The position numbers and the translations under genes are program-made. The notes under the pieces are model-generated. The model was given only the letters and a program-made list of their open reading frames with translations, was not told the DNA's origin and ran no database searches. Positions 1 through 64,000 of a stretch of DNA of 64,000 bases are shown piece after piece (position 1 is the stretch's first letter; every line of letters begins with the position of its first letter). This DNA comes from Dyella marensis (GTDB lineage: Bacteria > Pseudomonadota > Gammaproteobacteria > Xanthomonadales > Rhodanobacteraceae). The DNA lies in the NCBI RefSeq assembly GCF_900112865.1, contig NZ_FONH01000016.1:1-64000 (forward strand). Reading direction: 5' to 3'.

Positions 1-61
1 CGAAACACTCGCCTGAAAGGCGAGACACATTCGCGGTAACGCGACCATCAAGCGCACCGCA

Positions 62-90
62 ACTGGATTCCTGCCTGCGCAGGAATGACG
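62..90. repeat. Short palindromic intergenic repeat, copy 1
   Basis: A 29-bp unit with an inner palindrome (ATTCCTGCCTGCGCAGGAAT). It is nearly the same as two units at 18823-18851 and 18944-18972, where CCGG replaces the central CCTG/CAGG pairing. Compensating changes keep the stem, so the hairpin rather than the sequence seems to be conserved. Confidence 0.7.
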
Positions 91-93
91 AGC

Positions 94-126
94 AAAAAAA
101 AGCCGCAGACCTGCGCCCGCGGCTTT
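94..126 (-). terminator. Intrinsic terminator of the SET-domain gene
   Basis: On the minus strand AAAGCCGC pairs with GCGGCTTT (99-106 with 119-126) around a 12-nt loop, and a run of T follows (101 down to 94). It lies 35 nt beyond the stop codon of the SET-domain gene. Confidence 0.75.
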
Positions 127-160
127 CGATACTCGCTGCGCCCGCAAGCGAACCCTGACC

Positions 161-634
161 TCAACGCCCCCGCTTCGGCTTCAGCATCGTGCCGATGCAC
201 TTCGGCGAGCCGCACAGGCACGCCCACACCTTCTTCAGGCGCGCGGTGTGCGGGACATCCAGGATGATGCCGTAGTCGTAAGTCAGCTCTTCGCCCGGCT
301 TGATGTTGCGGATCGCCTCGATGAAGACCTGGTCCTTGCGGCGGTCGTCATCCTCGTCCTCCAGCACCACCGCCTGGCAGTTCGGGTCGCAGCTGTGGTT
401 GATCCAGCGCGCGGTATTGCCCTTGCGGTTGGCGTCGATCAGGTATTCGTCGTTGAGCGTGAACAGGAAGGTATGGCCGGTCTCGCCGCCGTCGCCATAC
501 ATCACGTCGGCTTGCTGGTGCGTCATCAGCGTGCCCTTGTACTCGACGATCTCCTCGCCCTTCTTGATCGGCGCGGTGGCGAACACGCCATTGCCGTGGA
601 TGGGGGAGCGGCGCGCGACGAAACGACGTGACAT
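161..634 (-). CDS. SET-domain protein (putative protein-lysine methyltransferase)
   Basis: A 157-residue protein that is almost only a SET domain followed by a post-SET motif. NHSCDPN lies at residues 79-85 and ELTYDY at 116-121; these are the two signatures that form the S-adenosylmethionine pocket and active site. The C-terminal cysteines C139, C141 and C146 (ACLCGSPKC) match a post-SET zinc-binding element. SET proteins transfer methyl groups to lysines of target proteins; the substrate in bacteria is mostly unknown. The start is chosen at MSRRF because an AGG-rich site precedes it and the domain begins at once; the reading frame stays open upstream to 997 without similarity to the family. 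Cytoplasmic, with no signal peptide. The lipoprotein operon is divergent. Confidence 0.85.
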   Translation of the reverse strand: MSRRFVARRSPIHGNGVFATAPIKKGEEIVEYKGTLMTHQQADVMYGDGGETGHTFLFTLNDEYLIDANRKGNTARWINHSCDPNCQAVVLEDEDDDRRKDQVFIEAIRNIKPGEELTYDYGIILDVPHTARLKKVWACLCGSPKCIGTMLKPKRGR

Positions 635-786
635 GCGAAGGACCTGGTTCGGGGAAAACGTCGATGATGCCCTGTTCCGCGTGACGGTGGAATCGCTGCG
701 GCGCAATACACCGGCCGCGGCGCGGTTTTGCGCGATGGTGCCGGCCCGGCCATCCGGGCCCTGGCGCCCCTCCCCCCTCTCATGGT

Positions 787-813
787 TAGAATCGCCATTC
801 AAACGATCGTTTG
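787..813 (+). promoter_or_regulatory. -10 box and PsrA-like operator before the lipoprotein-acyl-CoA dehydrogenase operon
   Basis: TAGAAT at 787-792 is a plausible -10 element. From 800 to 813 runs a perfect 14-bp palindrome, CAAACGATCGTTTG, of the form CAAAC-N4-GTTTG. This fits the consensus recalled for PsrA, a TetR-family repressor of fatty-acid degradation genes in gammaproteobacteria. It sits at the expected transcription start and ends 8 nt before the ATG, so a bound repressor would block transcription. No clear -35 box was found. The regulator assignment is inference. Confidence 0.5.
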
Positions 814-821
814 GAGTGGCC

Positions 822-1319
822 ATGTTGCCTCGGCTGTACCGCCTGATCCCCCGCCTGCTGGTGCTGGGCCTGTTGTCCTTGGGACTGGTCGCCTGCGGCC
901 CGCCGCGCAAGAGCGTGTTCCCGCCCACGGTCAGCATCCAGGAAATGACGGTGCGCCCCGACGGCCAGTGGCAGCTGACCGTGCGCATCCAGAACAACAG
1001 CTACGGCGGCATGAATTTCCGCTCGCTCGACGGCGAACTGAAGGTGGCCGAGCTGGTGCCGGTACGCCTGCACGCGAAGTTCGACCTGGATATCCCCGCC
1101 TTCGCCGGCGACATCACCCGCGTCAACGTACTGCCCACGCCGGAGATGAGCCAGGCGCTCGCCGCGGCGGCGGCCAAGGGCAGCGGCGGCTCGGTGCCGT
1201 ATGGCGTCGTCGGCCGCGCCAACGCCAAGCCGGAGCAGGAAGAACAACCGCGCGACTTCGAATTCCACGGCAACGACTGGCTGTCGCCGGTGCCGGGCAT
1301 CGCCAACACCTGGCGCTGA
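822..1319 (+). CDS. LEA-type/hypothetical outer-membrane lipoprotein
   Basis: A 165-residue protein with a lipoprotein signal peptide: basic start, hydrophobic core and lipobox LVAC with the modified cysteine at residue 25. The mature part is a single beta-rich domain (residues about 35-130) resembling the late-embryogenesis-abundant/WHy type fold found in small bacterial lipoproteins; that family call is tentative. It precedes an acyl-CoA dehydrogenase gene by 58 nt on the same strand and shares its promoter region with the PsrA-like palindrome. A role in envelope handling of fatty acids would fit the context but is only inferred. ATG 822 is preceded by GGAG at 814-817. Confidence 0.75.
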   Translation: MLPRLYRLIPRLLVLGLLSLGLVACGPPRKSVFPPTVSIQEMTVRPDGQWQLTVRIQNNSYGGMNFRSLDGELKVAELVPVRLHAKFDLDIPAFAGDITRVNVLPTPEMSQALAAAAAKGSGGSVPYGVVGRANAKPEQEEQPRDFEFHGNDWLSPVPGIANTWR

Positions 1320-1377
1320 GCACGCGCCACACCCTTATCGAACCATCCCGTATCGCCTTCCAGGCAGGAAACCGCAC

Positions 1378-3153
<1,776 letters not shown>

Positions 3154-3160
3154 TCGCCAC

Positions 3161-3256
3161 CGGCGTAGGTTGGGGTGAGCGCAGCGAACCCCAACACTGC
3201 GAAGCGCTTGGCGCTGGCCACGTTGGGGTTCGCTGCGCTCACCCCAACCTACGCCG
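3161..3256. repeat. Paired GTAGGTTGGGG palindromic repeat, copy 1
   Basis: Two 35-bp arms (3161-3195 and 3222-3256) are perfect inverted copies around a 26-bp spacer. Each arm is also palindromic inside (GTTGGGG...CCCCAAC), as in REP/BIME elements. TTTTT follows the second arm, so the unit probably also ends the acyl-CoA dehydrogenase transcript. Sister copies lie at 42749-42864, 55155-55245 and 61833-61927. Confidence 0.85.
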
Positions 3257-3344
3257 TTTTTCGGAGCGGCGGGTAGTGGGGACTTCCCTGCTCCCTCGCT
3301 CCGGGTGTAGAACCGGACTCCGGTTCCCAAGCACACCAAAGCGC

Positions 3345-3818
3345 ATGAGCGACCCGACCTTCCTGATCCGTCTCGCCGAAGACGACGACGACTTCATCCT
3401 CGCCCTGGTCCCCCGCTTCGTCGACTTCCACCTGCCGGCCTGGCGCAAACGCCACGAATGCATCGACGGCATCCGCAAGGACCTCACCCGCCACCTGGAA
3501 GAACAACCCGCCAACAGCTTCCTGTTCGTCGCCGAAGACGACGACGGCACCCCGGTCGGCTTCGTTCATCTGCAGAAGACCCAGGACTACTTCACCGGCC
3601 GCGTGAACTGCCACATCTCCGACCTCGCCGTGGCGCACTCGCATGAAGGCAAGGGCGTCGGCCGCGCCCTGCTCGACCACGCCGAAACCTGGGCGCGCGA
3701 ACACCGCTGCCACCTGATCACCCTGGCCGTGTTCCCCGGCAACGAACGCGCACGCAAGATCTACGAGGAAGCCGGCTACGGCGCCGACCTGCTGCGCCTG
3801 GCCAAGCCGGTGCACTGA
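3345..3818 (+). CDS. GNAT-family N-acetyltransferase
   Basis: A 157-residue single-domain acetyltransferase that would move an acetyl group from acetyl-CoA to an amine. The acetyl-CoA loop HEGKGVGRALL lies at residues 100-110, preceded by the beta-4 strand (NCHISDLAV) and followed by the C-terminal NERARKIYEEAGY segment typical of GNAT proteins. The acceptor cannot be inferred. The last 43 nt overlap the 3' end of the convergent RND pump gene, an unusual tail-to-tail overlap in which both C-termini are read from the same DNA. The ATG at 3345 is chosen because the domain begins about five residues later. Confidence 0.85.
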   Translation: MSDPTFLIRLAEDDDDFILALVPRFVDFHLPAWRKRHECIDGIRKDLTRHLEEQPANSFLFVAEDDDGTPVGFVHLQKTQDYFTGRVNCHISDLAVAHSHEGKGVGRALLDHAETWAREHRCHLITLAVFPGNERARKIYEEAGYGADLLRLAKPVH

Positions 3819-6800
3819 GGCGCCGGCGGACGCAGGCGCAGATAGCGCCCGGCCAGCGCCGGCAGCACCAGCAGGTTCAGCACGGTGGAGCTGGCCAGGC
3901 CGCCCAGGATCACGATCGCCATCGGCCCCTCGACCTCGCGTCCCGGCTCGCCGTTGCCCAGCGCCAGCGGCAGCAGGCCGAGCGCGGTCACCAAAGCGGT
4001 CATCAGGATCGGCGTCAGCCGCTCGCGCGCGCCGCGCAGCACGGTGTAGCGATTCCAGTGCGCCCCTTCCTCGCGCACCAGGTGCTCGTAATGCGAGACC
4101 AGCATGATGCTGTTGCGCGCGGAGATACCGAACAGCGTGACGAAGCCCACCAGCGCACCGATCGACAGCACGGCCCCTGTCAGGGCGGCAGCGATCACGC
4201 CGCCCACCAGTGCGAATGGCACATTGGCCAGGATCAGCGCCACGCTGCGGCGCTCGGGAAACGCCGCCAGCAGCAGCGCGACGATGCCGACACCGGCCAG
4301 TCCGCCATGCAGCAGCAGATCGCGGCGCGCCCGGGTGGCGCCTTCGGCGGTGCCGCCGAATTCCAGGTAATAGCCCGGCGGCAGCGCCACCCTCCTGGCC
4401 AGGAGCGCGCGCGCACGGTCGACAAAGCCGACCACATCCGTCGTGGCGGGATACACCGCCAGCACCAGCCGGCGGCGACCGCCTTCGTGCAGCACGTTGG
4501 CGCGGCCTTCGAGCAGATCCGTCTCGGCCACCGCCGACAACGGCACGCTGCGACCGGCCGGATTGCGCAGCAGCAGCTCACCCACCGTCTCCGGGTCGCG
4601 CTGCGCCGACGGATCAAGCTGCAGGCGGATGGCGATGGGCTGCACGCCGTCGAACACTTCGCCCGCCACCACGCCCTGGTGCGCGGCGGCCACGGCGTCG
4701 AGCACGTCGGTCATGCGCAGGCCGTGCGCGGCCAGGCGTTCGGGCAGCGGCACGATACGCAGGGTCGGCACCGTCGGCGCGTCCGACAGGCGCACGCTGC
4801 CGTTCCCCGGCACGGCCGGCATCGCCTGCTTCACCTTGCCGGCCAAGCGGTCGAGCGTGTCCAGGTCGCTGCCGTAGAGGCTGATCGTCACCGGTGCCGT
4901 TTCGCCCGATAGCGATTCGCCGATGCGGTCCCCCAGGAAAGTCACCACTTCGCCGCCGAAGCCCGGGTAGCCGTCGACCACCAGCTTCAGCGCGCGCTCG
5001 ATGCGGATCTGGTCGGCGGCGCCCAGCCCCGGCTTCAGCTCGACATGGAACTCGCTCTGGTTCGGCGGCCAGGTGTCCTGCACCATCGCGGCGCGGCCGA
5101 CCTGCTGCGACACCGTCGCGACGCCGGGGACGGCCAGCACGTCCCTGCCCATGCGCTCGCCGATGCGCGTCATTTCCTCCAGCGAGGTGCCGCTCGGGCC
5201 TTGCAGCTGAATCACGAAATGGCCTTCGCGAAACTCCGGCAACAACGACGCGCCGAATAACGGCAGCACCGCGATCGCCGCCGCGCCCAGCAGCAGGGCG
5301 CCGATCAACCAGGCCCGCCCGTGCGGCATGGCGCGCTCGAGCAGCCGGTGCTGCGCCAGCTTCGCGCGCTTGAGCCAGCGCGGCTCGCGGTGGCGCCGGT
5401 CGGCGCGCAACAGCAGCAGGCACAAGGCCGGCGTCACGCTGAGCGCCACCAGCAACGAGGCGAACGTCGCCAGCAGGAAGGCGCCGGCCAGCGGCGCGAA
5501 GAAACTGCCCTGCAAACCCGGCAGCAGCAGGATGGGCAGGAATACCAGGCCCACCACCACGGTGGCCAGCACCACCGGGCGGCGCACTTCGAGCGAGGCG
5601 TCGAGGATGACTTCCGCGCGCGCCGCCGCGGCGCCGGCCCGGCGCAGGCGGCGCATCACGTTCTCCACGTCGATGATGGCGTCGTCGACCACCACGCCCA
5701 GCGCCACGGCCAGGCCGCCCAGGGTCATGGTGTTGATGGTCCAGCCGAACCAGGGGAAGGCCATCACCGCCACTGCGAGCGACAGCGGAATGCTCAGGAA
5801 CGAGATCAGCGCGGTGCGCCAGTCGCGCAGGAACAGCACCAGCACCGCCAGCACCAGCACCGCGCCGAACAGCAGCGCGCCGCGCATGTCGGCCAGCGCG
5901 ACTTCGACGAAGGTGGCCGGGCGGTGCAGCGAGGACACCAGGCTCACGCCCTGCTCCGCGAGCATCGGCTTGAGCTCGTCCAGCGCGGCTTCCACCGCAT
6001 GCGTCACTTCCAGCGTGTTCGCGCCGTACTGGCTGTTGAGCGCGACCAGCACGCCGGGCCGCGCCATGATGCGCGAGTCGCCGAAGGCGGGCGCCGCGTG
6101 CTCGGCGACATCCGCGACATCGGCCAGGGTGACGTTGCGCCCCGCGTGCTGCGTGATCACGGCCTGGCCGAGCTGGGCCGGCGCGGTCAGCGTGCCATCG
6201 GCCTCCAGCACCACGCGCTGCGCGGGCGTGTCGACATAGCCGGCGCCGCGCACGCCACTGGCCGCGGCCGCGGCAGCGCGCACGTCTTCAAGCGTGAGAC
6301 CGAAGGCGGCGAGGCGGTCCGGATGCACGCGCACCTGCCATTCGCGCACGCCGCCGCCGAACACGGTGGCATCGGCCACGCCGGGCACGGCGAGCAGGCG
6401 GGGCTTTATCGTCCAGTCGGCGAGCGAGCGCAGCGCCAGCGGATCGAGCTTGTCGCTGAGCAGGCCGAACTTCAGCAGGTCCATGGTCGAGGACACCATC
6501 GGGCTGAGCGACGGCGCCTGCACGCCCTGCGGCAGTTGCGCGGCGGCCTCGGTGACACGTTCGGCCAGCAGCTGACGGTCGCGGAACGGATCGCTGCCTT
6601 GCTTGAACACCACGGTGATGACCGCCAGGCCCTGGATCGATTGCGAGCGCACGGTATCGACGTCGGTGCCGCCGTTGACCGCGTTCTCGATCGGCTGGGT
6701 GACGCGCTGTTCCACCTGCAAGGCGGTGAAGCCCGGCGCCTCGACCTGGATGGTGAGTTCGGCCGGCACGAAATCCGGGAATACGTCGTAGCGCGCGCTG

Positions 6801-6895
6801 CGCAGATGGGCGACGCCCACCGCCAGCAGCAACGCGGCGAGCAGCGCGATCCACCACGGATGGCGCAGCGCGCCGCGGACGATGAAGGTCAGCAT
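3776..6895 (-). CDS. RND efflux pump, inner-membrane transporter (CzcA/CusA-like)
   Basis: A 1039-residue proton-driven RND transporter with the usual plan: TM1 at residues 14-31, a large periplasmic porter domain, TM2-6, a second periplasmic domain and TM7-12. The TM4 segment reads GVVVDDAIIDVEN, the position of the proton-relay acidic residues in the heavy-metal-efflux (HME) branch; the usual DFG before it is replaced by ALG, so metal specificity should not be assumed. It is the last gene of a three-gene operon (outer-membrane factor, adaptor, pump) in czcCBA order and starts 3 nt after the adaptor stop. Its 3' end overlaps the convergent GNAT gene by 43 nt. Confidence 0.9.
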   Translation of the reverse strand: MLTFIVRGALRHPWWIALLAALLLAVGVAHLRSARYDVFPDFVPAELTIQVEAPGFTALQVEQRVTQPIENAVNGGTDVDTVRSQSIQGLAVITVVFKQGSDPFRDRQLLAERVTEAAAQLPQGVQAPSLSPMVSSTMDLLKFGLLSDKLDPLALRSLADWTIKPRLLAVPGVADATVFGGGVREWQVRVHPDRLAAFGLTLEDVRAAAAAASGVRGAGYVDTPAQRVVLEADGTLTAPAQLGQAVITQHAGRNVTLADVADVAEHAAPAFGDSRIMARPGVLVALNSQYGANTLEVTHAVEAALDELKPMLAEQGVSLVSSLHRPATFVEVALADMRGALLFGAVLVLAVLVLFLRDWRTALISFLSIPLSLAVAVMAFPWFGWTINTMTLGGLAVALGVVVDDAIIDVENVMRRLRRAGAAAARAEVILDASLEVRRPVVLATVVVGLVFLPILLLPGLQGSFFAPLAGAFLLATFASLLVALSVTPALCLLLLRADRRHREPRWLKRAKLAQHRLLERAMPHGRAWLIGALLLGAAAIAVLPLFGASLLPEFREGHFVIQLQGPSGTSLEEMTRIGERMGRDVLAVPGVATVSQQVGRAAMVQDTWPPNQSEFHVELKPGLGAADQIRIERALKLVVDGYPGFGGEVVTFLGDRIGESLSGETAPVTISLYGSDLDTLDRLAGKVKQAMPAVPGNGSVRLSDAPTVPTLRIVPLPERLAAHGLRMTDVLDAVAAAHQGVVAGEVFDGVQPIAIRLQLDPSAQRDPETVGELLLRNPAGRSVPLSAVAETDLLEGRANVLHEGGRRRLVLAVYPATTDVVGFVDRARALLARRVALPPGYYLEFGGTAEGATRARRDLLLHGGLAGVGIVALLLAAFPERRSVALILANVPFALVGGVIAAALTGAVLSIGALVGFVTLFGISARNSIMLVSHYEHLVREEGAHWNRYTVLRGARERLTPILMTALVTALGLLPLALGNGEPGREVEGPMAIVILGGLASSTVLNLLVLPALAGRYLRLRPPAPQCTGLARRSRSAP

Positions 6896-6898
6896 GAT

Positions 6899-7822
6899 TC
6901 AGTCGTCGTCGCCCGGCTTGCCGGGTTCGGCCGGCGCCGCATCGAGCGCGATCAGCGCGCCCGCGCCGCGGGTTACCACTTTCTCGCCCGCCGTGAAGGG
7001 TGCGCCGACGATCCAGCCGGCGGCGGTCATCGCCAGCGCGGTCACCGCGCGGCGTTCGAAATGCGTCGCGTCGGTGGCGACATAGGCCCAGGCCACGCCG
7101 TTCCAGCGCACCACCGCGCCACGCGGCAGCAGCACGCCGGACGCGCCCGCGCCGCTGCCCTGGAGTCGCGCGGTGAGCAGCATGCCCGGTGTCAGTCCGG
7201 CGCCCGGCGCTTCCAGCAGCCAGCCGCCGGCCAGGCCCGCGCTGCTGCGCGGCAAGGGGCCGAGCACGCGCGCAACGGTGTCGCCCGGATGCAAGAGCGC
7301 GCCGGCCGGCTGAAACCCGGCCGCGGGCGCGGCGAGCGGTTCGGCCTTGAGCCAGGCCATGCGTCCGTCCAGCAGCGCTTCGGTGCGCGCGTGCAGCGTG
7401 CCTGCATCCATGCCGGCGATGGCGGAGCCCCAATCCATGCGCAGTTGGGTGCGCGCCTGCTGCAGCTTCGACTGGTCCACCGCGGCCTGCGCGCGCGCCG
7501 CTTCCACCGCCTTGCGCGACATGTTGCCGTCCGCCGCGTACAGCGCCTGCACGCGTTGCGCTTCGGCACGCGACGCATCCGCCGTCGCCTGCAATGCCGC
7601 GATGTCGTCGGCGGCCTTGGCCAGCGTGGAGGGATCGAGCACTTCGGCGGTGGCGGACAGTTCGAGCGGCGCCTGCGCCGCGTGCAGTTCCGCCAGCGCG
7701 AGGCCTAACCGCGCCTGCGTGGCGGCATCCACTTCGGTCGCCGCGGCGGTGACGCTGGCGACAATCAGCCATGCGGCGCACAGCATGCGCGCCGCGCGAG
7801 GTAACGAGAGGCGGACGATCAT
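6899..7822 (-). CDS. RND periplasmic adaptor (membrane fusion protein), short form
   Basis: A 307-residue exported protein with a signal peptide (cleavage near VTAAA, residue 27). Residues about 68-128 form a helical hairpin rich in A, Q and E, and the rest is beta-rich, ending in the membrane-proximal domain seen in adaptors that link RND pumps to outer-membrane channels. It is shorter than typical CzcB/CusB proteins (about 400 residues), mostly by lack of N-terminal beta segments. Start ATG overlaps the stop of the outer-membrane factor gene by 4 nt (ATGA), which implies translational coupling. The pump gene follows after 3 nt. Cargo is unknown. Confidence 0.85.
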   Translation of the reverse strand: MIVRLSLPRAARMLCAAWLIVASVTAAATEVDAATQARLGLALAELHAAQAPLELSATAEVLDPSTLAKAADDIAALQATADASRAEAQRVQALYAADGNMSRKAVEAARAQAAVDQSKLQQARTQLRMDWGSAIAGMDAGTLHARTEALLDGRMAWLKAEPLAAPAAGFQPAGALLHPGDTVARVLGPLPRSSAGLAGGWLLEAPGAGLTPGMLLTARLQGSGAGASGVLLPRGAVVRWNGVAWAYVATDATHFERRAVTALAMTAAGWIVGAPFTAGEKVVTRGAGALIALDAAPAEPGKPGDDD

Positions 7823-9270
7823 GGCTTGTCTCCTGCGCGGCCAGCGGCTTGCAGCAGCCCGGCCTCGTTGCCTTCCAGCGGCGTGCGCACCGCGTCTTCC
7901 AGCGCGCCCAGCGCCTGCTGTGCCTGGTCGACGGCGGTGAGCCGCGCCTGGGTGGCGGTGATGGCGGCCAGCTGCGCATTGAGCACGGCGACGCGATCGT
8001 CCTCGCCGTGCGCGTAGCCGGTTTCGACTTGCTGCCGCAGGCGCTCTGCGGCGTCATGTCCGTGCGTCGCGGCGTTCAATGCATCGCGCGCCGCGGTCAG
8101 CCTGGCCGCGGCACTGGCGATCTCGCTGTCGATGCCGGCCTGCACGGCTTCGACGTGGCGGCCGGCCGCTTCGCGGCGCGCTTCGGCCTCGGCGATCGGA
8201 CCCTGGTTCTGGTCCAGCAGCGGCAGCGTGGCGCCGAGATTGAACTGCAATTTGCGCGCGCCGTGGTCGTAGGTGTAGCCCGGCCCGATGCTGATCTGCG
8301 GGTATTGCATGCGCACCTGCTGGCGCAGTTCGGTTTCGCGGCTGGCGTAGTCGACGAGGGCGCGCTCCAGGTCGGGGCGCGACAGGCGTGCGCGCGAAGC
8401 GAGTGCGTCGAGTTGCGTGGCCGGCCATTCGGGCGGCGCTTCGAGGTCGTCCCAGGCGAGCGCGACGCCTTCCAGCGCCTGCACCGGCACGCCCACGGCG
8501 CGCGCCAGCCGCGCGCGCGCGTCGGCCACGCGCTGTGCGGCCGCCGCCGCGGCATCGCGTGCCTGGGCCAGTACCAGCGCCACCTGCAGCACATCCGCCG
8601 GCATCGCTTCGCCGAGCGCGCGGCGCTGTTCCTGCGCGGCCTGCAATGCCATCGCCTTGTTTACCGCCTCATCGGCCAGCGCGCGCTGCCGTTCGCCCAG
8701 CAACACATCGGCCAGTGCCGCGCGCAGCGTGCGGCGCACATCCCACACTTTCCCGGCGTAATCCAGGCGCGCGCCGCGCACGCCGGCATCGGCCAGGTCC
8801 GCGCGCAGGCGGCGGCGCACCGCGGTATCGATCAGCCAGTTGGTGGTCACGCCCCACAGCCAGGGACTGCTGCCGGCCTGGTCCTGCGCGTAGCGCTCCA
8901 GCGCCAGATTGACGGAAGGTTTGGGCCAGGCCTTCGCGGTGCGCACCGCGGCATCGGCCTCGGCCAGGTGCGCGCGCGCCTCGGCCAGGTCGGGATTGAG
9001 CACCAGCGCGGCCAGCAGCAGCTCGCCGCTGCCGTAGCGCGCGGGCGGCCAGTCCAGCTGCGCTTCGCGCAGCACAGGTGCGAGGCGCTCGGCCAGCATC
9101 GGATCGTCCAGGCGGCGAGCCTGCCATTGCGCGGCGGTGACGGCGGGATCGATCGGCCGCGCCTGGTAGTGCGCGCAGCCGGCGAGCACGAGCACCACGG
9201 CGACGCCGGTGGCGCGGAAACCGCCGGACCGGCGTCGGAGCAGGGAAACGTAGCGCATCCACCGCATCAT
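7819..9270 (-). CDS. TolC-family outer-membrane efflux lipoprotein
   Basis: A 483-residue outer-membrane factor. The N-terminus has a basic start, a hydrophobic stretch and lipobox LAGC (cysteine at residue 32), so it is probably a lipoprotein as in the CusC/OprM branch. Two repeats of long alpha-helices rich in A, R and E (residues about 90-270 and 300-460) match the TolC fold. It heads the RND operon. Alternative starts lie at residues 2 and 6 with little effect on the signal peptide. The gene is divergent from the TonB-dependent receptor, with about 230 nt between them. Confidence 0.88.
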   Translation of the reverse strand: MMRWMRYVSLLRRRSGGFRATGVAVVLVLAGCAHYQARPIDPAVTAAQWQARRLDDPMLAERLAPVLREAQLDWPPARYGSGELLLAALVLNPDLAEARAHLAEADAAVRTAKAWPKPSVNLALERYAQDQAGSSPWLWGVTTNWLIDTAVRRRLRADLADAGVRGARLDYAGKVWDVRRTLRAALADVLLGERQRALADEAVNKAMALQAAQEQRRALGEAMPADVLQVALVLAQARDAAAAAAQRVADARARLARAVGVPVQALEGVALAWDDLEAPPEWPATQLDALASRARLSRPDLERALVDYASRETELRQQVRMQYPQISIGPGYTYDHGARKLQFNLGATLPLLDQNQGPIAEAEARREAAGRHVEAVQAGIDSEIASAAARLTAARDALNAATHGHDAAERLRQQVETGYAHGEDDRVAVLNAQLAAITATQARLTAVDQAQQALGALEDAVRTPLEGNEAGLLQAAGRAGDKP

Positions 9271-9383
9271 CCGAGCCGCGCCTTAGACCGCGCTTAGGCC
9301 CGTCGGCGGCGCAAGATTTTGCCGCAATGCAGAAACGGACCGGGCCGGTGATTACAGCGCAATGACGCCAGAATGACCAGATA

Positions 9384-9413
9384 TTGACGCGCCGCAACAA
9401 TCGCGCTTAGCCT
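9384..9413 (+). promoter_or_regulatory. Putative promoter of the TonB receptor-amine oxidase operon
   Basis: TTGACG (9384-9389) and TAGCCT (9408-9413) are spaced by 18 nt. The -10 box keeps only TA and the final T, which is common in xanthomonad promoters. It implies a 5' leader of about 80 nt before the ATG at 9503. Visual call only. Confidence 0.4.
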
Positions 9414-9502
9414 CGAATCGTCGCAGCCCTGGGGAGGATTTGCTGCGACGCAGGATCCAGGCAAGGAGCCCGCCACTGACCGCCTGACCGGGGAAACCAC
9501 CA

Positions 9503-11935
9503 ATGACCAAACGACTTAAGCGGCGCCTGCCGGCGGCCGCGCTACTGCCCCTTTGCTGTATGCATGCCCTCGCCGCCTCGACGGCCTGGGCCGACGAAAC
9601 ACCCGCCGCCGACGCGGCATCGCCCGAAAAAGCCAAACAGCTGCAGCAAGTCGTCGTCACCGGAACGCGCAGCACCGACCGCACCGCTTCCGAATCCCTC
9701 GCACCGATCGACGTACTGACCCCCGCGGACCTCACCGCCACCGGCAGTACCGACCTGGCCAGCGCCCTGAGCACCCTGCTCCCCTCGCTGGACTTCCCCC
9801 GCCCCGCCATCAACGACGGCAACGACGCGATCCGGCCGGCAAGCCTGCGCGGCATGTCGCCGGACCAGGTGCTCGTACTGGTCGACGGCAAGCGGTATCA
9901 CACCACCAGCCTGGTCAACTACAACTCGGCGATCGGGCGCGGCTCGGCGCCGGTGGACCTGAACTCGATTCCCATCGCCGCCATCGATCACATCGAAGTG
10001 CTGCGCGACGGCGCGGCGGCACAGTACGGCTCCGACGCCATCGCCGGCGTGATCAATGTGGTGCTCAAGCGCGGCAGCGTCGAGGGCGGCAACAGCGTCA
10101 CCGCCAGCGGCGGCATCATGGATAAGGGCGACGGCGCGCAGAACGGCGTGCAGGGCAGCATGGGCATTCCGCTGGGTGGGCCCAACGGCAGCGCGCCGGG
10201 CTGGATGCGCGTGGCATGGAATTACCAGAACGCCATGAACACCAACCGCGCGGAGAATCGCGACAAGTCCACCACGCTGGCGGGCGCGTCCAACCCGAGC
10301 GGCATTCCGTACGAACGCTACGGCGATCCGGCAGTGAAGACCTATCAGCTGCTGCTGAACTTCGGCTACGACATCACGCCGGGCATCGAACTGTACGGCT
10401 ATCTCAACGGCAGCAAGCGCGACGTGACCTCCAACGGCTACTACCGCGCCTACAACTCCGCCCGCAACGTACCGGCGCTCTACCCGAATGGCTTCCTGCC
10501 GCAGATCGTCAACCACAGCAACGACATCGCCGCGGTACTGGGCCTGCGCGGCACCACCGCCGGCGGCTGGCACTGGGACTTCTCCGCCGATCACGGCGAG
10601 AACAACCTGGCCTTCGACATCGCCAACAGCGTCAATACCAACCTGTACTACACGCACGGCTATTCGCCGACGTATTTCAATGCCGGCACCTTCCGCAACA
10701 AGCAGAGCGTGGCGAACCTGGACCTGAGCAAGGACGTCCACGTCGGCTTCCTGCCCAACCCGGTCACGCTGGCGTTCGGCGCGGAGTACCGCAAGGAGAC
10801 CTATGTGATCGACGCGGGCGATCCGGACTCCTATTTCTTCGATCCCACCACGCTCATTCCAGGCACGACCACACCCTATGCGGGCGGCTCGCAGGTATTC
10901 CCGGGCCTGACACCCCAGGTCGCCGGCACGTTCGGCCGGCACAGCCAGGCGGCCTACGTGGATCTGGAAACGGACCTGACCAGCAAGCTGTCCGCCGGCC
11001 TGGCCGGGCGCTACGAGCACTACAGCGATGCGGGTTCGACACGCTCGGGCAAGCTCTCGGCGCGCTACCAGTTCACCGATACGTTCGCGTTGCGCGGCAC
11101 GGCCTCCAACGGCTTCCGCGCACCGTCGCTGGCGCAGCAGAACTACGAATCGGTGGTGACGCTGATCCAGAACGGCACGCTCGCGCAGATCGGCACCTAC
11201 CGCACCTCCGACCCGGTGGCGATCGCACTCGGCGCCAAGGCGCTGAAACCCGAGAAGTCGACCAACTACGGCCTCGGCGCGGTGTGGCAGCCGTGGAACG
11301 ATTTCAGCGCGACGCTGGACCTGTACCAGATCCGCGTGGCCGACGCGATCCTGTATTCGGACCAGATCGCGGTGAGCATCCCGAACAGCCAGGTCACCGG
11401 GGCGCAGTTCTTCGTCAATGGCGCCACCACGCGCACGCGTGGCGCGGACCTGATCGCCAACTACCGGATGGACCTGGACGGCTGGGGCCGGCTCAACCTC
11501 ACCGCCAGCGGCAACTACAACAAGACCAAGGTGCTCGAGGTATCCACGCCGGCCTTCGGCCGCGCCAGCGAAGGTTTGCTCACCGCGTCGACGCCGCGCA
11601 CCAAGTACGTGTTCAGCGGCGACTGGCAGCTGCAGGGCTTCGGGCTGCATGCCAACCTGACCCGTTACGGTTCGGTGATCCGCCGCGGCGACGCCGACGA
11701 CGGCAGCCAGGACCAGAAGTTCGCCGCGCGCTGGCTGCTGGACCTTTCCGCCAGCTACGCATGGCAGGCGTGGACCTTCACCGCCGGCGTCGACAACCTC
11801 ACCAACCAGTATCCGACCAAGGCCTCGCTGGCCAACGTGTACGAGGACCGCGCCGACGGCCTGCAGTATTCGTCGCTGTCGCCGTTCGGCTTCAACGGCC
11901 GCTACTGGTACGGCAAGGTTGCGTATCGCTTCTGA
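9503..11935 (+). CDS. TonB-dependent outer-membrane receptor
   Basis: An 810-residue receptor: signal peptide (cleaved after AWA, residue 30), a TonB-box-like QVVVTGTR at 49-56, a plug domain to about residue 190 with the LVDGKRY and IEVLRDGAAAQYG motifs, then a 22-strand barrel ending in aromatic F (VAYRF). Such receptors import scarce ligands using TonB energy. The receptor starts a co-directional set with an amine oxidase, a cytochrome c and a secreted RidA, so an amine, amino acid or small peptide is a reasonable guess for the ligand. An 86-nt gap with a strong hairpin separates it from the oxidase gene. Confidence 0.92.
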   Translation: MTKRLKRRLPAAALLPLCCMHALAASTAWADETPAADAASPEKAKQLQQVVVTGTRSTDRTASESLAPIDVLTPADLTATGSTDLASALSTLLPSLDFPRPAINDGNDAIRPASLRGMSPDQVLVLVDGKRYHTTSLVNYNSAIGRGSAPVDLNSIPIAAIDHIEVLRDGAAAQYGSDAIAGVINVVLKRGSVEGGNSVTASGGIMDKGDGAQNGVQGSMGIPLGGPNGSAPGWMRVAWNYQNAMNTNRAENRDKSTTLAGASNPSGIPYERYGDPAVKTYQLLLNFGYDITPGIELYGYLNGSKRDVTSNGYYRAYNSARNVPALYPNGFLPQIVNHSNDIAAVLGLRGTTAGGWHWDFSADHGENNLAFDIANSVNTNLYYTHGYSPTYFNAGTFRNKQSVANLDLSKDVHVGFLPNPVTLAFGAEYRKETYVIDAGDPDSYFFDPTTLIPGTTTPYAGGSQVFPGLTPQVAGTFGRHSQAAYVDLETDLTSKLSAGLAGRYEHYSDAGSTRSGKLSARYQFTDTFALRGTASNGFRAPSLAQQNYESVVTLIQNGTLAQIGTYRTSDPVAIALGAKALKPEKSTNYGLGAVWQPWNDFSATLDLYQIRVADAILYSDQIAVSIPNSQVTGAQFFVNGATTRTRGADLIANYRMDLDGWGRLNLTASGNYNKTKVLEVSTPAFGRASEGLLTASTPRTKYVFSGDWQLQGFGLHANLTRYGSVIRRGDADDGSQDQKFAARWLLDLSASYAWQAWTFTAGVDNLTNQYPTKASLANVYEDRADGLQYSSLSPFGFNGRYWYGKVAYRF

Positions 11936-11941
11936 CGGCAT

Positions 11942-11970
11942 CCCCTCCGCGCCCAGGCGGCGCGGAGGGG
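11942..11970 (+). other. Intercistronic hairpin between receptor and amine oxidase genes
   Basis: CCCCTCCGCG (11942-11951) pairs with CGCGGAGGGG (11961-11970) around a 9-nt loop. No T run follows, so it is not a standard terminator. Such stems often stabilise the upstream message or give unequal expression within an operon. Confidence 0.55.
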
Positions 11971-12021
11971 CGAGATGAACCGCGCACTCGCGGCATGTCC
12001 CATCCACGTCAGAGGTGATCC

Positions 12022-13641
12022 ATGCAAGACGATCTTCACAGCGTTGCCGGCGAGCGTCCGCGCTCGATGAGGCGGCGCGATCTGCTGCGCATGATCGGTG
12101 CCGCCGCCGGCGGCGCGGCGATGTACCAGGCGATGAGCAGTCTCGGCCTCGCGGCCGAATCCCCGTTCCGCGGCCAACCGCGGCTGGAGGGCGCCCCGCG
12201 CGGCGCGTCCGTGCTGGTGCTGGGTGCCGGCATCGCCGGCATGGTGGCGGCCTACGAGCTGCGCCAGGCCGGTTACCGGGTGCAGGTGCTCGAGTACAAC
12301 CGGCGGCCCGGCGGCCGCAACTGGTCGCTGCGCGGCGGCGACCGCTTCACCGAACTGGGCGGCTTTACCCAGCACTGCCAGTTTGAGGACGGGCTGTATA
12401 TCAATCCGGGGCCATGGCGCCTGCCCTATCACCACCACGGCATCCTGTCCTACTGCAAGAAACTCGGCGTGGCGCTGGAGCCGTTCGTCCAGGTCAATCA
12501 CAACGCCTACCTGCACAGCGACGGCGCCTTCGGCGGCCAGCCGCAGCGCTATCGGGCCATCAACGCCGACTACCGCGGCCACGTGGCCGAATTGCTGGCC
12601 AAGAGCACGCGGCAGGGACAGCTGGACCAAGCCGTGACGAAAGAAGACCAGGAGCTGCTGCTGGAATCGCTGCGCGAATGGGGTGCGCTGGACAAGCAGT
12701 TCGCCTACGCGCGCGGCGAAGCCAGCAGCAACCGGCGCGGCTACGACCGCGATGCCGGCGGCGGGCTCGGCGCGAAGCCGCTGCCCTCGACTCCGCTGCA
12801 GCTGAAGGATGTGCTGGGCTCCCGCCTGTGGAGCCACCTGGTGGCCGGCGAGATCTACGAGTTCCAGACCACCCTGTTCCAACCGGTCGGCGGCATGGGC
12901 CGCATCGGCGAGGCTTTCGGCCGCGAGCTGAAGGGATTGATCCGCTATGGCGCCAAGGTCACCGCCATCCAGCAGGACGAACGCGGCGTCAGCGTGGCCT
13001 ACGAGGATGCCGACACACCCGGCGCCACGCATACGGCGAGCGCGGACTGGTGCGTGTGCACCATCCCACTGTCGATCCTGGGTCAGTTGCCGCTCAATGT
13101 CGGCGCTGCCATGGCCGAGGCGATCGCCGCGGTGCCCTATGCCGCTTCGGTGAAAGTGGGCCTGCAATTCAAGCGGCGCTTCTGGGAGGAGGACGAGCAC
13201 ATCTACGGCGGCATCACCTATACGGACCTGCCGATCGCCAACATCAGCTACCCGAGCACCGGCTTCCATGGCGGCGGCAAGGGCGTGCTGCTGGGCGCCT
13301 ATATGTGGGGAGCCGATGCCTATCGATTCACCGCGATGTCGCCCGAGGAGCGGGTACGCAAGGCGGTCGAATACGGCAGCCGGATCCATCCGCAGTACCG
13401 CGACGAGTTCGAGCATGGCATCGCCGTGGGTTGGCACCGTTCGCCCTTCACTCTGGGCTGCTTCGGCGTGTGGTCCGACGCGGCGCGCGAGCGCCACTAC
13501 GACAACCTGTGCCAGGTGGACGGCCGCATCGTGCTGGCCGGCGAGCATGCCTCGTACCTGCCGGCGTGGCAGGAGGGTGCGGTGACGTCCGCGCTCGATG
13601 CCATCGAACGCATCCATCGGCGCGCGACAGGAGGCGTGTGA
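12022..13641 (+). CDS. Tat-exported flavin monoamine oxidase/dehydrogenase
   Basis: A 539-residue FAD enzyme of the flavin amine oxidase family. Residues 17-22 (RRRDLL) with the hydrophobic stretch after them form a twin-arginine signal, so the folded flavoprotein is exported to the periplasm. The dinucleotide fold VLGAGIAGM lies at 67-74, the RPGGRN FAD motif at 95-100, and the C-terminal FAD/substrate motif (LPAWQEGA) near 515. The family oxidises C-N bonds to imines. The stop codon overlaps the start of a cytochrome c gene and an exported RidA follows, suggesting that electrons go to cytochrome c rather than O2, as known for the nicotine enzyme NicA2. The substrate is unknown. Confidence 0.88.
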   Translation: MQDDLHSVAGERPRSMRRRDLLRMIGAAAGGAAMYQAMSSLGLAAESPFRGQPRLEGAPRGASVLVLGAGIAGMVAAYELRQAGYRVQVLEYNRRPGGRNWSLRGGDRFTELGGFTQHCQFEDGLYINPGPWRLPYHHHGILSYCKKLGVALEPFVQVNHNAYLHSDGAFGGQPQRYRAINADYRGHVAELLAKSTRQGQLDQAVTKEDQELLLESLREWGALDKQFAYARGEASSNRRGYDRDAGGGLGAKPLPSTPLQLKDVLGSRLWSHLVAGEIYEFQTTLFQPVGGMGRIGEAFGRELKGLIRYGAKVTAIQQDERGVSVAYEDADTPGATHTASADWCVCTIPLSILGQLPLNVGAAMAEAIAAVPYAASVKVGLQFKRRFWEEDEHIYGGITYTDLPIANISYPSTGFHGGGKGVLLGAYMWGADAYRFTAMSPEERVRKAVEYGSRIHPQYRDEFEHGIAVGWHRSPFTLGCFGVWSDAARERHYDNLCQVDGRIVLAGEHASYLPAWQEGAVTSALDAIERIHRRATGGV

Positions 13642-14078
13642 TGCAGCGAAAATCGATACTGATACTGGCCGGCGTCGCGCTGCTGCTCGCCGCAGGCGCC
13701 GCGCGGGCACAGTCGTCCGACAACGCCGGCCACGCTGGCGGCGGGCTCACGGCGGCCGACGGCGAAGCGGTGTTCCGCGGCATCTGCCAGGGCTGCCACA
13801 TGCCCGATGCCAAGGGTGCGCAAGGCGCCGGCAACTATCCTGCGCTGACCGGCAATCCGCGGCTGGCGTCGCCGCAGTACATGGCGGCCGTGATCCTGCA
13901 TGGCCGGCGCGACATGCCCTCGTTCAAGCCCGCGCCGGAAGGCGAGGAACGCTTCCTGCGCGGCACCGGCCTCAGCGATGCGCAGATCGCCGGCGTGATC
14001 AACTACATCCGCACCCACTTCGGCAACCGGTACACCGATAGCATCAGCGTCGATGAAGTCGCCGCGATGCGGCAATGA
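13641..14078 (+). CDS. Periplasmic class I c-type cytochrome
   Basis: A 145-residue protein with a Sec signal peptide (cleaved near ARA, residue 23) and one haem-attachment motif CQGCH at 49-53. M92 in DMPSF is the likely distal haem ligand. The fold is a single small class I cytochrome. Its ATG overlaps the TGA of the flavin amine oxidase gene by one base, which implies coupled translation and roughly equal amounts. It is the probable electron acceptor of that oxidase; passing electrons on to a terminal oxidase is inference. The RidA gene follows after 23 nt. Confidence 0.88.
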   Translation: MQRKSILILAGVALLLAAGAARAQSSDNAGHAGGGLTAADGEAVFRGICQGCHMPDAKGAQGAGNYPALTGNPRLASPQYMAAVILHGRRDMPSFKPAPEGEERFLRGTGLSDAQIAGVINYIRTHFGNRYTDSISVDEVAAMRQ

Positions 14079-14101
14079 TCCCTTCCCCACAGGAGTTCGC
14101 C

Positions 14102-14596
14102 ATGCGATTGCCCTCCCGCCTTGCCCTGGCTTTTCTCGCGCTTGCCGCGGCGTCCGCACAGGCGCAGGAAGTAAAGCGCTACAAGATTCCGGACAGCGAC
14201 TTCCCGATTTCCGCCGCCGTCGAAGTGCCGGCCGGCAAGGCCACCGTATACGTGAGCGGCAACGTGCCGCCGGTGGTCGACCCGAAGGCGCCCAAGGATT
14301 CGGTGGCCGCGTATGGCGACACCAGGACGCAGACCGTGGGCGTGCTCGCCGCCATCGAAAAGCAGCTCAAGGGCATGGGCCTGGGGCTGGGCGACGTGGT
14401 GAAGATGCAGGTGTTCCTGGTGGGCGACGAGGCCCATGGCGGACACATGGACTTCGCCGGCTTCATGGCCGGCTATCGCCAGTACTTCGGCACGCCGCAG
14501 CAGCCGAAACTGCCGGCGCGCTCGGCGTTCCAGATCGCGGCACTGGGCAATCCGGGATACCGGGTGGAGATCGAGGTGATCGCGGTCAGGCCGTAG
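14102..14596 (+). CDS. Exported RidA-family (Rid/YjgF) imine deaminase
   Basis: A 164-residue protein with a clear Sec signal peptide (residues 1-21, AQA site) before a complete RidA domain. RidA proteins hydrolyse reactive enamines/imines to keto compounds and ammonia, normally in the cytoplasm. The active-site arginine corresponds to R140 in LPARSAF, and the C-terminal VEIEVIAV strand has the usual acidic residues. Export is odd for the family, but it fits here: the enzyme would act on imines released by the Tat-exported amine oxidase encoded two genes upstream. The start at 14102 is preceded by AGGAG; an upstream in-frame ATG at 14075 would spoil the signal peptide. Confidence 0.88.
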   Translation: MRLPSRLALAFLALAAASAQAQEVKRYKIPDSDFPISAAVEVPAGKATVYVSGNVPPVVDPKAPKDSVAAYGDTRTQTVGVLAAIEKQLKGMGLGLGDVVKMQVFLVGDEAHGGHMDFAGFMAGYRQYFGTPQQPKLPARSAFQIAALGNPGYRVEIEVIAVRP

Positions 14597-14620
14597 GCCG
14601 CGCGCTGAAAAAGCGCGCAA

Positions 14621-14652
14621 AAAAAACGGCACCCGTGAGGGTGCCGTTTTTT
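14621..14652. terminator. Bidirectional intrinsic terminator (ridA end / sapC end)
   Basis: CGGCACCC (14627-14634) pairs with GGGTGCCG (14639-14646) around GTGA, flanked by A6 on one side and T6 on the other. It serves the convergent RidA (+) and SapC-like (-) genes. Confidence 0.9.
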
Positions 14653-14671
14653 CGCTCGCGCCGAAGCACGC

Positions 14672-15430
14672 TCAGTTCTTGGTGGCCTTGCCTTCGACCT
14701 GCTCGCGCGAGTCGAGGCGCTGGGCCACGCGGTCGATGTTGGCCAGCGACAGCAGGTGCGCATAGATCCAGCCGAACACGCCCTCGGTCAGGAACTCGTG
14801 CGAGGTCTTCGCGTCGAGCTTGCGCAGCTTCTCCTCGTTGACCACGTACAGGCCATTGAGGTTGATCGCCTTGCCGTCCTTCTCCAGACGGATGTTGCGC
14901 GGCTCGAGCAGGTCGTGCTTGCGCAGCTGCTCCATGAACCACTGCGTGCGACCCACGTGCTGCTGGAACTCGCCGAGAAAGTTCACGGCGTTCTTCAGCA
15001 TCTCGCTGTCGGTGCCGTCGTCCTGGAACAGGCGCTCGCCCTCGTCGCTGCCGAAGCCTTCATAGGCCTCGTCCAGGAACACGGTGAAGTCGTCGCCTTC
15101 CTCGCCCGCCGGCTTTTCGGCCAGCACGAACGGATAGCGGCGCACGAAGGCCGGCACGTAGGTGTTGGCTGCCCACTGGCCGTCGGCGTCGATGAACAGG
15201 TTTTCGTTCTGGCGCAGGCCCAGCAGGGCCATCGGGCCGGCTTCTTCCATGCTGCTGCCGGCGAACAGGATCGGCAGGTCGCGCGCGGCGGCGGGGAATT
15301 CCACGCCGGTCAGCGGCACCGAGTGCACGCCCGCCGCGAAACGCAGGCTGGGGATGCCCTTCAGGCGCAGATCCTTGTGTTGGGTACGGTTGAGCGGCAC
15401 CGGGCGCTCGTAGAAAAGAACTTCAGCCAC
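14672..15430 (-). CDS. SapC family protein
   Basis: A 252-residue soluble protein that I recognise as a SapC-like family member (the domain named after a Campylobacter S-layer locus). Features seen: an N-terminal Y-E-R-P-V-P-L-N segment, a central AxLGLRQNENLF region (near residues 70-80), an acidic stretch (residues about 110-145) and a helical C-terminus. No signal peptide is present. The biochemical role is not established; in alpha- and gammaproteobacteria such genes are often found near TonB-dependent receptors, as here. It has its own promoter region and a shared terminator with the amine-oxidase operon. Confidence 0.8.
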   Translation of the reverse strand: MAEVLFYERPVPLNRTQHKDLRLKGIPSLRFAAGVHSVPLTGVEFPAAARDLPILFAGSSMEEAGPMALLGLRQNENLFIDADGQWAANTYVPAFVRRYPFVLAEKPAGEEGDDFTVFLDEAYEGFGSDEGERLFQDDGTDSEMLKNAVNFLGEFQQHVGRTQWFMEQLRKHDLLEPRNIRLEKDGKAINLNGLYVVNEEKLRKLDAKTSHEFLTEGVFGWIYAHLLSLANIDRVAQRLDSREQVEGKATKN

Positions 15431-15515
15431 GTCGTTTACCTCTGCCCCGCCGTGCCGGGGTCGCCACCCAGGCTTCCCCTCCCAAACCCGGCGTCGGGTC
15501 TACAGATGAACAGCC

Positions 15516-15546
15516 ACTATATCGCAGGCCCGTGGCGAAGCGTAAA
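15516..15546 (-). promoter_or_regulatory. Putative promoter of the sapC-like gene
   Basis: Read on the minus strand: TTACGC (15545-15540) as a weak -35, an 18-nt spacer, and TATAGT (15521-15516) as a good -10, about 85 nt before the start codon. Visual call. Confidence 0.35.
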
Positions 15547-15615
15547 TCCCGGCCGGCCCGGGACAGTTTTCAGCAGCGACAAGTATTTGCACGCAATTTG
15601 CAACTAAACATGGTT

Positions 15616-15621
15616 TATGCT
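15616..15621 (+). promoter_or_regulatory. Possible -10 element upstream of the HNH gene
   Basis: TATGCT with a TGG three to five bases upstream, in an AT-richer patch that also holds two TTTGCA repeats. No good -35 was found. It lies 64 nt before the HNH start codon. Confidence 0.25.
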
Positions 15622-15684
15622 CGGGCGAACCAGCACCGTTGCATGGTCTGGACGCTCCCAAGGGTCACCTGAAGGACGGAACAC

Positions 15685-16308
15685 ATGCCGATGGAAGTTC
15701 CCATGCGGCTGATCGACGGGCCGGGAAAGGTCGCCGATCTGCATTCGACCCGCATCCTCTCGCTGGATGCCGCGGGCCGCATTCTCGACTGGATCAGTTG
15801 GCAGGACGCCGTCTGCCTGTACGTCCGCGACGCCGTCGCCTGGACCCTGGGCGACCCCTGCCTGACCGTCTACGGCGGCCACAATCGCGACCTGGGCCGG
15901 CGCAGTTCCCTGCAGCTGCATCCGATCGTGGCCAGCAGCGGCCACTGCCGCGAGCATGCGATCGAGCCGGCGCCGACCCTGACCAATACCGCCCTGTTCG
16001 CCCGCGACCGCTATATCTGCCTGTACTGCGGCGATCACTTCAGCCGCGGCGAGCTGACCCGCGACCACGTGCTGCCGATCTCCAAGAAAGGCAAGGACGA
16101 ATGGGAGAACGTGGTCAGCGCCTGCCTGGCCTGCAACCTCAGGAAGAGCAACCGCACCCCGCAGCAGGCCAACATGCCGCTGCTGGCCGTACCGTACCGG
16201 CCCAGCTGGGTGGAACACCTGATCCTGTCCAACCGCAACATCCTGGCCGACCAGATGGAATTCCTGGTCAGCCACCTGCCGCGCGACCGCCGCCACCTGA
16301 TGGCCTGA
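15685..16308 (+). CDS. HNH endonuclease family protein
   Basis: A 207-residue protein with an HNH/McrA-type nuclease module in its C-terminal half. Zinc ligands C112/C115 (CLYC) and C147/C150 (CLAC) frame the catalytic D127-H128 (TRDHVLP), and N142 and N151 lie in the helix. This pattern is common in small stand-alone HNH proteins next to DNA-repair or housekeeping genes. The N-terminal 105 residues are family-specific and not assigned. No toxin, phage or restriction gene is near, so a mobile-element role is not supported. In-frame ATGs at residues 3 and 7 are alternative starts. Confidence 0.82.
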   Translation: MPMEVPMRLIDGPGKVADLHSTRILSLDAAGRILDWISWQDAVCLYVRDAVAWTLGDPCLTVYGGHNRDLGRRSSLQLHPIVASSGHCREHAIEPAPTLTNTALFARDRYICLYCGDHFSRGELTRDHVLPISKKGKDEWENVVSACLACNLRKSNRTPQQANMPLLAVPYRPSWVEHLILSNRNILADQMEFLVSHLPRDRRHLMA

Positions 16309-16349
16309 GGACCTGAGGGGTCGGAGCCGGCTGGCGGCGTCCCCTCTTT

Positions 16350-16769
16350 CTATTCGCGCGGCTCCTTGCGCGCCTCCTCCACGATTTCCTCGAACTGGCT
16401 CAGGTCGTCCCTGGCGCCCTCGGCCAGCCGGGTGTAATGGCGGCGGATGCGCTCCAGCTGCTGGTCGTCCAGATTCTCCAGGTTCAGCAGCGCGTTATGC
16501 GCCTTGCTGCTGCAGATGAGCTCGTCCAGCTTGATCTGCAGGGCGGCGGTATCGCGGTTCTGCGTGCTCTGGATCAGGAACACCATCAGGAAGGTGATGA
16601 TGGTGGTGCCGGTATTGATGACCAGCTGCCAGGTGTCGTTGAAATGGAAGATCGGGCCGGTGATGGCCCATCCCACGATCAGCAGCACGGCCAGCAGGAA
16701 GGCTCCCGGCCGGCCGGCATAGTGCGCGGTGGCCTCGGCGAAACGCCGGAATGCGGTCGGTCGCGACAT
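16350..16769 (-). CDS. Low-affinity iron permease family membrane protein
   Basis: A 139-residue inner-membrane protein with two transmembrane helices (about residues 22-40 and 49-66) and a cytoplasmic C-terminal helix with many charged residues. The segment [16 protein letters not shown] followed by QNRDT is a hallmark of the small protein family named low-affinity iron permease (after yeast Fet4); iron transport by the bacterial members is not well shown. The start at 16769 has a GAGGGAG ribosome site; longer in-frame starts add a charged leader without support. It is divergent from dxs. Confidence 0.8.
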
Positions 16770-16917
16770 GACGGGCTCCCTCGGTTCAGGATGCCCCACA
16801 CTGGCCGCCGCCACGTGGGTACGGCGTGAGATCGGCCCGGCGCCAAGCCGTACAGACAGCGTTCCTTCACGGTCCTGCCCTTGCTCCGCCCCCCCGCTGG
16901 TTCAACAATACGCAGCT

Positions 16918-18801
16918 ATGAATATTCCTACCCGCTTCGCCCACCTGGCGACGATCGAGACGCCGGCCGACCTGCGCCGCGTCCTCGACGAGGAGCTGCC
17001 GGCCGTCGCCGACGAGCTGCGCCAGTACCTGATCGAGTCCGTGGCCAGCTCCGGCGGGCATTTCGGGGCGGGGCTGGGCGTGGTCGAGCTGACTGTCGCG
17101 CTGCACCATGTGTTCGACACGCCGCGCGACCGCCTGGTGTGGGACGTGGGCCACCAGTGCTATCCGCACAAGATTCTCACCGGCCGGCGCGACCGCATCA
17201 CCACAATCAAGAAGAAGGACGGCCTGGCGCCGTTCCCGCGGCGCGAGGAAAGCGAGTACGACACCTTCGGCGTCGGCCATTCGTCCACTTCGATCTCGGC
17301 CGCGCTGGGCATGGCGATCGCCGCGCAGCGCAAGGGCGACCACCGCAAGGTGGTGGCGGTGATCGGTGACGGCGCGATGACCGCCGGCATGGCCTTCGAG
17401 GCGCTCAATCACGGCGGCGACGTCGAGCCCAACATGCTGGTCGTGTTCAACGACAACGGCATGTCGATCAGCGAGAACGTCGGCGCGCTGACCAAGATGA
17501 TGGCGCGCGCCATGGCCAGCCACACGCTCAACGCCTGGCGCGAGCGGGCCAAGCGCGCGATCCCCAAGCAGTCGTTCTTCGGCCGCTTCTTCAAGCGCTG
17601 GGAAGAGCACGCCAAGGGCATGTTCGTGCCCAGCACGCTGTTCGAGGAACTGGGTTTCCACTACACCGGCCCGATCGACGGCCACGACATCCCGCAGCTG
17701 CTGCATGCGCTGCGCATGGTCAAGGACCTGCCCGGCCCTCAGCTGCTGCACGTGGTCACCACCAAGGGCAAGGGCTACGCCCCGGCCGAGCAGGCGCAGA
17801 TCGAGTACCACGCGGTCGGCCCGTTCGATCCGCAGGCCGGCCTGGCGAAGAAAGCCGCTCCGGCCAGGCAGACTTACACCGACGTGTTCAGCGACTGGCT
17901 GTGCGACCAGGCCGCCGCCGACGAACGCCTGCTCGGCATCACCCCGGCGATGCGCGAAGGCTCGGGCCTGGTGCGCTTCTCCAAGGAATACCCGCAGCGC
18001 TATTTCGACGTGGCGATCGCCGAGCAGCACGCGGTGACGCTGGCCGCGGGCATGGCCTGCGAGGGCGCCAAGCCGGTGGTGGCGATCTACTCCACCTTCC
18101 TGCAGCGCGCCTACGACCAGGCCATCCACGACGTGGCGCTGCAGAACCTGGACGTGACCTTCGCCATCGACCGCGCCGGTGTGGTCGGTCCGGATGGCGC
18201 CACGCATGCGGGCAGCTTCGATCTGTCGTTCCTGCGCTGCCTGCCGAACATGGTGATCATGGCGCCGGCCGACGAGAACGAGTGCCGCATGATGCTCAGC
18301 ACCGGCTTCGCCTACGACGGTCCCGCGGCGATCCGCTACCCGCGCGGCACCGGCCCCGGCGTGGCGATGCACAAGGAACTGGACACGCTGCCGCTGGGCA
18401 AGGCCGAACTGCGCCGCCGCGGCCGCCGCCTGGCCCTGCTCAGCTTCGGCGCGATGCTGGCGCCGGCGGTGGAGATCGCCGCGGAACTCGACGCCACACT
18501 GGTCAACATGCGCTTCGTCAAGCCGCTGGACGAGGCGATGATCCTGGAGCTGGCCAAGACCCACGAAGCCTTCGTCACGCTGGAAGACAACGCCGTCGCC
18601 GGTGGTGCCGGGTCGGCCGTGGCCGAATGCCTGGCCGCACATGGCGTGACCTTGCCGATCCTGCACCTGGGCTTGCCCGACGTGTATCTCGAGCATGGCA
18701 GCCGCGAGGAAGTGCTGACCATGGCTGGGCTGGACCTGCCGGGGATACGCAACGCGATCCGCGCGCGATTTCCGCAGTTTGCCGCTGCCGCCTCGGCCTG
18801 A
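16918..18801 (+). CDS. dxs: 1-deoxy-D-xylulose-5-phosphate synthase
   Basis: A 627-residue thiamine-diphosphate enzyme that joins pyruvate and glyceraldehyde-3-phosphate, the first step of the MEP isoprenoid pathway. Seen: SSGGHF and [11 protein letters not shown] near the N-terminus, the ThDP motif GDGAMTAG starting at residue 150 and ending in NDNGMSI, and the catalytic glutamate E369 in [10 protein letters not shown]. Length matches the E. coli enzyme (620). It stands alone with its own promoter region, divergent from the small permease-like gene, and ends at a bidirectional terminator shared with the chitinase gene. The start ATG aligns with the family start. Confidence 0.97.
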
Positions 18802-18822
18802 TTCCTAGAAACCTCTCTCTGC

Positions 18823-18851
18823 CGTCATTCCGGCGCAGGCCGGAATCCAGT
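18823..18851. repeat. Short palindromic intergenic repeat, copy 2
   Basis: A 29-bp unit (CGTCATTCCGGCGCAGGCCGG...) with an inner stem. It is the exact inverse of copy 3 at 18944-18972; the two flank 92 bp of non-coding DNA. Confidence 0.75.
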
Positions 18852-18943
18852 AGCGATATCGCTTGATTGATGCGTCGAGGCACACGTGCCGTTTTAATGA
18901 AGCGAAGCGCCGTGCCGATGTCGCCAAACCCAATGTAATCGCC

Positions 18944-18972
18944 ACTGGATTCCGGCCTGCGCCGGAATGACG
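18944..18972. repeat. Short palindromic intergenic repeat, copy 3 (inverted to copy 2)
   Basis: Inverted copy of 18823-18851. Between the two, the DNA has no open frame of interest. The pair could fold as a long hairpin downstream of dxs, just before the terminator. Confidence 0.75.
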
Positions 18973-18975
18973 GGC

Positions 18976-19012
18976 AAAAAAAAAGCCACCCCGATCGCCG
19001 GGGTGGCTTTTT
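18976..19012. terminator. Bidirectional intrinsic terminator (dxs / chitinase)
   Basis: GCCACCCC (18985-18992) pairs with GGGGTGGC (19000-19007), with an A9 run before and T5 after, so it can end transcripts from both sides. Confidence 0.9.
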
Positions 19013-19030
19013 CGTTTTCACGCGAACCGC

Positions 19031-21088
19031 TTACTTCAATCCATTTGAAATAGCCTTGATCAACGTGCCATTCGCATCGTCCCCGCTGAATTCCCACGAG
19101 AACGCACCGCCCAGCGACTGCGCCTTCACGTAGTTCATCTTGCGCTGGATGTTGGCCGGATCGTCGAAGCTCCAGAACGTGCTGCCGTTGAAGATCCAGT
19201 GCGCGCCGGCGGCCGTGTCGTCGTAGGACGGATAGCCCAGGTTCTTGAGCACCTTGTAGTCCTCGATGCCCGCCTCGTACGTACCCGGCGCGGCCGTGGT
19301 GCTGGGCTGGAACAGGCCGTTATTGCCGTTGGGCACATTGCTCCAGCCGCGGCCGTAGAAGCCGATGCCGAGATTGATCTTGGCGGCCGGCATGCCCGCG
19401 GCGATCAGCGCCTGGATGGCGTCGTTGGTGTTGTACTTGGCCGCGTCGCCGGTGGAGGGGTCGCCCGCCGGCTTGTACAGCGCGGAGTGGAAGTTGGTCG
19501 GGCTCTCCCATGCACCGTGGAAGTCGTACGTCATCAGGTTGACGAAGTCGATCGACGAGGCGTACTGGCTCGGCTGGGTGACGCGGATCTTGTCCACGCC
19601 GGCGCCGCCGGCGATGGTCAGCAGCAGGCCCGGGCGCACCGCGTCGAGCTGGCGGCGGAACTCGGCCAGCAGCGCGGTGAAGTTGGCGGTGTCTTCGCTG
19701 CCGCCGCAACTCAGGCCGCACGCGGCCGGATACTCCCAGTCGATATCGATGCCGTCGAACACGCCTGCGGCAGCGCCCGTGCCGCCCGCGCTGTCCGTCA
19801 CCGGCAGGTTGCCCTTGATGTAGGCGTCGATGCACGAAGCCACGAAAGCCTGCCGATTGGCCGGCTGCGCCGCGCTGGCGAAACCGCGCGACCAGGTCCA
19901 GCCGCCCAGCGAGATCAGCACCTTCAGGTTGGGATACTTCGCCTTCAGCTCCTTCAGCTGGTTCCAGTTGCCGCGCAGCGGCTGGTTCCAGGTATCGGCC
20001 ACGCCGCTGACGCTGCTGCCGGCGTCGTACGACTTGGTGTAGTCCGCATACGCGTCGCCGCCCACGCCGGTGTTCGGATCGGACGGCTGCGTCACGCCCA
20101 CTTCGCACTTGTTGTTGCGCACGTTGCCGAACGCATAGTTGATATGCGTAAGCACAGCGGCCGAGCCGCTGGTGTCGATGTTCTTCACCTGGTAGTTGCG
20201 GCCGTAGATGCCCCACTGGGTGAAGTAGCCGATCACGCGCTTGCCGCCGCCACCGCCGCCCGCGCTGGTCTTGGCATTGATGGCCGAGCCCTGTGCGGAT
20301 GCGTTGCCGGCGTTGTCGCGGGCCCGCACGGTGTAGCTGTAGGTGGTGCTCGCGGCGAGACCGGTGTCGGTATAGCTGGTGGCGGAGGTGGAACCAACCA
20401 GCGTGCCGTTGCGGTACACGTCGTAGCCGGCCACGCCGCTGCCGCCGCTGTTGTCGGTGGACGCGTTCCACGTCAGCGACACGGTGCTGGCCGTCTGCGA
20501 CGGCGACGCCAGGCCCTGCGGAACGCTGGGCGGTGTGGTATCGCCGCCGCCGACGGGATTGACGGTGATGCTGACGGTGGACGAGGTGGTGGACAGTCCG
20601 CCGTTGTCGGTCGCCACTGCTTTCAGCGTGTAGCTGCCGGCGGGCACGTTGCTCCAGGTGACCGAATACGGTGTCGCGGTCTTCGCGCCCAGCGAGGTGG
20701 AGCCGTTGAAGAACTCGACCTTGGCGACCGTGCCGTCGCTGTCGCTCGCGTTCGCACTGAGCGTGATGTTGGCACCGGCGGTGAACGTCGCACCGTTGGC
20801 CGGCGAAGTGAGACCGACCGTCGGCGGCTGGTTGCTGCCCGAGCCGCACTGGCCCAGGTCCTGGTACCAACCGCAGCTCGGACAGTAGTTCGGCGGCGTG
20901 TTCCAGATCTGCGTGGACGCCTGGTACAGATGGTTGTTGTAGACCATCTTGTCGCCCGCGTTGTAGATGGTGGTGGCGTTCCAGGCCGCCACGCCCGCGC
21001 AGCTCGCGCTTTGCGCGCCGACCGCTCCGCTCCACAGCGCCGCCGGCAGTACGACCAGCAGCAAGAGAACCCTCAACAGCTTGCGCAT
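19031..21088 (-). CDS. Secreted modular chitinase (GH18)
   Basis: A 685-residue secreted enzyme. Order: signal peptide (1-25); a carbohydrate-binding module 5/12 (about 30-82, with the AWN and YNAGDKV-like motifs that bind chitin); an Ig-like/Big domain (about 88-180); a fibronectin type III domain (about 185-270); a glycine linker; then a GH18 catalytic barrel (283-685). The catalytic signature DGIDIDWE lies at 445-452 with E452 as the acid. It would cut beta-1,4-N-acetylglucosamine chains outside the cell, as expected for a soil bacterium. The promoter region holds a perfect LacI-family-like palindrome at 21298-21311. Confidence 0.93.
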   Translation of the reverse strand: MRKLLRVLLLLVVLPAALWSGAVGAQSASCAGVAAWNATTIYNAGDKMVYNNHLYQASTQIWNTPPNYCPSCGWYQDLGQCGSGSNQPPTVGLTSPANGATFTAGANITLSANASDSDGTVAKVEFFNGSTSLGAKTATPYSVTWSNVPAGSYTLKAVATDNGGLSTTSSTVSITVNPVGGGDTTPPSVPQGLASPSQTASTVSLTWNASTDNSGGSGVAGYDVYRNGTLVGSTSATSYTDTGLAASTTYSYTVRARDNAGNASAQGSAINAKTSAGGGGGGKRVIGYFTQWGIYGRNYQVKNIDTSGSAAVLTHINYAFGNVRNNKCEVGVTQPSDPNTGVGGDAYADYTKSYDAGSSVSGVADTWNQPLRGNWNQLKELKAKYPNLKVLISLGGWTWSRGFASAAQPANRQAFVASCIDAYIKGNLPVTDSAGGTGAAAGVFDGIDIDWEYPAACGLSCGGSEDTANFTALLAEFRRQLDAVRPGLLLTIAGGAGVDKIRVTQPSQYASSIDFVNLMTYDFHGAWESPTNFHSALYKPAGDPSTGDAAKYNTNDAIQALIAAGMPAAKINLGIGFYGRGWSNVPNGNNGLFQPSTTAAPGTYEAGIEDYKVLKNLGYPSYDDTAAGAHWIFNGSTFWSFDDPANIQRKMNYVKAQSLGGAFSWEFSGDDANGTLIKAISNGLK

Positions 21089-21297
21089 GACACGACTCCG
21101 TGATCGAAAGGATTCGAACGCCGGACGTGACGACGCTGGAACGCCGGATGCGCTGGCGCAGGCACGCGACGCGCCTGCCCGAAAAACGGATGCCCGGACC
21201 TACCGGATGCCCGCCTCCCTCCCGACGATGTGGCGCCCTCCCCGGCTCCCCATCAGCACTGGCGCCCAGGCGCCAGCCGGGCCAATGGACTCCTGGC

Positions 21298-21311
21298 TGA
21301 CAACGTTGTCA
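21298..21311. promoter_or_regulatory. LacI-family-like (NagR-type) operator upstream of the chitinase gene
   Basis: TGACAACGTTGTCA is a perfect 14-bp palindrome with the central CG of LacI-family operators. It lies 210 nt upstream of the chitinase ATG and overlaps a TTGACA that could be the -35 box on the minus strand. N-acetylglucosamine repressors (NagR/NagQ) of proteobacteria recognise sites of this form as far as I recall. The remaining 21089-21417 has no gene; it also holds a CTGGCGCC/GGCGCCAG palindrome at 21259-21276. Confidence 0.55.
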
Positions 21312-21409
21312 ATCCTGACCTGCGCAAGACTGCGCGCCAGGGCACGTTTTTGCGACGCATGCGCAAGCCGGCGCGCCGCGGGCGTGGCGGACAGGTGAAA
21401 ACGGAGTAA

Positions 21410-21429
21410 GGCCGGCGCTAGCGCCGGCC
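21410..21429 (-). terminator. Hairpin at the prmC stop codon (weak terminator)
   Basis: A perfect 20-bp GC-rich palindrome that spans the prmC stop codon. On the minus strand it is followed by a mixed pyrimidine stretch ending in TTTT, not a clean T run, so termination is likely incomplete. Confidence 0.35.
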
Positions 21430-22239
21430 GCCGGAGACGCGGTCGCGTCCTTCCAGGTCGGTGGCGGTGAACACCTCCGCATAGCCCGCCTGGTCCAGCA
21501 GGGCGCGCACCGCCGCCCCCTGGTCCCAGCCGTGCTCCAGCAGCAGCCAGCCGCCGGCTTCGAGATGGGCCGGCGCCGCCGCGACGATCTCGCGGATGGC
21601 ATCGAGCCCGTCGGCGCCCGAGGCCAGCGCCGTGGCCGGCTCGAAGCGCAGGTCGCCCTGCCCGAGATGCGGATCGGCGGCTTCGATATACGGCGGATTG
21701 GACACGATCAGTTCAAAGCGCTCGCCGGACAACGGTGTCATCCAAGTCCCATGCAGAAAGCGCACGCGCTCCAGGCCGAGCCGCCGCGCATTGCCGCGGG
21801 CGACCGCGAGCGCATCCGCGCTCAGATCCACCGCGGTCACCGCGGCGCGCGGACGTTCCTTGGCGATAGCGAGCGCGATCGCGCCGCTGCCGGTGCCCAG
21901 GTCCACCACGCGAGCGGGCCGGTCCGGCGGCAGGCGTTCCAGCGCAAGTTCCACCACTAGCTCGGTCTCCGGCCGCGGGATCAGCGTGGCCGGAGTCACC
22001 TCCAGTTCGAGCGACCAGAAGCCGCGGCGGCCGGTGATGTAAGCCACCGGCTCGCCCGCCTCGCGCCGCGCGACCATCGCCTCGAAGGCCGCGCGGATCT
22101 GGTCGTCCAATACATCGGTGTCGTGCGCGACCAGCCAGCTGCGCGGCTTGTCCAGCACATGCAGCAGCAGCGCCTCGGCATCGATCCGTTCGCCGAGGCG
22201 CCGCGTCGCCGCGGCCAGCGCGCCGCGCACATCAACCAT
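21418..22239 (-). CDS. prmC: Release-factor glutamine N5-methyltransferase
   Basis: A 273-residue SAM-dependent methyltransferase (HemK/PrmC) that methylates the GGQ glutamine of peptide-release factors RF1 and RF2. Seen: the N-terminal helical domain, [14 protein letters not shown] (motif I, about residues 111-124), and the catalytic N181-P-P-Y184. Length matches the family. The usual prfA neighbour is missing; instead its first 8 nt overlap the 3' end of the giant membrane-protein gene, so translation of the two is probably coupled. Confidence 0.93.
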
Positions 22240-25200
22240 CGTGACGCTCCACCGGCGGCTGCGGCGGCAGCTCCGGCGGCATGGCGTGCGGCGCTTCCGC
22301 GCGCGGCTCGCCCTTGCGCCAATAGCCTTCGCGCGTCCACGCCTCGAAGCCCCAGCGCAGCCAGCCGATCAAGGCATTGGCCAGCCACAGCGCCCACAGC
22401 AGCATGGCGATCTTGTAGGCCCACAGCGACACGCTGAACACGCCGCCGCGCGGCAGCGCATCGACGGTCTGGTCAGCGAACCAGCGCAATTGCCACGCCG
22501 TGGAACCGTTGCCGGCCACGTGCATGTCCGGCAGGCCGAGCAAGCCCTTCGGCACCGCCGAGATCAGCACGACCAGCGCGATCAGGGTGAAGAACGCCAG
22601 CGCGACCTGCAGCAGGTTGAAACCCACCACACCCAGCCGCTCCGGCGGTGTGCGGCGCGCCCGCAGTCCCAGCGCGATCAGCCACACCACCACCAGGGCG
22701 TAAGCGCTCCAGGCGAAGGCCGAGAAGCCCAGGCCCAGCAGCAGCCAGTGATGGAAGCGCAGCGGCGTGGGCGCATAGCGCGCCAGCAGCCAGGCGACCA
22801 GCAGCAGCACGACCAGCTGCGACCAGTACAGCACCGCGGGCCCTGCAGTCGGGCCCCAGGTCCACAGCACCCAGCGGTCTTGCGGCAGGTTCACGCCCAG
22901 GTACAGGTTCGCCGCCGGCGCGCCCAGCGCCAATGACGCACTGCGTGTCGCGGCCGCAATGCCATGCGGTTCGCGCAGGCGCAATTCGAAGCGATGCGCG
23001 CCGGGCAGCAGCGGCAGGCTCAGCTTGCCGTCGCGCACGGCCAGACTCAGCGGCACGCCATCGCGCTGTGCTTCCAGCAATTCCGCACCGGCCGGCAGCG
23101 CGATCGCATGCTCGCCTCCCCGCGTGCTGCGTGCGAGCAACTGCACGGTGGTTTCGGTGGCGCGATCGCCGACGGCGCTTTCTACCTGCACCGAGTCGAA
23201 GGCGAGGCTGTCTCCGGCGACCGCCTTGGGCTGGGTCACCGCCAGCCGCAGGACTTCGCCCGGCAGCGGCCTGAAAGACAGCGCGCCGTCGTTCTGGCTG
23301 ACGGGCACGCCTTCGCCGTCGACATGCCACATCGGCGCGGCCTGCACTTCCCAGTACTCCGCGCGCTCGCCGAGCGCGGGCGCCTTCAGTTCCAGCTCGT
23401 CGGCGCGATCGAGCCGGCTGGTCCAGCTGACCTCTTCCTGGTTGCCGTTGAAGGTCACGCCGATGCGGCCGTCGTGCACACGCGCATCGTCGCCCAGCGG
23501 GTGTTCGCCCGGCAGCAGCGGCAAATCGAGGCTGAAACCACCGTCGTGCGGCGCCACGCGAGTCACTGTGGTTTCCACGGTCCAGTCCACGCCCAGCACC
23601 AGCACACGCTGCACGGTGACGTAGGGTGGGAAGGTCTGGCTGTTGGCAGTGACCTCCTTGCCATCCGCGCCCGCATGCACGCGATGCAGCGAAAGGCTGT
23701 CGCCCAGGGCGCGGCCCTCATCCACACCATCGATCGCCCAGCCCTGCCCGGCGAAGCCCACCCGCTGCGGGTGCAGTGCGAAGCGCAGGCTCACCGTATC
23801 GGCCGCCACCGCGCGATAGCGCAACGACAGGCGATGCACGCCGCGCTCGAGCCGCACCAGGGTCTGCGCCCCGCGCTGCGCCAGGGCCGCATCGGCGTGG
23901 CCGTCGACACCGACACTCTGCAGCTGCAATGACGCATCCGCCTGCGGCAGCGGCACCGCCACCGGCGCACCGACGTGCAATTCAAGATCGACGTCGATCT
24001 GGTCGGCGTTGGCCTGGATCTGCGCGGACGCAACCGCCGCGCAGTTCGGCACGCACTTCGGCGCCTCGGTCAGACGCTGGCGCAGTTGCTGCAGCAGCGC
24101 GTCATTCGGCAGCGTGTCCTGCGCGTGCGTCACCTGCGGCACCAGCGCGATCAGCAACAGCGCCGCGCTCGCGCGGGCGAACGGCCAGCGCGGCGTGCCG
24201 CCATCGCCAGGACGGAACACGCGCAGGACGATGCGTGCGAGCAAGCCCGCCAGCAGCACCAGCATCCCCAGGCGCAGCAGCCGCACCAGCCATGCCGGCG
24301 CAATCACCAGGCGCGTAGTCTGCTCCGCCGTGACGGGGCCTGACCAGCCGAGGCGATAGTTGTTGCCGAGATTCCAGCCAGGTTCGCCATGGCCGGCCTG
24401 GATGATGTTGCGGGTGTCGGCTTGCTGCGAGAAGCGATTGCCCGACGACATCCCGGGCGCACTGAGTACCGTGACGCCCTCCAGCTTCTGCGCCTTGGCG
24501 TCATTGGCATAGCCGGCGCTATACGAATTCAGCGATGGCGCCGCTGCTGGCGCAGGCGGCGGAGGAGGAGCGGGCACTGCTTCCGCGACCGGCTCGCTGG
24601 ACGCTTCGTCGATGCCGGCGGGAGGCGCGGCCTGGCGCGCCATGGTCGCTTTATCCATCCGGTCCATCGCCTCCTGCGCTGGCGTCGGCTTCGGGGCTAT
24701 CGATGCCACCGTCCTCGCACCACCCTCTTCGAGCTGCGGATGCAACACGTAATCCATCTGCGTCGCCGCGAACGGCAGCGACCACAGCGCCGCCAAGGCC
24801 AGCACCGCACCTGCGCCGATGCGCGAACCCAGCCGCAGCTTGCCTTCCGGCAGCGCGCGCGCCAGCAAGGCCAGCGCCAGCGCAACACCTAGCGTCCAGC
24901 GCGGCGCGCCGGCTTCGTGCTGCGACAAGGCCAGGAAACCGATCGCCAGCAACGCCCACGGCCACCCCATCAGGCGGCCCGCCAGCAGCGCGATCAAAGC
25001 CACCACGAACAGATCGAGCAGACTCCACTGCGCGATCCACGAATCCGGCGAACGATCCGCCCCGGACGCACCGAGCAGGCGGTAGCCGTACGGCAGATGC
25101 AAGGTCGCCTCGATGTTCTCCAGCGGCAACTGCCAACCGCCGCTGGGCAGCGAGCCGCCATGCGGCAGGCGCAAGCCCGCGCTCAGGTCCAATTGCGATT

Positions 25201-26410
25201 CGCGCAGCTCCACGCCACTGCGTCCATCCTTGCCACTGGTGACCAGCAGCGGCGTCTCGCCCTGCGCGGCGCGCTGCAATTGCCAGGGCGCGCCGACGTC
25301 CAGGCGCTGGCTCTTGCGCAGCGTGCCGCTCAGGTGATCGCTGACGTTGAGCCCGCGGCCGTCGAAATCCAGCCAGATCTGCCGCTGCACCTGCACCTGG
25401 TCGCCCTGCCCGCCTTCGCTGCCGCGCGTGCCCTGCTCGACGGCGAGGCCCTGGTTATCGTCCAGCGCAAACGCCGGCAGCTCGCGCCAGTCATCCGGCA
25501 CGCCGGCCTGCGCGGCGTCGGTGGGCTGGCCTTCCACGCGCGTGCTGCGCAGGTCGGTGGCGTCCTGGTAGCTCCAGATTTCCTGGCGCGGCCAGGGCTC
25601 GGCCGGCAGCTTCAGCGCCACCTGCTTGAGCACATCGGTGCCGCGCGAGGTGAGGTCCAGCGTCCACTGGCCCGGGCGCAACTGGATGCGCAACCGGCCA
25701 TCGCTTTCCAGGCGCGCCGGCAGGTCGCTGCTCAGCGCCGTGGCGACGAAACCTTGCGGCAGCGCCGGACCGAGCAATTGCTCGCGCGCGCTGCCGGTGA
25801 CGTTGATCTGCAGATGCGTTTCCAGCGTCGCCGGCAGGCCATCCTCCAGCCGGCGATAGACGCGCAGGGACAAGGCGTCCGCCGCGCGCTGCGCTTCGGC
25901 CGCCTCGCCCAGCGTCAATCGATCGCCATTGCGCTCGACACGCGTGACCGCGGCGCCATCCACATTCAAGGCGACCAGGCCGATCGAAGGCGGCACGCGC
26001 AGCCGCGCGGGCCGTGACGACCAGGGCAGCGTGCCGTGCAGGCTGTAATCACCCGGCTCCAGCCACACCGACGGCTCGCCGCCGCGCTCGAGCACCGCCA
26101 GCGCTTTCGCGCCGGCCGTCACCTGCTGCGGCCAGTTGCGTGCGTCACCCGGCAGCGCCACCCAGCTGGGCGCATCCACATGCACATCGAGAGAGAAGCG
26201 CCCGCCGTCCTTGCCGGCGTCGATGCCGAGCCGCCCCGGCCAGGCGCATTGCACGTTGCCCGGTCCCTGGTTGGCGAGGAACGGACAGGCATGCTGGGGC
26301 ACGTCGTGCAGCACCCACGCCTGCCAATCGCGCAGCGGTGGCGGCACATCCTGCGCCAGCAACGGCGCCGCGAGCGCCCACAGACCCAACAGCCATCCCC
26401 ATCGACGCAT
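22232..26410 (-). CDS. Giant two-module membrane protein of unknown function
   Basis: A 1392-residue protein I do not recognise as a characterised family. It has a signal peptide (1-19) and a beta-rich periplasmic module (20-455), then a group of about four transmembrane helices (462-548). A proline-rich linker (610-625) precedes another membrane helix (703-730). At 743-763 comes a hydrophobic stretch ending in THAQD that looks like a second, internal signal peptide. A second beta-rich module (765-1185) with CVPNC at 786-790 follows, then four C-terminal helices (about 1194-1350). The layout suggests fusion or duplication of an exported beta-sandwich/TM unit. The start has a GGGAG site. The last 8 nt overlap prmC. 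The role is unknown; envelope scaffolding or sensing is possible. Confidence 0.75.
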
Positions 26411-26524
26411 ACCTGTCTCCCTTGGGCCGTCAGTGGCCGCGACGCAGTGTGGTGGAACGGCGCCATCGGTGACAACGCCGTGAAGGGTCCAACGTGGCGG
26501 CTCGCGGGGCGGGGTTGGCCCGGG

Positions 26525-26558
26525 CGAAAAAAAACCGGGCGGCTCGCGCCGCCCGGTT
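26525..26558 (-). terminator. Intrinsic terminator of the M1 aminopeptidase gene
   Basis: On the minus strand an 11-bp stem (26533-26543 with 26548-26558) around a 4-nt loop is followed by a run of T. It lies 35 nt past the stop codon. Confidence 0.88.
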
Positions 26559-26592
26559 GGTTACTGCTGTCGTGACAAGCAGTGCCGGTCGA

Positions 26593-29280
26593 TCAACGCA
26601 GGATCGCCGCCGGATCCTGCTTGCCCTTCAGCGCGGAGCACAGCAGCGTGGCCTCGGTGTTCTGCGCCAAGCCGCGCTCGGCGCCGGTGACTTCCTTCGC
26701 GCGGGTCTTGAAGAACTCCTGCAGGCGATCCGCCTCGGCCTTCGAGCAGCCGCCGCCGCCCATCAGGCCCGGCAGGCGACCGCCGGCGAAGCTGCCGGTG
26801 CGCGCCACGATCTTGTCGTAGTTCGCCACCGACCACTTCCACACCGCATCGCGGCCGGCCTGGGTGTCGCGGTTGCCGCGCAGCAGCGCGGCCATCTCGC
26901 CGACCTTGACCGACTTGTCCAGCGACAGGTCGCGCACGCGCTCGGCCTGCGCCGCATCGCTGGCCTCCGACAGGCCCGCCAGGATGGCGTTGCGCTGGGC
27001 CGGGTCGCTGGTCTTCGGCAGCTGGGCGATCAGTGCATCGACCGCGCTCTTGCCGTGCTCCTGCACCGCCACGCCGAGGGCGCTGCCGAGCAGGTTGGAG
27101 TCGGCGGCGGCAAAGTCCAGGCTGCCGTCGGCCTTGCCCTTGAGCACCGCATCGCCCTGCTTGAGCAGTTCCGCGCGCACTTCCGGCAGCTTCACGTCCA
27201 GGCCGAGGAAGTTGGCCAGGGTGGCGCGCTGCAAAGAGTCGCCGTCGGCCTCGCCGTCCTTGCGCTGGTAGCCCAGGCGCTGCAGTTCCGGCAGGTAGGA
27301 GGACTTGGCCCAGGCCACCAGCTTGGCGCGCTGCGCGTCGGTGGTGGCGAGCTGGTCGTAGATCCAGCCGAAGGTGTTCATCGGCGCGGTGGACACCTCG
27401 CGCACCTTCGAGGCGGTCAGCGGCTTGAGCGCGGCCAGCGCGGAACCGGCGTCGATATCGCCGCGGCGGAACGCGGCATTCACCGCGTCGCCATAGGCCA
27501 GCTGCTCGGCGTCGGCCAGCTTGCCGATCTGCTTGCCGAGGTTGGCCAGGTCGCTCTTGTCCATGCTGAAGCGGTAGTAGCCGCTGCCGTTGGCATTGGG
27601 CATCACCCAGGTCTGCGCGGTGGCGCCCGGCAGCGCCATGGTGCCCTGCGCCTTGTCGAGCAGTTCGCAGGCGACCTTGCTGCCGTCGGCGGTGGCGTAG
27701 CGCACGCACACCGGCACGCCCCACAGGTGGTTGGCGTCGCCGGTGCTGCCCAGCGGCAGGTAACGGCTCTGGCTCAGGTGCAGCACGGTCTTGCCGCCTT
27801 CCTGCGCCAGCCTGGTCTGCACGTAGGGCACGCCCGGCTGGTTGAGGAAGCTCTTGAACGCGTTCTTGAAGTCCTCGCCCTTGTCGGCGGCCTTGGCGAT
27901 CGAGTCGATCAGGTCCTCGGCAGTGGCATTGCCGAACTTGTGGTCCTGGATGTAGGCGCGCATGCCCTTCTGGAACACCGGCTCGCTGACATAACCCTCG
28001 AACATGCCCAGCACCGCCGCACCCTTCTGGTAGGTGATGCCGTCGAAGGCGGTCTCGATGTCGCCGTTGCCGGTGATCGGCTGGCGGATCTTGCGCGTGG
28101 TAACCAGGCTGTCGCCGTTCATCGCACCCTGCGCGCCGCGCACGCGGTCGAGGTCGGCGCGGTATTCCGGATGCACCTTCTGGGTGACCTTCTGCTGCAT
28201 CCAGGTGGCGAACGCCTCGTTGAGCCACAGGTCGTCCCACCAGCCCATGGTCACGGTGTCGCCGGTCCACTGGTGGGCCAGTTCGTGCGCGGTGACGTTG
28301 AAGGAGCCGCGCACGTACTGGGCGGCGGAATCCTTGTCGAGCAGCAGCAGCCAGTCGCGGAAAGTGACCAGGCCCGGGTTCTCCATCGCGCCGGCGGAGA
28401 AGTCCGGCGCGGCGAGCAGGTCGAGCTTGTCGAACGGATAGCCGAAGCCGTAGTAGTCCTCCAGCGCCTTGATGATGCTCGGCGTCTCGCCCAGCACGTG
28501 CTGCATGCGGTGGCCTTCGCCCTTGGCGGCGATGCCGCGCAGGTCGGTGGACTGCTTGCGGTACTCGGAAGCCGGGATGGTCGGACCGTTGACCACGTCC
28601 CACGGACCCACGCCGAATGCCACCAGGTAGGTCGGCAGCGGCTGGGTGGTGGCGAAAGTCAGCGTCTTCCAGCCGGCGGCAGCCTTCTCTTCCTTCACCT
28701 GCTTGGTGTTGGCGATGCCGACTTCATCGGCGGGGATGGTCAGCTTCAGGTCGAACGGCGTCTTGAACGAGGGCTCGTCGAAACCGGGGAAGGCGAAGCG
28801 CGCGCTGATCGGCTCCATCTGCGTCATCGCGTACGGCTGGCCTTCGTGGCTGACCTTGTACAGGCCCTGCAGCTGCTGGTTGAGCGGCGCGGCGTATTCG
28901 ATCGCGACGGTCAGCTCCTGCGGCTGCATGGTGCCGCCGAGGTCGATGCGCACCACGCCTTCCTTCGGTGCCGCCTCCACGTACTTGCCGGCGTGCGTCT
29001 TGCCCTTGGCGTCGGTGATGGTGACCTTGCTCACCTTCAGCTCGCGGCCGTGCATCCAGATGTGGTCGGAGGCCTGCTCCAGCTTCAGCTTGATCACGGT
29101 GGTGCCGGAGAAATCCTGCTGCTTCGGATCCACCTTGAAAGCCAGCTGATAGGACTCCGGCATCGCCCAGCGCGGCAGCTTGCCTTGCGGCTGGTCGGAG
29201 GCGGCGGGGGTGGCGGCCAGGGCGGCGCCGCAGGACGCGGCAAGGACGCTCAGCACGAGCGGGCGGACGAAACGACGCAT
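26593..29280 (-). CDS. Exported M1-family zinc aminopeptidase
   Basis: An 895-residue metallopeptidase with a Sec signal peptide (1-22, AALA site), so it acts in the periplasm or outside the cell. Seen: the GAMEN substrate motif just upstream of the zinc site, H332-E-L-A-H336 and the third ligand E355 in LNEAF. The C-terminal half is a long helical ERAP1-like domain, giving the usual length for the family. It removes N-terminal residues from peptides. The start is set at MRRFVRP because the signal peptide begins there. The leader on the minus strand is separated from the oxyR region by a strong terminator, so it probably has its own promoter near 29300-29400. Confidence 0.92.
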   Translation of the reverse strand: MRRFVRPLVLSVLAASCGAALAATPAASDQPQGKLPRWAMPESYQLAFKVDPKQQDFSGTTVIKLKLEQASDHIWMHGRELKVSKVTITDAKGKTHAGKYVEAAPKEGVVRIDLGGTMQPQELTVAIEYAAPLNQQLQGLYKVSHEGQPYAMTQMEPISARFAFPGFDEPSFKTPFDLKLTIPADEVGIANTKQVKEEKAAAGWKTLTFATTQPLPTYLVAFGVGPWDVVNGPTIPASEYRKQSTDLRGIAAKGEGHRMQHVLGETPSIIKALEDYYGFGYPFDKLDLLAAPDFSAGAMENPGLVTFRDWLLLLDKDSAAQYVRGSFNVTAHELAHQWTGDTVTMGWWDDLWLNEAFATWMQQKVTQKVHPEYRADLDRVRGAQGAMNGDSLVTTRKIRQPITGNGDIETAFDGITYQKGAAVLGMFEGYVSEPVFQKGMRAYIQDHKFGNATAEDLIDSIAKAADKGEDFKNAFKSFLNQPGVPYVQTRLAQEGGKTVLHLSQSRYLPLGSTGDANHLWGVPVCVRYATADGSKVACELLDKAQGTMALPGATAQTWVMPNANGSGYYRFSMDKSDLANLGKQIGKLADAEQLAYGDAVNAAFRRGDIDAGSALAALKPLTASKVREVSTAPMNTFGWIYDQLATTDAQRAKLVAWAKSSYLPELQRLGYQRKDGEADGDSLQRATLANFLGLDVKLPEVRAELLKQGDAVLKGKADGSLDFAAADSNLLGSALGVAVQEHGKSAVDALIAQLPKTSDPAQRNAILAGLSEASDAAQAERVRDLSLDKSVKVGEMAALLRGNRDTQAGRDAVWKWSVANYDKIVARTGSFAGGRLPGLMGGGGCSKAEADRLQEFFKTRAKEVTGAERGLAQNTEATLLCSALKGKQDPAAILR

Positions 29281-29401
29281 GAGAATTTCCCCAGGGGACA
29301 CAAAGAGCCTTGCAAGCTAGGAGCTGGCATGACTTCGGACACAGTGCCAGAAGACATGGCATTCCCGCTGCTGCGCAGCATCGCGCTTCGCTTCGTGCAC
29401 G

Positions 29402-29436
29402 AAAAAAACCGGCGGCGAAGAGGCTTCGCCACCGGT
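29402..29436 (-). terminator. Strong intrinsic terminator in the oxyR-aminopeptidase gap
   Basis: Minus strand: a 13-bp stem with one G-U pair (29436-29424 with 29420-29408), a 3-nt loop and seven T. No annotated gene ends here, which is the main support for a separate short transcript, or for an attenuator in the aminopeptidase leader. Confidence 0.88.
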
Positions 29437-29500
29437 GGGGAACCGCGCGCCTGCGGGGGGAGGGGCAAGAGTGGCGCGCGGATGGAGCAAGACTTGGTGA
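29402..29500 (-). ncRNA. Candidate OxyS-like small RNA, divergent from oxyR
   Basis: On the minus strand a TTAGAA (-35, 29535-29530), 18-nt spacer, TAATCT (-10, 29511-29506) promoter abuts the OxyR site. It would start an RNA near 29499. The RNA holds a perfect 9-bp stem (29473-29481 with 29443-29451) whose 21-nt loop carries CTTGCCCCTCCCCCC, a C-rich anti-Shine-Dalgarno-like stretch. A strong terminator follows. Expected size is about 98 nt, near the 109 nt of E. coli OxyS, which has the same position and orientation. No good reading frame with a ribosome site fits within. The promoter, start and regulation are inferred; the two stems and T run are seen. Confidence 0.45.
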
Positions 29501-29534
29501 GGCGAAGATTAGGCATTTCGCACGGATTGTTCTA

Positions 29535-29571
29535 ATTGATTGTTCTCATGATCGTGATAGATTCCGGCTAT
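29535..29571. promoter_or_regulatory. OxyR binding site upstream of oxyR
   Basis: ATAGATTCCGGCTAT (29557-29571) matches 9 of 10 fixed positions of the OxyR motif ATAGnTnnnAnCTAT. Seven bases further (29535-29549) a weaker half matches 6 of 10, giving the two-motif, 7-bp-spaced layout that an OxyR tetramer contacts. It fits autoregulation of oxyR and activation of a divergent transcript. Confidence 0.65.
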
Positions 29572-29596
29572 TGTCCTGCCTGCCGCGGCCCGCCTG

Positions 29597-30547
29597 ATGA
29601 ATCTGCGCGATCTCCAATACCTCGTCGCCCTGGCCGAGCACCGGCATTTCGGCCGCGCCGCCGAGGCCAGCTTCGTCAGCCAGCCCACCCTGTCGACGCA
29701 GATCAAGAAGCTGGAGGACGAACTGGGCGTGCCGCTGGTCGAACGCACCCCGCGCAAGGTGCTGCTGACCGAGACCGGCCGCGAGATCGCCCGCCGTGCG
29801 CGCGGCGTGCTGTCGGAGGTCGACGAGATCAAGGCGATCGCGCAGCGCACGCGCGATCCGGAATCCGGCACCTTGCGCCTGGGCATCTTCCCCACCCTCG
29901 GCCCTTACCTGCTGCCGCACTTGGTGCCGCTGGTGCGCCAGCGCTTCCCGCGGCTGGAACTGCTGCTGGTGGAAGAGAAGACCGAGCAGGTGATCCGCAT
30001 GCTGCGCGAAGGCTCGCTGGATGTCGGCGTGCTGGCCCTGCCCTTGCACGAGGACAGCCTGCACACCGAATTCCTGTTCGAGGAACCCTTCGTGCTGGCC
30101 GTGCCGGAGAATCATCCGCTGGCGCACAAGAAACATCGTCTCAAGCTGGGCGACCTGGAAGACGAAAGCCTGCTGCTGCTGGAAGACGGCCATTGCCTGC
30201 GCGACCAGGCGCTGGAGGTGTGCCAGCTGGCCGGCGCCGGCGAACGCTCGGGTTTCCGTGCCACCAGCCTGGAAACGCTGCGCCAGATGGTCGCCGCCAA
30301 TGTCGGCATCACCCTGCTGCCCACGCTGGCGATCAAGCCGCCGGTGGCGCGCACCGATAACGTGCACCTGGTGGAATTCGCCGGTCATCCACCCAGCCGC
30401 CGGATCGCGCTGGTGTGGCGCAAGAGTTCGTCGACTGGCACATTTCTGAAACGCTTCGCCGAGGTGATCCGCGGCATGCCGCCCGAACTGCTGCGGCCGG
30501 AACTGAACGGAGCCAAGCCGGCGAACCGCCCGCGCGCCTCGACCTAA
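29597..30547 (+). CDS. oxyR: Hydrogen-peroxide-sensing LysR-type regulator OxyR
   Basis: A 316-residue LysR regulator: N-terminal winged HTH (about 1-60, with FGRAAEASFVSQPTLSTQIKKLE), a linker helix, then the effector domain. The redox pair is present: C200 in EDGHCLRDQ and C209 in ALEVC, nine residues apart as in E. coli C199/C208. Peroxide oxidises this pair to a disulfide and turns the protein into an activator of catalase, peroxidase and related genes. An OxyR motif lies 26-62 nt upstream of the start, so it probably controls its own gene. No catalase or ahpC gene is in the window. Confidence 0.95.
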   Translation: MNLRDLQYLVALAEHRHFGRAAEASFVSQPTLSTQIKKLEDELGVPLVERTPRKVLLTETGREIARRARGVLSEVDEIKAIAQRTRDPESGTLRLGIFPTLGPYLLPHLVPLVRQRFPRLELLLVEEKTEQVIRMLREGSLDVGVLALPLHEDSLHTEFLFEEPFVLAVPENHPLAHKKHRLKLGDLEDESLLLLEDGHCLRDQALEVCQLAGAGERSGFRATSLETLRQMVAANVGITLLPTLAIKPPVARTDNVHLVEFAGHPPSRRIALVWRKSSSTGTFLKRFAEVIRGMPPELLRPELNGAKPANRPRAST

Positions 30548-30646
30548 GAGCCTGTAGCGCCTGGATGTGCGTGCGCACACAAACGGCCACTTAAACGGCG
30601 GATCCGCTCGGGGCCGCCCCCTCATCAAGCCTTCATATTGGCGCCA

Positions 30647-30667
30647 GAACAATCCGCGAGATTGTTC
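30647..30667. promoter_or_regulatory. Inverted repeat GAACAATC-N5-GATTGTTC before the deacetylase operon
   Basis: A perfect 8-bp inverted repeat around CGCGA, 127 nt before the deacetylase start. The same GATTGTTC octamer occurs twice as a direct repeat just upstream of oxyR (29525-29532 and 29538-29545). A dimeric regulator site is likely, but which regulator is unknown. The rest of 30548-30794 shows no gene. Confidence 0.45.
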
Positions 30668-30794
30668 GCTCGACGCACGCCTCGAGGCTGAACAAAGGGG
30701 GGCAGAAGGACTGCCTGGATCGCCACACGCCGCCTGCGCGGCGCGGCGGACGATGCACGGCGGAATGCGGCGGCGAATCAGATCACGAGGTTAA

Positions 30795-31793
30795 GTGCAG
30801 ACCATGCCGGGCATCTTCACCGTCTCGCTGGATCTCGAGCTCTATTGGGGTGTGCGCGACGCGCGCAGCATCGCGAGCTACGAATCCAACCTGCGCGGCG
30901 AGCGGGATGCCATCCGCGGCATGCTGCAGCTGTTCGACGAACACGCCGTCCACGCCACCTGGGCCACGCTGGGCTTCCTGTTCTACAAGGACGCCGACGA
31001 ACTGCGGCGCAACCTGCCGGAGGTGCTGCCCGACTATCGCCGGCAGCAGCTGTCCTCGTATCGATACCTGCAGGAGCATGCGTGGAATACCGCGGACGAC
31101 CCGTATCACTTCGCGCCGGAGATGGTCGAGCTGATCCGCGATTACGACGGCCAGGAAATCGGCACGCACACGTTCTCGCATTACTACTGTCTTGAGGATG
31201 GACAGACGCTGGAGGCGTTCCGTGCCGACCTCAAGGCGGCGCTCGCCGCGGCCCGTTCGCATGGCATCCCCATCGCCAGCCTGGTGTTCCCGCGCAACCA
31301 GAGCAACCAGGAGTATCTGGCGGTGCTCGACGAGCTGGGCATCGCCTGTTATCGCGGCAATGAGAACGCGGCGTTCTATACGCCGCGCAACCAGCGCGAA
31401 CAGAATCTGATCGTGCGCGCCTCGCGCCTGCTCGACTCGTATATCAACTTGAGCGGCTACCACACCTACGCGCTGGAGGACTGCGCGCGCAGCCGTCCGT
31501 TCAATATTCCGTCCAGCCGTTTCCTGCGGCCGTATTCGCGCTCGCTCGCGCCACTGGAGGGCCTGCGCCTGCGCCGCATCAAGCGCGCCATGCTGGACGC
31601 GGCCACCGGCGGACGGCTGTTCCACCTGTGGTGGCATCCGCACAACTTCGGCGCGAATACCGCACGCAATCTCGCCTGCCTGGCCGAAGTGCTCGGCTAC
31701 TACGGCTATCTGCGCGAGCGCTTCGGCATGCAGTCGCTCAACATGGGCGAAGTGGCCAACTTGCTGGAGGACATGCATGCCGGCCAAGCCTAG
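30795..31793 (+). CDS. Polysaccharide deacetylase family protein (NodB-like)
   Basis: A 332-residue protein with a NodB-homology fold. The metal/catalytic motifs seen are the DLE near residue 13 and H125-x3-H129 in THTFSHYY; the late LWWHPHNF segment may give the last active-site histidine. Such enzymes remove N-linked acyl groups from sugars. It has no signal peptide, so it would act in the cytoplasm on a sugar nucleotide or lipid-linked sugar. The next gene, a formyltransferase, overlaps by 17 nt; the pair recalls ArnD/ArnA chemistry. GTG 30795 has GAGG four bases upstream; ATG 30804 is an alternative start. Confidence 0.82.
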   Translation: MQTMPGIFTVSLDLELYWGVRDARSIASYESNLRGERDAIRGMLQLFDEHAVHATWATLGFLFYKDADELRRNLPEVLPDYRRQQLSSYRYLQEHAWNTADDPYHFAPEMVELIRDYDGQEIGTHTFSHYYCLEDGQTLEAFRADLKAALAAARSHGIPIASLVFPRNQSNQEYLAVLDELGIACYRGNENAAFYTPRNQREQNLIVRASRLLDSYINLSGYHTYALEDCARSRPFNIPSSRFLRPYSRSLAPLEGLRLRRIKRAMLDAATGGRLFHLWWHPHNFGANTARNLACLAEVLGYYGYLRERFGMQSLNMGEVANLLEDMHAGQA

Positions 31794-32547
31794 GATCGCT
31801 TTGCTCGCGGGCGAGGGTTGGTCGACCAACGCGATATACAATGGCTTGCGCGACGAATTCGAGATCGTCGCGGTAATCGTCGAACGCAAGCCCTCCGCGC
31901 TGAAGATGCTGCGCTATCGCGCACGCACGCTGGGTTGGTGGGAAACCTTCGGCCAGTTCTGCTTCATCCTGTACAGCCGGCTATTGAGCCGCGCCGCAGA
32001 CATGCGCATCGCGATGCTGATGCATCGCCATGGCCTGTCGGATACGCCGATACCCGGCATCGCGATAACCCCTGTCGACAGCGCCAACCACAAACGCGTT
32101 GCCGCATTGCTGAAGAAGCTGGAGCCGCAGGCCGTAGTGGTGAACGGCACGCGCATCCTGTCGAAGAAGCTGCTGGCGGCGGTGGATGCCCCATTCATCA
32201 ATACGCATATGGGTATCACGCCGGCGTATCGCGGCGTGCACGGCGGTTACTGGGCGCTGGCGAACGACGATCGCGAGCGCTGTGGCGTGACCGTGCATCT
32301 GGTGGATGAAGGGGTGGATACCGGGGGTGTGCTGTACCAGGCGCGCATCGAGGTAGAAGAGGAAGACAGCTTCGCCACCTATCCGGTGTTGCAGTTGGCG
32401 GCGGCCTTGCCGTTGATGAAGGCGGCGCTGCGCGATGCTGCCGAGGGCACGCTGACTCCGCGCGCCGGTGAGGGCTCATCGAAGCAGTGGTATCACCCCA
32501 CGTTGTGGGGATACTGGAAAACCAAGGCTAGCCGCGGCGTGAAATAA
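31777..32547 (+). CDS. Formyltransferase family protein (sugar-nucleotide N-formyltransferase-like)
   Basis: A 256-residue protein with a formyltransferase core as in methionyl-tRNA formyltransferase and sugar N-formyltransferases. Catalytic N142 and H144 lie in NTHMGITPAYRG, and the DEGVDTGG motif (177-184) gives the catalytic aspartate. These enzymes move a formyl group from N10-formyltetrahydrofolate to an amine. It is too short for Fmt (no C-terminal tRNA-binding domain), so an amino sugar is the likely target. The gene overlaps the deacetylase gene by 17 nt, which implies coupled translation and a shared pathway in surface-glycan synthesis. The acceptor is unknown. Confidence 0.82.
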   Translation: MPAKPRIALLAGEGWSTNAIYNGLRDEFEIVAVIVERKPSALKMLRYRARTLGWWETFGQFCFILYSRLLSRAADMRIAMLMHRHGLSDTPIPGIAITPVDSANHKRVAALLKKLEPQAVVVNGTRILSKKLLAAVDAPFINTHMGITPAYRGVHGGYWALANDDRERCGVTVHLVDEGVDTGGVLYQARIEVEEEDSFATYPVLQLAAALPLMKAALRDAAEGTLTPRAGEGSSKQWYHPTLWGYWKTKASRGVK

Positions 32548-32553
32548 GAAAAC

Positions 32554-32718
32554 TCTTCTCCCTTCCGGGGAGAAGATGCCGGCAGGCAGATGAGGGGCTG
32601 GGGCTCGCCCAAGCTTTTCTATGAAGCGAAGAGCTCTTTAGCTTATCGCCAGGTCAGCGCCGCGCTCCGCCCGCCCCCTCACCCCAACCTCTCCCCGGAC
32701 GAGAGAGGGGGCAAGTCG
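32554..32718. repeat. GC-rich intergenic stem-loop units between the formyltransferase and msrA genes
   Basis: Two units: CTTCTCCC/GGGGAGAAG near 32554-32574, and a CCCCCTC...GAGGGGG unit near 32680-32715 with CACCCCAACCTCTCC inside. Units of this kind recur between genes in xanthomonads and pseudomonads. They lie between convergent genes and may end both transcripts. Confidence 0.45.
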
Positions 32719-32721
32719 GCG

Positions 32722-33375
32722 TCAGCCGCCGGTGAGGCCAATGGGGCAAGTCACGCCCGTACCGCCCAGCCCGCAGTAACCCCCGGGATTCTTCGACAGG
32801 TACTGCTGGTGCTCCGGCTCCGCGTAATAGAACGGGCCGGCGTCGGCGATCTCGGTGGTGATCCGGCCATGCCCTGCGCGGCCCAGCTCCGCCTGGTAGC
32901 GCTCAAGCGATGCCTCCGCCGCCTCGCGCTGTGCCGGCGTGGACGTATAGATGGCCGAACGGTACTGCGTACCGACATCGTTGCCCTGCTGCATGCCCTG
33001 GGTCGGATCGTGGCTCTCCCAGAACGTGCGCAACAGGGTATCCAGGCTCACCTGCGCCGGGTCGTACACCACCTGCACCACTTCCGCGTGCCCGGTCTCG
33101 CCGGAACACACTTCGCGATAGGTGGGATTGGGCGTGTAGCCGCCGGCGTAGCCGACCGCCGTGGTCAGCACGCCGGGCAGCTGCCAGAACTTGCGCTCCG
33201 CGCCCCAGAAGCAGCCCATGCCGACCTGCAGCACCTCGCTGCCGGGGAAGGACGCCGGCGTCAGCGGCCGGCCGTGTACATCATGGGCCGCGGGCGGCGC
33301 GATGGCCTGCGTGCGGCCGGGCAGCGCCTGCTCGCGCTGGGGCAGACGTTGTTTCCAGGCACCGATACCGAGCAT
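32722..33375 (-). CDS. msrA: Peptide-methionine (S)-S-oxide reductase
   Basis: A 217-residue MsrA that reduces methionine-S-sulfoxide in proteins, repairing oxidative damage. The catalytic motif GCFWGAE lies near residues 54-60, with the nucleophilic cysteine, and resolving cysteines occur in the C-terminal [13 protein letters not shown] segment. Length is that of the E. coli-type enzyme with its N-terminal extension (about 45 residues). No signal peptide. The start at MLGIGAW is chosen by this extension; an upstream in-frame start at 33432 has no support. It follows apt on the same strand with a 74-nt gap. Confidence 0.93.
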
Positions 33376-33449
33376 GGCGATTCTCCTGCTTTCGAGAGTG
33401 GACAAAGTGGCGTCGATCGACCGGCTTCTCAACGCCCTGCCCGCGCTCC

Positions 33450-33980
33450 TCAGTAGCGCAGCAACGCGTGCAGCGGCGTATTCCCGGGCAGGCGGTGGCG
33501 GCCTTGCAGGGCTTCCAGCTCGATCACCACGCTGGCGCCCACGCGCACCGCGCCCAGCGTTTCGACCAGCCGGCAGGCAGCGTCCAGGGTGCCGCCGGTG
33601 GCGAGCACGTCGTCGACGATCAACACTCTTTCGCCCGGACGCAGCGCATCGTTACGTGCCTCCAGGCGGTCCTTGCCGTATTCCAGCGCGTAGTCGACCG
33701 ACACCACCGGCGGCGGCAGCTTGTTGGGCTTGCGCAGCGGCACGAAGCCGGCGTGCAGCTTCTGCGCTAGCGCCGCGCCGAAGATGAAGCCGCGCGACTC
33801 GATCCCGCACACCGCCTGCACCCCGCTGCCCTGCCAGGGCTCGGCCAGCGCGTCGATGCAGCGTGCGAAGCCACCGGCATCGGCCAGCAGCGGCGTGATG
33901 TCGCGAAACACCACGCCCGGCTGCGGAAAATCGGGAACGGCGCGGATCAGCGCCTCGATCTGTCGGAGATTGGATTCCAT
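33450..33980 (-). CDS. apt: Adenine phosphoribosyltransferase
   Basis: A 176-residue purine-salvage enzyme that makes AMP from adenine and PRPP. Seen: the FRDITPLL motif near residue 25, the [10 protein letters not shown] segment near 60, and the PRPP-binding motif [13 protein letters not shown] near 120. Length fits the family (170-185). The start is at MESNLRQ; an open frame further upstream lacks similarity. The DUF2007 gene lies 52 nt upstream in the same direction and msrA lies downstream, so a small operon is possible. Confidence 0.95.
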
Positions 33981-34032
33981 GGGAGCGGGCGCTGCCTGTG
34001 CTGCGAAGAGGAACGCGCAAGCATAGCGCCGC

Positions 34033-34308
34033 TCAGGCAGGCATGAACGACGGCGCGCCGTCGTCGATTTCCTCGTCCAGCGCCAGCCGCGCATCGGCCA
34101 GTTCGCGCTCCACCTCGCGCACCACCGCCGCGGCGGCGGGCAGGCTCGCTTCCGGCACCAGCACGGCGACGTAGTCGAGCGCGGGCAGATTGCCGACCGC
34201 GCCGGTGAGATATTCGCCGGCGACGAAGGCGGGGATTTCCGCGCGTTCGAGCGCGTCCTTCACGAGGTGGGCGTCGATCAGGGTCTCGGCTCGGTAGGCG
34301 ATGCGCAT
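34033..34308 (-). CDS. DUF2007 family protein
   Basis: A 91-residue soluble protein. The first 70 residues match the DUF2007 (putative signal-transducing protein) pattern: a strand M-R-I-A-Y, a helix starting near residue 12 (AHLVKDALERAEIPAFVAGEY cut across), and a VAVLVPE strand near 48. The C-terminal tail is acidic and disordered-looking. Function is not established. It sits upstream of apt in the same direction. Confidence 0.75.
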   Translation of the reverse strand: MRIAYRAETLIDAHLVKDALERAEIPAFVAGEYLTGAVGNLPALDYVAVLVPEASLPAAAAVVREVERELADARLALDEEIDDGAPSFMPA

Positions 34309-34439
34309 GCCGGCAAGCTACCCCCCGTCCGCTGGAGCCGCAAGAGCTTGCCGAGCCGGCCGTGCGGCCTAGTGGCAACCGCGCGGACGCTGCTTTAAGG
34401 TCGTCCACGGAAGGCGGCTCTTTTAGGGGAAGAGGCGGA

Positions 34440-35522
<1,083 letters not shown>

Positions 35523-35544
35523 GCGGCCGCGCCTGACGGCGCAA

Positions 35545-35668
35545 GGGAATAGAGAATCGAGAATAGGGAATCGAGCTTGGGGTCATGCAAACCTCGCGCT
35601 CCGCTCACAGCGCTTCAGATCGCCGTGACCCGCTCTTCCTATTCCCTATTCTCCATTCCCTATTCCCT
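35545..35668. repeat. Inverted GGGAATAG-type repeat upstream of glnS
   Basis: 35545-35575 carries GGGAATAGAGAAT-like units and 35635-35668 carries their inverse (TATTCCCTATTCTCC-like). Each arm is made of near-identical 7-8 bp units. Repeats of this AT-richer kind are frequent between genes in Xanthomonadaceae. They leave little room for the glnS promoter, which may lie at the right arm. Confidence 0.6.
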
Positions 35669-35716
35669 CCAAGGTAAACTTGGCCGTTTCAGCCAATCAC
35701 CCGCGAGCCCCGCCCG

Positions 35717-37480
35717 ATGTCGACCGAACCCGCCGCCGCCGAAACCACGTCCGCCAGCGCCGCCCCGGCCGAGGGCCAGCGTGACTTCGTGCGCCAGATC
35801 ATTCGCGACGACCTGGCGAACGGCAAGCACCACGCCATCCGCACGCGTTTCCCGCCCGAGCCCAACGGCTACCTGCATATCGGCCACGCCAAGGCGATCT
35901 GCCTGAACTTCGGCATCGCCCGCGAATTCGCCGGCTGGTGCAACCTGCGCCTGGACGACACCAACCCGGGCAAGGAAGACCCCGAGTTCGTCGAGGGCAT
36001 CAAGGACGACGTGCGCTGGCTCGGCTACGACTGGCACGACCTGCGCCACGCCTCCGACTACTTCGAGGTGTTCTACCGCGCCGCGGTCAAGCTGATCGAG
36101 GACGGCCACGCCTACGTCGACGACCTCAACGCCGACGAGATGCGCGAATACCGCGGCACGCTGACCGCGCCGGGCCGCAACTCGCCGCACCGCGAGCGCA
36201 GCGTGGCGGAAAACCTGGACCTGTTCCGCCGCATGCGCGAGGGCGAATTCGCCGACGGCGCCAAGACGCTGCGCGCGAAGATCGACATGACCTCCGGCAA
36301 TATCAACATGCGCGACCCGGCGATCTACCGTATCCGCCGCATCCCGCACCAGAACACCGGCGACGCCTGGCCGATCTACCCGATGTACGACTATGCGCAT
36401 TGCCTTTCCGACGCGCTGGAAGGCATCACCCATTCGCTGTGCACGCTGGAATTCGAGGACCACCGCCCGCTGTACGACTGGTTCGTCGACAAGGTCGACC
36501 TGGCCAACCATCCGGAGCTGTGGACCCACCTGCGCGAAGGCGGCTTCAAGACCGAGCCGGCCAAGCCGCGCCAGATCGAGTTCTCGCGCCTCAACCTGAG
36601 CTACTGCATCACCAGCAAGCGCAAGCTTGCCCAGCTGGTCAACGAACGCCTGGTCGACGGCTGGGACGATCCGCGCATGAACACCCTGCGCGGCCTGCGC
36701 CGCCGCGGTTTCACGCCGGGCGGCATCCGCCTGCTGATCGAGCGCCTGGGCGTGAGCAAGCAGAACAGCGTGATCGACTACGCCATCTTCGAGAACTGCG
36801 TGCGCGAGGACCTCGACGCCAGCGCGCCGCGCCGCCTGGCGGTGCTCGATCCGCTCAAGCTGGTGATCACCAACCTGGCCGAAGACCACGAGGAAACCCT
36901 GTCCTTCGCCAATCATCCGAAGGACGAGAGCTTCGGCACGCGCGAGGTGCCGTTCGCGCGCGAGCTGTGGATCGAGCGCGAGGACTTCGCCGAAGTGCCG
37001 CCGAAGGGCTTCCACCGCCTCAAACCCGAGGGCGAGGTGCGCCTGCGCGGCGTCGGCATCGTCAAATGCGAGGAACTGGTGAAGGACGCCGCCGGCAACG
37101 TGATCGAGCTGCGCTGCACGCTCGACCTCGACTCGCGCCAGGGCATGCCCGGCGCCGACCGCAAGGTGAAGGGCACCATCCACTGGGTCAGCGCGCGCCA
37201 CGCGGTGGCCGCCGAAGTGCGCGTGTACGACCGCCTGTTCAACGTGGCCGCGCCGGACGACGAGAGCGACGGCAAGACCTGGATCGAGCACATCAATCCG
37301 GAAGCCAAGCGCATCGTGCAGGCCTGGGTGGAACCGTCCGCGGCCGCCACCGCGCCGGAGCAGCGCTTCCAGTTCGAGCGCCTGGGTTATTTCGTCGCCG
37401 ATCGCGTCGAGCACGGTGCGCAGAAGCCGATATTCAACCGCACCGTCACCCTGCGCGATACCTGGGCCAAACAGGCATGA
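35717..37480 (+). CDS. glnS: Glutaminyl-tRNA synthetase
   Basis: A 587-residue class I aminoacyl-tRNA synthetase that charges tRNA-Gln. Seen: [14 protein letters not shown] near residue 46 (HIGH motif), the CITSKRKL segment near residue 299 standing for KMSKS, and the C-terminal beta-barrel anticodon-binding domains. It carries an N-terminal A/E/T-rich tail of about 20 residues that E. coli lacks. The stop overlaps the ATG of the nucleoside deaminase gene (ATGA), so the two are coupled. Confidence 0.96.
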
Positions 37481-38040
37481 GCATGCTGCCGCTGCAGATC
37501 CACCTGACCCTGCCGCCGTGGCTGGGCGACCTGGTCGATACCGGCAAGCGCTATCTCACCGACGAGGAACGCGTGGACCTGGCCATCCAGCTGTCCAGCC
37601 ACAACATCGAGCATGGCCTGGGCGGTCCGTTCGGCGCGGCGGTGTTCGATGCGCACGGGCGCGTCATCTCGGTCGGCGTCAACCGCGTGGTGCCGCAGAC
37701 CTGCTCGGTGGCGCACGCCGAGATGATGGCCTACATGGCCGCGCAGCAGCGCATGGCCAGCTTCCGCCTCAACGCCGACGGCGGCCGCTACACCCTGGCC
37801 ACCAGCGCACAGCCGTGCTGCCAGTGCTACGGCGCCACCGTGTGGGCGGGCGTGGACGAGCTGCTGATCGGCGCACGCGCCGAGGACGTGATGGAGCTGA
37901 CCGCGTTCGACGAAGGCCCGCTGCCCGCCGACTGGGTCGGCGAGCTGGAACGCCGCGGCATCGCCGTGCGCCGCGACATCCTGCGCGACGAGGCGCGCGC
38001 CGTGCTGGCCGCGTACGGCGCGCGCGGACAAAGCTACTAA
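37477..38040 (+). CDS. Cytidine/deoxycytidylate deaminase-fold nucleoside deaminase
   Basis: A 187-residue zinc-dependent deaminase. The metal/catalytic motifs H80-A-E82 and P113-C-C-Q-C117 are both present in the order of the cytidine deaminase-like superfamily, close to guanine deaminase (GuaD) and TadA. Length and the lack of TadA hallmarks favour a nucleobase or nucleoside deaminase over a tRNA deaminase; the substrate is uncertain. It overlaps the glnS stop by 4 nt. Confidence 0.8.
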
Positions 38041-38046
38041 GCCCGC

Positions 38047-38799
38047 GTGAGCCGCCTGCGCGCCGCGCTGCCGCTGCTCCTGCTGGTGCTCGCCGGCGTC
38101 GTGCTGTTTCTCTCCGGCGCGCTCGACCAGCTGCATCCCGAGCAGCTGGTGCAGCACCAGGACCAGCTGCGCGCCCAGGTGACCGACAGCCCCTGGCTGA
38201 GCCGCATCGCCTTCATCGGCGTGCTCACGCTGGCGATGTCCACCGGCGTGCCCGGCACCGTGCTGATCATCATGGCCGGCGGCTTCGTGTTCGGCACGTT
38301 GGAAGGCACGGCTTACGCCTCGGTCGGGCTGACCCTGGGCACGCTGATCCTGTACCTGGCCAGCCGCTACGCCTTCGGCAACGGCGGCCGCCATCCGCCG
38401 GCGCTGATCGAACGCATCCACCATGGCTTCGAACAGCACCCGGTCGCCTACACCCTGTTCCTGCGCTTCGTGCCGGTCGCGCCGTTCGGTCTGATCACCG
38501 TGTGCCTGGCCTGGCTGCGCTGCCCGCTGTGGCTGTTCCTCGGCGCCAGCTGGCTGGGCGGCACGGTGTCGCTGGTGTTCGAGACCTCGATCGGCGCCGG
38601 CCTGGGCGAAGCGCTCGCGCGCACGCATGGCCGCTTCGACAGCTCGATCCTGCTGCAGCCGAAGATCCTGCTCTCGCTGGGCTGCATCGCCTTGCTCGCG
38701 CTGCTGCCGCTGGTGCTGGAACGGGTGCTGCGGGGACGCCTGCGGCGGGCCTCCTCAGCCTCGCGACAGGCATCCGGGCTACCTCCTCAAGCCGACTAG
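38047..38799 (+). CDS. TVP38/TMEM64 family inner-membrane protein (SNARE-associated)
   Basis: A 250-residue membrane protein with about six hydrophobic segments. The conserved core of the DedA/TVP38 superfamily is visible: GVPGTVLIIMAGGFVFG (about 77-93), and FLRFVPVAPFG (about 139-149) with the buried arginine and proline. These proteins are linked to lipid transport and envelope stability. It begins at GTG 6 nt after the deaminase stop, so it belongs to the glnS operon. Confidence 0.83.
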   Translation: MSRLRAALPLLLLVLAGVVLFLSGALDQLHPEQLVQHQDQLRAQVTDSPWLSRIAFIGVLTLAMSTGVPGTVLIIMAGGFVFGTLEGTAYASVGLTLGTLILYLASRYAFGNGGRHPPALIERIHHGFEQHPVAYTLFLRFVPVAPFGLITVCLAWLRCPLWLFLGASWLGGTVSLVFETSIGAGLGEALARTHGRFDSSILLQPKILLSLGCIALLALLPLVLERVLRGRLRRASSASRQASGLPPQAD

Positions 38800-38866
38800 C
38801 TCCGCCACCCCCGTTTCGCGCTAGGCTCAGCGCGCCGGCGCCTCGCGCCGCATGGGGAAAGCATCG

Positions 38867-40807
38867 ATGGCCGTCGCCGGGGCGAACTGGACGGTACGCT
38901 TGTGGAGGCGTACGTCGCTGATGCAGCGGCTGGCCTTCATCGCCCTGGTGCCGACCCTGGTCACCGCCGCCCTGCTGGTGGTGATGCTCACCCGCTACCA
39001 GCTCAACACCCTGCGCGGCATGGCGCAGAGCACCGCCGATGCGATCGCCACCCAGGCCGCCTCGGTCTCCGCCGAAGCCATCCGCAACATGCAGCGGCGC
39101 GATCTGAAGCGCATCGCCGAATCGGTCGGCGACCTGCCGCATGTCGCGCACGTGCAGATCCGCGCCGCCGACGGCGAGATCCTCGCCGACAGCCGCGGCG
39201 ACAGCGCCGCCCGGGCGCGCGAAGTGCTCACCGTGGTGCGCGATGTGAAGGACGGCGACCAGCCCCTGCAGCCCGCGCTCGGCTCGGTGCTGATCGACCT
39301 GAGCCTGGGCGAGGCGATCGCCGCGCAGCGCGCCAGCCTGCGCAACGCCCTAATTGCGCTGGCGCTGGCGCTGTTCATTGCCGGCGTGGTCGGCTGGCAG
39401 GCCGCGCGCTGGATCAGCGCCCCGCTGCGCCGCCTGGCCGGCGCGGTGCACAAGCTCGGTCGCGGCGACCGGCGCGTCGAAGTGGAAGTCACCGACGAGA
39501 ACGAGATCGGCGAACTGCAGCGCGGCTTCAACAGCGCCGCCGCCGCGCTGTTCGACGTGCAGCGCGGCATGGAGCAGGAGATCGAACACGCCACGGTGGA
39601 GCTGGCGCGCAAGAACGCCGCGCTGGAAGCGGCCAGCGTGGCCAAGGCGCGCTTCCTCGCCGCCGCTTCGCACGACCTGCGCCAGCCGCTGTATGCGCTG
39701 ACCTTGTTCTCCTCCTCACTGTCGGTGGACGAGCGCGATCCGGTGCGGCTGGATCGCATCGCGCATATCCAGGAATGCGTCGAGGCGCTGGATCACCTGT
39801 TCAGCGAACTGCTCGACCTGTCGCGCCTGGAAACCGGCGCGATGCAGATCGAGATCAGCGAATTCCCGCTCGACCACGTGTTCGAAGAAGTCAGCCGCAA
39901 CTTCCGCATGATCGCCGAGCAGCACGGCCTGCGCCTGGTGATGCGCACCACCCACCTGTGGGTACGCAGCGACCGCACCATGCTGGCGCGCATCCTCAAC
40001 AATCTGGTCAGCAATGCGCTGCGCTATACGCATGAAGGCGGCGTGCTGGTGGTGGCCCGGCGTCGCCACGACGGCACCGTGCGCGTGGACGTGTGGGATA
40101 CCGGCAGCGGCATCGAGCCGGAACACCAGGCGCGCGTGTTCGACGAGTTCTACCGCGTCGACCATCACGGCAGCGGCGAGCACGACTCCGGCCCGCGCCG
40201 CGGCCTGGGGCTGGGCCTGGCCACGGTGCAGCGCCTGGCGGAGCTGCTGGATACGCGGGTACAGCTGAAGTCCACGCCGGGCCGCGGCAGCGTGTTCAGC
40301 CTGCACCTGCCGGAAGTGCCGCCGCAGCATCCGGCGCGCCTGGAGGTGGAAGAAGCGGCGCTGGATGTCTCGGGCATGCGCGTGCTGGTGATCGACGACG
40401 AACCGGCGATCCTCTCCGGCATCCGCTATCTGCTGCGCAGCTGGGGCTGCGAAGTGGCGGTGGCCGAAGATCGCGTGCAGGCGCTGGAAGCGATGGAAAC
40501 CTGGGTGACGCCGCCGGACCTGGTGATGTCCGACCTGCGCCTGCGCGACAACGAGAACGGGCTGGATGTGCTGGCCGAGCTGGATCGTCGCTACGCGGAA
40601 CTGGGCTTCGAGCCGTTCCCGCGCCTGCTGATCACCGGCGAGACGCGCAGCGACCGCCTGCGCGCCATCATGGCCGCGCGGATTCCGGTGCTGTACAAGC
40701 CGGTCTCGCCCGAGCAGCTGCGCGAAGCGATGGTCACCCTGCGCGTGACCGGACGGGGCGTGCCGATCTCCACGGCCGGGTTCACGCCCCTATCACCTAG
40801 CGTCTAG
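38867..40807 (+). CDS. Hybrid sensor histidine kinase with HAMP and receiver domains
   Basis: A 646-residue inner-membrane kinase. TM1 (about 20-40), a periplasmic sensor (to about 165), TM2, HAMP (about 185-240), an HisKA domain with H269 in SHDLRQPL, an ATPase domain (about 370-480, with GLGLGLATV), and a C-terminal receiver domain (about 505-625) with D556 and K611. Phosphate is likely passed to the NarL-type regulator encoded next. ATG 38867 is preferred over ATG 38852 because GGGGA lies 8 nt upstream of it; the earlier ATG has no ribosome site. The signal is unknown. Confidence 0.88.
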   Translation: MAVAGANWTVRLWRRTSLMQRLAFIALVPTLVTAALLVVMLTRYQLNTLRGMAQSTADAIATQAASVSAEAIRNMQRRDLKRIAESVGDLPHVAHVQIRAADGEILADSRGDSAARAREVLTVVRDVKDGDQPLQPALGSVLIDLSLGEAIAAQRASLRNALIALALALFIAGVVGWQAARWISAPLRRLAGAVHKLGRGDRRVEVEVTDENEIGELQRGFNSAAAALFDVQRGMEQEIEHATVELARKNAALEAASVAKARFLAAASHDLRQPLYALTLFSSSLSVDERDPVRLDRIAHIQECVEALDHLFSELLDLSRLETGAMQIEISEFPLDHVFEEVSRNFRMIAEQHGLRLVMRTTHLWVRSDRTMLARILNNLVSNALRYTHEGGVLVVARRRHDGTVRVDVWDTGSGIEPEHQARVFDEFYRVDHHGSGEHDSGPRRGLGLGLATVQRLAELLDTRVQLKSTPGRGSVFSLHLPEVPPQHPARLEVEEAALDVSGMRVLVIDDEPAILSGIRYLLRSWGCEVAVAEDRVQALEAMETWVTPPDLVMSDLRLRDNENGLDVLAELDRRYAELGFEPFPRLLITGETRSDRLRAIMAARIPVLYKPVSPEQLREAMVTLRVTGRGVPISTAGFTPLSPSV

Positions 40808-40908
40808 GCCATATGGCGAAGCAGAGCGCGGTTGCTCCGGCCAAGCGCTGGCACTATGTTTCATCCGCGCGCCATGAGGGACGGGGAGCTGGGCGCCTGG
40901 GGAGCGAC

Positions 40909-41571
40909 ATGCGGATACTGATCGCGGACGACCATCGGCTGATCGTCGAAGGAGTCAAGCTCAAGCTCGCCGAGCTCGGGCCGGAGACTGATTTCGCGGT
41001 GGCGCAGGACGTGGACGAACTGCGCGACCTGATCCGCAGCGAGGACGCGCGCCAGCTCAAGCTGGCCATGATCGACCTGGCCATGCCGGGCGCGCACGGC
41101 ACCTCGCATCTGCTCGAAACCATCCGCGCGCTGCCGGGGCTGCCGGTGATCGTGCTGTCCGGCTCGGAAGATCCGGCGCTGATGAAGGAACTGCTGTCCG
41201 CCGGCGCCCGCGGCTTCATCCCGAAGGCCTATTCGCCCGAGGTGATGCTCTCGGCCGTGCGGCTGGTGCTGTCCGGCGGCACCTATGTCCCGCCGATGAT
41301 GCTGGACGAGCGGCACGTCGCCGTGCCGCCGCCGCCCGGCGCATCCAACGGCATCGATACGCTGGAAGAGCGGCTGCGCAAGCTGCTCACCGAGCGCCAG
41401 ATCGACGTGCTGCGCCTGCTGTCGCAGGGCAAGCCGAACAAGCTGATCGCGCGCGACCTGGGCATCAGCGAGGGCACGGTGAAGATCCACCTGGCGGCGA
41501 TCTTCCGCGCGCTCAACGTGCGCAACCGGGTCGAGGCGGTGGTGGCTTCGCGGCGCATCAGCGGCCTGTAG
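40909..41571 (+). CDS. NarL/LuxR-type response regulator
   Basis: A 220-residue response regulator. The receiver domain (1-120) has the acidic pair D7-D8, phospho-acceptor D56 in MIDLAMPG, the SGS threonine/serine position and a conserved lysine near 105 (PKAYSP). The C-terminal LuxR-type HTH (about 157-215) contains GKPNKLIARDLGISEGTVKIHLAAI. It probably acts downstream of the hybrid kinase 101 nt upstream and may control the binding-protein gene that follows. A GGGAG site precedes ATG 40909; longer in-frame starts are not supported. Confidence 0.92.
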   Translation: MRILIADDHRLIVEGVKLKLAELGPETDFAVAQDVDELRDLIRSEDARQLKLAMIDLAMPGAHGTSHLLETIRALPGLPVIVLSGSEDPALMKELLSAGARGFIPKAYSPEVMLSAVRLVLSGGTYVPPMMLDERHVAVPPPPGASNGIDTLEERLRKLLTERQIDVLRLLSQGKPNKLIARDLGISEGTVKIHLAAIFRALNVRNRVEAVVASRRISGL

Positions 41572-41699
41572 GAAACCTCATGACGTGCGGCGCGCCCGCT
41601 TCCGGCGGCGCGCCCATGGCGTATGCTTCGGCCCCATCCGGGGTGGAGGAACCGCCCCGACACGGCGACCCGTTCGCCGTCCGCCGGGGGAGAGAGGCG

Positions 41700-42752
41700 T
41701 TGCGCAAGGGACGGACCGCAGGCTTACGGCATGGCCGGTCGCGACTGGCCAAGGCGATTTTTTTCGTGCTGCGCGCCATGGCGCTGCTGATGGCGGTGCT
41801 GGCCGGCGCCGCCACGGCCGCTCCCGCGCCGGGCGAACGCCCGCTCACTTTCGGCATCCTGCCGATCGGCGGCCCCTCCGAGTCGCTGGAAGCCTGGCGG
41901 CCGATGCTGGACGACATGGAGCGCAGCCTGCATCGCAGCGTGCGGCCGCTGTCGGTGAGCACCTACGAAGGCCTGGCGCAAGCCTTGGCCGAGGATCGCA
42001 TCGACCTGGCCTTCGTCTCCGGCAAGCTGGCCCTGGACGCGGTGGCGCGCGACCGCATGCGCGTGCTCGCCCAGCTCACCCGCGGCGACGGCTCGCGCGG
42101 CTATTACTCGGTGCTGCTGGTGGAGAAGAACTCGCCGATCCGCAGCGTGGACGACATCTTCCGCCAGCCGGGGCATTGGCGTTACGCGCGCGGCGAGGCG
42201 CTGTCGGTGTCCGGCTATGTGGTGCCGGAGACGCAGCTGTTCGCCGGCCGCGGCCTGGATTCGGACACCTTCTTCGCCAGCGTCGCGGTGGACAACCACC
42301 AGAACAACGCGCTGGCGGTGGCCAACCGCGAAGCCGATGTCGCCACCAACAACACCGCCGACCTGGAACGCTTTGCCCAGCGCTTTCCCGAGCAGTACGC
42401 GCGGCTGCGCGTGCTGTGGAAGTCCAACCTGATCCCGCACGCGGTGGTGATCGTGCGCACCGACCTGCCGCCAGAGCTGCGCCAGCGCATCGCGGCGTTC
42501 TTCACCGGCTACGCCAAGGGCAAGAACGGCGCGGCGGAACTGGCCAAGCTCAAGCTGATCCACGACATCAGCGGCTTCGCCCCCGCCGGCAACGACACCC
42601 TGCTGCCGTTCGCGGACATCGCCTGGACGCTGGAACGGCGGCGCGCGCTGGGCGCGCAATGGGTGAACAGCGCGGCGCTGGATGCGCGGCTGAAGAAACT
42701 CGATACCGACCACGAGGCGCTGGTGAAGCGGCTGAACGCCTCGTCGCCGTAG
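41700..42752 (+). CDS. PhnD-like periplasmic substrate-binding protein
   Basis: A 350-residue exported protein of the phosphate/phosphonate (PhnD/SsuA/transferrin-fold) binding family. The mature part starts near APAPGERPLTFGILPIGG; motifs with the usual order follow (SGKLALDAV near residue 104; VLLVEKNSPI near 141; the NTADLERF segment). The family binds small anionic or other ligands. No ABC permease or ATPase is nearby; the neighbours are a hybrid kinase and a response regulator, so a sensing partner is more likely than transport. Start: TTG 41700 has GGGGGAGAGAGG just upstream and gives a full signal peptide; ATG 41778 is the alternative. The stop TAG lies inside a repeat arm. Confidence 0.78.
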   Translation: MRKGRTAGLRHGRSRLAKAIFFVLRAMALLMAVLAGAATAAPAPGERPLTFGILPIGGPSESLEAWRPMLDDMERSLHRSVRPLSVSTYEGLAQALAEDRIDLAFVSGKLALDAVARDRMRVLAQLTRGDGSRGYYSVLLVEKNSPIRSVDDIFRQPGHWRYARGEALSVSGYVVPETQLFAGRGLDSDTFFASVAVDNHQNNALAVANREADVATNNTADLERFAQRFPEQYARLRVLWKSNLIPHAVVIVRTDLPPELRQRIAAFFTGYAKGKNGAAELAKLKLIHDISGFAPAGNDTLLPFADIAWTLERRRALGAQWVNSAALDARLKKLDTDHEALVKRLNASSP

Positions 42753-42864
42753 GTTGGGGTGAGTCGCAGGCGAACCCCAACAGGAGCATGGGGCTCGCCT
42801 CGCCAATCATTCATCGAAATCTCGAACGTTCGTTGGGGTTCGCCTGCGGCTCACCCCAACCTAC
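42749..42864. repeat. Paired GTAGGTTGGGG palindromic repeat, copy 2
   Basis: Arms at 42749-42781 and 42832-42864 (33 bp each, one mismatch) around a 50-bp spacer. The TAG in the left arm is the stop codon of the binding-protein gene and the CTA in the right arm is the stop of the convergent DUF3617 gene. Confidence 0.85.
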
Positions 42865-43385
42865 TTGGCCTTCGCCATATCGTTGAGATTCACCTTCTGC
42901 CCGTTCGGCAGGATCATGTCGCCCGGCTTCTGCCCGGCGGCGCAGGCGCCGACCCACTTGCCGCTGCTGTCGACGTCGGCTTCGCTATGGCCCATCACCG
43001 CGGGGTCGTACTTGACGTGACCGGTGGTGCGGTAGGCGCTGTCGCCCTGGAAGCGCGTCTCGCTGTGGCTGGTCATGGTGATGTTGCCCTGCGGGCCGGG
43101 CAGGTTGCATACGCCGTCGGCGACCACCGCGCCGTCCTTCACGGCGAGCGAGAACTTGCTGCACATCGAGCCGCTCATCTGCGCGCCCATCTGGTACATC
43201 GCCTTGTCGGTCGCCTCGTCCAGGCACACCTTCATGGTCTGCGACTGGCCGCCGGCCATGCCCATCTGCATCTCCCACAGGCCGGCCTTGCGCTTGGGCA
43301 GGTTGGCGGGAAGCTCCACGGCGGCCGCGGAGGCGGCCAGGCACAGCAGGGACAGCGCGAACAACGGACGGAAACGGATGGACAT
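42861..43385 (-). CDS. DUF3617 family periplasmic protein
   Basis: A 174-residue exported protein with a signal peptide (1-22). The mature part has the DUF3617 pattern: KAGLWEM near residue 34, conserved cysteines (C54, C75, C92 and others), and a glycine/serine-rich C-terminal half. The family is common in sphingomonads and xanthomonads, and its function is not known. The stop codon is read from the repeat arm. The start at MSIRF is set by the signal peptide. Confidence 0.75.
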   Translation of the reverse strand: MSIRFRPLFALSLLCLAASAAAVELPANLPKRKAGLWEMQMGMAGGQSQTMKVCLDEATDKAMYQMGAQMSGSMCSKFSLAVKDGAVVADGVCNLPGPQGNITMTSHSETRFQGDSAYRTTGHVKYDPAVMGHSEADVDSSGKWVGACAAGQKPGDMILPNGQKVNLNDMAKAK

Positions 43386-43705
43386 GGGCTTTTCTCCAGA
43401 GCCTCGGTGGTGGCCCGGCGGGCCCCTGGCCGCGCAAGGTAACGGCAAATGATGGCGGCGTCATGCACGGGCGCGGCGCCATACGCCGAGAAGCTAGGTC
43501 GAACAGCGTATCGAATGGCCCTGGCGCCTCGCCTAGAGTGGTCGCATGCCATGGATGGGCTCCAAGGCGCCCATCGCGCCTCGCCTACAACCGCTGCCGC
43601 GACCATTCATGTCCACGACTACCGCCGTGCCCCTGCCGCAGTGCCCTGTTTCAGCCCGGCCATGGGAACTGCCCGGCCGCAGCCGGCGCGGCGAAGGCTG
43701 AGCGC
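43386..43705. other. Divergent intergenic region, DUF3617 / sensor kinase
   Basis: 320 nt between two divergent start codons. It must hold both promoters, but I see no convincing -35/-10 pair, operator palindrome or small gene. Reading frames here have no ribosome site or recognisable product. Confidence 0.4.
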
Positions 43706-45103
43706 ATGGCCAGCGAGTCCCTCCTCCGCCGGCTGCTCCTGGACGCCGTACTGCCCGCGACGCTCGCGGCACTGGTGCTGGTCACCGTACTGACCGTGCA
43801 GGTCGCCGGCATGCAGGGCGAGCGCGCGGACGCGCGGGCCGCCCTGCGGGTGGAACAGCTGGCCGGCGCGCTGGCCGCGGACCAGGCGCTGGCCGCCCCG
43901 CAAGGCTTCCTGGACGAGGCCCGCCGCGACGGCCTGCTGCGCCAGGCGGGGCTGAGCTACCCCGACGGCCCGGCATGGAACAGCGGCAGCGCCCTGCCCG
44001 ACCAGGACGCCGGCAACTACCGCCGCGAGCTGGCCGGCACCGCCGGCAACCGGCCCTGGCTGACCGCGCAGGCCGACCTGGGCCCGCTGCGCCGCGCGCA
44101 GGCGGTGACTTGGCTGCTCGGCGCGCTGTGCGCCTGCGGCATCCTGCTGCTGGGCTGGCTGGCGCGCTGGTCGTTGCGCCGCCACGTGCTGCGGCCGCTG
44201 GCCGAGCTGCGCCGGGCGCTCGAGGAAGACCGCCTGCCGCCGCTGGCGGTGACCGCCTCCACCCGCGAGTTCGCCGAGCTGGAGCGCGCGCTGGAACACT
44301 GCCTCGCCGATGGCTGGCCGCGCGCCTGGCATTCGGCGCGCCAGGACGTCATGCGCCAGCGCCATGCCGCGGCCCGCGGCAAGTCGCGCTTCATCGCCCT
44401 GGTCAACCATCATCTGCGCCAGCCGCTGCAGGCGCTGCAGCTGTTCGCGGCGAACTTCGATCCCGGCCCCGACCAGGACCAGCAGGCCCTGCTCGCGCAT
44501 ATGCGTGCCAGCGTGAGCTCGATGACGCGCCTGCTCGAAGGCCTGCTGGAGATCTCGCGCCTGGACGCCGGCGTGGTGGTGGTGCGGCCGGCGGAATTCA
44601 GCGCCGCGGAACTGTTCCTGCACGACCGCACCTGGCTGGCCGAGGAAGCCGCGCGGCGCGGCGTCACCCTGATCTGGCGCGGCAGCCACCACCGCCTGCA
44701 CGGCGACGCGGAACTGGCCGCCGGCCTGCTGCTGCAGCTGGCCAGCAACGCGATCGCCAATGCGCCGATGGGCCGCGTGCTGATCGCCGCGCGCCGGCAC
44801 GACCATGCCGTGCGCATCGAGGTGCGCGACAACGGCCCGGGCATCGCACAGGACCACCAGCAGCAGATCTTCGAGGAATTCGTGCAGCTGCCCGACGCGG
44901 AGAATCCGCGCCGCGACGGCTACGGCCTGGGCCTGACCATCGGCGACCGGCTGGCGCGCCTGCTCGGCACGCATATCGGCCTGCGTTCGGCGCCGGGCCA
45001 GGGCAGCACGTTCTGGTTCGACCTGCCGGAAGCACCGCTGGCGGAACGGCGCGCGCCGCGCGGGCGCCACGGGCCGTGGAGCGCGTGGCGGCGCGCGGGC
45101 TGA
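43706..45103 (+). CDS. Sensor histidine kinase
   Basis: A 465-residue inner-membrane kinase without a receiver domain. TM1 (about 14-34), a short periplasmic region, TM2 (about 133-152), a linker, an HisKA domain with H235 in NHHLRQPLQAL, and an ATPase domain with DNGPGI and GYGLGLTIG. The H-box has HH instead of HD/HE. No response regulator follows, so it is an orphan kinase; its kinase domain resembles that of the hybrid kinase at 38867. The ATG at 43706 has GAAGG upstream. Confidence 0.85.
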   Translation: MASESLLRRLLLDAVLPATLAALVLVTVLTVQVAGMQGERADARAALRVEQLAGALAADQALAAPQGFLDEARRDGLLRQAGLSYPDGPAWNSGSALPDQDAGNYRRELAGTAGNRPWLTAQADLGPLRRAQAVTWLLGALCACGILLLGWLARWSLRRHVLRPLAELRRALEEDRLPPLAVTASTREFAELERALEHCLADGWPRAWHSARQDVMRQRHAAARGKSRFIALVNHHLRQPLQALQLFAANFDPGPDQDQQALLAHMRASVSSMTRLLEGLLEISRLDAGVVVVRPAEFSAAELFLHDRTWLAEEAARRGVTLIWRGSHHRLHGDAELAAGLLLQLASNAIANAPMGRVLIAARRHDHAVRIEVRDNGPGIAQDHQQQIFEEFVQLPDAENPRRDGYGLGLTIGDRLARLLGTHIGLRSAPGQGSTFWFDLPEAPLAERRAPRGRHGPWSAWRRAG

Positions 45104-45112
45104 GGCGCCGGC

Positions 45113-45652
45113 TTATTCGTCCGCGCCGGGATCCATGCCGGGGAACAGCACTTCGGTGAAGCCGAACTTGCCGAAATCGGTGATGCGCGACGGATACAGC
45201 CGGCCGATCAGGTGATCGCATTCATGCTGCACCACGCGCGCGTGGAAACCCTGCGCATTGCGGTCGATGTGCTCGCCCTTCGGATCGATGCCCTGGTAGC
45301 GGATCATGGTGTAGCGGTTCACCGCGCCACGCAGGCCGGGCACCGAGAGACAGCCTTCCCAGCCTTCTTCCATGTCCTGCGACAGCGGCATGATCACCGG
45401 ATTGAGCAGGATGGTGCGCGGCACTGCTGGCGCGTCCGGATAGCGCTCGGAACTGTCGAAGCCGAAGATCACCAACTGCAGGTCGATGCCGATCTGCGGC
45501 GCGGCCAGGCCGACGCCGCCGGCATGGTGCATGGTGTCGAACATGTCCTGGATCAGCGTGTCCAGCTCGGCGCAGCCGATCATCGCGTCGGGCACCGGTG
45601 GCGCCACGCGCAGCAGGCGCGGGTCGCCCATCTTGAGAATCTCGCGGATCAT
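45113..45652 (-). CDS. def: Peptide deformylase
   Basis: A 179-residue metalloenzyme that removes the formyl group from new proteins. All three motifs are intact: GVGLAAPQ (46-53), EGCLS with C101, and HECDH (143-147). Length fits type I deformylases. The start at MIREIL fits the family. It is not next to fmt here, and it is convergent with the orphan kinase gene (9-nt gap), so it may be a second, stand-alone copy. A GAGG site precedes the start. Confidence 0.94.
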
Positions 45653-45912
45653 GCTGGCCTCGATGCGTTGGCGTTGCGTTCTGACTGAGGGCCGCGCGGC
45701 GCCTTTGCAAGGCGCGGCGGGGGGCGCCAGCTTAATCCCGGCGGGGTGCGCCGTGCAGGCACCGTGAACCCGGAAACAGCAGGCGCATGGCCGATGCGGC
45801 ATCATCGACCCGCTACGCCGGCGAAGGATGGGCCGGCTGCGCCGGGGGCACCGCATCCACCCATACCACCTGTTTTGGCAAGGCGCCGCCCGGCCGGCGA
45901 GGAGATCGACTG

Positions 45913-48900
45913 TTGTTTTCCGCCCTGATGCTGCAAACGCTGCTGGCCGCCGCCGGTGCCGGCGCGCCGCCACCGGCCTGGACCGTGCCGAGTTTCCGCA
46001 ACTACGGCATGGCCGAAGGCCTGCCGAGCAGCAATATCGATGCACTGGCACAGGACGGCCAGGGCTATGTGTGGGTCGCCACCGAATCCGGGCTGGCGCG
46101 CTACGACGGCGAGCGCTTCCGCGTATGGCGGCACGATCCGCGCGATCCGCGTTCGCTGCCGGCGATGCCGCTGGCCACCCTGATGGTGGACCCGGACGGA
46201 CGCCTGTGGGGCGGCAGCCGCGACGGCCTGGTGCGCTACGACCCCGCGCAGGGCAACTTCGACCACTGGCGCCGCGACCCGGCCGATCCGGCCTCCGCCG
46301 GCAGCGACGACGTCACCGCGCTGGCGCGCGCGGGCCAGGGCCCGCTGTGGGTCGGCCATTTCGACGTGGGCCTGGACCGCATGCGCGCGGACGGACGCGG
46401 CTTCGATCACCTGCGCCACGATCCGGCCGACCCCGGCACGCTGTCGTCCGACACGGTGTATTCGCTGCTGGCGGATCCGGACGGCACCCTGTGGATCGGC
46501 ACCGGCCGGGGACTGGACCATCGCGCGCCCGACGGACGCATCAGCCACGTGGCATTCGCGCGCCCCGACGACGCCTTCCGCGACAAGCCGCTGAAGATCT
46601 ACCAGCTCGCCCGCCTCGGCGGCACGCTGTACATCGGCAGCAACCGCGGCCTGTACGCGCTGGCGGCGGATGCGACCGGCGCCGTGCCGGTGGCGCCGGA
46701 GGTGCTGCCGCAGAAGCTGATCTATTCGCTTGCCGCCGACGCGCAGCACCGCCTGTGGATCGGCACCAACGAAGGCGTCTACCTGCGCGACGCCGACGGC
46801 ACTTACCGCCGCCTCGAGCCGCGCCCGCTGCTGCGCCACGGCCTGCCGAACGGCTTCATCGCCCAGCTGCTGCGCGACCACGAAGGCGGCATGTGGATCG
46901 GCACCTACAACGGCCTGGCCTATCTGTCGCCGCGCTGGAACGACTTCCAGTACGTCACGCATGTTCCGGAGAACCCGGACAGCATCGTGCCCGGCGCGTA
47001 CCACGCCGTCGCCGGCAACCGCGGCGATCATCTGTGGATCGCCGGCAGCAACGGTGCGATCGATCGCCTGGACCTCGCCACCGGCAAGGTGCGCCATCTC
47101 GCGTTCCACCTGCCGCAGGGGCGCAGTGCCAATGCCATCCGCGAGGATGCGCGCGGCCGCCTGTGGATCGCCTCGGCCAGCGGCAGCTTCGTGCTCGACG
47201 GCGACAAGGCCATCGAGCTGGAAGCGCCGATGGCCGAACGCATCCTGTTCGGCCCCGACGGCACGGCCTATCTGCAGAACGACGACGGCGTGTACGCCTG
47301 CGATCCGGACACGCTCAAGGGGCATCCGCTCGACTTCGGCCCGCGCGCCAGAAACCTCACGTTCGCCGATATGCACCTGTACGACGGCGCGCTGTGGTTC
47401 GCCACCAGCGCGGGCGTGATGCGCTGGACGCCTGGCGATGCGCAGGCCAGCTTCATCGAAGGCGTGCCGGCGACGGCTTTCCACTTCCTGGGTCTCGGCG
47501 ATGGTCGCTTGTGGCTGCTCGACGACGAGAACCTCAGCGTGTTCAAGCTGGATGGCCAGCGCGCCGTGCCGGCCGGAAGCTATCCGCTGTATCGCCAGCA
47601 CCCGCTCAGCGATGTGCTGGGCATGCATGTCGACGGGCCGGGCCGCGTGTGGTTCTTCTCGCGCAGCGGCCTGTGGCGCTTCGACCCGGTCAGCGGCAAG
47701 GTGCGCGAACCGGGCCTGGAACAGGGCCTGCCGGAAAGCCAGTTCACCAACGTCAGCCACGCCAGCTTGTGGGACGGGCGCGTGGCGGCGGCGACCAACG
47801 AAGGCATCGCGATCTTCGCGCCGAACGCGCTCGGCGAATATTCGCGCGAGCCGCGCATGCGCCTGGAAGACGGCAGCGTGCGCCGCGGCAACCAGACGCT
47901 GCGCCTGGCCGCGGACGCGCAGCCGTGGCGGCTGCAATGGAGCGACCGCGATCTCACCGTCAGCGCGCGCGCCCTGACCTACCTGGCGCCGGAGCGCACG
48001 CGCTATCGCTTCCGCCTGGACGGGCTGGACAGCGACTGGGTCGACACCGGCGCGCGCGGCGACCGCAGCTTCACCCAGCTGCCCGGCGGCGACTACGTGC
48101 TGCACGTGCAGGCGGCCGGTCCCGATGGCGCCTGGGGCGAGCTGCCCGCACTGCGCATCCATGCGGACAGTCCGCCCTGGCTGCGCTGGTGGGCCTGGCT
48201 GGCCTATGCGCTGCTGCTGGCACTGCTGTTCGCCGCGCTGCTGGCAGCCATGCGCCGGCGCCAGGCACAGCGCCACCGGCTGGCCCTGATCACCCAGGAA
48301 CATCAGCTGGCGCAGGCGGCCAGCCGCGCGAAGACGCAGTTCCTGGCCGAGCTGGGGCACGAGATCCGCACCCCGATGACCGGCGTGCTGGGCATGGCCG
48401 AACTGCTGCTCAGCCGTCCGCTCGGCACGACCGAGCGGCATTACGCGCAGACCATCCGCAACTCCGGCGAGGTGCTGCTGACCCTGGTCAACGATGCGCT
48501 GGACCTGGCGCGCATCGAGGCGGGGCGGCTGCAGCTCAATCCCGCGCCGTTCGATCCCCATGCGCTGCTGCTCGACGTGGCCGACCTGCAGCGCGGCAAG
48601 GCGGTGAGCAAGGGCTTGTCGCTGCAGGTGCACGTGCGCGAAGGCGTGCCGGCGCATGTCCACGGCGACGCCGTGCGCGTGCGCCAGATCCTGCTCAACC
48701 TCAGCGGCAATGCGCTGAAGTTCACCGAGCGCGGCGAAGTGCGCCTGACCCTGGACACCGACGGCGACGGCCTGGTGTTCGTGGTCAGCGACACCGGTCC
48801 CGGCATCGCGCCGTCCGACCAGGCCAAGCTGTTCCGGCACTACCAGCAGCTGGACGGCCCGCAGCGCGGCTCCGGCAGCGGCCTGGGCCTGGCCATCTGC

Positions 48901-49425
48901 CGCGAGCTGGCCACCTTGATGGGCGGCCGCATCGCGCTGGAATCCGCGCCCGGCAAGGGCAGCAGCTTCCGCGTGCACCTGCCGCTGCCCGCCACGGCCT
49001 CGCCGGCCGAGCGCGTGGCGCGCGGCGACAGCGGACCGCGCTGGCGGCTGCTGTTGCTGGAGGACGAGCCGACCGTGGCGGCGGTGATCGCCGGCCTGCT
49101 GGAAGCGCAGGGGCACACGGTGGAGCACGTGCCGAACGCGCTGCGTGCGATGGAAGCGCTGGAACGCCAGCGCTTCGATGCCGCGCTGGTCGACCTGGAC
49201 CTGCCCGGCCTCGACGGCCTCCAGTGGGCGGGGCTGGTGCGCTCGCGCGAACACGAGGACCGCCTGCCGATGATCGCCATCACCGCGCGCTCCGGCGGCG
49301 ACGAGGAAAGCCGCGCCCGTGCCGCCGGCATGGACGGCTTCCTGCGCAAGCCGCTGCACGGCGAACAGCTGGCGCAGGCGCTGGCGGCGGTGCTGGTGGA
49401 TGCACCGGCGGAGACCGCCGGCTGA
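45913..49425 (+). CDS. Hybrid two-component sensor with beta-propeller input (reg_prop/Y_Y_Y)
   Basis: A 1170-residue membrane kinase. Signal peptide or TM at the N-terminus; about 640 residues of seven-bladed beta-propeller repeats ([23 protein letters not shown] and similar reg_prop units); a Y_Y_Y domain (about 670-750); one TM (about 762-782); HisKA with H816 in GHEIRTPM; ATPase; and a C-terminal receiver with D1094. Similar proteins sense glycans in Bacteroidetes, but in xanthomonads ligands are mostly unknown. TTG 45913 is chosen because GAGGAG lies 8 nt upstream; ATG 45928 is the alternative. There is no separate response regulator next to it. Confidence 0.88.
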
Positions 49426-49559
49426 ATTTGCGGCGCCGCCGCATGCCGTGGCGCCGCTGCAGCATTCGACCAATGGCTAATGCTCGCGCGCGCCCAGGGC
49501 ATTGACCCCCGCCAGCGCGGGGCGGACTCTTGCGAAAGAACGTCCGAGGGAGTCCCTTC

Positions 49560-51635
49560 ATGCATACCGCCGTTACCAAACCCAGTCCCGCAGGCAAGAT
49601 CCTGTGGGCCGCCATCGCCATCGTCGGCGCATGGTGCCTCGGCGTCGTGGCCCTGCGCCGGGGCGAGCCGATCAATGCGATCTGGCTGGTCGCCGCGGCG
49701 ATCGCCGTGTTCGTGATCGGCTATCGCTTCTACAGCAGGTTCATCGACACGTACGTACTGCGCATGGACCCCTCCCGCGCCACGCCTGCCGTGCTGCGCA
49801 ACGACGGCCTGGACTACGTGCCCACCGACAAATGGGTGGTGTTCGGCCACCACTTCGCCGCGATCGCCGGCGCCGGCCCGCTGGTCGGCCCCGTGCTCGC
49901 CGCGCAGATGGGTTATCTGCCGGGCACGCTGTGGATCCTGTTCGGCGTGGTGTTCGCCGGCGCGGTGCAAGACTTCATGATCCTGGGCCTGTCGGTGCGC
50001 CGCGATGGCCGCTCGCTCGGCAACATGCTGCGCGACGAGCTCGGCCCGGTGGCCGGCATCGTGGCGATGTTCGGCGTGCTGGTGCTGATGATGATCGTGC
50101 TGGCGGTGCTGGCGCTGGTGGTGGTCAAGGCGCTGACGCACAGCCCCTGGGGCACCTATACGGTGGCCTGCACCATTCCGATCGCGCTGCTGATGGGCAT
50201 CTATCTGCGCTATATCCGGCCGGGCAAGATCCTCGAAGTGTCGATCGTCGGCCTGATCCTGCTGTTGCTGGCGATCTGGTCCGGCGCTTACGTCGCCGCC
50301 TCGCCGGCCTGGGCCGCCGCGTTCGACTTCGACGCCAAGGCGCTGGCCTGGCTGCTGATCGCCTACGGCTTCTGCGCCTCGGTGCTGCCGGTGTGGCTGC
50401 TGCTGGCGCCGCGCGATTACCTCAGCACCTTCCTCAAGATCGGCACCATCGCGCTGCTGGCGCTGGCCATCTTCCTGGCCGCGCCGACGCTGCAGATGCC
50501 CGCGCTGACCAAGTTCGTGGACGGCACCGGCCCGGTGTTCCAGGGCAACCTGTTCCCGTTCCTGTTCATCACCATCGCCTGCGGCGCGGTATCCGGCTGG
50601 CACTCCATCATTTCCTCCGGCACCACGCCCAAGCTGCTCAGCAATGAGGGCGAGGCGCGCATGGTCGGCTACGGCGGCATGCTGATGGAGGCCTTCGTCG
50701 CCATCATGGCGCTGATTGCCGCCGCCTCGATGCATCCGGGCGTGTACTTCGCGATGAACTCGCCCGCCGCGCTGATCGGCACCACCGCGCAGAGCGCGGC
50801 CACCGCCATCAGCCAGTGGGGCTTCGTGGTGTCGCCCGACGAACTGTTGAACACGGCCAGGAACATCGGCGAGAGCAGCATCCTCAGCCGCGCCGGCGGC
50901 GCGCCGACCCTGGCGGTGGGCATGGCCCAGCTGCTGCATGGAATCATCCCGGGCGAAGGCATGATGGCGTTCTGGTACCACTACGCGATCCTGTTCGAAG
51001 CGCTGTTCATCCTGACCACGGTGGACGCCGGCACACGCGTGGGCCGCTTCATGATCCAGGAGATCGCCGGCCTGATCCACGAGCCGCTGAAGCACACCGA
51101 ATCCTGGACGGGCAACCTGATCGCCACCGCGATCTGCGTGGGCCTGTGGGGTTATTTCCTGTACCAGGGCGCGGTCGATCCGCTGGGCGGCATCAATACG
51201 CTGTGGCCGCTGTTCGGCATCGCCAACCAGATGCTCGCCGCGGTGGCGCTGATGCTGGCCACGGTGGTGACGGTGAAGCTCAAGCGCGAGCGCTACGTGT
51301 GGGTGCCGGGCATCCCGGCGATCTGGCTGGTGGTGTGCACGCTCACCGCGGGCTATTACAAGCTGGTCGGCTCGATCAGCTTCACCGCCGCGGCGCAGAA
51401 GTACGCGGCCGCCGCCGCCGAAGGCAAGCTGCTCGCACCGGCCAAGAGCGTCGCGGAGATGCAGCGCATCGTCACCAACAACTACGTGGACGCCGCGCTC
51501 ACCGGCATCTTCATGCTGCTGGTGGTGACCATGGCCGGCTTCGCCATCAACGCGATCCTGAAAGCCTGGCGCGTGAACCATCCCACCGCCCATGAAGAAC
51601 CCTACGTGGCGCTGGAAGGCGCACCCACCCGCTGA
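49560..51635 (+). CDS. cstA: CstA-family pyruvate/peptide transporter
   Basis: A 691-residue inner-membrane protein with about 16-18 transmembrane helices, matching the carbon-starvation protein CstA family (CstA, BtsT), which import pyruvate and possibly peptides when carbon is short. Family segments seen: HFAAIAGAGPLVGPVLAAQMG near residue 90 (cut across) and SGWHSIISSGTTPKLL near 345. The small YbdD-like gene follows 10 nt later as in E. coli cstA-ybdD and btsT-yjiX. Start MHTAV has GAGGGAG upstream. Confidence 0.93.
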   Translation: MHTAVTKPSPAGKILWAAIAIVGAWCLGVVALRRGEPINAIWLVAAAIAVFVIGYRFYSRFIDTYVLRMDPSRATPAVLRNDGLDYVPTDKWVVFGHHFAAIAGAGPLVGPVLAAQMGYLPGTLWILFGVVFAGAVQDFMILGLSVRRDGRSLGNMLRDELGPVAGIVAMFGVLVLMMIVLAVLALVVVKALTHSPWGTYTVACTIPIALLMGIYLRYIRPGKILEVSIVGLILLLLAIWSGAYVAASPAWAAAFDFDAKALAWLLIAYGFCASVLPVWLLLAPRDYLSTFLKIGTIALLALAIFLAAPTLQMPALTKFVDGTGPVFQGNLFPFLFITIACGAVSGWHSIISSGTTPKLLSNEGEARMVGYGGMLMEAFVAIMALIAAASMHPGVYFAMNSPAALIGTTAQSAATAISQWGFVVSPDELLNTARNIGESSILSRAGGAPTLAVGMAQLLHGIIPGEGMMAFWYHYAILFEALFILTTVDAGTRVGRFMIQEIAGLIHEPLKHTESWTGNLIATAICVGLWGYFLYQGAVDPLGGINTLWPLFGIANQMLAAVALMLATVVTVKLKRERYVWVPGIPAIWLVVCTLTAGYYKLVGSISFTAAAQKYAAAAAEGKLLAPAKSVAEMQRIVTNNYVDAALTGIFMLLVVTMAGFAINAILKAWRVNHPTAHEEPYVALEGAPTR

Positions 51636-51645
51636 GGGCCCGACC

Positions 51646-51840
51646 ATGACAGCCAGCTTCCAGGCATTCCGGAAATGGGCGGTGCAGACCGCCCGCCTCT
51701 GCTGCGGCGTACCGGACTACGACGTCTATGTGAGGCACCTGCGCGAGCATCATCCGGAGCGCAAGGTGCCCACTTATGCGGAGTTCTTTCGCGAGCGGCA
51801 GGTGGCGAGATACAAGGGGACGGGCGGGCGCTGTTGCTGA
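51646..51840 (+). CDS. YbdD/YjiX family small protein (DUF466)
   Basis: A 64-residue protein with the DUF466 pattern: CCGVPDYDVYVRHLREHHP (about 19-37) and PTYAEFFRERQVARY (42-56), ending in RCC. In E. coli YbdD and YjiX are small proteins encoded with CstA and BtsT and affect their transport; here the gene begins 10 nt after cstA. Cytoplasmic. Confidence 0.9.
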   Translation: MTASFQAFRKWAVQTARLCCGVPDYDVYVRHLREHHPERKVPTYAEFFRERQVARYKGTGGRCC

Positions 51841-51860
51841 GCCGCTCGTGTCGCTCTTCG

Positions 51861-51893
51861 AAGGCCGCGCAGCGATGCGCGGCCTTTGTTTTT
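51861..51893 (+). terminator. Intrinsic terminator of cstA-ybdD
   Basis: AAGGCCGCGC (51861-51870) pairs with GCGCGGCCTT (51877-51886), followed by TGTTTTTC. Confidence 0.85.
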
Positions 51894-51902
51894 CGACCCA
51901 TG

Positions 51903-51933
51903 AAAAAAACGGCCGGGGTTTTCGCCCCGGCCG
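51903..51933 (-). terminator. Intrinsic terminator of the haemagglutinin-like gene
   Basis: CGGCCGGGG/CCCCGGCCG stem (51910-51918 with 51925-51933), with seven T on the minus strand, 41 nt past the stop codon. Confidence 0.87.
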
Positions 51934-51973
51934 CCTGACGGCTATTGCCTGTTCACTCCATGTCGGTGCCGTC

Positions 51974-54196
51974 TTACCACATCGCCCAATGCATCCACCT
52001 CGGCCAGTAGGCGCGGGCTTGCGAGCCCGTATGGTCCTCGCTGCCCGACTTCAGCTTGTGACCATACTCATCCAGCAGGAAATCGGTGGTGCCGGCCTTG
52101 ATGGTCCCCTTCACTTCCTTGTCGTCGAAGCCGGAGACGGAGGCCTTGCCACCCGCCGAGATCGTACCGGTGGTGCTGAACCTGCTCTGCGGTGCCCAGA
52201 TGCCGCGGCCGCGAATGACGATGTTGCCCTTGGTCGCGGTGAGCGTACCCGCGTTGTCCACGTCGGAGGCGGCGATGCTCAGGTTCTTCTGCGCCTTCAG
52301 CGAGCCGGTATCGGCAAGCTGCACGGCGCCAGAGGAGCTCACGTCCACCGAACCGGTGAGCGACTCCACGGCACCGGCCACGTTCAGGCCCACGTTCTCA
52401 TCGAGGTCGGTCAGCACGGCGTCGGTATTGCGGCCGGTGCTGATGCTCAGGTTCTTCTGCGCCTTCAGGCTGCCGGTCTGGGCGATATTCATCGCGCCGG
52501 AGGCATTGGCGTACAGCGAGCCGTTCGTCGACTCGACCTTGCCGGCCACGTTGATGCCGCTGCTGGACGGACGACCATAACGGCCATAGCCGTAGCCATA
52601 GCTGTAACCGTAGCTGTAACCGTAGCTCGAAGCGTAGCCATAGCTGTAGCCATAGCCGGAACTGCCAGCGCCGCTGCCGGCACGCAGGGACAGGTCGCCC
52701 TTCGCCGTCAGCACGCCGGTCTTGGCGATATCCAGCATACCGGCGCTGCGCACCGTCAAAGCGTTCGCATCGACCTTACCGGCCACGCTAACGCCACGGT
52801 CATCGGTCACGAGGTAATCCCAGCGGCCGTAGCCCGCGCTCAAGCCAAGATTCCGCCCGGCTTTGAGCGTTCCGGATTCGGCGATGTCCACTGCGCCGGC
52901 GGTGGCCACATTCAATGAACCCTTCGTGGCCTCCGCCTTACCGGCGATCGTCACCCCCGAGTTTTCAACGGTGTAATTGTCATAGCCGGAGTACAGGTTC
53001 AGGTTGTTCTGCGCTTTCAGCGCGCCCGTCTTGGCGATGTCCACCACGCTCGTGGACGTCACATTCATTGAACCCTTCACCGCCTCCACCTGGCCGGCAA
53101 TCGTCATACCCGTGTCTTCGATGGTGTAGTTGTCGTAGCCGGCGTGCATGTCCACGTTGTTCTGTGCTTTCAGCACGCCGGACTCGGCGATGTTCAGCGC
53201 GCCAGCGGTCGACACATCCGCGGATCCCGTCACGGCCTCCGCCCTGCCGGCGATCGTCAAACCAGTGACCTTGGCCGTTTCCTCGTGATAACCGGAGTGA
53301 ATCCCCAGATCGGTCTGCGCCTTTACGACGGCGGATTCGGCGATCTTCACGGCGCCCTGAGCGTCCATCGAAAGTTCGCCCTCGAGCGATTGCAGCGTGC
53401 CGGCCACGTTCACGCCCACACCCTTCTCGGTACCGAGCATCATGATGGAATCGGCATACATGCTGCCCAGTGCGCTCACGTCCAGCGCCACGGTCGGCGC
53501 CGTGCCGGTGCCCTTCTTGAGCTCCGTCACCGCATCGCTCCTGTAGCCGATCTTGTTTGCGCCGGTCACTACGTTCAGCTCCTTGGCCTGGAGCTTGGCG
53601 TTGAGTTCCACACTGCGGGCATACAGGTCGGCGCGATCGACGCCGGTGGCGTCCAGTCCCTTGCCGGTCACGCTGATGGCGCCCTGGCCGACCGTGATGG
53701 CATTCAACCGGCCCGCTTTGTCCAGCTGCGGAGTGCCGGTGGCGAGGGTCACGCGCGAGGCATTGATGAAGCTTGCACCGTCGGCGCTGATGCCATTCGG
53801 ATTGGCCAGCACCAGCGCAGCTTTCTGGCCGGCAATTTCCATGGCGCCATTCAATGCCGACGCGGTTTGGCCGGTGACTTCGGTGATGATCACCTTGGCC
53901 GCGCCACCGGTGAGGTTCGCATTGCCGTTGATCTGGCCGGCCAGCTGCGACTGCACAGCGTTGACACTATTGTTGAGCACCACACCCGAGGCATCGACGC
54001 CGAAGGCTTCGAAACGGTTGTGGGATACACCGGCCCCGTTGGGCGCGACGATATTGACCACCGGCGTAGTACCGGACACCACGCCGGGCCCGCCTGCCGC
54101 GGGCGTGATGGCCGCGAACGCAGTGACCGGCAGGAACAGCGCCAGCGCGGCATACAGCTCGCGGCGGCGCGGCATGTTGTTATTCGACTTCGACAT
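51974..54196 (-). CDS. Short filamentous-haemagglutinin-like (TpsA-type) repeat protein
   Basis: A 740-residue secreted protein. Signal peptide (1-28); a haemagglutination-activity/TPS domain (about 30-200, with NRFEAFGV, NGNANL and LANPNGI motifs that guide two-partner secretion); then seven beta-helix repeats of about 51 residues (starts at 261, 312, 363, 414, 468, 547 and 603). The fifth repeat has a Tyr-Gly-rich insertion (513-541). The C-terminus ends in WPRWMHWAMW. It is far shorter than typical FHA exoproteins, and no TpsB/FhaC transporter gene is in the window, so secretion must use a partner elsewhere. A possible adhesin. Confidence 0.85.
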   Translation of the reverse strand: MSKSNNNMPRRRELYAALALFLPVTAFAAITPAAGGPGVVSGTTPVVNIVAPNGAGVSHNRFEAFGVDASGVVLNNSVNAVQSQLAGQINGNANLTGGAAKVIITEVTGQTASALNGAMEIAGQKAALVLANPNGISADGASFINASRVTLATGTPQLDKAGRLNAITVGQGAISVTGKGLDATGVDRADLYARSVELNAKLQAKELNVVTGANKIGYRSDAVTELKKGTGTAPTVALDVSALGSMYADSIMMLGTEKGVGVNVAGTLQSLEGELSMDAQGAVKIAESAVVKAQTDLGIHSGYHEETAKVTGLTIAGRAEAVTGSADVSTAGALNIAESGVLKAQNNVDMHAGYDNYTIEDTGMTIAGQVEAVKGSMNVTSTSVVDIAKTGALKAQNNLNLYSGYDNYTVENSGVTIAGKAEATKGSLNVATAGAVDIAESGTLKAGRNLGLSAGYGRWDYLVTDDRGVSVAGKVDANALTVRSAGMLDIAKTGVLTAKGDLSLRAGSGAGSSGYGYSYGYASSYGYSYGYSYGYGYGRYGRPSSSGINVAGKVESTNGSLYANASGAMNIAQTGSLKAQKNLSISTGRNTDAVLTDLDENVGLNVAGAVESLTGSVDVSSSGAVQLADTGSLKAQKNLSIAASDVDNAGTLTATKGNIVIRGRGIWAPQSRFSTTGTISAGGKASVSGFDDKEVKGTIKAGTTDFLLDEYGHKLKSGSEDHTGSQARAYWPRWMHWAMW
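52232..53416 (-). repeat. Seven-fold 51-residue coding repeat in the haemagglutinin-like gene
   Basis: Units follow the pattern VAGKxEAxxGSLxVxxAG and then DIAxTGxLKAQxNL; the first four are spaced exactly 51 residues. DNA similarity between units is moderate, which implies an old duplication held by protein selection. Confidence 0.8.
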
Positions 54197-54648
54197 ACGG
54201 AATTGCCTCACTTTGGATACCCCTTTTTTGGCCGTGGACCATCCTTGGCCCACCGCAATGCAGCACCGGCCTCTCGGGCCGGTGGGAATGAAGGACTTGT
54301 GGGCGATACTGCGGGGGCGGCGCCGTTACCAGCGTGGTCGGGCGCGGGCTGGCGCAAATGCGCTTGAGTGGTGCCGGATGGAGCCGGAAGGGACTGCAAT
54401 GTCCGCCGGGCAAAGCCACATGTTGCAGCCCTTGATGCGCTTTTGAAGAAGCGTTGAATATCTCAAGAGCATCGGTGATCGAACGCCAGGATTTTTCCAA
54501 TAGGCGGCGGCGCCGGCGGCAGGGAGTCCGGAAAGCCAGGCGCACTCGCCCCGGCGGGCGGCACCGGCTATCTTTCGTCGTCCTCCGATGAGCCCGTCCC
54601 GGGCGCCCCCTTTCGGGATACCCCAGGCGTCCCCATATCCCCGCAGCC
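54197..54648. other. Intergenic region, haemagglutinin-like gene / DUF2127 gene
   Basis: 452 nt between two divergent starts. One clear feature: a CACCGGCC/GGCCGGTG stem with a 5-nt loop at 54264-54284, without a T run. No operator, promoter pair or small gene could be supported. Confidence 0.4.
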
Positions 54649-55158
54649 ATGTCCCTCAAAGACCACCACCTTACCGGCCCCAGTTCCGCGGTCGAGGCGC
54701 AGCACAGCCTCGGCCTGCGCGTGATCGCCATCTACAAGGCGATCAAGACCGTGGGCCTGATCCTGGTCGCGATCGCCGCGTTCCGGCTCAACCGGCAGGA
54801 AAGCTTCGATCACCTGGTGCGCTGGCTGGAGCATCTGTCGCTGACCGACAGCAACCATCTGCGCTGGCAGCTGGTGCATCTGCTGATGGAACAGGGGCCG
54901 AGCAAGTTCGTGGCGGTCGGCATCGTCGCGCTCGCCTATGCGGCGATCTTCGCCACCGAGGGCACCGGGCTATGGCTGCGCAAGCATTGGGCCGAGTGGT
55001 TCACGGTGATCGCCACCGGCTCGCTGGTGCCGGTGGAGTTCTACGAGACGATCGCGCACTTCAGCTGGCTGAAGCTGGTGGTGTTGCTGGGGAATATCGC
55101 GATCGTGGTGTACCTGGTGCGGATCGCGATGCAGCCGAGGCCGAAGAAACCGGCGTAG
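54649..55158 (+). CDS. DUF2127 family membrane protein
   Basis: A 169-residue inner-membrane protein with about four hydrophobic segments. The conserved DUF2127 stretch ATEGTGLWLRKHWAEWF (about 103-119) followed by PVEFYE is present. Function is unknown. The stop TAG is read from the left arm of a palindromic repeat that separates this gene from the convergent EamA gene. Confidence 0.82.
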   Translation: MSLKDHHLTGPSSAVEAQHSLGLRVIAIYKAIKTVGLILVAIAAFRLNRQESFDHLVRWLEHLSLTDSNHLRWQLVHLLMEQGPSKFVAVGIVALAYAAIFATEGTGLWLRKHWAEWFTVIATGSLVPVEFYETIAHFSWLKLVVLLGNIAIVVYLVRIAMQPRPKKPA

Positions 55159-55245
55159 GTTGGGGTGAGCCGCAGGCGAACCCCAACAAGTGCGTCGCGC
55201 GTGGAAACGTCCGTTGGGGTTCGCCTGTGGCTCACCCCAACCTAC
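55155..55245. repeat. Paired GTAGGTTGGGG palindromic repeat, copy 3
   Basis: Arms 55155-55187 and 55213-55245 (33 bp, one mismatch) around 25 bp. Again both flanking convergent genes use the TAG at the arm ends as stop codons. Confidence 0.85.
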
Positions 55246-56144
55246 ACTTCGTGGTGCGCAGCCTCGGCGGGCAATGCATTCGAACGCCGCGGCGCCAGCT
55301 CCACCAGATACATCGCCGCCAGCACCAGCGCCCCGCCGCCCAGCATCCGCCACGTCAGCCCCTCGCCGCCGAAGGCCACCGCAAACCCGGCGGCAAACAC
55401 CGGCTCGGTGGTCATCACGATCGCCGCGCGCGTCGCGCTGATATGCGCCTGCGCCCAGGTCTGCACCAGCATCGCGCCCGCGCCGGCGGCCAGCGCCATG
55501 TACACCACCGCTGCCCATGCCTGCGGATCCGGCGGCACGGCCGGTCCATGCGGCAAGGTCGCCAGCACGCACACCGCGGCGATCACCAGCATCTGCAGCG
55601 TCGACAGCGCGAACGCCTGCCCCGGCCGCGACCACGCGCCCAGCCCGACGATATGCAGGCCATAGAGCAAGGCCGACGCAAGCGTGATCCACACGCCGTA
55701 GCCAAGACTGAAACCGCGCAGCGCCAGCAGCGCCAGGCCGCCCACCGCCAGCAGCACGGCGATCCAGGTGATCGACGGCAGGCGCTGCCGCAGCAGCACC
55801 GTGCCGAGCAGGGGCGTGAACACCACATACATGCCGGTGGCGAAGCCGCTGATGCTGGCCGAGGTATGTTCAAGGCCGCTCGTCTGCAGCAGCTGGGCGA
55901 TCCCATACACCACACCGAGCGCAACACCCTGCAGCCATTCCCGCCGCGTCAGCCGCAGCAAAGGCCGATGAAACAGCAGCAGCATCGACGCCGCCGCGAT
56001 CAGGAAGCGCACCGCCAGGAAATCCGCCGGCGCCATGCGCCCGACCAGATCCTTGATCAGGAAAAAGGTGGAACCCCAGATGGTGGTGACCGCGACCAGC
56101 CCCAGCGTCGCCAGCGTGGCGACGCGCGCCTGCGCAGCGCTCAT
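55242..56144 (-). CDS. EamA/DMT-superfamily transporter
   Basis: A 300-residue inner-membrane protein with ten transmembrane segments and two EamA repeats (about 10-140 and 150-285); WGSTFFLIK and the second-half TTEPVFA motif are typical. Members export or import metabolites such as amino acids. It is last in a minus-strand run after the GT2 gene, whose stop overlaps its ATG (ATGA). Its stop codon comes from a repeat arm. Substrate unknown. Confidence 0.85.
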   Translation of the reverse strand: MSAAQARVATLATLGLVAVTTIWGSTFFLIKDLVGRMAPADFLAVRFLIAAASMLLLFHRPLLRLTRREWLQGVALGVVYGIAQLLQTSGLEHTSASISGFATGMYVVFTPLLGTVLLRQRLPSITWIAVLLAVGGLALLALRGFSLGYGVWITLASALLYGLHIVGLGAWSRPGQAFALSTLQMLVIAAVCVLATLPHGPAVPPDPQAWAAVVYMALAAGAGAMLVQTWAQAHISATRAAIVMTTEPVFAAGFAVAFGGEGLTWRMLGGGALVLAAMYLVELAPRRSNALPAEAAHHEV

Positions 56145-57037
56145 GCGCTGCCTGCCACAGGTGCCGCCTTGCGCCGGAGCAGGCGCAGCCACTGGCCCGG
56201 AATCTTCAGCAGGAAATGCACCCAAACGCCTAGCCACACCACGGCGGACAAAGCCGGATTGCGCGCGGCCGGATCGAACTTGCGGAACCAGCGCCACATG
56301 CCGCGATGCTTGTGCCAGCTGACGAATACCGGGCGATGCCGGCTGGAACCGCCCTTGCCGTGCAGCACGTGCACATCGCCAGCGAGCCATACCTCGTAGC
56401 CGGCGTCGCGCGCGCGGCGGCACAGGTCCAGGTCTTCGCAATGCAGGAAGTAATCCTCGTCGAAGCCGCGCAGGTTCTCGAACACCACCCGCGGCATCGC
56501 CATCAGCGCACCGGATACTGCCTCGGCGCGCACCGGCCCGGCCGGCATCTCGCCGCCGATGTTCACGCCCTCGCCCTGCCCCATCAGGCTGCGCAGCGCG
56601 CGGCCCAGGTAAGGATCGCGCCGGTACGAGGCGCGATCGGGCGCGCCCTGCTCGTCGCACACCACGGCGCCGACCACGCCTGCCTTCGGATGCGCCTTCA
56701 GCAGCTCCAGCAGGCGCCGCAGGCTCGCATCGTCGAGCATGCAATCCGGGTTGAGGATCAGCAGCACCTCGCCGCGCGCCTGCGCGGCGCCGCGGTTCAC
56801 CGCCGGACCGAAGCCGAGGTTGGCGTGGTTGTAGACCGGCCGCAGCCGCCACTCCTGCTGCATCGCGCGCTCGATCGCCTGCGGGATGCCGTCGGAGGAA
56901 CCGTTGTCCACCAGGATCAGCTCCAGCGGCACTTCGCACTCCATCACGCGACGTACACATTCGCGCAGCGTCGGGCCGCTGTCGGCGGCGACCACGATCA
57001 CGCTGACCAGGGGAGTGGTTTGGAAGGCTGAATTCAT
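56141..57037 (-). CDS. Glycosyltransferase family 2 (rhamnosyltransferase-like)
   Basis: A 298-residue GT-A-fold glycosyltransferase. Seen: the nucleotide-binding VSVIVVAAD start, DNGSSDG near residue 47, the DxD-like NPDCMLDD near 98, and the acceptor-side motif GFDEDYFLHCEDLDLCRR near 192. The pattern is that of rhamnosyl/dTDP-sugar transferases acting on surface polysaccharides. A C-terminal amphipathic stretch may bind the membrane. It overlaps the EamA start by 3 nt. Confidence 0.88.
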   Translation of the reverse strand: MNSAFQTTPLVSVIVVAADSGPTLRECVRRVMECEVPLELILVDNGSSDGIPQAIERAMQQEWRLRPVYNHANLGFGPAVNRGAAQARGEVLLILNPDCMLDDASLRRLLELLKAHPKAGVVGAVVCDEQGAPDRASYRRDPYLGRALRSLMGQGEGVNIGGEMPAGPVRAEAVSGALMAMPRVVFENLRGFDEDYFLHCEDLDLCRRARDAGYEVWLAGDVHVLHGKGGSSRHRPVFVSWHKHRGMWRWFRKFDPAARNPALSAVVWLGVWVHFLLKIPGQWLRLLRRKAAPVAGSA

Positions 57038-57106
57038 AGCGGCCAAGTATGGGGGAGCCGCCGGCGAACGGAATAGCCGCTGCGCGAAATCCCGGTGGAA
57101 GAACCA

Positions 57107-57850
57107 TCAATCGCGCGGCGCATCCTGACCCAGCGCCTGGTGCAGAGGCACCGGCACGCCGTCGGCATGGCGTGCCAGCCACGGACTGTCGTCGCCGTCC
57201 CAGCCGCACAGCTCCCAGCCGCGCAGGCGATGTTGCCTGCCGCGCGCGCGATCGAACAGGAGGTCGCCCCGGCCCGCAGGCTGGTTCGCCGCAAACCATC
57301 GTCCCTGCGGACTGAAGGCATGGCGCGGACCGAGGCGCTGCAGTGTGTGCCCGTCGGCGAAGCGATAGTTGCCTTCGTCTGCGGCCGTAAGTTCGTAGCG
57401 CAGGCTCTCGCGGGACATGTCCGCAACGGCATCGCGCCACGCCACCGGCACCAGCTCGATGATGCGCGCGGGCGGCCCGATCGGCGCCATCGCCATGTCG
57501 CTCCACTCCGGCGAAGGCGCCGCGCTGTGCCGCACGCGATGCAGCAGCAGCGATTCGAGCAGGGCCACCAGCGAATAGCCGACCAGCGCACCCAGCAAGG
57601 CCGCGCCCCAGGCGACCAGGTCGCCGCCGAGCGCGCGCTGCAGCGCGAACAGCATGCCGGGCAGGCCCCACTTCAGACCGCTGCGGCAAAGCTCACCCCA
57701 AGGATGGGAGCGGCGCGTGCAGAGCACCGCACCCACGGTGAGCGCAAACAGCAGCGCCAACCCCAGCCACCATGGCAACAACGCCAGCAGTACCGCCCAT
57801 CCGGCAAACAACAGCCGGCTGGCGAAGCGCTGGCCGGGCGACGAGCTCAC
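57107..57850 (-). CDS. Membrane protein of unknown function
   Basis: A 247-residue protein that I do not recognise. Residues about 10-110 hold three or four hydrophobic segments; residues 115-247 are soluble, rich in W, R, D and G, with an ELVPVAWRDAV segment near 133. It lies between purL and the GT2 gene on the same strand, 69 nt before the latter. Codon use looks like its neighbours, so it is probably real, but no function can be given. Confidence 0.6.
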   Translation of the reverse strand: MSSSPGQRFASRLLFAGWAVLLALLPWWLGLALLFALTVGAVLCTRRSHPWGELCRSGLKWGLPGMLFALQRALGGDLVAWGAALLGALVGYSLVALLESLLLHRVRHSAAPSPEWSDMAMAPIGPPARIIELVPVAWRDAVADMSRESLRYELTAADEGNYRFADGHTLQRLGPRHAFSPQGRWFAANQPAGRGDLLFDRARGRQHRLRGWELCGWDGDDSPWLARHADGVPVPLHQALGQDAPRD

Positions 57851-57884
57851 GCCGCGCGCCCGCTCATCGAGACATGGGCGACCC

Positions 57885-60800
57885 TCAGCCGCACCACACC
57901 CTGGCGTTGCGGAACATGCGCATCCACGGCGAATCCTCGCCCCAGTGGTCCGGATGCCAGCTCATCTGCGCGGTGCGGAATACGCGCTCGGGGTGCGGCA
58001 TCATGATCGTCACGCGGCCGTCGGCCGCGGTGAAGCCGGCCAGGCCGCCCGGCGAACCGTTCGGGTTGAGCGGGTAGTGCTCGGTCGGACGCCCGCGGTT
58101 GTCGACGAAGCGCACCGCGCCGCCGGACTTCGACGGACTGCAGACCTGCGGGAAGCTGACCCGGCCTTCGCCGTGCGCCACCGCCACCGGAATGCGCGAG
58201 CCGGCCATGCCCTTGAAGAAGATGCTCGGCGAATCGAGCACTTCCAGCGTGGCGACGCGGCCTTCGTACTGCTCGGACGCATTGCGCAGGAACTTCGGCC
58301 AGTGCTGCGCGCCCGGGATGATGTCCTTCAGCTGCGACAGCATCTGGCAGCCGTTGCACACGCCCAGCGCGAACTTGCTCGCATCGGCGAAGAACGCGGT
58401 GAACTCCGCGCGCAGCAGCTCGTTGTACATGATCGAGGTGGCCCAGCCGCGGCCCGCGCCGAGCACGTCGCCATAGGAGAAGCCGCCGCAGGCCGCGAAG
58501 CCGCGGAAGTCCGCCAGCTTGATGCGGCCGCTGGCCAGGTCGGACATGTGCACATCCACCGCGTCGAAACCGGCGCGGTCGAAGGCGGCGGCCATTTCCA
58601 CCTGGCCGTTGACGCCCTGCTCGCGCAGCACCGCCACGCGCGGACGCGCGCCCTTGGCGATGTACGGCGCGGCCACGTCGTCAGCCGGATCGAACGACAG
58701 CTTCGGGCTGATGCCCGGGTCGGCGTCGTCCAGGCGCCATTCCAGTTCGGCATCGGCGCCGAGCGGGTTGTCGCGCAGGCGCTGCATGTGGTGGCTGGTT
58801 TCGTTCCACGCCGCGAACAGCTCGGTCCACTTCCAGGCGAACTGCTTCTCGCCGCCGTGGAACAGCTTGATGCCGAGCTTTTCCTTCGGATGGCCGATGC
58901 GATAGCTCATGCCGGCCAGGCCGTGCTTGACCAGCAGCGCCTCGAAGGCCTCGCGGTTGGCCTGGGCCACCTGCACCACCGCGCCCAGCTCCTCGTTGAA
59001 CAGCGCACGCAGCGCCGCCTCGGCCCAGCCTTCGAGCTGGATCTCCAGGCCGCAATGGCCGGCGAAGGCCATTTCCAGCAGGGTGACGATGGCGCCGCCG
59101 TCGGAGCGGTCGTGATAGGCCAGCAGCAGGCCGGCCGCATTGGCCTCCTGCACCAGCTCGAACAGGCCCTTGAGGTACTTGGCGTCGTCCAGGTCCGGCG
59201 GCACGCCGCCGCCGCGGTTGAACACCTGGGTCAGCGCGGAACCGCCGAGGCGGTCGCGGCCGCCGCCGAGGTCGAGCAGCCACAGGTCGGAGTCGCCACG
59301 GTCCAGGCGCAGCTGCGGGGTCAGCGTGCGGCGCACGTCGCTGACGCGCGCGAAGCCGGTGATCACCAGCGACACCGGCGCGATCGTGCGCTGCGGCTGG
59401 TCGCCGTCGGTCCACACGGTCTGCATGGACAGCGAGTCCTTGCCGACCGGGATGGAGATGTCCAGTTCCGGGCACAGCTCCATGCCCACGGCCTTCACCG
59501 CGTCGAACAGCGCGGCGTCCTCGCCCGGATGATTGACCGCGGCCATCCAGTTGGCCGACAGGCGCACTTCGCCCAGCGAGGCGATCGGCGCGGCGGCCAG
59601 GTTGGTGATCGCCTCGCCCACCGCCAGGCGCGCCGCATCGGCGCTGCTCAGCAGGGCCACCGGCGCGCGCTCGGCCATCGCCATCGCTTCGCCGGCGTAG
59701 CCGTCGAAATCGGCGATGGTCACCGCGCAGTCGGCCACCGGCACCTGCCAGGGGCCGACCATCGGGTCGCGGTGATTGAGGCCGCCGACGGTGCGGTCGC
59801 CGATGGTGACCAGGAAGCTCTTGCTGCCCACCGTAGGCAGCCGCAGCACGCGGCGCAGGGCCTCGTCCATGCTGATGCCGGACAGATCCGGCACCACGTC
59901 GATGCGCGGCTTCACGCGCCTGGCGTCGCGGTGCATGCGCGGCGCCTTGCCGAACAGCACGTCCATCGGCAGATCGATGACGGTGAGGTTGCGGCGCGGG
60001 TCGGTCACCAGCAGGCTGCGCTCCGCGGTGGCGTCGCCGACCACCGCGTAGGGGCAGCGCTCGCGCACGCAGAAGGCCTCGAACTCGGCCAGGCGCTCGG
60101 CCGCGATGCCGAGCACGTAGCGCTCCTGCGATTCGTTGCTCCACACCTGCATCGGCGACAGCGACGGGTCGTCGCACGGCACCTTGGAGAGATCGATCAC
60201 GCCGCCGACGCCGGCGTCGTTGAGCAGTTCCGGAATCGCGTTGGACAGGCCGCCCGCGCCCACGTCGTGGACGCTGACGATCGGGTTGTTGTCGCCCAGC
60301 GACCAGCAGCTGTCGATCACCTGCTGGCAGCGGCGCTCCATCTCGGCGTTGTCGCGCTGCACCGAGGCGAAGTCCAGCTCCGCGCTGGAGGTGCCGGAAG
60401 CCACCGACGAGGCGGCGCCGCCGCCCAGGCCGATCAGCATGGCCGGGCCACCCAGCACGATCACCTTGTGGCCGGGCTGGATGTCCCGCTTCTGCACATG
60501 CTCGGAGCGGATGTTGGCCAGGCCGCCGGCGATCATGATCGGCTTGTCGTAGCCGCGGCGCACGCCGGCTTCGCCGGTCTCGTGCTCGTAGGTGCGCAAG
60601 TAGCCGCCCAGGCAGGGACGGCCGAATTCGTTGTTGAACGCGGCGGCGCCCAGCGGGCCATCGCGCATGATCTCGAACGCGCTGGCCATGCGCGGCGGCA
60701 GCGGGCGTTCCACTTCCCACGGCTGCGGATGGCCCGGGATGCGCAGGTCGGACACCGAGAAACCGGTGAGCCCCGCCTTCGGCTTGGCGCCGCGACCGGT

Positions 60801-61745
60801 GGCGCCCTCGTCGCGGATCTCGCCGCCGGCGCCGGTGGCCGCGCCCGGCCAGGGTGCGATCGCGGTGGGATGGTTGTGCGTCTCCACCTTGATGGCGTAG
60901 TCGATGCGCTCGCCGTGGCGACGCCAGATGCCGTCGGCGTCGGTGAAGAAGCGCTTGCCATGGCTGCCCTCGATCACCGCGGCGTTGTCCTTGTAGGCGG
61001 ACAGCGTGTACGCGGGCGAGTGCTGGTGGGTGTTCTTGATCATGCCGAACAGGCTCTTGTCCTGCGGCTGGCCGTCCAGCGTCCAGCTGGCGTTGAACAC
61101 CTTGTGGCGGCAGTGCTCGGAATTGGCCTGGGCGAACATGAAGAGTTCGGCGTCGGTCGGATCGCGGCCCAGCTCGGCGTAGCGCTCGGCCAGGTAGTCG
61201 ATCTCGTCCTCGGCCAGGGCCAGGCCCAGCTCGGCATTGGCCTTGGCCAGCGCGGCGCGGGCGTCGCCGCCGAGCGGGATGTGCACCAGCTCGCCCGGCT
61301 GGCCGGCCAGGAACAGGCCGCCGGCCTGGTCGATGCGGTGGAGCACCGACTGCGTCATGGCGTCGCACAGCACGGCCATCATCGCGTCGTATTCCGGCGC
61401 GCCCGGCTCGGGCAGGCCGGCGATCTGGTAGGCCACGCCGCGCTCGACCCGGCGCACCGCGAAGCCGGCGCCATGCAGGATGTCGGTAGCCTTGCTCGAC
61501 CACGGCGAGATCGTGCCCAGGCGGGGCACCACCCACAGCGAAGCGGTCTCGGCGGCGCTGTCCTTGGCCTCCAGCACTTCCAGCAGGCGCCGGCGCTGCT
61601 CGCCCTCGGGGACGACGTCAGCGTCGATGAAATAGACGAACCAGGAGGCCTGCACGCGGGCGCCGCGATGCAGGGCATCCAGGCGGGCATTGAGGCGTTC
61701 GAGGCGGAACGGCGAAAGGGCGGCCTGCCCGTCGAGTGCGATCAT
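57885..61745 (-). CDS. purL: Phosphoribosylformylglycinamidine synthase (single-chain PurL)
   Basis: A 1286-residue enzyme for step four of purine synthesis: FGAR plus glutamine and ATP to FGAM. It has the long proteobacterial layout: an N-terminal domain, a linker, two AIRS-like ATPase halves, and a C-terminal glutaminase with the catalytic cysteine C1130 in GVCNGCQ and a late histidine/glutamate (HPER). E. coli PurL has 1295 residues. ATG 61745 ([14 protein letters not shown]) matches the family start; ATG 61781, 12 codons upstream, is the alternative with a weak ribosome site. Confidence 0.96.
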
Positions 61746-61832
61746 TGCGGGGAACGGGAGCTCTACGGAGAAGCCGTCCATTCTACCCCATGCTGCAGGA
61801 CAACATCCGAGCCCGCCCCGCCCCTGGCCTCC

Positions 61833-61927
61833 GGCGTAGGTTGGGGTGAGCCGCAGGCGAACCCCAACAGGCCTCCGCGTACGTAACGTCCGTTGGGGTT
61901 CGCCTGCGGCTCACCCCAACCTACGCC
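61833..61927. repeat. Paired GTAGGTTGGGG palindromic repeat, copy 4
   Basis: Arms 61833-61868 and 61892-61927 are perfect 36-bp inverted copies around 23 bp. They sit between dsbC-like and purL, both on the minus strand, so this copy lies in a possible purL leader region. Confidence 0.85.
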
Positions 61928-61940
61928 TGGCGGTGGCGGC

Positions 61941-62732
61941 TCAGCTGGCCGGCTTGATCCCGCGCTTCTGCAGGGCCTGCAGCAGCTGGTCCGGAGTCAT
62001 GTAGCCGCCGAGCACGGTGCCGTCCTCGGCCACGATGGTGGGGGTGCCGGTGACACCCAGGCGCACGCCCAGGTCGAACTCGCTCTTCACCGGGTTGGCG
62101 CAGCTGGCGGCCTTGGGCTGCTTGCCCTCCTTGGCGGCGCTGAAGGCGGCCTTGCGGTCGGCCGCGCACCAGACCGAGACCATCTCGGTATAGGTCGGGG
62201 TCGGGTTGCCGCCGGTGCTGAGCACGCCCTCGCGCGGCCAGGCGATGTATTCCAGCGCGATGCCGGCCTTGTTGAAGTCTTCCACGTGCTGGTGCAGCGC
62301 GCGGCAGTAGCCGCAGTTGACGTCGGTGAAGACGCTCACCTTGTAGCGCGGCCTGGCCGGCGCGAACACGATGCGGTCGGACGCCGGCAGCTTGTCCAGC
62401 TGGGCCTTGCGGAAATCGGCCCAGAGCAGGTCGCTCATGTCCTTCTTGCTGGCCAGGTCGATCAGGTTGCCGGTGAACATGTACTTGCCGTCGGCGCTGA
62501 CATAGACCAGCTGGCCGGAGGCGATGACCTGGTAGAAGCCCGGGATCGGCGAGGGCCTGATCGATTCGATCTGCGCCTTGCTGGCCAGGCCGGTCACGGC
62601 CTGCCGCACGATGTCTTCGGCGCTGGCCTTGGGCGCATCCTTGGCCGCATCGTCGGCGGCGCGTGCCGGCTGGGCGAACGCGAACGCGCAAACCACGCTG
62701 GCGCACAGGGCCAGCCATCCATTCTTGAACAT
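61941..62732 (-). CDS. DsbC-like thiol:disulfide interchange protein
   Basis: A 263-residue periplasmic protein with a signal peptide (1-25, ARA site), an N-terminal dimerisation domain (about 35-105) and a thioredoxin-fold domain with the C140-G-Y-C143 active site. The pattern matches DsbC/DsbG disulfide isomerases, which reshuffle wrong disulfides. A cis-proline (TGTPTIV) follows near residue 233. It lies downstream of xerD, as often seen in gammaproteobacteria (xerD-dsbC-recJ order). The start at MFKNGW gives the signal peptide and has GAGAGG upstream. Confidence 0.92.
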   Translation of the reverse strand: MFKNGWLALCASVVCAFAFAQPARAADDAAKDAPKASAEDIVRQAVTGLASKAQIESIRPSPIPGFYQVIASGQLVYVSADGKYMFTGNLIDLASKKDMSDLLWADFRKAQLDKLPASDRIVFAPARPRYKVSVFTDVNCGYCRALHQHVEDFNKAGIALEYIAWPREGVLSTGGNPTPTYTEMVSVWCAADRKAAFSAAKEGKQPKAASCANPVKSEFDLGVRLGVTGTPTIVAEDGTVLGGYMTPDQLLQALQKRGIKPAS

Positions 62733-62822
62733 CGCAAACCTCTCTGGCTTCCGTTCGGGTACGGAATGATCGGGGATGGCGGATTCTCGCACAGGCGGCT
62801 TGAACGCTTTGTCGGACACGTC

Positions 62823-63734
62823 CTAACCGCGAGGATGATGCTGCGCATGCAGCCGCTTGAGTCCTTCCTTGGCCACCAGCGTATAGATCTGGGTGGTGCT
62901 GAGCGCGCTGTGGCCCAGCAGCATCTGCAGGGCGCGCAGGTCGGCACCGTGGTTGAGCAGGTGGGTGGCAAACGAATGCCGCAGCACGTGCGGCGAGATG
63001 CGCTTGGCCACGATGCCGACCCGCAGCGCGTAGCGCTTGACCAGGGTCCAGAACATCTGCCGGGTCATGCCCTCGCCGCGCTTGCTTAAGAAAAGCGCCG
63101 CCGGCTGGCGGCCCTTGGCCAGGACGGGGCGCGCCGTGGCGAGATAGGCCTCGATCCGTTCCAGCGCCAGCTCGCCCACCGGCACCAGCCGGTCCTTGCC
63201 GCCCTTGCCGGTGACGCGCAGCACGCCCTGGCGCAGATTGAGCGAGGCCAGCGGCAGCTCGACCAGCTCGGACACGCGCAGGCCCGACGCGTACATCAGC
63301 TCCAGCATCGCGCGGTCGCGCAGACCCAGGGTGGTTTCCAGGTCCGGCGCCTGCAGCAAGCTCTCGATCTCCCGCTCGGCCAGCGCCTTGGGCAGGCTGC
63401 GCGGCGTGCGCGGACGCTCGATCAGCAGGGTCGGATCCTCGAAACCCGGCTCGTTGCGCGCGACGAAGCCGTAGTAGCGCCGGAACGAGGACTGCCGCCG
63501 CGCCATCGAACGCACGGCTACCGGCTGCGCGCCGTGATACTCGGACAGGTGCTGCCGCCGCGCCTGGCTCAAGCCCAGCCCGCGGCCGGCCAGCCAGCGG
63601 GCCAGGCCTTCGAGGTCGCGGCGATAGGCCTCGAGCGTGCGATCGGACAGGCCGTCCTCCGACCACACCCGCTCGAGGAAGGCGGCGATGCTGCGCTGGT
63701 CGGCTTCGGCGATACTTGCGGCTTTCTCTGACAT
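62823..63734 (-). CDS. xerD: Tyrosine recombinase XerD
   Basis: A 303-residue tyrosine recombinase that, with XerC, resolves chromosome dimers at dif. The N-terminal SAM-like DNA-binding domain is followed by the catalytic domain with the R in ASGLRVSEL, the HxxR of HVLRHSFATH, the LLGHSALSTTQIY box and the nucleophile Y284. Length is right for XerD and too short for most phage integrases. It heads the xerD-dsbC pair. Start MSEKAAS is preferred; upstream in-frame ATGs at 63752 and 63770 lack support. Confidence 0.92.
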   Translation of the reverse strand: MSEKAASIAEADQRSIAAFLERVWSEDGLSDRTLEAYRRDLEGLARWLAGRGLGLSQARRQHLSEYHGAQPVAVRSMARRQSSFRRYYGFVARNEPGFEDPTLLIERPRTPRSLPKALAEREIESLLQAPDLETTLGLRDRAMLELMYASGLRVSELVELPLASLNLRQGVLRVTGKGGKDRLVPVGELALERIEAYLATARPVLAKGRQPAALFLSKRGEGMTRQMFWTLVKRYALRVGIVAKRISPHVLRHSFATHLLNHGADLRALQMLLGHSALSTTQIYTLVAKEGLKRLHAQHHPRG

Positions 63735-63778
63735 GCGCGAGATGCTGGGCATAGCGCGCGCCGGACGCAAGCCGACGA

Positions 63779-64000
63779 ATGAACCCGAGCATCCCCAACG
63801 CCGCCCTCGTACCCGCCACCTTGCCGCGCCGCCTGCTGGCGCTGTTCTACGACCTGTGGGCGGTGATCGCGATCGTCGCCACCGTCGGCTACATCTGCCA
63901 GCGCGCCACCGGCGGCCAGCTGATCGCCACCGCGGGCCACGTGGAAACCGTGTGGTGGTACCAGCCGCTGCAGGGCCTGGTGCTGTCGGCGTACTTCATC
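63779..64000 (+). CDS. RDD-family membrane protein (partial, runs off the window)
   Basis: The first 74 residues of a membrane protein, cut by the window end. The N-terminal RRLLALFYDL (about 17-26) and the hydrophobic stretch after it match RDD-family proteins, where the arginine and two aspartates are conserved. It is divergent from xerD with a 44-nt gap. Too short to say more. Confidence 0.7.
   Translation, partial: MNPSIPNAALVPATLPRRLLALFYDLWAVIAIVATVGYICQRATGGQLIATAGHVETVWWYQPLQGLVLSAYFI

Follow-up and report, generated by a model that had tools for sequence, protein, structure and literature searches.

The window analyzed here, a 64-kb stretch of the genome of the soil bacterium Dyella marensis, encodes OxyR on its plus strand (29597..30544; OxyR equivalog NF008361 of NCBIfam, 332.8 bits with a cut-off of 329). 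Divergent from oxyR, on the minus strand, lies a predicted stand-alone small RNA of ~97 nt (29402..29498), assigned from its fold, its promoter, and a match to the model R1 described below. Between the two is a 37-bp motif, ATAG-N7-CTAT-N7-ATGA-N7-CAAT (29535..29571, minus strand), which we take to be an OxyR-type operator and scored with a matrix built from 18 loci in which ahpC is accompanied by the same element. A -35 hexamer, TAGAAC (29529..29534), abuts the operator and is separated by 17 bp from a -10 hexamer, TAATCT (29506..29511), both on the minus strand. An earlier note on this DNA had read the promoter as TTAGAA-N18-TAATCT; its -10 and the contact between the -35 and the OxyR box are retained here, but its register is one base off, the register common to relatives being TAGAAC-N17-TAATCT (several ahpC loci have TTGAAC-N17-TATCTT). 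A simple sigma-70 scan returned no promoter site at its stringency. The 5′ end of the RNA was placed 7 nt after the -10 and may be off by a few nucleotides.

As the earlier note described, the RNA includes a perfect 9-bp stem with a C-rich loop and ends in a terminator. Hairpin 1 (29481-29443, minus strand), recognized from the fold and from covariation, has the 9-bp stem as its outer stem, and its loop carries CUUGCCCCUCCCCCC. Within this loop, the anti-Shine-Dalgarno-like C-tract CCCCUCCCCCC (29455..29465, minus strand) is the presumed pairing site, based on loop conservation and predicted accessibility: 10 of the 12 bases of GCCCCUCCCCCC are predicted to be unpaired with a probability of 1.0, and the first two with ~0.1. 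The intrinsic terminator (29436-29402, minus strand) was located by a terminator scan and by covariation; its stem spans 29436-29408 with 13 pairs and a loop of 3, followed by T7 (U7 in the RNA). The next gene on the same strand, outside the unit, encodes an M1-family aminopeptidase (26593..29280, minus strand; Pfam Peptidase_M1), called pepN here. Its ATG at 29280 lies ~120 bp downstream of the RNA element, and the terminator therefore separates the RNA from pepN. Before pepN, at ~29290-29365, the window has a conserved block of CTTCTGGCACTG, then GTCATG, then CCTAGC, found likewise in many of the compared loci; this block is probably pepN's own promoter.

Individual features of the locus were compared with chance. 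Taken alone, the terminator is no more than chance, being the only terminator-like site in 28500-30500, where shuffles of the same stretch average 1.2. C-tracts held in a stem of >=8 bp occur three times on the minus strand of the 64-kb window (hairpin 1 among them) and once on the plus strand; simulating 20 sequences of 64 kb gave 0.75 per strand on average. The 98-nt RNA at 29499-29402 has a predicted folding energy of -44.6 kcal/mol (z -5.9), equaled by none of 200 shuffles. Given that no single feature is rare by itself, the case for the element stands on its conservation.

Conservation was examined in a comparison set of the best 80 named oxyR loci, the closest matches among them being from Dyella. 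Thirteen elements were aligned with MAFFT and no structure fitting (alignment A1), and the model R1 was made from this alignment; A1 gives two helices, with changes on both sides in 8 of 19 pairs. Positions 29402-29483 score 82.3 bits against R1, the window being one of its 13 sequences. At E<1e-5, R1 matches 31 of these 80 loci; among the 233 family genomes, 95 have a match at E<=0.01. We inspected 90 matches from the family genomes; roughly twelve others, all weak, with E from 2e-4 to 0.01, were not included. All 65 matches with E<=1.0e-7 are at oxyR, as are 69 of the 90 overall; 21 had neither oxyR nor ahpC in their stretch (best E 1.7e-7) and were excluded from the alignments. The 69 oxyR-linked elements divide into 32 that are stand-alone and 37 that lie behind ahpC. 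The 69 sequences, of which 68 are distinct, have 97.1% of their cells in pairs. Changes on both sides are seen at 14 of the 19 pairs, compared with 8.8 in a shuffle control in which none of 500 was as high; the stand-alone and ahpC-linked sets taken separately show covariation in 12 and 10 of the 19 pairs, all three alignments (A2-A4) being model-fitted and thus leaning towards structure, which A1 does not. Both stems covary, so the conservation in related genomes on which the earlier note had staked its proposal is borne out. Among eight Rhodanobacter stand-alone loci, mean identity is 72% over the last 85 nt of the RNA, 52% over the next 60 bp, and 48% over the 25 nt after the -10. A longer variant of 152-157 nt, stand-alone and with several C-rich loops, an OxyR-type promoter, and a weak R1 match, is present at L066:2754-2910, L068:2757-2910, and L076:2759-2910.

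The order was searched in an even draw of 398 genomes with strict filters, and 58 of these reached E<=0.001 against R1. Every match at E<=1e-7 was within the window's family, and weaker ones appeared in eight genomes outside it. In three of these eight (G488, G255, and G354), neither ahpC nor oxyR lies beside the match. The matches in G255 and G354 look like chance; that in G488, from another family of the order (L222:1480-1580), is a C-rich hairpin and terminator that come after an unrelated gene's stop codon. Such C-rich hairpins in 3′UTRs may be a more general feature of the order.

The neighborhoods of the 37 ahpC-linked loci bear on the origin of the element. There, ahpC is divergent from oxyR, its operon sits behind the same OxyR-box promoter, and the element starts 2-51 nt (median 18) past the ahpC stop codon. 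In 36 of the 37, ahpD starts 22-110 nt beyond the element; ahpD is found at none of the 32 stand-alone loci, and pepN is in the examined flank of 30 of them. The origin suggested by these neighborhoods differs from the reading in the earlier note: at all 37 loci, the stand-alone element has its homologue in the 3′ end of the ahpC transcript and shares the terminator there, one of the properties by which 3′UTR-derived small RNAs (sRNAs) are recognized. Orthologues were called at E<=1e-40 for ahpC and E<=1e-30 for ahpD, and the 233 family genomes contain ahpC in 92, ahpD in 91, and both in 91. All 37 ahpC-linked genomes encode both orthologues. A search at the same cut-offs found neither in any of the 32 stand-alone genomes, the window's genome included, where the best relative of this AhpC is 36% identical. 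From this absence, we conclude that both flanking protein genes are gone and that the element stayed. By family models, the AhpD of L086 scores 202.5 bits against TIGR00777, above the cut-off of 191.95, whereas Pfam places the AhpC of L125 among the AhpC/TSA peroxiredoxins, but its score of 143 falls below the cut-off of 272 for the NCBIfam AhpC equivalog; AhpC is therefore meant here in a broad sense.

A strong element is missing from 55 of the 92 ahpC genomes. Among 17 of these examined by eye, about seven (L225, L226, L228, L233, L234, L236, and L239) have a C-rich hairpin, which in most cases lacks a U-tract terminator; at the remaining loci, the hairpin is absent or doubtful. Members of genus g16 (L225, L226, L228, L233, and L234) have kept the C-rich hairpin behind ahpC, with the U-tract terminator missing or replaced. 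The two parts are thus separable. Traces of the ahpC transcript were also sought 5′ of the hairpin. The 26 nt preceding it resemble ahpC 3′UTRs at p<=0.05 in 12 of the 32 stand-alone loci, against about two expected by chance (L102 resembles L095, for example). The corresponding 26 nt of the window show no such similarity (p 0.25), so its descent rests on the hairpin, promoter, position, and tree. The surroundings of the element vary as well: pepN was not found in the examined 3-kb oxyR-upstream flank of L003, L010, L011, L012, L018, and L061, where other sequence lies, and the oxyR-divergent locus seems to turn over often.

A codon-aligned, single-gene oxyR tree was built from 81 loci, of which 20 have ahpC plus the element, 17 the stand-alone element, 10 ahpC without the element, and 34 neither. 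States were set by eye, from the C-rich hairpin, for L025 (matched by R1 with E 0.0022) and L050 (unmatched by R1 at E<=1), both scored as ahpC plus element, and by hand as stand-alone for L066, L068, and L076 (E 0.0005 to 0.0018) and L039 (E 6.6e-6). The stand-alone state needs eight changes on this tree, and well-supported branches make at least six of them unavoidable; for the 37 loci that have the element, the number needed is six. A single clade of the 17 stand-alone loci is rejected (AU p 2.4e-5), and ahpC was therefore probably lost, with retention of its 3′UTR, several times. Rhodanobacter sp. B04 (L035), which is stand-alone, is sister to three ahpC-plus-element loci (100/98). Within the window's clade, three loci (the window, L003, and L006) have the element alone, and 11 lack both it and ahpC; the adjoining pair, L016-L017, retains ahpC plus the element. 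The basal loci L042, L063, L069, and L081 have oxyR-ahpC without the element, which suggests a direction from ahpC-linked to stand-alone. An earlier oxyR tree from the first 900 bases, unaligned, contained a long branch that disappeared after codon alignment and led to the same conclusion. The number of events comes from a single-gene tree, and exchange of the locus among species could give the same picture as repeated loss. Many relatives do without the RNA, given that 34 of the 81 loci have neither ahpC nor the element.

Retention of the promoter follows the presence of the RNA. Promoters were scored with a 66-bp matrix built on ahpC-plus-element loci, of which 18 of 20 were used and two fell outside the seed pattern. 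Median promoter scores are 65.3 for ahpC plus element (n=20), 53.0 for stand-alone (n=17), 25.2 for ahpC without element (n=10), and -1.2 for neither (n=34). The promoter is thus kept where the RNA follows and poor where there is none. The difference between the stand-alone and neither groups (p=4e-9) is largest at the -10 and the second half of the OxyR box; at the -35, the stand-alone median of 2.6 is lower than the 9.8 of ahpC-plus-element loci. The loop is retained as well, with CTCCC in 30 of the 32 stand-alone elements and 35 of the 37 that are ahpC-linked (65/69 in all) and TCCCC in 31 of 32 and 37 of 37, respectively. By its sequence, the conserved CUCCC loop is anti-Shine-Dalgarno-like. 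The earlier proposal of a short OxyR-controlled RNA divergent from oxyR, of about 98 nt, is well supported by comparison with relatives: promoter, structure, and covariation all point to a structured RNA of ~97 nt with a terminator.

Evidence for targets of the RNA, drawn from sequence matches, is weak. The motif GGGGAGGG occurs 2-10 nt before an ATG 39 times in the window's genome, versus three times for the reversed pattern. Because 17 of these 39 are copies of the repeat GGGGAGGGCACA..., and the copies examined are not at credible gene starts, the excess is not evidence for targets and was set aside. These 17 belong to a repeated element, GCGGGGAGGGCACAKGGATGTGCSC, which carries GGGGAGGG, a sequence complementary to the C-rich loop, and has many copies elsewhere in the window's genome (near position 1500 in each of L177-L180, L182, L183, L185, L188, L190, L191, L197, L203, and L204); this repeat is apparently REP-like. 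Two starts of genes for TonB-dependent receptors were followed individually. At L176, CGGGGAGGG before the ATG is kept in four of four close copies within the genus; a match to this start is found in 15 of 15 genomes, close copies occur only in three, which retain the motif, and GGGGAGGG is absent from the 12 more distant receptors examined. The start at L186 is matched in 2 of the 15 genomes. Loop duplex energies are -20.1 kcal/mol for L176 and -23.2 kcal/mol for L186, which places both just inside the best 5% when compared with 108 start regions of the window (the best 5% begin at -19.1 kcal/mol, and the best reaches -26.3).

We consider it probable that the element is a stand-alone OxyR-controlled sRNA descended from an ahpC 3′UTR and likely to repress G-rich ribosome-binding sites. 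Other explanations account for part of the same evidence. The terminator has been kept between the promoter and pepN, as it would be if its only role after the loss of ahpC were to block OxyR-driven transcription into the next gene, the RNA itself being a functionless relic; the -35 of stand-alone loci is weaker than that of ahpC loci, and action of the RNA in trans is something we infer. Such a role is unlikely, since a useless promoter would be expected to decay, as its score has in the 34 loci that lack both ahpC and the element, and since the C-rich hairpin, though unneeded for termination, covaries and retains its loop in stand-alone loci. That loop would suit any G-rich partner, and the available text of PMC3771888 describes sX13, an sRNA with C-rich loops, in a related family. 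The RNA might accordingly bind G-rich regulatory RNAs or compete with other C-rich sRNAs in place of repressing mRNAs, a role to which we assign a very low probability.

The proximity of pepN invites another interpretation, in which the hairpins form a 5′ leader that controls read-through into it: they lie on the same strand, ~120 bp upstream of its start, and most stand-alone loci have pepN in the examined flank. However, ahpC and ahpD flank the element in 36 of 37 loci, and it stands alone with no pepN found in the flank at L116 and L117 and likewise at L003 and L019. In addition, the conserved block upstream of pepN (TTCTGGCACTG..CCTAGC) comes after the terminator and is also present in element-free loci such as L002 and L004. 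Attenuation of pepN is thus highly improbable. The order of events might also be reversed, with an ancestral stand-alone RNA around which ahpC and ahpD were inserted, given that change counts alone do not supply the direction. The basal oxyR-ahpC loci without the element (L042, L063, L069, and L081) argue against this history, as does the unlikely step of inserting genes on either side of an element 90 nt long, and we regard it as exceedingly improbable.

Descent of an sRNA from the ahpC 3′UTR thus remains our preferred reading. The compared sequences show that the element is homologous to the ahpC 3′ end, that its structure covaries, that the promoter has been retained, that both protein genes are missing, and that the stand-alone loci form more than one clade. 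The ancestral locus would have been arranged as oxyR on one side of the promoter region and, divergent from it, ahpC, the C-rich hairpin with its terminator, and ahpD. In the line leading to the window, and probably several times in the family, ahpC and ahpD would have been lost and the OxyR-box promoter, hairpin, and terminator kept. We propose that peroxide now drives only the RNA, since the protein genes are lost and these three parts remain. For the Dyella RNA, we infer transcription, peroxide induction, action in trans, and targets, as follows. Peroxide-oxidized OxyR would activate the promoter, as judged from the box, the ahpC promoters, and known OxyR biology, and the product would be an RNA of ~97 nt that ends at U7. 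Its exposed CCCUCCC-type loop would pair with G-rich ribosome-binding sites, as reported for sX13, and lower the translation of some mRNAs under peroxide. In relatives that have ahpC, the same RNA would either be freed from the tail of the ahpC mRNA or function as that tail.

We further lean towards a broader view, in which the RNA of the ahpC 3′UTR is the selected unit and the flanking genes were deleted around a 90-nt element in several lineages. The outcome would be an autonomous peroxide-response sRNA under an OxyR promoter, a convergent counterpart of OxyS. If true, this would make visible a route from an mRNA tail to a stand-alone sRNA gene; the birth of bacterial sRNA genes is largely an open question. 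The route is directly testable because close relatives show the states before and after, in apparently several independent cases. It would also give a non-enteric group an OxyR-controlled sRNA in the position of OxyS with an unrelated origin.

OxyS, the OxyR-activated sRNA of enteric bacteria, is induced by H2O2 and bound by Hfq. By sequence, the Dyella RNA resembles it in being divergent from oxyR, with an OxyR-type promoter, a length of ~100 nt, and a terminator at its end; unlike OxyS, it has a C-rich hairpin and appears to descend from an ahpC 3′UTR. The OxyS covariance model (Rfam 15) has no match in the window at the gathering score and is not among the matches with E<=5 in 29200-29700, and five relatives likewise have no Rfam match at the gathering score. 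The only Rfam matches at E<=5 in 29200-29700 are Hrs13 (RF02631; 15.1 bits against a cut-off of 52, E 0.48) and anti-hemB (RF02837; 12.7 bits against a cut-off of 49.5, E 3), both at chance level. The label "OxyS-like" in the earlier note is thus apt for position and presumed control, but not for sequence.

That note had also likened the C-rich loop to those of xanthomonad sRNAs, and the loop is indeed like that of sX13 of Xanthomonadaceae. According to the available text of PMC3771888, the C-rich loops of sX13 act on G-rich motifs and do not need Hfq, and its homologues always lie downstream of polA and have three stem-loops. Compared with sX13 as described there, the Dyella RNA shares a C-rich loop motif with an sRNA from a related bacterial family. 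It differs from the polA-linked sX13 in lying between oxyR and the aminopeptidase gene, and from its three stem-loops in having two hairpins, the C-rich one and the terminator.

sRNAs derived from 3′UTRs are a known kind. A literature search that took in few subscription papers found no description of an sRNA that has, more than once, kept the promoter of a lost parent gene. UdsC of Rhodobacter is a 3′UTR-derived sRNA, by the available text of PMC9779115, and like it, the RNA in Dyella's relatives is presumed to have a regulatory role and forms the end of a messenger transcript. Unlike UdsC and other 3′UTR-derived sRNAs, as far as the available description extends, the Dyella RNA has a parent gene that is no longer found, and the promoter of that parent directly precedes the RNA.
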